A stretch of 32,417 nt of DNA from Chloroflexota bacterium. GTDB lineage: Bacteria; Chloroflexota; Anaerolineae; Anaerolineales; Villigracilaceae. Of the stretch, positions 1 to 32,417 are shown in pieces. Location of the stretch: contig VGNE01000043.1 in NCBI GenBank assembly GCA_016866215.1, forward strand, positions 1 through 32,417. The letters run 5' to 3'. A program made the position numbers and the translations under genes. Numbering within the stretch: the first letter of the stretch is position 1; each line of letters starts with the position of its first letter. The notes beneath the pieces were generated by a model. That model did no database searches, was not told where the DNA came from, and worked only from the letters and a program-made list of their open reading frames with translations.

Positions 1-147
1 GGTTTGCTTCTCGCCTGCCAGCCACCGTTGCGTCTGGTCATGGCTAACTTCGCCGTTGAGAAGTGAAGATAATCCCGTTGCGCTTGTTTGTCCAAAGGCA
101 CTAATCAGGTAGTCGCTGTACAAATCAAGGAGTTTGCCGTTTTTCAT
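1..147 (-). CDS. Transposase N-terminus (IS4/IS701-like), cut by window edge
   Basis: The ATG lies at 147-145 and the frame is open to the edge, giving 49 residues. The peptide begins MKNGKLLDLYSDYLISAFG and continues with a TATGLS-like and an SHDQTQRWLAG segment. That arrangement resembles the N-terminal DNA-binding part of DDE transposases of the IS4/IS701 group, where SHDxxxRxL is typical; this is recalled family resemblance, not a search result. The catalytic DDE region lies outside the window. The protein is identical to the 49 residues encoded at 32271-32417. Expression would run leftward, away from the cytochrome operon. Confidence 0.7.
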   Translation of the reverse strand, partial: MKNGKLLDLYSDYLISAFGQTSATGLSSLLNGEVSHDQTQRWLAGEKQT

Positions 148-182
148 CTGTCAAGTTTACGCTAAAACTGCGTAAGGTGAGT
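1..182 (-). mobile_element. Insertion sequence end, left copy (partial)
   Basis: Positions 1-182 are the exact reverse complement of 32236-32417; identity stops abruptly at 182/183, which marks the outer edge of the element. It holds about 35 bp of non-coding terminus followed by the start of a transposase gene reading out of the window. Only the 5' end of the element is present, so the second terminal repeat and the target duplication cannot be seen. Confidence 0.85.
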
Positions 183-247
183 AATTTAACTACCAAGCGC
201 TGAACGCGCTAAAGTAAGATGTGCATCAGGGAACGCTAGTAATACCA

Positions 248-290
248 ACATAACCTATCCTGAAGTTCAGGATAGGTTATGTTTTTGTTG
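248..290 (+). terminator. Hairpin with T-rich tail
   Basis: Arms 248-264 (acataacctatcctgaa) and 266-282 are perfect reverse complements around a single G and are followed by a T-rich tract, the layout of a rho-independent terminator reading +. Nothing upstream on the + strand in this window needs it, so it may have ended a gene now separated by the IS. Confidence 0.55.
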
Positions 291-434
291 CCAAACAAAA
301 CAACCCAGGAGCTGTCTCATCCATTAGTTGCAATAACAGGGGGATCAAAAGATTTATTAGGAGAAATTCTCTCCATAAGTCATATAAAATCAATGATATT
401 CAGCCTAGGGTAAATATGATAAGGCTAGTAAAAT

Positions 435-450
435 TGGGGCAATTGCCCCA
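435..450. promoter_or_regulatory. 16-bp palindrome, candidate operator
   Basis: TGGGGCAATTGCCCCA is a perfect 16-bp palindrome about 50 bases before the first cytochrome gene. Perfect dyads of this size are common regulator sites. It could instead form a short hairpin, because a T8 run follows about 20 bases later. It does not match the FNR/CRP consensus. Confidence 0.35.
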
Positions 451-499
451 TGACATAGGCTTTGCTTTTTTTTGAAAATATTTTGCTCGGGAGAATGTA

Positions 500-1666
500 A
501 TGAGAAGACCAAAACTAACGCACATCTTTCCATTTCTTGCGGGAATTGTGCTGGTCGCGCTGGTCATGGCTGGATCCAGGTCCGAAACGGCGCGTGCCGC
601 ACCTGATGCCATTCCCGTTAATGCGCCAGCCGTGCAAATGGATAACAGCGACTGCCTGGTCTGCCATAACAGGCCCAAATTTACAACCTCCCTGCCCAAT
701 GATGAAAAACTCGTATTAACGATAGACGAGGATAAATTCAACAAATCTGTTCACGGCGAAAACCAGATCGCCTGTACAGACTGCCACGCCGATTTCACCT
801 CCTTCCCGCATGACGATCTGAAAGCAAACAGCCTGCGTGAGATTGCAACGACCTACTATACGACCTGCCAGCAATGTCACGCCGAACAATATAATAAGGT
901 GTTGGATAGTGTCCACCAACGCGCGCTGGCAGGTGGAAATACCAATGCCGCAGTCTGCTCAGATTGTCACAACCCTCATGAACAGACACGCATCACTAAT
1001 AAAGATTCGGGCGAGATTTTAATCACCGCCCGCCTGCACATTCCGCAAACCTGCGCCAGTTGTCACAGCACGATCTACGACGCATATAAAAATAGCGTGC
1101 ATGGCAATGCCCTCACCGAAGAAAACAATACTGACGTGCCAACCTGCATTGATTGTCACGGCGTGCATAACATCCAGGACCCAACCACCGTCACCTTCCG
1201 CAACAGCACGCCCTTTCTTTGCGCCAAATGCCATACCGATTCAACCATCATGGACAAGTACGGGATTTCCACCAACGTGCTTAATTCCTACGTGGCAGAT
1301 TTCCACGGCACAACCGTCAAACTGTTCGAAGAAGAATTCCCCGGGCAACCCACCAACAAACCGGTCTGCACCGATTGTCACGGCGTGCATAATATCTCCA
1401 AAGTGGATAATATCGAGGCAGGCATCGCCCTGCGCGAAAACCTGCTCATCAAATGCCAGCGCTGCCACCCGGGCGCCACAGCCAACTTCCCCGCCGCGTG
1501 GATGAGCCACTACGAACCCAGCCCCGAACATTACCCGATTGTTTATTACGTCAACCTCTTTTATAAATTCTTCATCCCCACCGTATTGGGAGGCATGACC
1601 TTCTTCGTCATCACCGATATTTACCGGCGCATCGTCAATCGCGTCAAAGGAGTCAGGCACTCATGA
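500..1666 (+). CDS. Nine-heme cytochrome c, membrane anchored
   Basis: A 388-residue protein with an N-terminal hydrophobic segment (about 8-25, signal peptide or anchor) and nine CxxCH heme sites at residues 52, 92, 123, 153, 185, 216, 241, 290 and 319. A single C-terminal membrane helix (about 350-375) follows, with a basic tail. Many His residues between the sites (for example SVHG, VHQ, GVHNI) could be distal ligands. This is the organisation of periplasmic electron-transfer multihemes anchored to a quinone-reactive cytochrome b. The stop overlaps the start of the cytochrome b561-like gene by four bases, so the two products are probably partners. It is first in the operon, with a GGGAGA site before the ATG. 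The specific electron acceptor is not evident. Confidence 0.88.
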   Translation: MRRPKLTHIFPFLAGIVLVALVMAGSRSETARAAPDAIPVNAPAVQMDNSDCLVCHNRPKFTTSLPNDEKLVLTIDEDKFNKSVHGENQIACTDCHADFTSFPHDDLKANSLREIATTYYTTCQQCHAEQYNKVLDSVHQRALAGGNTNAAVCSDCHNPHEQTRITNKDSGEILITARLHIPQTCASCHSTIYDAYKNSVHGNALTEENNTDVPTCIDCHGVHNIQDPTTVTFRNSTPFLCAKCHTDSTIMDKYGISTNVLNSYVADFHGTTVKLFEEEFPGQPTNKPVCTDCHGVHNISKVDNIEAGIALRENLLIKCQRCHPGATANFPAAWMSHYEPSPEHYPIVYYVNLFYKFFIPTVLGGMTFFVITDIYRRIVNRVKGVRHS

Positions 1667-2520
1667 GCAAGTCAACCACCAATCTCTATCTGCGCTTCCC
1701 CGTGCTGCGCCGGATTGAACACCTCATCATGCTGCTTTCCTTTACAACGCTCGGGCTGACAGGCTTGCCACAAAAATATCCAGAATCAAGCCCTGGCGCT
1801 TTCGTTCTTAATATCCTCGGAGGCATTGAAACCCTGCGTTTGATCCACCGCAGTGCCGCCATTGTGATGATGTTCGGCACGGCTTATCACATCCTCGTCA
1901 TGGGCTACAGCGTTTTTGTCCTGCGCGACCAGATGTCCATGCTTCCAACCATACAGGATGCGAAAGACGGCATACAAGCCCTGCTCTACAACATCGGCAT
2001 CGTAAAGACCTATCCCCAAATGGGACGCTATACCTTTGAAGAAAAATTGGAATATTGGGCGTTCGCGTGGGGCGCAGCTGTGATGGGCGCAACAGGCTTC
2101 TTCATGTGGAATCCCATCACCGCTACACAATACCTGCCCGGTCAATTCGTCCCCGCCGCCAAAGCCGCGCACGGAGGCGAAGCCGTGCTTGCCGTATTAG
2201 CCATCATCATCTGGCACATGTACGGCGTGCATATCAAACGCTTCAACAAAGCCATGTGGACGGGTACACAAACCGAGCATGAAATGCTCCACGAACATCC
2301 GCTTGAACTCGCGGATATTAAAGCCGGCATAGCGGATCGAAGGCCCGACGCCGCAACCCTTCGCAAACGAAAATTGTTCTATTATCCCATCGCTGCAATC
2401 GTGACCGTTGTCATGCTCGGCGGGATCTTCGGCTTTATCAACGCTGAGGAAACCGCCCTCACCACCATCACTCCATTGACAGAGACAGAGATCTACGTAC
2501 CACAAACACCGCAGCCATAA
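1663..2520 (+). CDS. Cytochrome b561 / formate dehydrogenase gamma-like membrane protein
   Basis: A 285-residue membrane protein with about five hydrophobic helices. Histidines in the right setting for heme b occur near residues 20, 62 and 76 and in the segment KAAHGGEAVLAVLAIIIWH, as in the di-heme cytochrome b561/FdnI/HyaC family that takes electrons to or from menaquinone. A basic cytoplasmic stretch (RRPDAATLRKRK) and a last helix precede a short, probably periplasmic tail. The ATGA overlap with the nine-heme gene implies translational coupling. Together they form a plausible quinol-cytochrome c module independent of the Rieske/cytochrome b genes that follow. Confidence 0.82.
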   Translation: MSKSTTNLYLRFPVLRRIEHLIMLLSFTTLGLTGLPQKYPESSPGAFVLNILGGIETLRLIHRSAAIVMMFGTAYHILVMGYSVFVLRDQMSMLPTIQDAKDGIQALLYNIGIVKTYPQMGRYTFEEKLEYWAFAWGAAVMGATGFFMWNPITATQYLPGQFVPAAKAAHGGEAVLAVLAIIIWHMYGVHIKRFNKAMWTGTQTEHEMLHEHPLELADIKAGIADRRPDAATLRKRKLFYYPIAAIVTVVMLGGIFGFINAEETALTTITPLTETEIYVPQTPQP

Positions 2521-2610
2521 ACGCGGTTGAAAACGTTCCGCAGGTTAGTACTAACACGCTAACCCGAAACAATTGAAACTCATCCATTACAATTCAAAAG
2601 GAAAAGAGCC

Positions 2611-3093
2611 ATGGATAAATCAGAAGACAAGCAACTTGGCCGCCGTAATTTCATGAAGGTTGCAATCGCTGGTATTGGCGGGTTGATCGGCGCAGCGCTT
2701 GGCTTGCCGGCAATTCCCTACATCATGGGACCTGCGCTCCAGAAAGAAAGCGATGATTGGATCCAACTTGGCTCCATCAGCAAGGTGGAGCTCAATATTC
2801 CCACACTCTTCAAAAAAACGATAGAAACCCAAACCGGCTGGATCAATACCGAGGAGGAGATCTCGGCTTACGTGTTAACCTCCAATGGGCAGGATTATGT
2901 TGTGATGTCCAACGTATGCACGCATCTGGCTTGCAGGGTGCGCTGGATCCCGGAAAAGGACAGTTTCTTCTGCCCATGCCATAATGGGGTTTTTGCAAAA
3001 GATGGCACTGTCGTGGCTGGACCCCCGCCCCGTCCTCTTGATCGCTTTGAGAGCAAGGTGGAAGATGGGGTAATCTTTATAAAGCGAGGTTGA
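2611..3093 (+). CDS. Rieske [2Fe-2S] protein of a cytochrome bc/b6f complex
   Basis: A 160-residue protein. The N-terminus has a GRRNFMK twin-arginine-type motif (10-16) followed by a hydrophobic helix (17-40) that is probably retained as the membrane anchor. The cluster-binding boxes are CTHLAC (103-108) and CPCHNG (121-126). Cys103, His105, Cys121 and His124 are the expected ligands, and Cys108/Cys123 form the disulfide. The Pro-rich GPPPRPL segment (138-143) matches the Rieske proline loop. It carries electrons from quinol to a c-type heme. An AGGAAAAG site precedes the ATG, and the next gene starts one base after the stop. Confidence 0.93.
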   Translation: MDKSEDKQLGRRNFMKVAIAGIGGLIGAALGLPAIPYIMGPALQKESDDWIQLGSISKVELNIPTLFKKTIETQTGWINTEEEISAYVLTSNGQDYVVMSNVCTHLACRVRWIPEKDSFFCPCHNGVFAKDGTVVAGPPPRPLDRFESKVEDGVIFIKRG

Positions 3094-3094
3094 G

Positions 3095-3754
3095 ATGTTG
3101 GTAAAAATTGGCGACTGGCTGGATGAACGGTTCTCCTGGCGTGAGGTGTGGGAGGCGGTCTTCATGCGTAAAGTTCCGCATGTCAATTGGTTCTACACGC
3201 TTGGAAGCGCCACTCTTTTCGTGGCAATTATGCAGGGGGTTACAGGCATATTGCTAACTCTCTATTACGTCCCTACGCCTGATCATGCCTATGACAGCGT
3301 GGTTTACATAACCACCCAGCTGCCATTTGGCTGGTTGATCCGCGGCTTGCATCATTGGGGAGCCAGCGCAACGGTGGTTCTGACGGTCCTTCATCTGTTG
3401 CGTGTGTTCTATTTCGGCGCGTATAAGTATCCACGCGAAGCGACCTGGATCACCGGCGTGATCCTGCTCCTGGTCGTCATTGGTTTTGGCTTCACCGGCT
3501 ACCTGCTGCCCTGGGATCAGAAATCGTTTTGGGCCACCACGGTGGGAACCCAAATTGCGGGGCTGGCCCCGTTTGTTGGAGATTGGATCCTGCGTATCGC
3601 GCGAGGCGGTCGGGATATTTCAGCTGTCACGCTGGCGCGCTTTTTCGGCACCCACGTATGGATATTGCCCGCCACACTCGCGGCATTGATTGGCATCCAT
3701 CTATACCTTGTCATTCGCATCGGCATTACCGCCGTGCCAAAAAAGGATGAGTGA
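3095..3754 (+). CDS. petB: Cytochrome b6-type subunit (N-terminal half of cytochrome b)
   Basis: 219 residues, about the length of cytochrome b6, with four membrane helices. The heme b ligands fall at His86, His100, His187 and His202, the same numbers and the same 14-residue spacing (187-202) as in plastid cytochrome b6. The quinone-site GFTGYLLPWDQ (132-142) is present. Residue 35, the Cys that binds the extra heme ci in cytochrome b6, is Thr here (FYTLG at 33-37). The gene sits between the Rieske gene (1-base gap) and the subunit IV fusion (3-base gap), as in petCBD-like operons. Confidence 0.93.
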   Translation: MLVKIGDWLDERFSWREVWEAVFMRKVPHVNWFYTLGSATLFVAIMQGVTGILLTLYYVPTPDHAYDSVVYITTQLPFGWLIRGLHHWGASATVVLTVLHLLRVFYFGAYKYPREATWITGVILLLVVIGFGFTGYLLPWDQKSFWATTVGTQIAGLAPFVGDWILRIARGGRDISAVTLARFFGTHVWILPATLAALIGIHLYLVIRIGITAVPKKDE

Positions 3755-3757
3755 GCC

Positions 3758-5872
3758 ATGAATGAACAGGAAAAAAAGAAATATCTGGACGAATATAAAA
3801 AGGAAAAAGAAAAGGGTGTGCCATTTTTCCCCGATATCATTTTCAAAGATACGATTGCCGCTCTTTTGATATTCATCATTCTGGCTGCCCTGGCATATTT
3901 TGTTGGCGCTCCGCTTGAAGCCCGCGCAAACCCAGCCGACACCACCTATACGCCGCGCCCGGAATGGTACTTTCTCTTCCTCTTCCAGGCGCTTAAATAT
4001 TTTCCCGGTAAACTGGAAGTGATCGGCGCGATGGTGCTTCCCGGGCTTTTCATCCTGCTCCTGATTCTATTGCCTTTTATTGATAGAAGCCCAAAGCGGC
4101 ACTTTCTAAATCGGCCTTTTGCCAGCATCTCTGCGTTCGTGGTGGTTGCAGGCATCCTCTTTTTGACCATCGCCTCAGTTCGAGAGGCTCCCCCGCCGCA
4201 AGAGGCAATTGTAGTGGATAACGCTGCCGCGCTCTACGCTGCAAATTGCGCGAATTGCCATGGGCCCGGCATTGACGTCCCGCCTGGAACGGATTTGCAT
4301 CAAATCATTGCCGCGGGTACGCATGAGGGTATGCCGGCATGGGGAGGCGATCTTAGCACGGATGAAATAGATGCGCTGGCTGGCTTTATTCTCTCGCCAA
4401 AGGGCAGCGCTCTTTTTACCCAATATTGCTCTGTTTGCCATCAGCAACCTGTAATTGCCAGCGGTAACCCGGTTGAATTGCAGCGCGTATTTGACGAAGG
4501 TGTAAACTATCCGCCTCATAAAGATGTCCAGACTGCAAACTGGAACGAGACGGTGACGGAGGCCGAGATCAACGGGCTGCTTAACTTCCTTGCCGCGCCG
4601 GATGGACAGCGCCTGTTTGTTATCAATTGCTCTGGTTGCCATGGACAAGGCGTGGGGTATAACGGCACAGAAGAAGAACTTACGGAGCTGATCAAAAAAG
4701 GCGGTCAGCACCTGGATATGCCTGCATGGAAAGGCACCCTCAGTGAAAAAGATATGGATGCCTTGAGTTCTTATGTTGTGGATCCGGGACAGAATCCTGG
4801 CGGGGGGACTCTATTCGGGCAGCATTGCGCCAGTTGTCACGGAGATAAAGTCCCGAAAGCGCCTGATAAGCAAAGCGCCCTAAAGATCATTTCTTCGGGT
4901 GGGGCTCACATCACAATGCCTGTGTGGGGGGATATTCTCACCGCTGAACAACTTGATGCGCTTGTAAAATACACGTTTGAGGCAAGCAAAGGCGGCGGCC
5001 CTGCAGTTGGAGCAAACTTATTTGCGGAAAATTGCAGCGATTGTCATGGGAAATCCGGACAAGGAGGACCAAATCCAGCTCTGTCTGGCGATACCATCGC
5101 CCCGATAAGCTCTAGCGAATATTTAAAGACTCGCAACGACGCCACCATTCGGAACATCATCTCATTTGGGCAACCCGATTTTGGCATGTCGCCCTTTGGC
5201 GCTGAAAACGGTGGACCTCTTGATGATGATCAGTTGGATGCAATTGTGGCATTCATACGAAACTGGGAATCCAACCCGCCGGCCGAAGCGCCATCGGCAA
5301 GCGCCGATGTTCAAGTTCCGACTCCAACCGTTGCCCAGCCCAGCTTGACCGGTGCGCAATTGTTTGGCATTGCATGTGCCAGTTGCCATGGTTCCTCAGG
5401 AGAGGGAGGCGTGGGACCTGCCTTCAACATAAAGGAATTCCAGAGTGGGCGTGACGATCAGGCATTGTTCGCCACGATCAGCAACGGTCACACTGCGACA
5501 CCCATGGTTGCCTGGGGTGATAATCTCTCTTTTAGCCAGATCGAATTACTGGTTGGATTCATTCGAACATTGGACCCCGATTATGCGGCTTCGCTGATCT
5601 ACTCTGGCAGGGTAAGCGCCATCTTCGAAGAAAATTGCCAGGCATGTCATAACCCGCAAAAGATACGCGGGGGCTGGGACTCAACTTCCTATCAATCTTC
5701 TATGACCAGCGGCGACAACGCACCAGTGATCATCCCCGGCAATGCCGCAGACAGCCTCCTTGCCCAGAGTATTTTGGGACTAGGCTCCCAGATGCCTCCA
5801 ATCGGATCTCTATCTCCATCGGATATACAGGTAATCCTGGATTGGATTGCGGCTGGCGCACCAGAAAACTAA
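3758..5872 (+). CDS. Subunit IV (cytochrome b C-terminal) fused to seven cytochrome c domains
   Basis: A 704-residue fusion. Residues 1-25 are a charged Lys/Glu-rich cytoplasmic segment. Residues 30-140 carry three hydrophobic helices and the quinol-oxidation motif PEWY (68-71), so this part equals PetD/subunit IV. The rest is periplasmic, with seven CxxCH sites at 164, 224, 291, 357, 426, 540 and 627. Most are class I-like domains of about 65-110 residues with a downstream Met (MPAW, MPVW). The last (about 615-704) resembles the planctomycete-type cytochrome c domain ending DWIAAGAPEN. A Pro/Ala linker (about 506-530) separates domains five and six. Ordinary subunit IV is about 160 residues with no heme c. 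The fusion probably replaces cytochrome f/c1 and forms a heme wire. Confidence 0.9.
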   Translation: MNEQEKKKYLDEYKKEKEKGVPFFPDIIFKDTIAALLIFIILAALAYFVGAPLEARANPADTTYTPRPEWYFLFLFQALKYFPGKLEVIGAMVLPGLFILLLILLPFIDRSPKRHFLNRPFASISAFVVVAGILFLTIASVREAPPPQEAIVVDNAAALYAANCANCHGPGIDVPPGTDLHQIIAAGTHEGMPAWGGDLSTDEIDALAGFILSPKGSALFTQYCSVCHQQPVIASGNPVELQRVFDEGVNYPPHKDVQTANWNETVTEAEINGLLNFLAAPDGQRLFVINCSGCHGQGVGYNGTEEELTELIKKGGQHLDMPAWKGTLSEKDMDALSSYVVDPGQNPGGGTLFGQHCASCHGDKVPKAPDKQSALKIISSGGAHITMPVWGDILTAEQLDALVKYTFEASKGGGPAVGANLFAENCSDCHGKSGQGGPNPALSGDTIAPISSSEYLKTRNDATIRNIISFGQPDFGMSPFGAENGGPLDDDQLDAIVAFIRNWESNPPAEAPSASADVQVPTPTVAQPSLTGAQLFGIACASCHGSSGEGGVGPAFNIKEFQSGRDDQALFATISNGHTATPMVAWGDNLSFSQIELLVGFIRTLDPDYAASLIYSGRVSAIFEENCQACHNPQKIRGGWDSTSYQSSMTSGDNAPVIIPGNAADSLLAQSILGLGSQMPPIGSLSPSDIQVILDWIAAGAPEN

Positions 5873-5885
5873 ACAGGATCAAAGT

Positions 5886-7577
5886 ATGACAAAATTTCGC
5901 CACAAACTTCGCAACTTCCTATTTCCACCACACGGCTCCTCGCGTTGGATGTATATCATCCCTTACGCAATATTGAGTGTGTTCATCGTTTCGCTATTTG
6001 TAAGCGGGGCGTATGTTTGGGACTATACCAATTCCCCGGCATTCTGCGGGACCACCTGCCATACCATGCCTCCTGAGTACGCGGCTTATCAGATATCGCC
6101 TCATGCGCGCATTGCCTGTGTTGAATGTCACATCGGCCGCGAATTCATTGGCAACCAGATCTTCCGCAAAGCGGGAGATATGAGGCACGTGTTTGCCACT
6201 CTCTTCGAGACATACGAATACCCGATCCGCGTCAAGAACATGCGCCCGGCACCTGAGATCTGCGAAAAATGCCACTCGCCTGAAAAATTCTCTGATGATA
6301 GTTTGCGAGTCATCACTCACTATAGTAAGGATGTGTCAGCCTATAACATATACCTGATCCTCAAAACAGGCGGAGGCGCAAAACGCGAGGGGTTGGGGCG
6401 CGGAATTCATTGGCATATTGAGAATACCATCTATTACTATCCGACGGATGAAGAGGCGCAGACCATCCCTTACGTGAAAGTGATCCAGGATGACGGTTCA
6501 AGTGTTGAATATGTGGATGTGGAAGCCGACTTTGACCCTGCCTCCATGGACGAGAGTCAACTCAGGCAAATGGATTGCATCACCTGCCATAACCGCATCA
6601 CGCACCGCGTCTATACACCGGAAGAATCCCTTGATAACGCCTTCACCCTGGGTAAAATCGCCAAAGATATACCCGGCATTTACCAAAAAGGAATTGAAGT
6701 CTTGCGCGGCGAATATACCTCCCAGGAAGAGGGCCTGAATGCAATCGGCGAATTGGAACCCTACTACAAAAACGTATTTCCAGAGTATTACTCGTCCAAT
6801 TCCGAAAAGATCAAACAAGCGATAGAAGTTTTGCGGAAAATTTTCGCTGATTCCGTCTTCCTCGAACAGAAAGTGGATTGGGACTCTCATCCCACGAACG
6901 TCGGTCATACCAACTCGCCGGGGTGTTTTCGCTGTCACGATGGCAAACATTTGAACGCTGAGAATGAAGCGATTCGCCTTGAATGTAACCTGTGTCACTC
7001 CATCCCTGTGGTGTCCGGCCCTGAGGATTTCCTGACCAACATCGAGATCAGCCGCGGGCTCGAACCTGAAACACACCTCAACCCGAACTGGATCGCGATG
7101 CACAACCAGGCCATCGGGCCTTCGTGTTCGAACTGCCATACCACCGGGGACCCCGGCGGCACAAGTAATACATCCTTCTGTTCCAACAGCGCCTGCCATG
7201 GAAGTGTATTCACTTTCGCAGGCTTCGATGCGCCCGCCCTGCGCGAGATCATCAAAAGCCAATTGCCGCCACCGGAACCTGAACCGGAAGTCCCTGCGCT
7301 AACAGGCGCCCCAACTTACGATAACTACATTGGCATCCTTTTCACCGTCAAATGCACAGGTTGCCATATCGAAGGCGATGCGGCGCCGAATGGGCTTGAC
7401 CTGTCGACCTACGCCGCCGCAATGAAGGGCAGTGAAAATGGCACGGTCATTATCCCTGGCGATTCTGCGAATAGCCTGTTAATTCAGGTCCAGTCTGCAG
7501 ATCACTTCACCAAATTCACCGCCGTAGAACTCAACAACGTCATCCGATGGATTGATGCGGGTGCGGCGGAGAAATGA
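5886..7577 (+). CDS. NapC/NirT-like multiheme cytochrome c with C-terminal PSCyt1-like domain
   Basis: 563 residues from the ATG at 5886, chosen because an AGGATCAAAG site precedes it; an in-frame ATG at 5847 would overlap the previous gene. One membrane helix (22-44) is followed by the NapC/NrfH-like SPAFCGTTCHTMPPEY segment. Canonical CxxCH sites lie at 78, 126, 231, 347, 367, 414 and 490. Two atypical ones are CX3CH at 54-59 and CX4CH at 432-438. The C-terminal about 85 residues (from PTYDNYIGILF) look like a planctomycete-type cytochrome c domain related to the last domain of the upstream gene. It is last in the operon, and a terminator follows. It is likely to pass electrons from quinol or the b6-type complex to periplasmic partners. 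Confidence 0.85.
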   Translation: MTKFRHKLRNFLFPPHGSSRWMYIIPYAILSVFIVSLFVSGAYVWDYTNSPAFCGTTCHTMPPEYAAYQISPHARIACVECHIGREFIGNQIFRKAGDMRHVFATLFETYEYPIRVKNMRPAPEICEKCHSPEKFSDDSLRVITHYSKDVSAYNIYLILKTGGGAKREGLGRGIHWHIENTIYYYPTDEEAQTIPYVKVIQDDGSSVEYVDVEADFDPASMDESQLRQMDCITCHNRITHRVYTPEESLDNAFTLGKIAKDIPGIYQKGIEVLRGEYTSQEEGLNAIGELEPYYKNVFPEYYSSNSEKIKQAIEVLRKIFADSVFLEQKVDWDSHPTNVGHTNSPGCFRCHDGKHLNAENEAIRLECNLCHSIPVVSGPEDFLTNIEISRGLEPETHLNPNWIAMHNQAIGPSCSNCHTTGDPGGTSNTSFCSNSACHGSVFTFAGFDAPALREIIKSQLPPPEPEPEVPALTGAPTYDNYIGILFTVKCTGCHIEGDAAPNGLDLSTYAAAMKGSENGTVIIPGDSANSLLIQVQSADHFTKFTAVELNNVIRWIDAGAAEK

Positions 7578-7579
7578 GG

Positions 7580-7704
7580 CAGGTAAACAGGTATACAGGT
7601 AGACAAGTAAAAAGAGTCGTCCATTTAGGCGACTCTTTTTTGTTATGGTTGTTTACGTGTTTCCGTGTCTACTTGTTCACATGTTTACTTATCTACGTTT
7701 CTAC
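7580..7704. repeat. Octamer repeat, two inverted arms around a terminator
   Basis: Left arm 7580-7611 is four head-to-tail octamers (CAGGTAAA, CAGGTATA, CAGGTAGA, CAAGTAAA). Right arm 7651-7704 is six to seven octamers of the complementary sense (GTTTACGT, GTTTCCGT, GTCTACTT, GTTCACAT, GTTTACTT, ATCTACGT). The arms can pair imperfectly. The same octamer code fills the gaps at 20622-20677 and 22921-23003. Short open frames here are artefacts. Confidence 0.75.
7611..7641. terminator. Bidirectional rho-independent terminator
   Basis: AGAGTCG (7613-7619) pairs with CGACTCT (7630-7636), flanked by an A-run on the left and a T6-7 run on the right. The stem therefore works for both strands. It lies between the ends of two converging operons (stops at 7577 + and 7716 -). 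Confidence 0.85.
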
Positions 7705-7715
7705 CACTCCACTCA

Positions 7716-8978
7716 CTACGCCCTCACAGTTTCGTCCGCTGTTACACGCACAGTCTGATGGGTTTCACTTGTCAAACGATGATCCACCACTCGCAGGTAT
7801 TTCACGCCAAGCGAAAAAGCCAGCAGACCATAGGCGATGATGCCAATGCCTGTCACCCATTCCACAAGAGACGGGGTGTAACTCGCGTAGGTTACCGTTG
7901 TCTGACCGGGCAGGTATGAGATCACTGTCAGTAAGCCGACGAGATTGGTATCGAAACGCATGGCAACCACACCACCCACGATCATCACCATGGCCAGCAT
8001 CCGCCAGAAGGGAGCTGAACGCAGGGGTCGGTAGAGCAGGATAACGGTCGGAAGAAGCGCGCCTAAGATCATCTCGCCGAACCAGAAGTTGAAGGAGAGA
8101 GTCCCTCTGGTGAGAATTTCAAATGCTTCGGTGCGTCCGGGTTCGTAGGTGTAGGTTTGAGCAAGCCAGTCCCAAAAGCGGAAGTATAGATAGCCGATCA
8201 TCATATAGCCCAGGAATTGCGCAACGCGCTCGATGAGAATATCATTTACTTTGGCTTTTGGGGTCAACCTTGCAGAAAACATGGACGCAAGCAAGGTGAG
8301 CGCAATGCCGCCGACGATGGCCGAAAACATGAACACGACAGCCATTTCAGGTTTGTACCAAATGGGCCGCGCTTTGATCACGCCATACATTGCGCCAAGC
8401 GAGGATTGATGCAGGCTGGAAAGCCCGAGGCCGATGATGGCAAGCACAGGCGCATAGTGATGAACTTTTTCCATTTTTTCTGTAATGCGCGGATATTTTT
8501 TTCGAAGCCATTCCAAGGATGCGAGGATGGGCATGGTCTCAAGGACAAGCACTGTCAGGTAAAGGATCACGCACATGGTCACTTCCCACATCAGGGAGTG
8601 TGTATTCCAATATACAAGCGCTTTCCAAAAACGGTCGGGGCGGCCAATATCCAAAACAAGCGCCAGCATGGCCATGGTGTAACCGATGAGTCCCACAAAT
8701 GTGGCTGTGCGCGCAATGGGGGCATAGCGTTTGAGTCCGAAGAGATAGACACCCACGCACAAACTGAATGCGCCCGCGCTCAGCGCAATGGCGGAGAGAT
8801 CAAGGGTGATCCATAAACCCCACGGTACCAGATCGGTCAGGTTGGTGATGACCAGTCCTTTCCAGAAGACCAGAAGCCCGCCGACCAAAGCGCTGAACAG
8901 GATCATGCCAAGCAAGGCAAGCCATAGACCCCAGGCGGTAAAGATATTTTCGCGAATCGTTTTGAGGATGGATTTCAT
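7716..8978 (-). CDS. NrfD/HybB-family quinone-interacting membrane subunit
   Basis: 420 residues from the ATG at 8978; the longer frame to 9062 overlaps the ferredoxin gene, while a GGAGAG site sits just before 8978. About ten hydrophobic helices are visible. Typical family segments are VPWGLWITLDL near the start, LDIGRPDRFW and LSSLHQSSLGAMYGV, the last characteristic of the HybB/NrfD subfamily. These proteins carry no heme and exchange electrons between menaquinol and a ferredoxin-like subunit. The start lies one base after the ferredoxin stop, so the two are translationally coupled. It is last of the five-gene - strand operon. Confidence 0.92.
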   Translation of the reverse strand: MKSILKTIRENIFTAWGLWLALLGMILFSALVGGLLVFWKGLVITNLTDLVPWGLWITLDLSAIALSAGAFSLCVGVYLFGLKRYAPIARTATFVGLIGYTMAMLALVLDIGRPDRFWKALVYWNTHSLMWEVTMCVILYLTVLVLETMPILASLEWLRKKYPRITEKMEKVHHYAPVLAIIGLGLSSLHQSSLGAMYGVIKARPIWYKPEMAVVFMFSAIVGGIALTLLASMFSARLTPKAKVNDILIERVAQFLGYMMIGYLYFRFWDWLAQTYTYEPGRTEAFEILTRGTLSFNFWFGEMILGALLPTVILLYRPLRSAPFWRMLAMVMIVGGVVAMRFDTNLVGLLTVISYLPGQTTVTYASYTPSLVEWVTGIGIIAYGLLAFSLGVKYLRVVDHRLTSETHQTVRVTADETVRA

Positions 8979-8979
8979 A

Positions 8980-9765
8980 TTAACTCTCCGTCTCAACTTT
9001 GCGGACAGGCACAACGCCGGCTGGCAAATAATACACACGACAGCCCGTGCCCAAATTTTCACGCAAACGATAGGATGGATATTTCTTCAAGAGCTGGCTG
9101 ACATTTGAATTCGGGTCATTGAGATCTCCGAGTACGCGCGCGCCCGTGGGGCAGACCACACAACAGGAGGGGGTCGCTTCATCGTCCACACCAGGGGCGA
9201 GACCCAGCGCGAGACCGCGGTCAATGCGCTGATAGCAAAATGAGCATTTCTCCGGCACACCGCGTGGACGCCGTTCCACTTCAGGAGCGCCCCATTCAGG
9301 CACGGCAGGATTTTCACCTTCGAAGGCTTCCCAATTGAAGGAACGCGCTTCATACGGGCAGGCGATCTGGCAGTACCGGCAGCCAATGCACTTGTCGTAA
9401 TCCATCATCACGATTCCGTCGTCGCGGTAATAGGATGCGCCCACCGGGCAGACCTCCACACACGGGGCATGTTCACAGTGCATACAGGGGCGTGGAAGAT
9501 AGGTCATTCTGCCATCCAGCATGCCTGTGCTGGTTACCTTGTTCCACTCAATATCAGGGTTGACATCATTGCGAGCCTGGCAGGCCAGCGTACAATATCC
9601 ACAGCCTGTGCAGTTGGACTGGTCAATGACCATGGCCCACTGACGCTCGCCTTTCGCATCTTCGGATGCGTCCGCCTTTGTGATGGCACGTGTACCTGCG
9701 GCGACTGCAAGCCCGACAGCGGTAAGTTTTATAAAGTCGCGGCGGCTGATATTCTGATCATTCAT
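8980..9765 (-). CDS. Periplasmic ferredoxin with four [4Fe-4S] sites (NrfC/HybA/DsrO type)
   Basis: 261 residues from the ATG at 9765, which has a GAGGAGG site six bases upstream; a GTG at 9771 abuts that site and is a poorer start. A twin-arginine signal (SRRDFIKL, 7-14) indicates export folded. Cysteine groups lie at 52/55/58/62, 94/97/102/106, 126/129/132/136 and 174/177/201 or 202/205, enough for four cubane clusters. It is the electron carrier between the NrfD-like membrane subunit and the multiheme cytochrome. The start overlaps the end of the octaheme gene by eight bases. Confidence 0.93.
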   Translation of the reverse strand: MNDQNISRRDFIKLTAVGLAVAAGTRAITKADASEDAKGERQWAMVIDQSNCTGCGYCTLACQARNDVNPDIEWNKVTSTGMLDGRMTYLPRPCMHCEHAPCVEVCPVGASYYRDDGIVMMDYDKCIGCRYCQIACPYEARSFNWEAFEGENPAVPEWGAPEVERRPRGVPEKCSFCYQRIDRGLALGLAPGVDDEATPSCCVVCPTGARVLGDLNDPNSNVSQLLKKYPSYRLRENLGTGCRVYYLPAGVVPVRKVETES

Positions 9766-10741
9766 TTTCACCCTCCTCAGGCTGCTGATGCTTTACCTCG
9801 CGGCGATAAAATCTCTCGAGCCATGGCGCCAGCACAATGCCGCCTGCCAGACCTAAAAGCCCGGCAAGACCCGCATATCCCATCGGGCTGACGGGAGTCG
9901 GCTCAGGTGTTATTTCCACGACAGGTACAGCCTCTGGAACAACCGCATTTGCAACTGGGATCGTTTCACCTGTGCTGACAGCCTCCGCACTGGAATGCAT
10001 CTGGGCTGAATGGCAGGTATTGCAGGTTTGCAAACTGGCTTTGAACGAGTGATCTGAAACTGAGTGTGGGGCATAATCGGTTGCTTCAAGATGCTCCAGG
10101 TGGCAATCAACACAAGAGACGCCTTTCTGATGGTGCAGGGTGTATGGAAATTCCATGCTCGCTTCATGATGGCAGTTAATGCACAGTTGCGACACATCGT
10201 TATAACCGGAAGCATCGCGGACAATCGTGAACTTCAAGGAAGCGCTGTGCGGATCGTGGCAGGTGGTGCATTCCATACCCCGCTGATAATGTGTACTGCC
10301 CTGCCAATCCTGCCAGCCAAAACGCGTATCACTATGGCAGCGTCCGCACAGGTCCGGGCTGGTATCTGTTGAGATCGTCGTCTTGGGATGCTCCCCGCCC
10401 TCATCCACGTGGCAGGCCGAACAGCTGATATCGGCAGATTCCCATGTGGCAGTCGCGGGATCATACCCAGTGGTATGGCAAACTAGGCACGCGCCTGGCT
10501 TGCCCTGACTCTCCCAATCTGCAAGAAACACGGGGTCAGTTCCAGATTTGCCATGCGAGCCGTTCATCCACTTCATTTGAAATTCAGTATGGCAAACGGC
10601 GCAGTCGTCATTACTGCCGCTGGCTTGCTGATCCACAGGCGGGGTAACTCCCTCTTGCGCCTCCACCGCCATCAATGTAATCCCCGCAAATATCAGGGCG
10701 AAGGTCAAAGCGATCATTATCCGATTGAACCAGGAAAACAT
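9758..10741 (-). CDS. Eight-heme cytochrome c with C-terminal membrane anchor
   Basis: 327 residues: signal sequence (about 5-28), eight CxxCH sites at 47, 85, 107, 132, 158, 187, 210 and 240, an Ala/Pro/Val-rich linker (255-285) and one membrane helix (about 287-307) with a short charged cytoplasmic tail. The CHDPHS and CHHEA segments are typical of NrfB/DmsE-like and octaheme electron-transfer proteins; there is no obvious catalytic site. The AAGGAGATGCAAAC leader gives a strong start at 10741. With the ferredoxin and NrfD genes it forms a multiheme-FeS-NrfD module resembling part of Nrf, Qrc or alternative complex III systems. No molybdopterin subunit lies nearby. Confidence 0.9.
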   Translation of the reverse strand: MFSWFNRIMIALTFALIFAGITLMAVEAQEGVTPPVDQQASGSNDDCAVCHTEFQMKWMNGSHGKSGTDPVFLADWESQGKPGACLVCHTTGYDPATATWESADISCSACHVDEGGEHPKTTISTDTSPDLCGRCHSDTRFGWQDWQGSTHYQRGMECTTCHDPHSASLKFTIVRDASGYNDVSQLCINCHHEASMEFPYTLHHQKGVSCVDCHLEHLEATDYAPHSVSDHSFKASLQTCNTCHSAQMHSSAEAVSTGETIPVANAVVPEAVPVVEITPEPTPVSPMGYAGLAGLLGLAGGIVLAPWLERFYRREVKHQQPEEGENE

Positions 10742-10762
10742 GTTTGCATCTCCTTATTAAAT

Positions 10763-11113
10763 TCATACATGCGCATGTGTATGTATACGAACCGCAGGCA
10801 CAGGCGCATCGCGGAACACTTCACAATCCAGACAATCTTCGCGCAAATGTCCGTTGGGCAAACGACGGGTCTGCCAGCAAGGTCTTTCACCCGAAGCTAA
10901 ACGCAGTGCTGTTTGTTCGACAGAAACACGCTGCTCTTTACAGCAGGGCATTTCATCTTTAACAAGCAATTTCAGCTCCTGTTCCGCTTCCGCCTGCCAG
11001 CGCGCATCCAACTTGTGAAGCATAAAAACAACCAGGGCCGTCACAGCCAGCGGCACGACCAGTCTCAGTAAAACACCGCTCAAAACAAAGAGAATGATAT
11101 TAAGGGTATCCAT
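10763..11113 (-). CDS. Small membrane protein with Cys-rich tail, function unknown
   Basis: 116 residues: one N-terminal helix (about 5-32, with LLRLVVPLAVTALVVF), an acidic/basic stretch, then cysteines as PCC (about 56-58), PCW and a DCLDC group. The PCW...C..C layout is reminiscent of a small metal-binding or two-CW-like motif, but this is only a resemblance. It sits 21 bases upstream of the octaheme gene and six bases after a 40-codon gene whose helix resembles its own. It may be an assembly or accessory subunit of the multiheme-NrfD complex. Confidence 0.65.
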   Translation of the reverse strand: MDTLNIILFVLSGVLLRLVVPLAVTALVVFMLHKLDARWQAEAEQELKLLVKDEMPCCKEQRVSVEQTALRLASGERPCWQTRRLPNGHLREDCLDCEVFRDAPVPAVRIHTHAHV

Positions 11114-11119
11114 GCCGCC

Positions 11120-11242
11120 TCACGATTTCAGCCAGTAATTGGCCTGTTGATGGCGAGCCCATTCACCCACAAGCAGAAGCAAACCGAACGGCAAAACCAG
11201 CCGAACCAGGAAGAGCAATAAGATGATCTCAGAACCGTTCAT
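11120..11242 (-). CDS. 40-residue single-helix membrane protein
   Basis: ATG at 11242 with a strong AAAGGAG site six bases upstream; TGA at 11120. The peptide begins MNGSEIILLLFLVRLVLP and continues FGLLLLVGEWARHQ, one membrane helix with a charged end. The core RLVLPFGLLLLV parallels RLVVPLAVTALVV in the next gene, so the two may be related by duplication. It is first in the - strand operon, six bases from the next start. It could be a small structural subunit of the membrane complex; no family is recognised. Confidence 0.6.
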   Translation of the reverse strand: MNGSEIILLLFLVRLVLPFGLLLLVGEWARHQQANYWLKS

Positions 11243-11270
11243 CGCAATCTCCTTTCTTTATCCTGCCTAT

Positions 11271-11299
11271 AGGATACGCCTTCCTTAAAACAAAGTAAA
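11271..11299 (-). promoter_or_regulatory. Candidate promoter of the NrfD-type operon
   Basis: On the - strand TTTACT (11299-11294) and TATCCT (11276-11271) are separated by 17 bases, 29 bases upstream of the 40-codon gene. The hexamers are imperfect matches to a sigma-70 promoter. Confidence 0.35.
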
Positions 11300-11406
11300 T
11301 TCTGCTCACTCCCCATCTTGGATGCAGGACTCACACATCTTTCCCAGCCGAAACCTGTGGCTTACACCCCATACATTTCCCAAGTTGATAGTGGATTCAC
11401 CCCATT

Positions 11407-11439
11407 AAAAACGCAGGTCACGCTTGAAGCGTGACCTGC
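11407..11439 (-). terminator. Rho-independent terminator after the response regulator gene
   Basis: 13-bp perfect arms (11413-11425 and 11427-11439) around a single G, followed on the - strand by GTTTTTA. It ends the two-component operon before the NrfD-type operon begins. The rest of 11243-11479 shows nothing else beyond the candidate promoter. Confidence 0.8.
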
Positions 11440-11479
11440 CAACTTTCCGATTCACAAATAACGTATTACGAATTACGCA

Positions 11480-12130
11480 TCATGCCTTAATAATCCCCTT
11501 GCGGATCGCATATCTCACCAACTCCGACCTTGAATGTAAATTCAACTTCCGCATGATATTCTCACGATGACGTTCCACCGTCTTCGGGCTGATGACCAGC
11601 AGTGTGGCGATCTGATCGTTGCTCTCGCCCTCTGCAAGGTGGGTTAAGATCTCCCGCTCACGTTCGGTCAATCCATCAAGATTTATCTTTTGATCCGCCA
11701 TATGTTCGATGCTGAAAAAATCACGCACCAGCAACTTCGCCAGCGATGGATATAAATATACTTCCCCATTTGCCGCCGCTTTAATGGCTGTGATCAATTC
11801 CTCGGGAGCGGCGCGCTTGGGCACATAGCCCGAAGCGCCCGCATCCAGCATCTGGAAGAAATATTCTTCATCTTCGTGTATGGTCAACGCCACGATATAC
11901 ACCTCTGGGAATTTATTTTTTATCTCGCGCGTGGCTTCAATTCCAGTTTTATCAGGCAAGCCAATATCCATAAGAATGACATTGGGTTGCACGCGCTCGG
12001 TTTCCGTCAATGCCTCTGCGGCAGAGCCAGCCTCCCCAACAATTTCCATTTCCCTTTGACTGCCCAGGAGCATTTTCAGGCCTGAACGCACAACCGCATG
12101 ATCATCCACCAATAGCAAACGAATTGTCAT
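11480..12130 (-). CDS. NarL/FixJ-family response regulator
   Basis: 216 residues. Receiver domain 1-120 with the acidic pair D9-D10, phosphoacceptor D55 in ILMDIGLPD and the conserved Lys in YVPKRAAPEE. The C-terminal LuxR-type helix-turn-helix (about 150-212) has LTEREREILTHLAEGESNDQ and the recognition region SPKTVERHRENIMRKL. The ATG immediately follows the kinase stop with no gap, so it is the cognate partner. The operon lies directly upstream of and co-oriented with the multiheme/NrfD operon, which is a natural but unproven target. Confidence 0.95.
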   Translation of the reverse strand: MTIRLLLVDDHAVVRSGLKMLLGSQREMEIVGEAGSAAEALTETERVQPNVILMDIGLPDKTGIEATREIKNKFPEVYIVALTIHEDEEYFFQMLDAGASGYVPKRAAPEELITAIKAAANGEVYLYPSLAKLLVRDFFSIEHMADQKINLDGLTEREREILTHLAEGESNDQIATLLVISPKTVERHRENIMRKLNLHSRSELVRYAIRKGIIKA

Positions 12131-13591
12131 TTATTCCTCTTTCCTGACCACACGATAAGGGATCACCGCTTCCACCTCGGTCCCGTAATCGGGGCGCGAG
12201 TGCAATTCCACGCTTCCGCCCAGCAGAGCGGCGCGCTCCGCCATGCCCGCCAACCCAAGCGAGACGCGCCCAATACGATTTCTTACCGCATCCATATCAA
12301 AACCTATGCCGTTATCACGCACCAGAATATGCACGGATTTTTCCTTGTAATCCATGCTTATACTCGCACTGTTGGCACGCGCGTGTTTGATGATGTTATT
12401 CAACGCCTCTTGAATAATGCGGAAGATGGCGATCTTCACGGTTTCATCGAGGGACTGTTCTTCACCTGTAATATCCACCCTGACGATCAGGCCTGTCATC
12501 TCCTGCACGCGACTCGCGTACCACCTCAAAGTAGCGGATAAACCCAGGTCGTCGAGGTGGGCAGGCCTCAGGTCCGAGATGATGCGCTGCAATTCCCTTA
12601 AGGAGTCAGATGTAAGGACTTGCAATTGCTGGAGAGTATCGCCCTGCCCTTTGCGATGTTTTGATTCAACTGAAAGGCCGCGCAGCCCCATGCCTATGGC
12701 CGTGAGGGACTGGCCTGTTTCATCGTGCAGATCACGCGCAATGCGCTGCCTTTCGGCTTCCTGCGCGGAAACAACTTTTCTGAATAACTCAGTGCGCAGT
12801 TCTTCACGCTCCTGCGCCTCGTGCAAACGGGCATCCTGCAGTTCTGCGAACTTGTGGTCACTTTCCACCTGAAAGGCACGCAGAAAACGAATGACAAATA
12901 CCGACGCAAAAATGGCCGCGACCGCCCGCAATAACTGGATGGGAAAGCCAAAGATATCCATAAACAATTCAGAGTTTAGAAAAGTGGAAGGGGGTAATTT
13001 GCTTGGCGCAGTAAAGATCTGCCCGACCAGGCTGTACCAGCCAAATGCAACCGCAGCCCACAAACTATCGCGGCCAAAGCTAACAAGCCCCGCACGACGA
13101 AATGCGCGTTGCTGGACCACAAGCCCAGCCGCGGCAAGCAATCCCGCAGGGATGGCCAGGGAATAGCGCGTCCAGACAACCACAACGATGTAAATATCTG
13201 CAAGAACATACATACTTTTGATGGTCAGCAAGCCATAAACCCAAACTGCTTCCAACGCGAGAGGAATGATGAGACTCACCCGCCATGTGGATTCGCTTCC
13301 CAACACGAGATAGGCGCCGAAGGCCGCCAATGAGAGAAAGGAAAAAGCCAAAAGTGACAGAGCGATCAGGGGATAAATTGCGTGCAACAGACCGCTCAAA
13401 TGCCCCATGAGCTTGAACATTTCCAGCCATTCATGCGCCGCGTGGACAAGTCCAAACCCCGCCAATGGACGGAGGGCCATTCTCAAACGAGCATCTGTGG
13501 AACGACCACCTTCCATTGCCACCAGCGCACCCATGCTGAAAAAAGCAAGTCCATAAAAAAAATAGATGACAATGAGAACTGATTGGTTCAT
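12131..13591 (-). CDS. Membrane histidine kinase, HisKA_3 type (NarX/DegS-like)
   Basis: 486 residues. The N-terminal about 240 residues contain roughly seven hydrophobic helices, a membrane-embedded sensor region without a recognisable PAS, GAF or periplasmic loop. A charged coiled coil (about 243-285) leads to the dimerisation/phosphoacceptor box ARDLHDETGQ with His289. The ATP-binding domain has the N box QEALNNIIKHA and the G1 box DNGIGFD. Such kinases pair with NarL-type regulators; the partner gene follows with zero spacing. The signal is unknown, though the surrounding redox genes suggest a respiratory or membrane cue. Confidence 0.93.
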   Translation of the reverse strand: MNQSVLIVIYFFYGLAFFSMGALVAMEGGRSTDARLRMALRPLAGFGLVHAAHEWLEMFKLMGHLSGLLHAIYPLIALSLLAFSFLSLAAFGAYLVLGSESTWRVSLIIPLALEAVWVYGLLTIKSMYVLADIYIVVVVWTRYSLAIPAGLLAAAGLVVQQRAFRRAGLVSFGRDSLWAAVAFGWYSLVGQIFTAPSKLPPSTFLNSELFMDIFGFPIQLLRAVAAIFASVFVIRFLRAFQVESDHKFAELQDARLHEAQEREELRTELFRKVVSAQEAERQRIARDLHDETGQSLTAIGMGLRGLSVESKHRKGQGDTLQQLQVLTSDSLRELQRIISDLRPAHLDDLGLSATLRWYASRVQEMTGLIVRVDITGEEQSLDETVKIAIFRIIQEALNNIIKHARANSASISMDYKEKSVHILVRDNGIGFDMDAVRNRIGRVSLGLAGMAERAALLGGSVELHSRPDYGTEVEAVIPYRVVRKEE

Positions 13592-13606
13592 ACTTTTTTA
13601 TCAGAA

Positions 13607-14509
13607 TTACTCTTCCTGTTGGCGCAAGCGCGCACCACATATCCGGCAGAAACGGTCGCCTTTCTTGGCGCGTGTGCCGCATTGCGGACAATATGCATCC
13701 TCGTCATTCTCTTCGCGCTCTTCATGAGTATGTGATCTGCGCCTCGATTTTTTGGAGGAAGCGCGGCCTGCCTGCCAGTAATATGCAATTCCGCCTACGA
13801 TCATCACCATACCCAAGCCGCCGATAATATATGGCAGGGAATTATTTAGTGAAACCCGCCCCGTTGTGTTTTCATCCAACGGTGCGACGGGTTGAATCCC
13901 CTGCGGTGGCGCAACCAATGTATCGGTAGTCTTTTCATATTGCAGGTTTAAGGCAAATTGTTCACCTTTGACAAGTTTTACAAATCCGCTATCGTAATAA
14001 TTGCTTCCATTCTCCTGTGAAATGGATTCATAAGCTGGAGACATTGAAATAGCAGTCACGTCCCTGGGTTCCAGCACAAGCACATGGAATTGATCCACTG
14101 CATACGCGCCATCCCATAAATAGGAAAAGATGCGCTGGTTGCCATTGAATGAGAGCGGTTGATAATACTCAAAACGATAGACTGTGTTCTCGCTGATCGT
14201 CAGGGTGAAGACCTGCCATTCCGCCTCCGCTTTTGGCCCATCGAACAAGGCGTTCAAAAAAGTACCGTCACTTGCCAGCGATGCGACTGCGATTAGGTTG
14301 GCTTCCTGCGGAATACGAATGGTCAGGTCCACCGGGAAGGATGAGTCTGCGGCAACTTGAAAATCGGCGATCACCAACATACTAGGCTGGTCATATTCTG
14401 GCCAGAGCTGAACGGTCATATTGGCAATGGTCACATTATTTTGTGCAGATGCAAAAGTTGGAAATACAAACAACACCCCCAACCCTAAAAACAAGAACAG
14501 CTTGCGCAT
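13607..14509 (-). CDS. Exported membrane protein with C-terminal zinc ribbon
   Basis: 300 residues from the ATG at 14509, which follows a TTTGGAGGT site; the in-frame ATG 12 bases earlier would put that site inside the gene. It has a signal peptide (2-22), then about 200 residues of probable beta-rich extracytoplasmic domain without cysteines. A membrane helix (about 225-245) follows, then a basic/acidic linker with SKKSRRRSH. The cytoplasmic zinc ribbon ends the protein with CPQCG and CRICG, two CxxC knuckles about 15 residues apart. Fifteen bases separate it from the kinase gene, so it is probably co-transcribed and could feed an outside signal to it. The extracytoplasmic domain is not recognised. 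Confidence 0.75.
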   Translation of the reverse strand: MRKLFLFLGLGVLFVFPTFASAQNNVTIANMTVQLWPEYDQPSMLVIADFQVAADSSFPVDLTIRIPQEANLIAVASLASDGTFLNALFDGPKAEAEWQVFTLTISENTVYRFEYYQPLSFNGNQRIFSYLWDGAYAVDQFHVLVLEPRDVTAISMSPAYESISQENGSNYYDSGFVKLVKGEQFALNLQYEKTTDTLVAPPQGIQPVAPLDENTTGRVSLNNSLPYIIGGLGMVMIVGGIAYYWQAGRASSKKSRRRSHTHEEREENDEDAYCPQCGTRAKKGDRFCRICGARLRQQEE

Positions 14510-14745
14510 GGATACCTCCAAACGATAAAGTTTTCCTTATCTTACCATGCCGCTTTTAGGAAGGGCATAGACGAAGTCACGCACAATTGCAGATAAATGT
14601 CACCCTTTTTGTTTGGGGCATGCTTGCAAATGCCTTCGGGGAGAAATCTTCCGAATTACTCTGCAAACATCATTCGCCTCCTCAACCCACATTTCCACAC
14701 GAAGGTAACAGTTCTCCAGAGTTTCGCTCAACGCGTCAAGACCAC

Positions 14746-14779
14746 CATTTTCGAGCGGACACGCTGTTGATTTCGGGGA
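14746..14779 (+). repeat. Island repeat copy A
   Basis: Core GAGCGGACACGCTGTTGATT (14753-14772) continues TTCGGGG and ends two bases before a TATAAT (14781-14786) ahead of the first antitoxin gene. The core recurs at 15526, 16115 and 16850. It is preceded by CATTTTC as in copy C. The stretch from 14510 to here shows no gene. Confidence 0.75.
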
Positions 14780-14804
14780 GTATAATTATTTCAAGAGGTG
14801 CGCC

Positions 14805-15035
14805 ATGACCAATTTAGAACAAACCATCATGCTTGAAATTTCCACTTTGCCAGAATCTCGTCTGACCGATGTGTTGAAGTATGTTCGCTTCATCAAACTT
14901 GGTTTGGCAGACAGCGGCGAGATCGAAAAACGCTTTGATGAATCATGGAAGCGTGTGCGCGCTCGCGCGAAGGAAATGAACATCACACAAGAAGATATTG
15001 ACGCCGAAATCCGCGCGGTGCGTGAGGGGAAGTAA
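14805..15035 (+). CDS. Antitoxin of a PIN-domain toxin
   Basis: A 76-residue protein starting after an AAGAGGTG site. The N-terminal half contains LPESRLTDVLKYVRFIKL, like the DUF2281-type helical segment. The C-terminal half is highly charged and ends ITQEDIDAEIRAVREGK, a layout common for antitoxins of COG1569-type PIN toxins. The stop codon overlaps the toxin ATG by one base (TAATG), giving translational coupling. TATAAT lies 18 bases before the start. It would neutralise the toxin and probably bind its own promoter. Confidence 0.75.
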   Translation: MTNLEQTIMLEISTLPESRLTDVLKYVRFIKLGLADSGEIEKRFDESWKRVRARAKEMNITQEDIDAEIRAVREGK

Positions 15036-15439
15036 TGCGCGTGGTCATAGATACGAACATCATCGTTTCAGGTTATCTTGGCGGCGCGCTGGAAGCAATC
15101 ATCGTTGCATGGAAATCGGGGAAGTTTACACTGGTTGTAAGTGACGCCATTGCCGATGAATACCACACAATTTTGAAACGACCCAAATTCAAAGTCGAAC
15201 ACGCAGAACTGGATGATTTTTCCGCGCTTCTCCTCGACAAAGCAGAATTTGTAATCCCTTTGGAAACAGCCAACGCCATCCTTGCCGATCCAACAGACAA
15301 TAAATTTCTTGAAGCAGCTATTGCAGGAAAAGTTAATCTTATAGTCAGTGGGGACAATCATTTGCTGGAATTAAAATCTTTCAGAGAAATTCCCATCATC
15401 ACTGCGCGAGAATTTATCACCTGGCTGGAAAGTCAGTAA
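15035..15439 (+). CDS. PIN-domain toxin, COG1569-like
   Basis: 134 residues. The PIN acidic residues are visible: D6 in VVIDTNI at the N-terminus, Glu in ISDEY-like ADEYHTIL, Asp in LADPTDNKFLEAA and Asp in LIVSGDNHLL. Full length for this family, so probably an active Mg-dependent ribonuclease that cleaves RNA when the antitoxin is lost. It overlaps its antitoxin gene by one base, and island repeat B follows 13 bases after the stop. Confidence 0.88.
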   Translation: MRVVIDTNIIVSGYLGGALEAIIVAWKSGKFTLVVSDAIADEYHTILKRPKFKVEHAELDDFSALLLDKAEFVIPLETANAILADPTDNKFLEAAIAGKVNLIVSGDNHLLELKSFREIPIITAREFITWLESQ

Positions 15440-15452
15440 TTCTCTGCCTGGG

Positions 15453-15548
15453 GGTGGTCGAGTAGGCGGCGGGACTCAACGCATCTTTGCAAGATCACTC
15501 ACCTCCGCCGCCGTATCGAGACCCGAGCGGACACATTGCTGATTTCGG
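15453..15548 (+). repeat. Island repeat copy B with hairpin
   Basis: Begins GGTGGTCGAGTAG and folds: GGCGGCGG (15465-15472) pairs with CCGCCGCC (15505-15512), extended by GGTCGAGTA against GTATCGAGACC. It ends with the core GAGCGGACACATTGCTGATT. Copy D has the same design but a different, still self-complementary stem. Confidence 0.75.
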
Positions 15549-15579
15549 TCACATCCTAATTTTCTGATAAGATCCCGTC

Positions 15580-15848
15580 ATGCCAGTCATCGCAATGTTT
15601 TACGGCTTGATTGTGTCCATGTACTTTCTGGATAACAGGCAACATAAATCGCCTCATATCCATGTCAAATATCAGGACGAAGAGGCGGTGTTCAGGATTC
15701 CTGATGTGAATTACTGGCAGGAAGCATTCCATCCGCAAAACTAAAACTCATCTCCGCATGGATCGAACTCCATCAAGATGAACTAATGGCTGACTGGCAA
15801 CTCGCTGTCAGTGGACAGCAACCTTACAAGATTGACCCTCTCAAATAA
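15580..15848 (+). pseudogene. DUF4160 protein gene, frameshifted
   Basis: The first frame, from the ATG at 15580, gives MPVIAMFYGLIVSMYFLDN, then HKSPHIHVKYQDEEAVFRIPD, the classic DUF4160 N-terminus, but then runs to an early stop at 15742-15744 (54 residues). In another frame the family C-terminus continues (GSIPSAKLKLISAWIELHQ, then DELMADWQLAV) to TAA at 15846. One missing G after 15706 (GATGTGAA for GATGGTGAA) restores a full protein of about 89 residues. DUF4160 proteins usually pair with DUF2442, which starts three bases later. Either a real loss of function or a sequencing error. Confidence 0.85.
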
Positions 15849-15850
15849 CC

Positions 15851-16099
15851 ATGAACCCAAGAGTTGTAGACGTAACCCCTAACGACAATTACACACTGAC
15901 GCTGCTTTTCACCAACGGCGAGGTTGGCATATACGATTGCAAACCACTCCTAAATTTTGGTGTCTTCGTTGAACTGAACGACCTTGCATATTTCAAACGT
16001 GTTCAACCATTTAATGGGGCAATCGCATGGCCTCACGAGCAGGATATTGACCCAGATACGCTTTATCTTGACTCTGTCAAAGAAATCGCCGCTGTTTGA
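15851..16099 (+). CDS. DUF2442 protein, partner of DUF4160
   Basis: 82 residues. Family features are the N-terminal VVDVTPNDNYTLTLLFTNGE, FGVFVELNDLAYFKRV and AWPHEQDIDPDTLYLDS near the end. DUF2442 and DUF4160 genes are commonly adjacent and are regarded as a likely toxin-antitoxin-like pair; the biochemical role is unproven. The start is three bases after the end of the broken DUF4160 frame, so the pair was one operon. It is full length and shows no damage. Confidence 0.9.
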   Translation: MNPRVVDVTPNDNYTLTLLFTNGEVGIYDCKPLLNFGVFVELNDLAYFKRVQPFNGAIAWPHEQDIDPDTLYLDSVKEIAAV

Positions 16100-16108
16100 A
16101 AACTTGCC

Positions 16109-16140
16109 CATTTTCGAGCGAACACGTTGTTGATTTCGAA
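16109..16140 (+). repeat. Island repeat copy C
   Basis: CATTTTC followed by the core GAGCGAACACGTTGTTGATT (16115-16134) and TCGAA. It has the same flank as copy A. Here the core supplies a -35 hexamer for the next toxin-antitoxin operon. Confidence 0.75.
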
Positions 16141-16158
16141 GAAGATCACGGCTATAAT
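16130..16158 (+). promoter_or_regulatory. Promoter of the AbrB/VapC operon
   Basis: TTGATT (16130-16135), 17 bases, TATAAT (16153-16158): a near-consensus sigma-70 promoter. The -35 is inside the repeat core. An AAGGAG site at 16181-16186 and the ATG at 16196 follow. Confidence 0.7.
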
Positions 16159-16195
16159 TGCTTTACGAAACAGATTCGATAAGGAGAAGTAAAGC

Positions 16196-16408
16196 ATGTA
16201 TCCTGTAACTATTTCCACCAAGTATCAGGTTGTGATTCCCCGCGAAGTTCGGGAGCAGTTTGGTTTAAAACCTGGGCAAAAGGTGATGTTCATCCCCTAT
16301 AATAGTACGCTGAGGCTTGTTGTTGTTCCATCGATTGACAAAGCGCGGGGAATGTTCAAAGGACTCACCTCTGAAGGAATTCGGGAAGAGAAGGATGAGG
16401 AACGCTAA
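16196..16408 (+). CDS. vapB: AbrB-family (SpoVT/AbrB) antitoxin
   Basis: 70 residues. The N-terminal 45 residues form an AbrB swapped-hairpin domain (VTISTKYQVVIPREVRE, then FGLKPGQKVMFI), which binds operator DNA. The charged C-terminal tail (EGIREEKDEER) is expected to wrap the toxin. It is preceded by AAGGAGAAG and overlaps the toxin start by one base. Autoregulation through the promoter at 16130-16158 is expected from the family. Confidence 0.9.
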   Translation: MYPVTISTKYQVVIPREVREQFGLKPGQKVMFIPYNSTLRLVVVPSIDKARGMFKGLTSEGIREEKDEER

Positions 16409-16788
16409 TGAATGTTGTTGACTCTTCAGGCTGGATAGAATATTTTGTCAACGGCAGGAATACAGACTTCTTCAACTCTCCCATTCGTGACACGGACAAT
16501 TTACTTGTCCCAACCATTTGCCTGTATGAAGTATTTAAGCGCATCTTATTGGAACTTGGCGAAGACGAAGCCCTGCAAGTCACTGGTATTATGTCTCTGG
16601 GTACTGTTGTTGAACTAAATCGTGACATCGCCATCCACGCGGCAAATATTTCGCTAGAGTTAAAACTTGCAATGGCAGACAGCATCATCCTTGCCACTGC
16701 TCGCGCAAACAATGCCACGCTTTGGACACAGGACGAGCATTTCAAAGGATTGGAGGGTGTCAAGTATATTGAAAAGAAAGCGATGTAA
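16408..16788 (+). CDS. vapC: VapC-family PIN toxin
   Basis: 126 residues, typical VapC length. Acidic residues: D5 in NVVDSSGWIEYF, Glu in LYEVFKRIL, Asp in MADSIILATARANNATLWTQD and the second Asp of that segment. The family cleaves tRNA or rRNA; which target applies here cannot be told. It is coupled to the AbrB gene by a TAATG overlap. Island repeat D follows 16 bases after the stop. Confidence 0.92.
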   Translation: MNVVDSSGWIEYFVNGRNTDFFNSPIRDTDNLLVPTICLYEVFKRILLELGEDEALQVTGIMSLGTVVELNRDIAIHAANISLELKLAMADSIILATARANNATLWTQDEHFKGLEGVKYIEKKAM

Positions 16789-16804
16789 CCTTCTTCAACC
16801 GGCG

Positions 16805-16874
16805 CGGTGGTCGAGTAGCCCGAACGATAGTGAGGGCGTATCGAGACCCGAGCGGACACGTTGTTGATTTCGGG
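16805..16874 (+). repeat. Island repeat copy D with hairpin
   Basis: Begins CGGTGGTCGAGTAGCCC, pairs GGTC-GAGTA-GCCC with GGGCGTATCGAGACC, then has the core GAGCGGACACGTTGTTGATT. The flanks match copy B, while the inner stem differs in sequence yet stays complementary. Confidence 0.75.
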
Positions 16875-16888
16875 AAAGATTGCCAGTT

Positions 16889-17012
16889 GTTCCTTCATCA
16901 AAAAATCCTCACCCTCCAGCACTCCGTCCGTAATCACCTTCACCGACTCCGACCTCATCAGCTCATCCAACCCAAATGATTTCAACCTCGTCTGCGTCGT
17001 GCGGACGGACGG
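16889..17012 (-). pseudogene. Fragment of a capsule glycosyltransferase gene (duplicate of 18071-18194)
   Basis: About 124 bases match the 3' part of the gene at 17985-19697 at high identity with no obvious gap. On the - strand they encode TQTRLKSFGLDELMRSES and VLEGEDFLMKEQ, against TQTRLKSFGLDELVRSEA and VLEGGDFLLEEQ in the intact gene. The fragment lacks the rest of the gene on both sides: repeat D and the VapC gene lie on one side, the DUF3800 promoter region on the other. It is a relic, not a working gene. Confidence 0.8.
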
Positions 17013-17044
17013 CATGTTGTGTATAATCGGGATAAAGGTGAAAC

Positions 17045-17884
17045 ATGCGGGATAAAGAATATATCCTCTTCTGTGATGAATCAGACCGACGCGGCAAATA
17101 CTACTCCAACTTCTACGGTGGAGTCATCGTCGGCTCTTCGCAATATCAACGCATTACAAATCGTCTCAATGACAAGAAAGCAGAATTGAATCTTTATCAG
17201 GAAGTGAAATGGGAAAAAGTTACTGAACAATATCTCGCAAAATACGAAGAATTGATCCGAGTCTTTTTTGAAGAAATTGCTCGAAACAATATCCATGCCC
17301 GTATCATGTTTCGGCAAAATGCTCACCTGCCGCGCGGATTGAGCCGGGAACAGGTGGGTTGGGAATATTATTTGCTTTATTACCAATTCGTCAAACATGG
17401 TTTTGGATTGGAGTATATATCAGAGAATATCCGCCTGCGTCTATATTTTGATACTTTCCCTGATACAGCAGAAAAAAGCGAACAATTCAAGGGTTTTCTG
17501 CTTGGCTTAACCAAAACCAAAAAGTGGCAAACCATTGATATCAAAAAGGAAGATATTACCGAAGTCCATTCGCATGACCATGTTCTTTTGCAATGTCTTG
17601 ATATTGTTCTTGGCTCTATGTCTTTTCGCCTGAACGACAAGCACAAAGAAATCCCAAAAGGAACCTCACGGCGCGGCAAACGGACAATTGCAAAAGAAAA
17701 ACTCTACAAAGCCATACTTTCAGAAATTCGCAAAATCCGTCCTGGTTTCAATATTGGCGTAAGTACAAGAACCGAAACACTTGCAGATAGATGGAGGTTG
17801 CCTTACATGCACTGGGCTTTTATCCCCAGTGACGAAACTTTCGATTCGTCTTTGACAAAACCCCGTCGAAAAAAAATGAAATAA
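17045..17884 (+). CDS. DUF3800 protein
   Basis: 279 residues. The N-terminus YILFCDESDRRG carries the FxDES motif of DUF3800, a family predicted to have an RNase H-like fold with acidic metal-binding residues. Later acidic positions include YFDTFPD and the HSHDHVLLQCLDIVLGS region, which contains family-type conserved residues near the end. The tail is very basic (KPRRKKMK). DUF3800 genes are often found in mobile and defence regions; the substrate is unknown. TATAAT at 17022-17027 and an AAGGTG site precede the start. It lies between two direct copies of a capsule-gene segment. Confidence 0.8.
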   Translation: MRDKEYILFCDESDRRGKYYSNFYGGVIVGSSQYQRITNRLNDKKAELNLYQEVKWEKVTEQYLAKYEELIRVFFEEIARNNIHARIMFRQNAHLPRGLSREQVGWEYYLLYYQFVKHGFGLEYISENIRLRLYFDTFPDTAEKSEQFKGFLLGLTKTKKWQTIDIKKEDITEVHSHDHVLLQCLDIVLGSMSFRLNDKHKEIPKGTSRRGKRTIAKEKLYKAILSEIRKIRPGFNIGVSTRTETLADRWRLPYMHWAFIPSDETFDSSLTKPRRKKMK

Positions 17885-17946
17885 AAAACCCCGCCTGACC
17901 TACATAAGCATCTGACGCATAACGTCAGACTTCGGTCAGACAGGGG
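17883..17946 (-). terminator. Branched terminator after the capsule gene
   Basis: Outer stem CCCC..CTGACC (17889-17900) with GGTCAG..GGGG (17934-17946). An inner hairpin TCTGACG/CGTCAGA lies within it. On the - strand the stem is followed by TTTTTT, so it terminates the capsule gene; it may also slow transcription from the DUF3800 gene. Confidence 0.75.
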
Positions 17947-17984
17947 AACTATATACTATATTATACATACGTTACATAACGCTG

Positions 17985-19697
17985 TCAAATAGGATTTTCT
18001 TTTTCAAAGTTTAAGGTATCCTCATCACTTGCGGCTTCCCAGGCGGCAAATTCGCGCGATAGTTCATCTTGTTCTTCAAGCAAAAAATCCCCACCCTCCA
18101 ACACCCCCTCCAATATCACCTTCATCGCCTCCGACCTCACCAACTCATCCAACCCAAACGACTTCAACCTCGTCTGTGTTGCGCGGACGGACGGTTCAAG
18201 AAACTCTCCAAACGGCAGGGAGGTTCTGAACAATTGGTAATACAAGAACCTGCGTGCATTGCGTTTGAACTCAAGTGGGACATCAATCGTTTCAGCATCC
18301 AAAAATTCTTTCATCTTTCTTCTTGCTTCCTCAATCGTCTGCGGAAAAAACACGGTGGGATATTGCGTAAATCTAGCTTTACCCGCGCACAGCACCGCCG
18401 CGCCCATGATCGCAGCCTCCAGACCAATGGTCGAGTTGTAGACCATCACGAACTTCGACTTCAAGATCAACTCATACGAACTGAGCGTTTCCTTCGGCGA
18501 CACGAAAATCACATTGGGCAAGTCCGTTGCGCGGCACGCTTCGACCCAGCCAGCCACCGTCTCGCGGCTGGCTTTACGCACGCGGGTTTCATCAGGGTGC
18601 GCGCGGATTACGAACAAGGTCTCAGGATGCGCGCGAATTTCTTCCAACACCAAATCCAGCCAATCGAACATATCTTCAAAGACCGTGTTGGCGTGCGGCT
18701 GGCTGGTATCGAAGATGACGTTGGTAAACACAGGCACGATCTGTTTGAATCCCGCAGCCTTCTTCAAAAACGACTCGTCAAGTCCCCTCATGTCCGCCCA
18801 AAACTTGATGCCCGCCATCGTGAAATCACCTTGAAAGCGCTTCGCAAGATACGCGTCCAGTTTTGCATTTTGTTCATCGTTCATTTCAAAATCATCAGGG
18901 ATGTGAATCGGGTAGGCTGTCGCTTCACCTTCGGTGAAGTACGCCGTCGCGGGCTGTAAGCCTACCTCATGCGTGATCACATGAATGCCGCGCTTGTGCG
19001 CCACGTAACGCGCAGTCGCTTCGGGGAAGAACTGTCCATTGAAAACAAGAACAGCCCGAGGCTGAGTCTGCTCGAGCAGTGCGTCAAATTTCTGCGCCAC
19101 ATTCCACGCCGATAAAATATATTCGCGAAAAAGATAACGCGTCGATTCATCATCATTCAGATGGTGGACTCTCAGAACCCATCTCAGCCCAGGCAGGCAT
19201 AACGCCCCAAGCGGAATCCCCTCCCAAACAAATCGCATCATCTCCTCGACGGTGAGGCTGGCTACTGCTGCGGCAAGTTTTTCATCCCGCTGATAGTTAA
19301 ACCACTGCACTTGAGTTCGTAGGTCGGATTGCCAATCCGACTTACCTGGCACACCTGTATACAATGTCTTTGATTGAACCACACACGATTTACACGGCGG
19401 CTCTTTCTGTACATGATCGCGATTCGTCCCCAGCACGCAATGGCTCATACCAGAGTCACATGCAAAGTAAACGACGGGAATTCCCTGCAAGCGGAACGCC
19501 CACGACACCAGCAAATGGAATCCGCTGTTCCATGAAAGGTCATCAATGCCCGTGGATGCTTTGAAGAAGAGGACGGGTGTGCCAGATGGAGTGGGCGAGC
19601 TACGAGTTACAAGTTGCGCCATGCGCGCGATCTTGAGATTATTGAGCCTGCGGACAAGTCCGCGTTTGATGCATTGGGTGAGGAATTCTTTTATCAT
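17985..19697 (-). CDS. Capsule polysaccharide-type glycosyltransferase (KpsS/KpsC-like, GT-B)
   Basis: 570 residues, no signal peptide. Recognisable are the N-terminal Rossmann-like half (LLVSWAFRLQGIPVVYFACD) and, in the C-terminal half, FVIRAHPDE, VIFVSPKETLSSYELI, then KSKFVMVYNSTIGLEAAIMG. The last is the signature of capsule-synthesis/UDP-GlcNAc epimerase-like GT-B enzymes. It probably adds sugar to a surface polymer in the cytoplasm. An insert KSDWQSDLRT (about residues 119-128) is encoded by a palindromic repeat. The start has no clear ribosome site and sits five bases from another repeat. A fragment of its 3' end is duplicated at 16889-17012. Confidence 0.8.
   Translation of the reverse strand: MIKEFLTQCIKRGLVRRLNNLKIARMAQLVTRSSPTPSGTPVLFFKASTGIDDLSWNSGFHLLVSWAFRLQGIPVVYFACDSGMSHCVLGTNRDHVQKEPPCKSCVVQSKTLYTGVPGKSDWQSDLRTQVQWFNYQRDEKLAAAVASLTVEEMMRFVWEGIPLGALCLPGLRWVLRVHHLNDDESTRYLFREYILSAWNVAQKFDALLEQTQPRAVLVFNGQFFPEATARYVAHKRGIHVITHEVGLQPATAYFTEGEATAYPIHIPDDFEMNDEQNAKLDAYLAKRFQGDFTMAGIKFWADMRGLDESFLKKAAGFKQIVPVFTNVIFDTSQPHANTVFEDMFDWLDLVLEEIRAHPETLFVIRAHPDETRVRKASRETVAGWVEACRATDLPNVIFVSPKETLSSYELILKSKFVMVYNSTIGLEAAIMGAAVLCAGKARFTQYPTVFFPQTIEEARRKMKEFLDAETIDVPLEFKRNARRFLYYQLFRTSLPFGEFLEPSVRATQTRLKSFGLDELVRSEAMKVILEGVLEGGDFLLEEQDELSREFAAWEAASDEDTLNFEKENPI
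19319..19345. repeat. REP-like palindrome inside a coding region
   Basis: GTCGGATTG-C-CAATCCGAC (19323-19341) is a perfect palindrome, flanked by GTAG and TTAC. It lies in frame in the capsule gene and encodes roughly GKSDWQSDLR. This is an intergenic-type repeat in a coding position. Confidence 0.7.
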
Positions 19698-19702
19698 AAA
19701 TT

Positions 19703-19749
19703 GTAGGGGAAACGTTCTGTCGCCCTGGGCGGGGTGACCCCGCCCCTAC
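19703..19749. repeat. Palindromic intergenic element
   Basis: On the - strand it runs from GTAGGGGCGGGG to CCCCTAC, with an inner perfect palindrome GGGCGGGGT-G-ACCCCGCCC at 19727-19745. It fills the gap between the sulfotransferase and capsule genes, and the sulfotransferase TAG stop (19746-19748) lies inside it. Confidence 0.65.
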
Positions 19750-20600
19750 CAATCATTATTCTTTTCATATCCAAGCCTTACTAGTAAATCCTCTGCCACA
19801 TCTTTGAATAATTTCTTATGCCCCTCGGTGAAATGTTCCTTCCACCCGCCTGTCTTTCCTGAGCGGAAGGTGTGACTCTTCTTCGGCTGGATCGCATCCA
19901 CTAAAACGGACAATGCCTTCTCGCGCGGAGTCGGGATTTTGTAGCCAGTCTTCTCCACTTCATTGAGCATAGCGTTCAATGTGACGTCGCGATTGTTGAT
20001 CAAATCCTCAAAGCGCAGACACATCACATTCCTTTGTTCGAGCCATTGAAACACGCCTTCATACCTCTGCTTCACGCTGACCATTTTCAATCCGTCCTGG
20101 TCAATGCCAGTGATGGCGACATTCAATCTCGCGCTGAAATCGGGCAGGGACTTGTAGTAAGCGTGCATCCCATGTTCTTCGTGCATGTCGGTCGCGAAGA
20201 AGACCTGCGAGACGAGCATATCTCTCGGGTCGCGATAAATGAAATAGTTGACGCGCCCAGCCTCGGTTAAGAAAGAGACGTTCTCTTTTGTCGCTTCCAA
20301 ATAACCCCAACCGATCACACCATCATGCACAGCATGCAAATTTGCCAAAATACCGTCCGTCGTCCGTCGTCCACCGTCTTTTTTGATCGTCCGAATCGGC
20401 TCCGCATCCACATAGCGATAGGGCATGATCTGCGTAAAGCCGCTGAGGATTTGCAACAGCAAATGCGAGCCGCTCTTTGGCTTGGAGTTGCCAAAGATGG
20501 GCGGCGCGTCATTGAAGGAAAGGCGCTTCCATCGCAGGATGGCTTGCGCGGTTTTTCCGTAGGGGCGGAACGCGCGGCGGATACTTTGCTTCAACCTCAT
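19746..20600 (-). CDS. PAPS-dependent sulfotransferase
   Basis: 284 residues from the ATG at 20600; a longer frame to 20669 runs through octamer repeats and is rejected. The 5'-phosphosulfate loop is SKPKSGSHLLLQ (39-50), the 3'-phosphate site YRDPRDMLVSQ, and the C-terminal RSGKTGGWKEHFT matches the RxGxxGxWK motif of cytosolic-type sulfotransferases. It transfers sulfate from PAPS to a hydroxyl or amine, here probably on a sugar of the surface polymer. The insert DGGRRTTDG (about residues 75-83) is encoded by a tandem 7-base repeat (20353-20378). Confidence 0.9.
   Translation of the reverse strand: MRLKQSIRRAFRPYGKTAQAILRWKRLSFNDAPPIFGNSKPKSGSHLLLQILSGFTQIMPYRYVDAEPIRTIKKDGGRRTTDGILANLHAVHDGVIGWGYLEATKENVSFLTEAGRVNYFIYRDPRDMLVSQVFFATDMHEEHGMHAYYKSLPDFSARLNVAITGIDQDGLKMVSVKQRYEGVFQWLEQRNVMCLRFEDLINNRDVTLNAMLNEVEKTGYKIPTPREKALSVLVDAIQPKKSHTFRSGKTGGWKEHFTEGHKKLFKDVAEDLLVRLGYEKNNDW
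20353..20378. repeat. Tandem GTCCGTC repeat inside the sulfotransferase gene
   Basis: GTCCGTC GTCCGTC GTCCACC GTC in tandem, in frame, encoding GGRRTTDG on the - strand. It is unlike the surrounding coding sequence and adds residues between the 5' and 3' PAPS-binding segments. Confidence 0.55.
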
Positions 20601-20621
20601 CAAAACACCATTAAGAATTAC

Positions 20622-20677
20622 GCAGACAAGTAAATGCGTAAACAAGTGGACATGTACACAACGGAACACGTAACACG
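20622..20677. repeat. Octamer repeat array, single orientation
   Basis: Seven head-to-tail octamers: GCAGACAA, GTAAATGC, GTAAACAA, GTGGACAT, GTACACAA, CGGAACAC, GTAACACG. It fills the gap between the sulfotransferase start and the NeuB stop and shares the GTANACAN code with 7580-7704 and 22921-23003. Confidence 0.7.
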
Positions 20678-20683
20678 CAACAA

Positions 20684-21568
20684 CTATTCCCCGCCATTCA
20701 CACGGCGCAATTTCTTCAATGATGACTGCTCACTCGGGTAAACCTTCTTCACGCCATCACCGAGCGCAGCCTCAGTCACACGGAGATATTTGACCAGTGT
20801 CTCGAACCCCCACGGTTCCACCGACGCAGCCTGGTCACTGCCCCACATGGCGCGATCCAAAGTGATATGACGCTCAATGGACGAAGCGCCGAGCGCAATA
20901 GCAACCGCTGAAGGCACAAGCCCAACTTCGTGACCGGAATAACCGATCGGGTTGTTGGGAAATTCCTTGCGAAGCGTTTCGATCATTTTGAGATTCAATT
21001 CTTCAGGCTCGCAGGGATAGGTGCTGGTGCAGTGCATGATGACGAGATTATCCCCGCCAACAGTATTCACGCCTTTATGGATTTGCTCCATGGTGGACAT
21101 GCCCGTTGAAATGATGACAGGTTTGCCCGTCTTGCGAACATGTTTCAACAAGTTACGGTCGGTAAGCGAAGCCGAAGGGACTTTATAGGCAGGCGTATCA
21201 AACTTCTCCATGAAATCAACCGAAGGCTCGTCCCACACGGAAACCATCCAGTCAATTTTCTTTTCCTTGCAATAGTGGTCTATCTCTCGATACTGTTCTT
21301 CGTTGAATTCAACTTTATAACGATAATCCAAATACGTGATGTAACCCCACGGCGTCTCACGCATTTGCTTCTGTTGCTCGAGCGGCGTGGACACTTCCGG
21401 GGTGCGTTTTTGGAATTTCACTGCATCCGCGCCTGCATGTACCGCCGCATCAATAATTTTCTTGGCAATATCCAAATCACCATTGTGATTGATACCCACC
21501 TCTGCAATTATATAAGCAGGATGCCCATCACCTATCATTCTATTTCCAAATTTAATTTCACGAGCCAT
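20684..21568 (-). CDS. neuB: NeuB-type nonulosonate (sialic/legionaminic/pseudaminic acid) synthase, no SAF domain
   Basis: 294 residues. The TIM-barrel signatures are present: AEVGINHNGDLDIAKKIIDA, ADAVKFQKR, YKVPSASLTD, ISTGMSTMEQI, IMHCTSTYPC, GYSGHEVGL and SSIERHITLD. It condenses phosphoenolpyruvate with an N-acyl hexosamine. Family members are usually near 340-350 residues with a C-terminal SAF (antifreeze-like) domain. This one stops at SLKKLRRVNGGE, just at the linker where that domain should begin. TTAAGGAG precedes the start. The gene follows the NeuA gene in the same direction, 123 bases apart. Confidence 0.9.
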   Translation of the reverse strand: MAREIKFGNRMIGDGHPAYIIAEVGINHNGDLDIAKKIIDAAVHAGADAVKFQKRTPEVSTPLEQQKQMRETPWGYITYLDYRYKVEFNEEQYREIDHYCKEKKIDWMVSVWDEPSVDFMEKFDTPAYKVPSASLTDRNLLKHVRKTGKPVIISTGMSTMEQIHKGVNTVGGDNLVIMHCTSTYPCEPEELNLKMIETLRKEFPNNPIGYSGHEVGLVPSAVAIALGASSIERHITLDRAMWGSDQAASVEPWGFETLVKYLRVTEAALGDGVKKVYPSEQSSLKKLRRVNGGE

Positions 21569-21594
21569 GTTGTCTCCTTAAGTAATTCATACTT

Positions 21595-21686
21595 TTCGTC
21601 CTGAGCAGAGCGAAGCGTAGTCGAAGGGCATTTTACAAGTGCGCTTCGACTGCGATGCAAAAACCGCATCTCCGCTCAGTGCGAAG
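21595..21686. repeat. Paired REP-like elements
   Basis: Two related elements: 21595-21630 (TTCGTCCTGAGCAGAGCGAA and GTAGTCGAAGGGC) and 21639-21686 (GCGCTTCGACTGCGATGC, spacer, GCATC and CCGCTCAGTGCGAAG). Both use the CTTCGACT/GCTCAG words seen in palindromic repeats of many bacterial genomes. They fill the NeuA-NeuB gap. Confidence 0.55.
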
Positions 21687-21691
21687 TGATT

Positions 21692-22912
21692 TTATTTCAT
21701 GCGCAATAAAACAATTTCGCAGAGTTCCCGAATCGCACCGTGACCGCCTGTCTTCGTCAACACATGATCCGCGGCACGGATCACCTCAGGATACGCATCC
21801 GCAACCGCCACAGACCAGCCCGCGATCTCAAAACATGGAAGATCATTCAAATCATTGCCAATATAGATGACATTCTCCGCCTTGATATTTTTCTGTTCGA
21901 GGACTTCACGCATCACCCTACCCTTGTCCTGCATGCCCACATTGTGAATTGCCTCCACCCCCATCTTTTTCGCACGCGCCATCACAACAGGGTTCGGCTC
22001 CGAGGAGATGACCATCGTCTCCACGCCGAGCTCGCGTAATCTCTTGATATGCATACTATCGCTACGAGAGGCGATAACCGATTCTTTTCCATCCTGATCT
22101 GTGATGACAAGGTTATCCGTCACCACGCCGTCAAAATCGCAGATGATCAATTTTATCGTCCCTGGCATAGTGCGGCGAGAAGCACGCGGTGAAGCAATTT
22201 CCAATCCGCTATAGACAAGCGCCTCATACTTCGCCCAATCTGTAAGCGTATCAATATCGACAGTGTATCTCGGGTCAATCAGTAATGGATAGATGACATC
22301 GCCCGTCAATGATTTTTTCTGCGTGATCGTTGAAATGCGAATCGCATCAATATGACCTGTTTGCCAATATGCAGGCGGCAAAATTTGACGCGGCGCGTTG
22401 TAGGGTTCAGCAATGCCATCCGCTTCAAGCAATGGATTCAAAGGTTTTCTTTCACCATTAAACCGCCACATCTTATATGGGTTTTGCGCGGCGGGCACAA
22501 CGCCACGCACACAATCTGCGTCAGCATGTTCAAGCAAAATACGAATGGCATCATCCACCATCGTGCGCGGGCGGGTCGGCGATGTTGGGCGCAATTGCAC
22601 GATGATTTCGGGGCGATAGCCTTCCGCCTTTTCCAGCCATTTCAACGCATGTTCAAACACAGGCAGGTCGGTGGTTTTATCCTGAGCCAGTTCATTTGGG
22701 CGCAAAAAGGGGGTCTCTGCGCCGTATTCGCGAGCCACTGCCGCAATCTCTTCATCATCGGTTGAGACGACGACTCGCGTAACCAACTGTGATTGTTTAG
22801 CCGCGGCAATGCTCCATGCAATGAGCGGATAACCTGCAAATGGTCGGATATTTTTTCGCGGGATTCCTTTGGAACCACCGCGAGCGGGGATGAATGCGAG
22901 TATTTCAGTCAT
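21692..22912 (-). CDS. neuA: CMP-nonulosonate cytidylyltransferase fused to KdsC-like HAD phosphatase
   Basis: 406 residues. Residues 1 to about 235 are the cytidylyltransferase: FIPARGGSKGIPRKNI at the N-terminus, VVVSTDDEEIA, QLRPTSPTR and a DIDT metal site. Residues about 252-406 are a HAD phosphatase of the KdsC type: LIICDFDGVVTDN with D259 and D261, ISSEPNPVV and YIGNDLNDLPC. The two-domain arrangement parallels animal CMP-sialic acid synthetase. The first half activates the nonulosonate to its CMP form; the phosphatase half may remove the 9-phosphate or be structural. It has no clear ribosome site and is preceded by an octamer array. Confidence 0.92.
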   Translation of the reverse strand: MTEILAFIPARGGSKGIPRKNIRPFAGYPLIAWSIAAAKQSQLVTRVVVSTDDEEIAAVAREYGAETPFLRPNELAQDKTTDLPVFEHALKWLEKAEGYRPEIIVQLRPTSPTRPRTMVDDAIRILLEHADADCVRGVVPAAQNPYKMWRFNGERKPLNPLLEADGIAEPYNAPRQILPPAYWQTGHIDAIRISTITQKKSLTGDVIYPLLIDPRYTVDIDTLTDWAKYEALVYSGLEIASPRASRRTMPGTIKLIICDFDGVVTDNLVITDQDGKESVIASRSDSMHIKRLRELGVETMVISSEPNPVVMARAKKMGVEAIHNVGMQDKGRVMREVLEQKNIKAENVIYIGNDLNDLPCFEIAGWSVAVADAYPEVIRAADHVLTKTGGHGAIRELCEIVLLRMK

Positions 22913-22920
22913 GGTCTAGG

Positions 22921-23003
22921 GGAAATAGGTAGACAAGGAAACAGGTAAACAAGCAGGCAGGTGTATACGTGTATACGTGTTTACTTGTCTACTTGTGTAC
23001 ATT
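22921..23003. repeat. Octamer repeat array, two inverted arms
   Basis: Left arm GGAAATAG GTAGACAA GGAAACAG GTAAACAA GCAGGCAG, then right arm GTGTATAC GTGTATAC GTGTTTAC TTGTCTAC TTGTGTAC. The arms are complementary in code (GTANACAN against NTGTNTAC) and meet without a spacer. The array fills the gap between the NeuA start and the SDR stop. Confidence 0.75.
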
Positions 23004-23004
23004 C

Positions 23005-23832
23005 TTACCACGCCGTCCAGCCGCCATCCACGATGACGTTGTTGCCTGTCATATATGAGGAGGCTTCAGATGCAAGAAATAATAAGGCGCCGTTCATTTC
23101 ATCCTTCTTTGCCATGCGTCCGAGAATGGTTTTGGCTGAATAATTCTTTACGAAATAATCTTCGTGATTATTGAACACACCGCCGGGGGTAAGCGCATTC
23201 ACGCGAATCTCTGTCCCGGCATAATAGGCGGCAAGGTATTTGGTGAACCCGAGCACGCCTGCTTTGGTCACAGTGTAATAGACGGGTTTATAAGCCACAC
23301 GCTTGCCATCTTTGATATAGATGCTTTGGTCAGGTCCATTCAGTCCATACGTGGAGCAGATGTTGATGATACTGCCTTTTTTGCCCTGCGCGATCATTTG
23401 TTTAACGCAGGATTGCGAAACAAGGAATATGCCAGTCAAGTTGACGTTCAAGGCCGCGTTCCATTGATCAAGCGGATAATCTTCGAAGGCACCGGGTGCG
23501 ATTCCTTTTGCGGCCGCATCGGGATCAAATTTTGGATCGAGGGCGGCGGAATTGACGAGAATGTCGAGGCGGCCGAAATGCTCGACAGTTTCAGTAACCA
23601 GTTCACGGGTCGATTCGAGGCTGGTCACGTCGAGAGGACGGGCAATCGCAGAGTAGCCAGAGTCTGTCAGGCGGGTGGCCGTGCTCGTTGCGAGATCCAA
23701 ATTGAGATCCGCCGACACAACAGCCGCGCCTGCCTCGGCCAGGGTCTTACAGAATTCAAAACCCAATTGACCGCCGCCGCCGGTAACAACAGCGACGCGG
23801 CCTTTCAAATTGAACTTATCGAGAATGGTCAT
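23005..23832 (-). CDS. Short-chain dehydrogenase/reductase (SDR)
   Basis: 275 residues, classical SDR. The cofactor motif TGGGGQLG (about 17-24), DVTSLESTRE, the NSAA segment for NNAG, catalytic Ser in NICSTYG and YYTVTK with catalytic Tyr/Lys are present. The end NNVIVDGGWTAW is typical. Oxidoreductases of this type (PtmA-like) occur in legionaminic acid and related nonulosonate loci; that is the likely role but the sugar is not determined. It lies 31 bases upstream-to-downstream from the GT-C gene and before the NeuA gene, in one direction. Confidence 0.88.
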   Translation of the reverse strand: MTILDKFNLKGRVAVVTGGGGQLGFEFCKTLAEAGAAVVSADLNLDLATSTATRLTDSGYSAIARPLDVTSLESTRELVTETVEHFGRLDILVNSAALDPKFDPDAAAKGIAPGAFEDYPLDQWNAALNVNLTGIFLVSQSCVKQMIAQGKKGSIINICSTYGLNGPDQSIYIKDGKRVAYKPVYYTVTKAGVLGFTKYLAAYYAGTEIRVNALTPGGVFNNHEDYFVKNYSAKTILGRMAKKDEMNGALLFLASEASSYMTGNNVIVDGGWTAW

Positions 23833-23863
23833 GTTTTTTCCTTGACATGTCGCAGTACGATTT

Positions 23864-25471
23864 TTACGGATAAGCCGTATAGATTTTATCTCCGCGGGTA
23901 TCGTGCGCGAGGTATAAACCGTCGGAAAGATTTATGTAAATGGATTGAACATCTTCCGATTCGGAGCCAAACTTGAATAAGGCAAGGACCGCATTGCTTG
24001 ATAGTACATCGCTTTGCAGAGCGGCAATCCCCTCCTGATAATTCCCTCGCGCCAGACCAGTGACAGGGTCGACGAGGTCGGGCAGGACATAGCCCGGGCG
24101 GCCAGTGTAAAGATAAACGGGAGCGGCCTGGTTGCTATAGATACGTGTACCCTCTGGAAGATCACCTAAAAAATCCATGGCTTGCGAATCAAACCACTGG
24201 AAGGAGGCGTATCCCTGCCCGCCTTTGCGGAGCTGTTTGACAACATCGGACATATCATAAACTGAAAGTGCCAGGATGAATATTGCAAAAACAACAGTCA
24301 GAATCCGCCCGGTGAGGGCGCGTTTTTGCCATAACCAATATCCAAATAAAACCAACATGACAAGCAAGCCAACATAAATCGGAGAGAGAATTCGCAATTT
24401 GAACTTTGTACTGGCGTCAAATAATAACATGGATGAAATAATGGATGCCAGATAACCGAAGATATACAACGTGTTCGTGAACGATAGAATTTCAGGCCTT
24501 GGTGTGGATGGCTGGATGAAACTCTTCAGACCTTTAACCATCACCCAGATGAGCAGAGCCAATGAGATCACGGCTAGAGTAACAACGAATAGATTTGGTA
24601 TTTTGATCAGAGCCCGCCGCCAGGTTTCAAGCGGAACGAGGAAGACGGAGAAATTGTAAATTCCAGATTCTATATTTTCGGTCGTGAGCGGATGATAGAC
24701 CAGGGTGCGGTTGGTGGCATTATCTGCGGCGAGTTTGTTGCGGATGCCCCAGGCGAGGGCAAAGGGGATAAAACCAGCGAGGAATATGCCAACGCTTGTT
24801 ATCCTCTTCTTCCATGTATCATGAAGCAGGATGAGTGTGGCAAGAAAAGTGACGAGAAGTGCAAGTCCTGCATAGCGTGTGAGATAAGCGAATGCGGTGA
24901 GAATACTTGTGGCGATTAGCCAACTCTCACCCTGCCATTTACGAAGCACCCCTGAGTGGTTCTCGCGGGGAGAGAAAAAAGATTTGAAATATTTAGAAAA
25001 TGTAAGAAACGCGGTTAAACTAAAAAAGATATAAAGCGGTTCACTCATTGCGGCAGTATGGACACGAAACATGGAGGCGTTGAACACAAACAACAGAGCC
25101 AAGATGATGCCAGCTATTTGAGATCTGGTCATGCGCCAGCCGATGAGGCCGAGCAGAAATGTATTTGCGCCGAAGAGCAGTGCGTTAATAAAGCGCGTAC
25201 CGCGCAAGGGGTCTAATCCGCTCAGGCCAATGAGCGCAAGTATGGATGAAAAACCTGGTGGGAAATGGGTCACAGGCTGATTGGACGCCAGCCAGGCTTC
25301 ACGATACCCATCCCCGCTTAAGATACTGCGCGCGCCTGCAATGTACGCAATTGAATCATCTGATAGCCCAAGTCCCTGAGGTGTGCTATAAAGTAACACA
25401 CTGATCGCGCCCAGGGCAATCATGCCAAGAGCAAACAGGAAAAGGAGATGGGGTTTCAAAAGATATTTCAT
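23864..25471 (-). CDS. GT-C fold membrane glycosyltransferase (PMT/ArnT-like)
   Basis: 535 residues with about eleven hydrophobic helices. After the first helix the periplasmic loop contains LSDDSIAYIAGARSI with the acidic pair D38-D39, as in polyprenyl-phosphate-sugar-dependent GT-C enzymes. A C-terminal extracytoplasmic domain of about 120 residues (WFDSQAMDFLGDLPEGTRIY onward) completes the protein. It would transfer a sugar from a lipid carrier to an acceptor on the outer side of the membrane. The gene is co-directional with the SDR and nonulosonate genes and follows a palindromic repeat after the PAPS synthase gene. Confidence 0.8.
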   Translation of the reverse strand: MKYLLKPHLLFLFALGMIALGAISVLLYSTPQGLGLSDDSIAYIAGARSILSGDGYREAWLASNQPVTHFPPGFSSILALIGLSGLDPLRGTRFINALLFGANTFLLGLIGWRMTRSQIAGIILALLFVFNASMFRVHTAAMSEPLYIFFSLTAFLTFSKYFKSFFSPRENHSGVLRKWQGESWLIATSILTAFAYLTRYAGLALLVTFLATLILLHDTWKKRITSVGIFLAGFIPFALAWGIRNKLAADNATNRTLVYHPLTTENIESGIYNFSVFLVPLETWRRALIKIPNLFVVTLAVISLALLIWVMVKGLKSFIQPSTPRPEILSFTNTLYIFGYLASIISSMLLFDASTKFKLRILSPIYVGLLVMLVLFGYWLWQKRALTGRILTVVFAIFILALSVYDMSDVVKQLRKGGQGYASFQWFDSQAMDFLGDLPEGTRIYSNQAAPVYLYTGRPGYVLPDLVDPVTGLARGNYQEGIAALQSDVLSSNAVLALFKFGSESEDVQSIYINLSDGLYLAHDTRGDKIYTAYP

Positions 25472-25480
25472 TCAGGTAAT

Positions 25481-25530
25481 TCCCTCATTCCCAACCCTTC
25501 CCCCGAAGGGAGTGGGCTAGGGTGAGGGGA
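25481..25530. repeat. Palindromic CCCTCA...TGAGGG element
   Basis: Imperfect dyad with stems CCCTTC/GAAGGG, CCC/GGG and CCCTCA/TGAGGG, between the PAPS synthase and GT-C genes. Related to the element at 27374-27444. Confidence 0.6.
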
Positions 25531-25538
25531 AGTCTCAG

Positions 25539-27266
25539 CTACGCCTGTTTTGCGATATAGCCTTGTTCTTCGAGATAGGCAATCACCTTGCGGGCATTGT
25601 CTTCCGGTGATGTGCCGAAGCCCTGGAGTGTGATCGCGGGTTCCATCGGCGGCTCATAGGGATCATCCACACCTGTGAAACCCATCGGCTTACCATCCAC
25701 CATGGCTTGACGAGCCTTGGCATACAGACCCTTCGCATCACGCTGTTCACAGATTTCAACGGGAGTATCCATGTACACTTCGATGAAGTTCTCACCCACC
25801 ATCTTGCGGGCTTCTGCACGTGTAGCGCGGTATGGACTGATGGCCGCGCAAATCACTGCGCCACTCGCGCGGACAATTTCACCAGCCACGAATCCGATGC
25901 GGATGATGTTGGTGTCGCGGTCCTCCTTGCTGAAGCCGAGACCTTTGGAAAGATGCGTGCGAACCACGTCACCATCAAGGATGGCAATCTCACGTCCGCG
26001 CTCGAGCACCAGCGAAGTGAGCACCTCGGTTGTGGCGCTCTTGCCTGAACCGCTCAAGCCAGTAAACCATATACAAAAGCCCTGCTTGTGGCGCGGCGGA
26101 TACATCTCGCGTAAAATTTCAGCGGTCTCAGGTCGTGTGAACCATTCAGGTAATAACTTGCCCTTGGCAAGGTAATCATCGCGGACTTGTGTGCCGGAAA
26201 TGTTCGCTACCTTCGCGCCCTTGGGCACATCCTTCTCTTCCACATAACGTTCTTCATCAGGAAGATAGACAAGCATCTCAAAGGGAATCATCTTGACGCC
26301 GAGTTCGGCTTCGTATTTCTTCATGACTTCCTGCGCCTCATATGGACCGTAGAATGGCTTGCCACTGGAATCATTTCCCGGCCCCGCGTGATCCCGGCCA
26401 ACAACAAAGTGATTCGCGCCGTGGTTGCGGCGGATGATGGCATGCAGTAACGCTTCCTTCGGGCCAGCCATACGCATCGCCAATGGGAGCAGACTGAGCA
26501 GGGTGCTTTTCTTGTCGTAGTAATTATCAACCAACGCCTTGTACGTGCGGACGCGGGTGTAGTGATCCACATCGCCGGGTTTGGTCATACCGACAACAGG
26601 GTGAACGATCAACGAACCTTTGACCTCCGCCGCGGCGCGTTTGGTAAGTTCTTCATGAATGCGATGCAAAGGATTGCGAGTCTGGAACGCGACTACATTA
26701 TCATGTCCCATCCCTTCGAGCATGGCACGCACCTGGGCAGGTGTGTGGCGTAAATTTATAAAATCATAATACTTGGGGAGGTTTACAACTTTCATCGGAC
26801 CAGAAACGCAGACCTTGTTCCAGCGCTCCATCTCGGAAACCATCGGGTGCTTGGAGTCAGTTGAACCATAAGCCAGCGCGGCTTCGGTCTCTGCATCCCA
26901 GTGATAGACCTCATCAAGGGTCATCACCGCGATTAAATCGAAATTTGCGCTTCGCAATGCCAGTTCTTCGCCAACTGTCGGCAGTTCTTTGGGATCAGCT
27001 GTCAGGGTGATGGGAAGCGGGAAGAGCGTTCCATCCGCGAGCCGCATTTCTTTGAGTACGCGATCATAATCCGCTTTGCCCATGAAAGTCGTCAGCGGCG
27101 AAAATCCACCAGTGGCGATCAATTCAAGATCACACATATTGCGCATGGTGATTTTTATGGAAGGCAATTTTCCGGCGCGGGCGAGAAGTTCTTCACGCTC
27201 TTTGCCTTCGACCATCAGGTTGACCAGTTTGCCGCCATAAGGGGGAATGAGTTTTGCTTTTACCAT
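25539..27266 (-). CDS. Bifunctional ATP sulfurylase-APS kinase (PAPS synthase)
   Basis: 575 residues. Residues 1 to about 392 are ATP sulfurylase, with QTRNPLHRIHEEL (195-207) and GRDHAGPG (290-297). Residues about 396-575 are APS kinase, with Walker A GLSGSGKS (403-410), LDGDVVRTHLSKGLGFSKEDR and PYRATRAEAR. It makes PAPS from sulfate and two ATP. Fusion in this order occurs in Aquifex-like and other bacteria. It lies between two sulfotransferase genes, which need PAPS; no APS/PAPS reductase is nearby, so the role is sulfation rather than assimilation. A GGAG site precedes the ATG. Confidence 0.95.
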   Translation of the reverse strand: MVKAKLIPPYGGKLVNLMVEGKEREELLARAGKLPSIKITMRNMCDLELIATGGFSPLTTFMGKADYDRVLKEMRLADGTLFPLPITLTADPKELPTVGEELALRSANFDLIAVMTLDEVYHWDAETEAALAYGSTDSKHPMVSEMERWNKVCVSGPMKVVNLPKYYDFINLRHTPAQVRAMLEGMGHDNVVAFQTRNPLHRIHEELTKRAAAEVKGSLIVHPVVGMTKPGDVDHYTRVRTYKALVDNYYDKKSTLLSLLPLAMRMAGPKEALLHAIIRRNHGANHFVVGRDHAGPGNDSSGKPFYGPYEAQEVMKKYEAELGVKMIPFEMLVYLPDEERYVEEKDVPKGAKVANISGTQVRDDYLAKGKLLPEWFTRPETAEILREMYPPRHKQGFCIWFTGLSGSGKSATTEVLTSLVLERGREIAILDGDVVRTHLSKGLGFSKEDRDTNIIRIGFVAGEIVRASGAVICAAISPYRATRAEARKMVGENFIEVYMDTPVEICEQRDAKGLYAKARQAMVDGKPMGFTGVDDPYEPPMEPAITLQGFGTSPEDNARKVIAYLEEQGYIAKQA

Positions 27267-27283
27267 TTCGTTACTCCATGAAG

Positions 27284-27309
27284 GTAGTAACGATTTAAAT
27301 CGTTACTAC
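27284..27309. repeat. 26-bp perfect palindrome
   Basis: GTAGTAACGATTT followed directly by its reverse complement AAATCGTTACTAC. It lies 18 bases before the PAPS synthase gene, in its 5' leader or promoter zone. Confidence 0.7.
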
Positions 27310-27373
27310 AAGATTTTCAAACACAAGCGCAAATTATACTCCAAAATTCATTGGCTGAATTTTGGTTTTCTCC

Positions 27374-27444
27374 TCATCCCCTGCCCTTCTCCCAAAAGGG
27401 AGAAGGGGGTTTCCTCTCCCTTTGGGAGAGGTTAGGTGAGGGGG
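27374..27444. repeat. Double-hairpin CTC/GAG element
   Basis: Two perfect hairpins: CCCTTCTCCC-AAAA-GGGAGAAGGG (27384-27407) and CCTCTCCC-TTT-GGGAGAGG, bracketed by CTCATCCCC and GTGAGGGG. It lies between divergent genes and may also insulate them. Confidence 0.7.
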
Positions 27445-27451
27445 CTTACGA

Positions 27452-27457
27452 TATAAT
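27452..27457 (+). promoter_or_regulatory. TATAAT box six bases before an ATG (leaderless candidate)
   Basis: TATAAT at 27452-27457 is followed by CCCAAT and the ATG at 27464. Transcription would begin at or next to the start codon. No Shine-Dalgarno sequence is present and no good -35 hexamer is visible. Confidence 0.45.
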
Positions 27458-27463
27458 CCCAAT

Positions 27464-29122
27464 ATGAATGCCAAATTTCTACGCAATTTTTCTTTCGGCC
27501 TGATCGTCATCAGTTATATTTATTATATCTATCGTTACATCATCGCCACCAGTTTTTTGATCGACGGCACAACTTATTACGTACTCTTCGACGATGCGAT
27601 GATCTCGATGCGTTATGCCTACAACCTCGCACACGGCCTCGGTCCCGTTTGGAATGCGGGCGAACGCGTGGAAGGTTTCACCAATCCGCTTTGGGTTGGG
27701 ATCATGGCGCTCGTGCATCTTTTGCCAATTGAACTAAATCAAACAGGACTCGTAATACAGATCATCGGCGCTTCCTTCCTGACCTTCAACCTGTTCCTCG
27801 TTAAGAAAATCGTCGAGCATTTTACAGATGACCTCTGCGCCATGCTCGCGGCTGTGACTTTGACCGCGTTCTATGCGCCGCTCAACTCGTATGGATTGCT
27901 CGGTATGGAGGTGAGCCTGCTCGTTTTGATGTTGACCGCTGTCATCTGGCTGATATTGAAGAGTGATAACCGCTTCGATCTCTGGGTTTACATCCTGCTG
28001 GCCGTTTCGACGCTGGTGCGCTTCGACATGGCCGTTCCATACATCGTTATCTTCATAGTTTTATTCATCGGACAAAAGGACCATCGAAAACAACATTTGA
28101 TCTGGGGACTGGGTTTACTCATGCTCTTCATCGGCGGCCAGACTCTTGCACGCTATATGTATTACGGCGCGTTGCTTCCGAACACCTATTATCTTAAAGT
28201 GGAAGGCTGGAATTTCACACTTAGAATTTTGCGCGGATTGTATGCCTTGTTTCAATTCGCTTATTACTCAAATTGGATTCTTATCCTATTGCCGTTAACG
28301 CTCCTCGTCTTCCGCCGCGATTGGAAGGTTGCTTTGCTGACGCTGGTCTTCATTGGGCAGGTGGCTTATTCAGTGTATGTTGGCGGAGACGCATGGGAGA
28401 ATCACGGTGGCGCAAATCGATATATCGTTATCGCCATGCCAGTGTTTTTCGTTGCGTTCAGTTGGTCAATTGTGGAATTATTGAAGAAAGCAGCAGGGCA
28501 TTTAACCACAAAGGACACTAAGGAACACAAAGGAAAGATTCTATTAGCTCAAAGCGGCGTCCTCGCTGCCGGGGACGGCGGCAAGAGCCTGTTTGGAATT
28601 GGCTGGCGCGTTGTATTCGTTGTTGTTTTTACCTTCTCCCTTTTGAATTTCAATGCGCTGATGGGTGAATGGAAATCCATTGAACGCTGGAGCTTTACAC
28701 GGCGGCCAGATTATGTGGCCGGTGGTGACCGTAATTTGCAAATTGCGCTCGCGCTTGAAAATGTGACCAGACCCGGCGCTTCGGTGGCAGTTGTCGGCGC
28801 AGGGACGATCCCTTATTTCCTCCCGGACCTTTACGCCATGGATATTCTTGGCAAGGCAGACCCATATATCGCGCATCAGACTGTGCGTACTTCGATGGGC
28901 ATTCCAGATATTCCATATATGCGCCCCGGCCATATGAAATGGGATTACGCATACACATTCGGCACGCTCAAACCCGATGTCATCGTCTCCATTTGGGAAG
29001 GCACAGCCGAAGAAGCCGCGCCGTATTTGGAAGATTATGTATATGCAACAATCGCCGAAAGGGTGAAAGTTTATTTACGAAAAGATTCTCTAAACATATT
29101 ATGGGATAAGCTCAACAGATAA
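27464..29122 (+). CDS. GT-C fold membrane glycosyltransferase (AftB/ArnT-like)
   Basis: 552 residues with about ten to eleven hydrophobic helices. The first loop contains LFDDAMISMRYAYNLAHG with D43-D44, then VWNAGERVEGFTNPLW. This block is typical of the AftB-like branch of GT-C enzymes that use decaprenyl-phosphate arabinose or related donors. An insertion of about 35 residues (HLTTKDTKEHKGKILLAQ onward) lies before a late helix and is encoded partly by an intergenic-type repeat (28504-28537). It is the only + strand gene of the glycan region and converges with the Gfo/Idh gene. Confidence 0.78.
   Translation: MNAKFLRNFSFGLIVISYIYYIYRYIIATSFLIDGTTYYVLFDDAMISMRYAYNLAHGLGPVWNAGERVEGFTNPLWVGIMALVHLLPIELNQTGLVIQIIGASFLTFNLFLVKKIVEHFTDDLCAMLAAVTLTAFYAPLNSYGLLGMEVSLLVLMLTAVIWLILKSDNRFDLWVYILLAVSTLVRFDMAVPYIVIFIVLFIGQKDHRKQHLIWGLGLLMLFIGGQTLARYMYYGALLPNTYYLKVEGWNFTLRILRGLYALFQFAYYSNWILILLPLTLLVFRRDWKVALLTLVFIGQVAYSVYVGGDAWENHGGANRYIVIAMPVFFVAFSWSIVELLKKAAGHLTTKDTKEHKGKILLAQSGVLAAGDGGKSLFGIGWRVVFVVVFTFSLLNFNALMGEWKSIERWSFTRRPDYVAGGDRNLQIALALENVTRPGASVAVVGAGTIPYFLPDLYAMDILGKADPYIAHQTVRTSMGIPDIPYMRPGHMKWDYAYTFGTLKPDVIVSIWEGTAEEAAPYLEDYVYATIAERVKVYLRKDSLNILWDKLNR
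28504..28537. repeat. ACCACAAAGGACAC-type repeat inside a coding region
   Basis: AACCACAAAGGACACTAAGG followed by AACACAAAGGAAAG, an imperfect tandem of ACACAAAGG words, in frame in the GT-C gene. It encodes LTTKDTKEHKGK, a hydrophilic loop between hydrophobic helices. Confidence 0.6.
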
Positions 29123-29125
29123 TAA

Positions 29126-29147
29126 AGGCGAAATAATCCGCTTTTAT
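29126..29147. terminator. Weak hairpin between converging genes
   Basis: AAAGGCG pairs with CGCTTTT (one G-U pair) around an eight-base loop, followed by ATTTTATT. It lies between the stops of the GT-C gene (29122, +) and the oxidoreductase gene (29152, -). Confidence 0.5.
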
Positions 29148-29151
29148 TTTA

Positions 29152-30186
29152 TTAATCCAACTCAATCAACCGCCCTGTGTTTTGAGATTGATGCACCGCA
29201 AAGATTAACCTCATTACCTGCGCACCATCCTCCAAAGTGCAGGTCGGTTCTACTTCTCCGCGCACCACTGCAACAAAATGTTTCATCTGTTCCAGGAACA
29301 TGAGATTGCGCTCCCAGCCATCAGCAAGTGGATAGGCTTCCCACTCGCCGCCAGCCTTGATACCCATTCCTGCGAAGGTTGCAAGCGATTCAGGAGATGC
29401 CCGATAAATGCACGTTGCGCCATCAGAAAGATTCCACTTCAAAGTACCTTTTGTACCAATGACTTCAAAGTGATGCGAAGGCGGCTGTTGATTGAAATCC
29501 AAATGCAAACTGCCCAGCGCCCCACTTTCAAAACGCAGACCGATTTTGGCTGTGTCTTCCACATCCACTTCGAGGTCACTTAACTTCGCCGTAAAGCCCC
29601 ACGCGGATTCAACTTTCCCAACCAGCCATGGCAGATAATCCAGCGCGTGACACTGCGTTAGCACCACGCCCCCGCCCATATCCGCGCGCGCGGCGTAGCC
29701 TTTGCGATAATCCTCCCACGGATGCCAGGCAGGCAGGTATTCCCCAAAATGCACATGTGCGGAAATGACGCGTCCGATCTCGCCATCTGAAATTAATTGT
29801 TTTGCACGCATCAAGCCGGGGTGAAAACGGAATTGAAAAGCAACCAAAACTTTTGATCCGCTTTTCTTGACAGTTGATTCCAGTTGACTCAATCCTTCGG
29901 TGGAGCCTGAGATGGGTTTCTCCAGCAGGATGTGACAACCCGCCTCTGCCGCAGGGATGGCGGTTTCCAAATGCAGGGAAGTTGGGTTTGCAACGATGAC
30001 AGCGTCCGGTTTGTGTTTCTTCAGCGCTTCCCGCAAATCCGTCTCAACGGGGCAGCCCGCGAGTTCATCATCGGGCAGGGTTGCACGATGGCTCCTCAAT
30101 AGAACAATATCCTTTTCCCCAAGCGAAACCAAATTACGAAAATGTCTTCGTCCAACCGAGCCAAGACCTGCAATTAAGTATTTCAT
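29152..30186 (-). CDS. Gfo/Idh/MocA-family oxidoreductase
   Basis: 344 residues. N-terminal Rossmann fold with AGLGSVGRRHFRN, then DAVIVANPTSLHLE and the family ILLEKPIS motif with the catalytic-region Lys. The C-terminal half has DMGGGVVLTQCHALDYLPWL and an extended beta domain. It would oxidise or reduce a sugar, probably a nucleotide sugar; PtmF-like members occur in nonulosonate loci. The start is three bases after the end of the sulfotransferase gene, so the two are one transcript. Confidence 0.9.
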   Translation of the reverse strand: MKYLIAGLGSVGRRHFRNLVSLGEKDIVLLRSHRATLPDDELAGCPVETDLREALKKHKPDAVIVANPTSLHLETAIPAAEAGCHILLEKPISGSTEGLSQLESTVKKSGSKVLVAFQFRFHPGLMRAKQLISDGEIGRVISAHVHFGEYLPAWHPWEDYRKGYAARADMGGGVVLTQCHALDYLPWLVGKVESAWGFTAKLSDLEVDVEDTAKIGLRFESGALGSLHLDFNQQPPSHHFEVIGTKGTLKWNLSDGATCIYRASPESLATFAGMGIKAGGEWEAYPLADGWERNLMFLEQMKHFVAVVRGEVEPTCTLEDGAQVMRLIFAVHQSQNTGRLIELD

Positions 30187-30189
30187 CTT

Positions 30190-31224
30190 TTACCAGCCGC
30201 CGTCTCTTTCATATTTCCATTTGATTAACATATCACCCGCCACTTCCTTGAAAATGGATTTATCTTTTTCAGTGAAAAGTCTCTGCCAGTTGCCGGCCTG
30301 CCCCTTTGGAAGAAAGGATGCGATTCCTCCATTCCGTTTGGCCTGCCATTCCTCATCGGGATTGGATGCCATCTCGGCTTTGATATCCTTGTCCAGCGAC
30401 TTGTTGATCTTCTTCACACCGAGGAACTTCCACAGTTTAGACATCTCCTCGAACGGTGTCGAAAGCAAATCTTCGTAACGCATGCCGAAATAATTTTCGC
30501 CAAACAGACGGCGGCCTTCGTCTTCGGTCTCTTGCAGGTTAGAGACCCATCCCTTCGCAACGCGGCGGACGAAGGTCTCAGTGAAGATCGAGCGCGTGCC
30601 GTTTGTGAAGGGAGTCTGGTCCCCGCGCAAATCTTCGATGATGCGTTCGTCTTCCGCGCTCAGAAACTTGGACTCCTCCACGAAGTTGCGGAAGCGCTCG
30701 GAGATGAGTACATCGCGTCCATCACGGACAATGTAAACCAGTTTCGCATCGGGATAAACCGCGTGCATATCGCGCACAGCTTGCCCATGAATGGTGGACG
30801 AGGGACTCTTATCCCCCACAATCAGCTTGCCTTCGCGAGCCGCATCACGCTCCATGATAAAATCCGCCGCGGCGCGCAGAACCAGCGGCGAAAGATCGCG
30901 TCCCTGATTCCAGCGGTTGGACTTGCGTGTCAACCACTCTACCGCTTCGGGGGTATTCACCAGTGACTTGAGCAAAGGTTGGCGTGTGAAGAAGTGCGCT
31001 TGATAATTGCAATGCACTTCGGGATGCAAACGCGAGAGACGCATGAGTAACGTTGTCCCTGAGCGGGCATGGCCGAAGATGAAGAACTTCTCACGCGGGA
31101 AGAACTGCTTGATCTCCGCCACTTCCTCGGGTGTGATGGCAGGGATGGGGTTGCGTTCATTCTTTTTGGGGTCGCCCTTGAGTAGAATACGGACGGCGCT
31201 TTTGATACGGGTGACGAGTTCCAT
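30190..31224 (-). CDS. Sulfotransferase family protein (second copy in locus)
   Basis: 344 residues. The PAPS-binding loop FGHARSGTTLLM (50-61) and the 3'-phosphate segment YIVRDGRDVLISERF are clear. GDKSPSS and a C-terminal GNWQRLFTEKDKSIF are as in the Sulfotransfer_3 group. It is only distantly similar to the enzyme at 19746-20600, so they probably modify different positions. It is coupled to the Gfo/Idh gene downstream and lies nine bases after the AbiEii-like gene, which may share its promoter. Confidence 0.88.
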   Translation of the reverse strand: MELVTRIKSAVRILLKGDPKKNERNPIPAITPEEVAEIKQFFPREKFFIFGHARSGTTLLMRLSRLHPEVHCNYQAHFFTRQPLLKSLVNTPEAVEWLTRKSNRWNQGRDLSPLVLRAAADFIMERDAAREGKLIVGDKSPSSTIHGQAVRDMHAVYPDAKLVYIVRDGRDVLISERFRNFVEESKFLSAEDERIIEDLRGDQTPFTNGTRSIFTETFVRRVAKGWVSNLQETEDEGRRLFGENYFGMRYEDLLSTPFEEMSKLWKFLGVKKINKSLDKDIKAEMASNPDEEWQAKRNGGIASFLPKGQAGNWQRLFTEKDKSIFKEVAGDMLIKWKYERDGGW

Positions 31225-31233
31225 TTGTTGATT

Positions 31234-31914
31234 CTATTTCCACAAATCTTCCAGCCGTTTGCGCCCCACTTCGACGGCTTTTTTTTCGAGAAATTTTTTC
31301 ATTTTCGACCAGGAGGTTTTGTCTATCATCTGCGGCATGGGCAGGGATTCAGCATCGTCAAAATAGGATAAAGCGCGTGTGGCATTAACGGGAAACGAGC
31401 GTACTTTTGCATATTTGACGGCTGCAACTTGAAAGAGCGAATCCAAAGAGACTTGTTGCAGGATGAAATATAAATCCACCATGTCTTTGCGCGTGCCACG
31501 ATTAATAATGGCGGCGAGTTTCATTGCGCCGATTTCTTCCACGCTGGCGAGGTGTACATTATCTATTAAAAGGGTTGGCTGTACCAATGGATATAAATTC
31601 AGGTGGAAGAAACTGACCCCGACTCCGCGCCAGTTTGCCACAAATGTGGAATCTTTATCATAAATAATTTCAAGCGTTGGGTCATCTAAAACAGCGCGCA
31701 GGATGGAGCGTTCATTGGAACCCACTGTACTTGCAGCATTCGAGAAAAAATCCAAATCCACAGAGAAGCGATGTCCAAAGTGCAATGCCAATCCAGTTCC
31801 ACCCGCCAGATAAAAGCCTTGAATCATCTCAATCTTACTGAGCAAACGAAAAGCATCTTGTGTTGCAGGCGTAAGAGATTCCCAGTGCGGCTTTTTAAGA
31901 ACTAGCGATTCCAT
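31234..31914 (-). CDS. AbiEii-type nucleotidyltransferase toxin
   Basis: 226 residues from the ATG at 31914 (AAAGGGG site just before it), rather than an ATG 39 bases upstream inside the partner gene. The nucleotidyltransferase core LAGGTGLALHFGHRFSVDLD carries the GG and DxD residues of the AbiEii/MenT family. LASVEEIGAMKLAAIINRGT and KDMVDLYFIL follow, as expected. Such enzymes add nucleotides to tRNA and act in type IV-like toxin-antitoxin or abortive-infection systems. It overlaps the partner gene by 13 bases. Confidence 0.87.
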   Translation of the reverse strand: MESLVLKKPHWESLTPATQDAFRLLSKIEMIQGFYLAGGTGLALHFGHRFSVDLDFFSNAASTVGSNERSILRAVLDDPTLEIIYDKDSTFVANWRGVGVSFFHLNLYPLVQPTLLIDNVHLASVEEIGAMKLAAIINRGTRKDMVDLYFILQQVSLDSLFQVAAVKYAKVRSFPVNATRALSYFDDAESLPMPQMIDKTSWSKMKKFLEKKAVEVGRKRLEDLWK

Positions 31915-32216
31915 AATTCCCCTTTGATGACAGGAAATGGGGATTTCTTCCATTTGCGGAGGCCGAGTAATTTGCGCCAGTAATTAAATATAACAGGGTG
32001 CAGCCATCGCTCACCATGCTCACGCAAAAACAAGCGGATGCGTTTACTGCGGTACGTTTCAAACAGCCAGCGGATTTCATCCCATGTTCCAAATTCAAGA
32101 ACACGCTGAATAATCAGGTTTGCGTCACGAGTAAAGTCAAGTTGCGCAGTGTCATATTCCTGAAAATATGGTTTCAATCCAGCGGGAATTTTGGGAGAAA
32201 GAAGCGTGCGTTGCAT
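31902..32216 (-). CDS. DUF6922-like partner of the AbiEii toxin
   Basis: 104 residues. The segment LKPYFQEYDTAQLDFTRDAN, then LIIQRVLEFGTWDEIRWLFE and YRSKRIRLFL, resembles the DUF6922 family, small proteins encoded directly upstream of AbiEii-type nucleotidyltransferases. It is expected to be the antitoxin, though it lacks the winged-helix AbiEi domain. The stop overlaps the toxin start. The IS edge lies 20 bases upstream of the ATG. Confidence 0.7.
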   Translation of the reverse strand: MQRTLLSPKIPAGLKPYFQEYDTAQLDFTRDANLIIQRVLEFGTWDEIRWLFETYRSKRIRLFLREHGERWLHPVIFNYWRKLLGLRKWKKSPFPVIKGELWNR

Positions 32217-32222
32217 GTCGTT

Positions 32223-32228
32223 ATTATA
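32223..32228 (-). promoter_or_regulatory. TATAAT box six bases before an ATG (leaderless candidate)
   Basis: On the - strand TATAAT (32228-32223) is followed by AACGAC and the ATG at 32216. No Shine-Dalgarno sequence fits. The -35 region would fall inside the IS terminus, where no TTGACA-like hexamer is seen on this strand. Confidence 0.4.
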
Positions 32229-32235
32229 ATACTTA

Positions 32236-32417
32236 ACTCACCTTACGCAGTTTTAGCGTAAACTTGACAGATGAAAAACGGCAAACTCCTTGATTTGTAC
32301 AGCGACTACCTGATTAGTGCCTTTGGACAAACAAGCGCAACGGGATTATCTTCACTTCTCAACGGCGAAGTTAGCCATGACCAGACGCAACGGTGGCTGG
32401 CAGGCGAGAAGCAAACC
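32236..32417 (+). mobile_element. Insertion sequence end, right copy (partial)
   Basis: Exact reverse complement of 1-182. It begins ACTCACCTTACGCAGTTTTA, carries about 35 non-coding bases with TTGACAG just before the ATG, and reads out of the window. Confidence 0.85.
32271..32417 (+). CDS. Transposase N-terminus (IS4/IS701-like), cut by window edge
   Basis: 49 codons from the ATG at 32271 to the edge, identical in protein to the left copy. It contains LYSDYLISAFGQTSATGLSS and EVSHDQTQRWLAG, typical of the N-terminal region of IS4/IS701-like DDE transposases. The remainder, including the catalytic acidic residues, is missing because the window ends. Confidence 0.7.
   Translation, partial: MKNGKLLDLYSDYLISAFGQTSATGLSSLLNGEVSHDQTQRWLAGEKQT

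Follow-up and report, generated by a model that had tools for sequence, protein, structure and literature searches.

Gene content of the locus

The window analysed here is a 32,417-nt stretch of contig VGNE01000043.1 (assembly GCA_016866215.1) from a Chloroflexota bacterium (class Anaerolineae, family Villigracilaceae), and all coordinates are positions in it. Its cytochrome cluster encodes, on the forward strand, a Rieske protein, a cytochrome b6-type subunit and a subunit IV that continues in frame into seven cytochrome c domains (D1 to D7), with further cytochrome genes on both sides:

500..1666, + strand: multiheme cytochrome c, 388 aa, nine CxxCH; recurring neighbour (12/35 related loci)
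1663..2520, + strand: b561/formate-dehydrogenase-gamma-type cytochrome b, 285 aa, PF01292; recurring neighbour (14/35 loci)
2611..3093, + strand: Rieske [2Fe-2S] protein, 160 aa, PF00355 (E 9.5e-10)
3095..3754, + strand: cytochrome b6-type subunit, 219 aa, PF00033 (E 1.6e-50), aligned with PetB
3758..5872, + strand: 704-aa fusion of subunit IV with seven cytochrome c domains, single open frame directly after the Rieske and b6 genes
3758..4192, + strand: subunit IV part of the fusion, residues 1-145, PF00032 at 57-148, three hydrophobic segments by hydropathy
5886..7577, + strand: NapC/NirT-NrfH-type membrane-anchored multiheme cytochrome, 563 aa, PF03264, PSCyt1 domain at the C-terminus

The Rieske protein carries a single N-terminal membrane helix by hydropathy and the cluster boxes CTHLAC and CPCHNG, and the b6 subunit contains two b-heme His pairs with spacings H-13-H and H-14-H. 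Together with the Qo motif PEWY at residues 68-71 of the 704-aa protein, these kept elements place the complex in the Rieske/cytochrome b superfamily (complex III). Cytochrome b is divided over two genes, unlike the single-chain b of bc1 complexes; its division into b6 and a three-helix subunit IV with PEWY is that of b6f complexes, as is the 14-residue separation of the His pair in the last b6 helix, a b6-type trait. In the PetB alignment, the Cys position that we take to be the heme c_n attachment site is occupied by Thr35; across 32 seven-heme rows, in which L062 and L081 each appear twice, it is Thr in 30, Ala in one and a gap in one. The term "b6f-like" in the first-pass annotation is thus apt for the split gene layout but not for heme c_n, and since cytochrome f was not found either, the complex is, strictly speaking, no b6f complex.

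Seven heme domains and their candidate ligands

The same annotation had listed a Rieske protein, b6 and a 704-residue subunit IV with PEWY and seven CxxCH sites, and each of these is present with its family match. The 704-aa frame contains no in-frame stop, and its profile matches comprise PF00032, six PF13442 stretches and PSCyt1 at 627-681. From composition, 0.009 CxxCH motifs are expected in the 564-residue tail, and each of its 14 Cys lies inside one of the seven found there. Ligands were called by position in an alignment of 31 heptaheme proteins:

4247..4261, + strand: D1 heme motif from residue 164; probable distal Met192 (Met in 30/31)
4427..4441, + strand: D2 heme motif from residue 224; no conserved Met, His254 in 31/31
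4628..4642, + strand: D3 heme motif from residue 291; probable distal Met321 (31/31)
4826..4840, + strand: D4 heme motif from residue 357; probable distal Met387 (Met in 30/31)
5033..5047, + strand: D5 heme motif from residue 426; probable distal Met477; domain common to diheme proteins, c6-like fold
5375..5389, + strand: D6 heme motif from residue 540; probable distal Met583
5636..5650, + strand: D7 heme motif from residue 627; probable distal Met679; PSCyt1 type, common to diheme proteins

All seven CxxCH are invariant across the 31 proteins, and the candidate distal ligand is a kept Met in six domains and an invariant His in D2, which makes D2 a probable bis-His heme as judged from the alignment. 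In D1 and D4 an invariant His (His189 and His384, respectively) three residues upstream of the Met is a second ligand candidate.

In structure prediction, the models of D5 and D6 match cytochrome c6/c folds (Z 12-13). D1-D4 modelled alone (pTM 0.66) are predicted to hold some mutual order; this model has no Foldseek match at E <= 0.001, and its D3-D4 part aligns to CcoP-type chains only at an rmsd near 10. Among weak fold matches is the diheme subunit found in mycobacterial III2IV2 supercomplexes. Within the subunit IV part, residues 51-80, including PEWY, reach a block pLDDT of 43-50 when modelled without partners, and because the whole 704-aa model has a pTM of 0.41, no claim is made about the shape of the arm.

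Recurrence of the fusion and its diheme relatives

The source genome is a 128-contig draft assembly, a setting in which a subunit IV gene could be misjoined to, or read through into, a separate multiheme gene. That PEWY and seven CxxCH lie within one uninterrupted frame in 29 of 35 relatives, each drawn from a genome record of its own and about 45-87% identical, rules out this misassembly or missed stop, named as a refuting case when the fusion was first annotated, and reduces its probability to practically nil. The first five motifs stand at identical offsets in 23 of those 29 proteins. The surrounding order recurs as well: the b6 match ends 5-14 bases upstream of the fusion gene in 34/35 related loci (in the exception, L063, it is truncated), and Rieske is present in 33/35, the remaining two loci beginning at a contig end.

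Across the phylum sample the D1-D4 profile was found in 1/400 genomes, namely the window's own, at most six candidates being scored per genome so that misses are possible; within the genus it was found in 5/57, and fellow members carry a shorter subunit IV protein in place of the heptaheme form. Among 40 subunit IV hits examined in the class, 32 are diheme, three heptaheme and one octaheme. The diheme proteins are built as subunit IV-D5-D7 in 12 of the 14 tested, and their complexes likewise keep Rieske, b6 and fusion together, with two hemes instead of seven and with D1-D4 and usually D6 missing. Their c_n position is Thr in 33 of 34 rows (one gap; two of the 34 are from Elusimicrobia), as in the heptaheme rows. 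By sequence, the heptaheme protein looks like a diheme protein (D5, D7) with D1-D4 and D6 added, and the tree fits gain or loss: 33 multiheme rows group together with support 96/93, the octaheme L089 is placed beside the diheme clade, and a single multiheme clade is not rejected by the AU test (p 0.49). The comparison suggests that complex III can gain or lose entire cytochrome c domains in the stretch separating the membrane anchor from a shared end.

Neighbouring genes and the rest of the genome

No match to cytochrome f (PF01333) exceeded the cut-off in the whole draft genome, and neither cytochrome f nor c1 families matched any of the nine neighbourhood proteins scanned, in agreement with the initial statement that a separate gene for this subunit is missing; the fused heptaheme tail, for which no accompanying cytochrome f was detected, is conserved across genomes. 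Apart from the window complex, no complete Rieske/cytochrome b complex was found in this genome, where PF00032 has one match only. Of 37 genomes that have the complex, 32 contain at least one additional PF00033 match, so that its cytochrome b is often accompanied by another of this kind.

Two candidates for a second complex were rejected: the other PF00033 hit (C13) lacks a PEWY half and consists of a cytochrome b half joined to ferredoxin-like motifs, and a Rieske hit is an orphan gene with the box II Cys replaced by Ser. The scans also returned a further Rieske hit in a 131-aa frame and one sub-threshold PF01333 hit in a frame of 1434 aa. On contigs other than that of the complex, the genome encodes a caa3-type oxidase with a cytochrome c domain on its subunit II.

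The gene directly downstream of the fusion encodes a possible partner of the complex. Its NirT/NrfH-like product contains seven CxxCH, one CX3CH and one CX4CH, and scores below the cut-off of the NrfH model.

Proposed electron path and competing readings

The reading that best accommodates the fusion and its conservation, the heme motifs and candidate ligands, the synteny and the lack of a second complete complex in the genome is a menaquinol-oxidising Q-cycle complex III with split cytochrome b, in which a seven-heme c arm on subunit IV replaces cytochrome f or c1; we consider it probable, if not assured. Quinol, probably menaquinol, would be oxidised at the PEWY site, and a Q cycle would deliver one electron to the inner quinone site by way of the b hemes. 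The other would pass from the Rieske cluster to the fused arm, presumably loaded with heme, and enter most likely at D1, whose position is that of the first heme of most diheme relatives; it is not that of every relative, since in nine diheme proteins, each a member of the window's own family, the first heme follows PEWY by 170-182 residues. The electron would then move within the same chain, the arm serving as the long covalent wire proposed in the first-pass annotation, to the D5-D7 part common to diheme relatives, the likely docking or output end towards periplasmic acceptors. These may include the caa3 oxidase, cupredoxin/NirK-type enzymes or the NirT/NrfH-like multiheme protein next door. 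A bolder version, in which the arm would let complex III donate electrons directly to large or extracellular partners without diffusible cytochrome c, through a fixed relay over the low-potential bis-His D2 to the NirT/NrfH-like protein and across the cell envelope, seems to us a distinctly long shot.

The arm might also be functionally equivalent to that of a diheme complex, with two working domains and the extra ones a tolerated expansion or electron buffer without a directed path. The wider spread of diheme forms in the class sample (32/40, against three heptaheme and one octaheme), the D5-D7 part shared with 12/14 diheme proteins, the shorter protein of same-genus members and the arrays of similar c domains seen, in varying number, elsewhere among the phylum's proteins (L103-L105) all speak for such an expansion. 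Free expansion should drift, however, and D1-D4 preserve their motifs, spacing and candidate ligands as strictly as D5-D7 do, including identical offsets of the first five motifs in 23/29 and the D2 His in 31/31, which makes this explanation unlikely. Also rather unlikely, if a little less so, is a tethering role, in which the arm would keep the complex joined, structurally and electronically, to the NirT/NrfH-like protein or to the caa3 oxidase as a supercomplex, in place of a diffusible cytochrome c. A NirT-like gene is present in 21/35 loci, in 20 of them within 2.7 kb, the PSCyt1 domain of its product resembles D7, and the mycobacterial diheme subunit is among the weak fold matches; supercomplexes of the III2IV2 type function without soluble cytochrome c, according to the abstract of PMC4505504. 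Against tethering stand the location of the oxidase genes on other contigs and the 14/35 loci without a NirT-like hit of at least 250 aa, some of which are cut short, but three of which (L059, L069, L087) have 8 kb on each side. The seven-heme relay to periplasmic acceptors remains the preferred reading.

Comparison with known complexes

No report of a heptaheme subunit IV fusion was found among the literature matches listed, as far as titles, beginnings of abstracts and passages of full texts go, nor in passages of PMC5317091, PMC13053071 and PMC8756737, and none of the matches brought Rieske, cytochrome b6 and a heptaheme protein together. The cytochrome c fusion of Bacillus QcrC is C-terminal and has one c domain, against seven in the window protein. 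In passages of PMC3475470, the Bacillus QcrABC menaquinol:cytochrome c reductase likewise consists of a Rieske protein, a b6-type subunit and a subunit IV joined in one chain to a periplasmic cytochrome c (QcrC), a fusion placed there at the N-terminus. The window complex shares with the QcrABC type a cytochrome c in frame with subunit IV and Rieske and b6 genes in the same cluster, but not a mono- or diheme c part. The initial premise that heme c is absent from normal subunit IV overlooks both QcrC and the 32/40 class hits with two c hemes. A subunit IV-cytochrome c fusion is accordingly already known; the heme number and layout are new.

Multiheme c proteins beside a split b have been described as separate subunits, in contrast to the one-frame fusion of the window. 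Passages of PMC12954380 describe the anammox complexes Kustd1480-1485 and Kuste4569-4574 as having a b6-like core, subunit IV and a multiheme c replacing cytochrome f, with the hexa- or octaheme c a separate protein, subunit IV of five helices, heme c_n retained and an NAD(P) oxidoreductase present. In the Nitrospina b6f-like operon, the adjoining octaheme cytochrome c is a separate gene (PMC3578206, in part). The Geobacter ExtOPQ and ExtKL/M/N/S proteins, as presented in part of PMC5877670, comprise a Rieske protein, a 23-kDa cytochrome b, a 17-kDa membrane protein and multiheme cytochromes, again separate; ExtQ would, from size and order, correspond to subunit IV, and against the ExtP model, whose cut-off is 290, the window b6 reaches 216.5 bits.

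The cytochrome c part is called the least conserved element of complex III in a passage of PMC3578206, and the anammox authors, in a passage of PMC12954380, regard the need for so many hemes as not entirely clear. With the multiheme part covalently tied to subunit IV, stoichiometry is fixed by the sequence and the electron path is testable in one polypeptide. As far as sequence comparison goes, the complex with its heptaheme arm would be a conserved variant of a known energy-conserving machine, whose relatives have one or two hemes at this place or a separate protein.

Gene cluster, conservation and class of complex

The heptaheme fusion, a 704-aa subunit IV continuing into seven cytochrome c domains (D1-D7, N to C), is encoded together with a Rieske protein and a cytochrome b6-type subunit (b6) in the following cluster.

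500-1666: nine-CxxCH cytochrome, first gene of the cluster
1663-2520: b561-type cytochrome b, between the nine-CxxCH cytochrome and Rieske genes
2611-3093, +: Rieske gene
3095-3754, +: b6 gene
3758-5872, +: heptaheme fusion, 704 aa
5886-7577: NirT/NrfH-like multiheme protein, after the fusion

The fusion frame has no internal stop, with three hydrophobic segments upstream of residue 146 and the Qo-site motif PEWY at residues 68-71, followed by seven CxxCH motifs. Pfam places Cytochrom_B_C at residues 57-148, Cytochrome_CBB3 in six stretches and PSCyt1 in the last domain (627-681). All 14 tail cysteines fall within CxxCH, 0.009 motifs being expected from composition.

Scanning genome contigs with an alignment of four relatives yielded 40 loci, of which 35 (L057-L091, one per genome, all genomes different) match along the arm. 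PEWY and seven CxxCH share one frame at 29 of the 35; the others have eight motifs (L089), six (L063 and L084), or four or five (L082, L085, where the contig end cuts the frame, and L088, a broken frame). L092-L095 come from other phyla and encode relatives with one or two hemes; in L096, masked bases fall in the subunit IV part. Motifs 1-5 lie exactly 96, 156, 223, 289 and 358 residues from PEWY in 23/29 seven-CxxCH proteins and deviate by at most 4 residues in the other six. The first-pass annotation, which had noted b6f-like genes and a subunit IV with PEWY and seven CxxCH, is thereby confirmed: the fusion is one frame and a real, conserved family. Record labels assign 34 of the 35 loci to Chloroflexota, 15 of these under Anaerolineae or one of its subgroups; the remaining locus belongs to a MAG labelled Actinomycetota, whose heptaheme complex (L083:8001-10091, 48% identical) would reflect transfer or mis-binning.

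The b6 subunit can be aligned to the b6f reference PetB across ~209 residues, with 13 and 14 residues between the partners of its His pairs. The cysteine position for c_n, the extra heme of b6f cytochrome b6, is Thr in the window, Thr in 30 of 32 seven-heme rows (two being repeats of loci already counted; one Ala, one gap) and Thr in 33 of 34 diheme rows (one gap). The "b6f-like" label thus holds for the gene split. Tests for cytochrome f and for the c_n cysteine found neither, and the complex is therefore not filed as b6f; it is a Rieske/cytochrome b complex with split cytochrome b, of the subunit IV-fused kind. The proposal that the fused arm replaces cytochrome f is supported.

Core partners accompany the arm-matching loci almost throughout (b6 35/35, Rieske 33/35). 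The NirT-like protein (alignment ≥250 aa) occurs at 21/35, 20 within 2.7 kb and one 7.1 kb off, the b561-type cytochrome b at 14/35 and the nine-heme cytochrome at 12/35, all lower bounds, as flanks are unequal and certain contigs short. Three further loci (L057, L063, L074) show a NirT-like piece running into the contig end; the protein is absent from L059, L069 and L087 despite 8 kb on both sides. The window's copy begins with CX3CH (residue 54) and has CX4CH at 432 plus seven CxxCH. At L062:5-1111, upstream of the complex, four tandem pieces resemble its C-terminal PSCyt1 part. NrfD, 4Fe-4S and eight-CxxCH cytochrome genes at 7716-10741 (-) form an Nrf-like quinone module; NrfD genes recur at 6/35 related loci and 4Fe-4S genes at 9/35.

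Candidate heme ligands and predicted structure

Across the 31 of 36 proteins included in the ligand alignment, all seven CxxCH motifs are invariant. Met321, Met477, Met583 and Met679 occur in 31/31 and Met192 and Met387 in 30/31; D2 lacks a conserved Met and has His254 in 31/31. By position, these residues are candidate distal heme ligands and the D2 heme is putatively bis-His. D1 His189 and D4 His384, three residues ahead of the Met, are invariant too.

AlphaFold2 on the 31-row alignment gave mean pLDDT 73.5 and pTM 0.41 for the whole fusion, making single domains plausible while their mutual arrangement is not settled at that pTM; model quality is poor at residues 51-80 of the subunit IV part. 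In fold comparison, the D5 model resembles cytochrome c6 (Z about 12 over 80-odd residues), and the D6 model has small c-type cytochromes as its matches, with Z reaching 13. Modelled alone, without hemes, D1-D4 reach pLDDT 81.4 and pTM 0.66, a prediction more in line with a packed block of four hemes than with four free beads. Individual D1-D4 domains align to cytochrome c6 (Z up to 9); Foldseek with the D1-D4 model returned zero matches at E ≤ 0.001.

Origin and distribution of the arm

The heptaheme protein finds matches in 41 of 298 class genomes (E 1e-30). The subunit IV frame was inspected in 40, G048 matching through other c-domain proteins only. Two CxxCH follow PEWY in 32/40 (diheme proteins; open frames 337-678 aa); the other eight have one (three genomes), four (one), seven (the window genome, G057, G241) or eight (G150).

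Per-domain heptaheme profiles were run on the c domains of 20 selected proteins (15 diheme, three monoheme, one tetraheme, one octaheme). The first c domain of Chloroflexota diheme proteins matches D5 best in 14/14 (76-139 bits) and the second D7 in 12/14 (56-107 bits), with D6 best in L007 and L032. Elusimicrobia L092 and the monoheme and tetraheme proteins match D6 or D3 best, at a lower 13-54 bits, and the octaheme order is D1 to D6, an additional D6-like domain, then D7. In this pattern D1-D4 fill the stretch from the membrane anchor to D5, and D6 separates D5 from D7. In a tree of 72 b6-plus-subunit-IV rows, with no root inferred, 33 multiheme rows group (support 96/93) and the octaheme protein adjoins the diheme clade; a single multiheme clade is not rejected by the AU test (p 0.49). 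That rows outside the multiheme group carry one, two or four hemes would favor gain of the extra domains over deletion in the diheme line.

Within the genus the arm occurs in 5/57 species genomes, as the sole PF00032 match in three and beside another in two, and the D1-D4 profile matched only the window's own genome in the 400-genome phylum sample (at most six candidates scored per genome). This patchy spread suggests transfer or loss. PF00033 matches number at least 2 in 32/37 genomes (the window's, L057-L091, L096). The window genome (3.74 Mb, 97% complete) has a single PF00032 match, the heptaheme fusion, and encodes a caa3-type oxidase with a cytochrome c domain on subunit II.

Several related genes lie elsewhere. 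In the window genome, an orphan Rieske-type protein (L113:5107-5613, contig C96) has SPCHNG as its second box, one cluster Cys apparently lost, and adjoins a NirK-like multicopper enzyme and a cupredoxin-like protein, identified by reading the sequence. On contig C13, a 684-aa fusion of a cytochrome b N-terminal half with two 4Fe-4S-like motifs (L097:5786-7840) lies near a heme-copper oxidase (PF00115 match); a PEWY half was looked for there and none found. Other proteins matching the D5-D6 part (L103 and L104 in G048, L105 in G177) have four to five tandem cytochrome c domains; the L103 array is fused to flavin/4Fe-4S-like parts, which contain its sixth CxxCH.

Proposed electron path and comparison with known systems

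Complexes of the Rieske/cytochrome b superfamily perform bifurcated quinol oxidation at the Qo site, with Rieske movement, in a Q cycle. Here the Rieske head would reduce D1, taken as the entry because it adjoins the last membrane helix, as D5 does in most diheme proteins: the first motif follows PEWY by 96 residues in the heptaheme protein versus 102-107 in 23/32 diheme proteins, and by 170-182 in the other 9/32, all of the window's own family. Electrons would then pass through D1-D4 and on to D5-D7, the likely output end since it is common to the diheme relatives. A putative electron wire role of the heptaheme arm is plausible; the favored candidate partners are the NirT-like neighbor, on synteny, and the caa3 oxidase, on genome content.

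No heptaheme subunit IV fusion is reported among the literature matches listed, a coverage with most subscription papers outside it, and passages of a Chloroflexi genome paper describe PetAB complexes and multihemes with no fusion mentioned (PMC3971608). The c subunit is typically mono- or diheme, at times tetraheme (PMC3578206), and Bacillus QcrC already joins subunit IV and cytochrome c in one protein (PMC3475470). The multiheme c partners of anammox (PMC12954380), Nitrospina (PMC3578206) and Geobacter Ext (PMC5877670) complexes are separate proteins, whereas that of the window is fused to subunit IV; the heptaheme fusion is a variant within an already known class of complexes.
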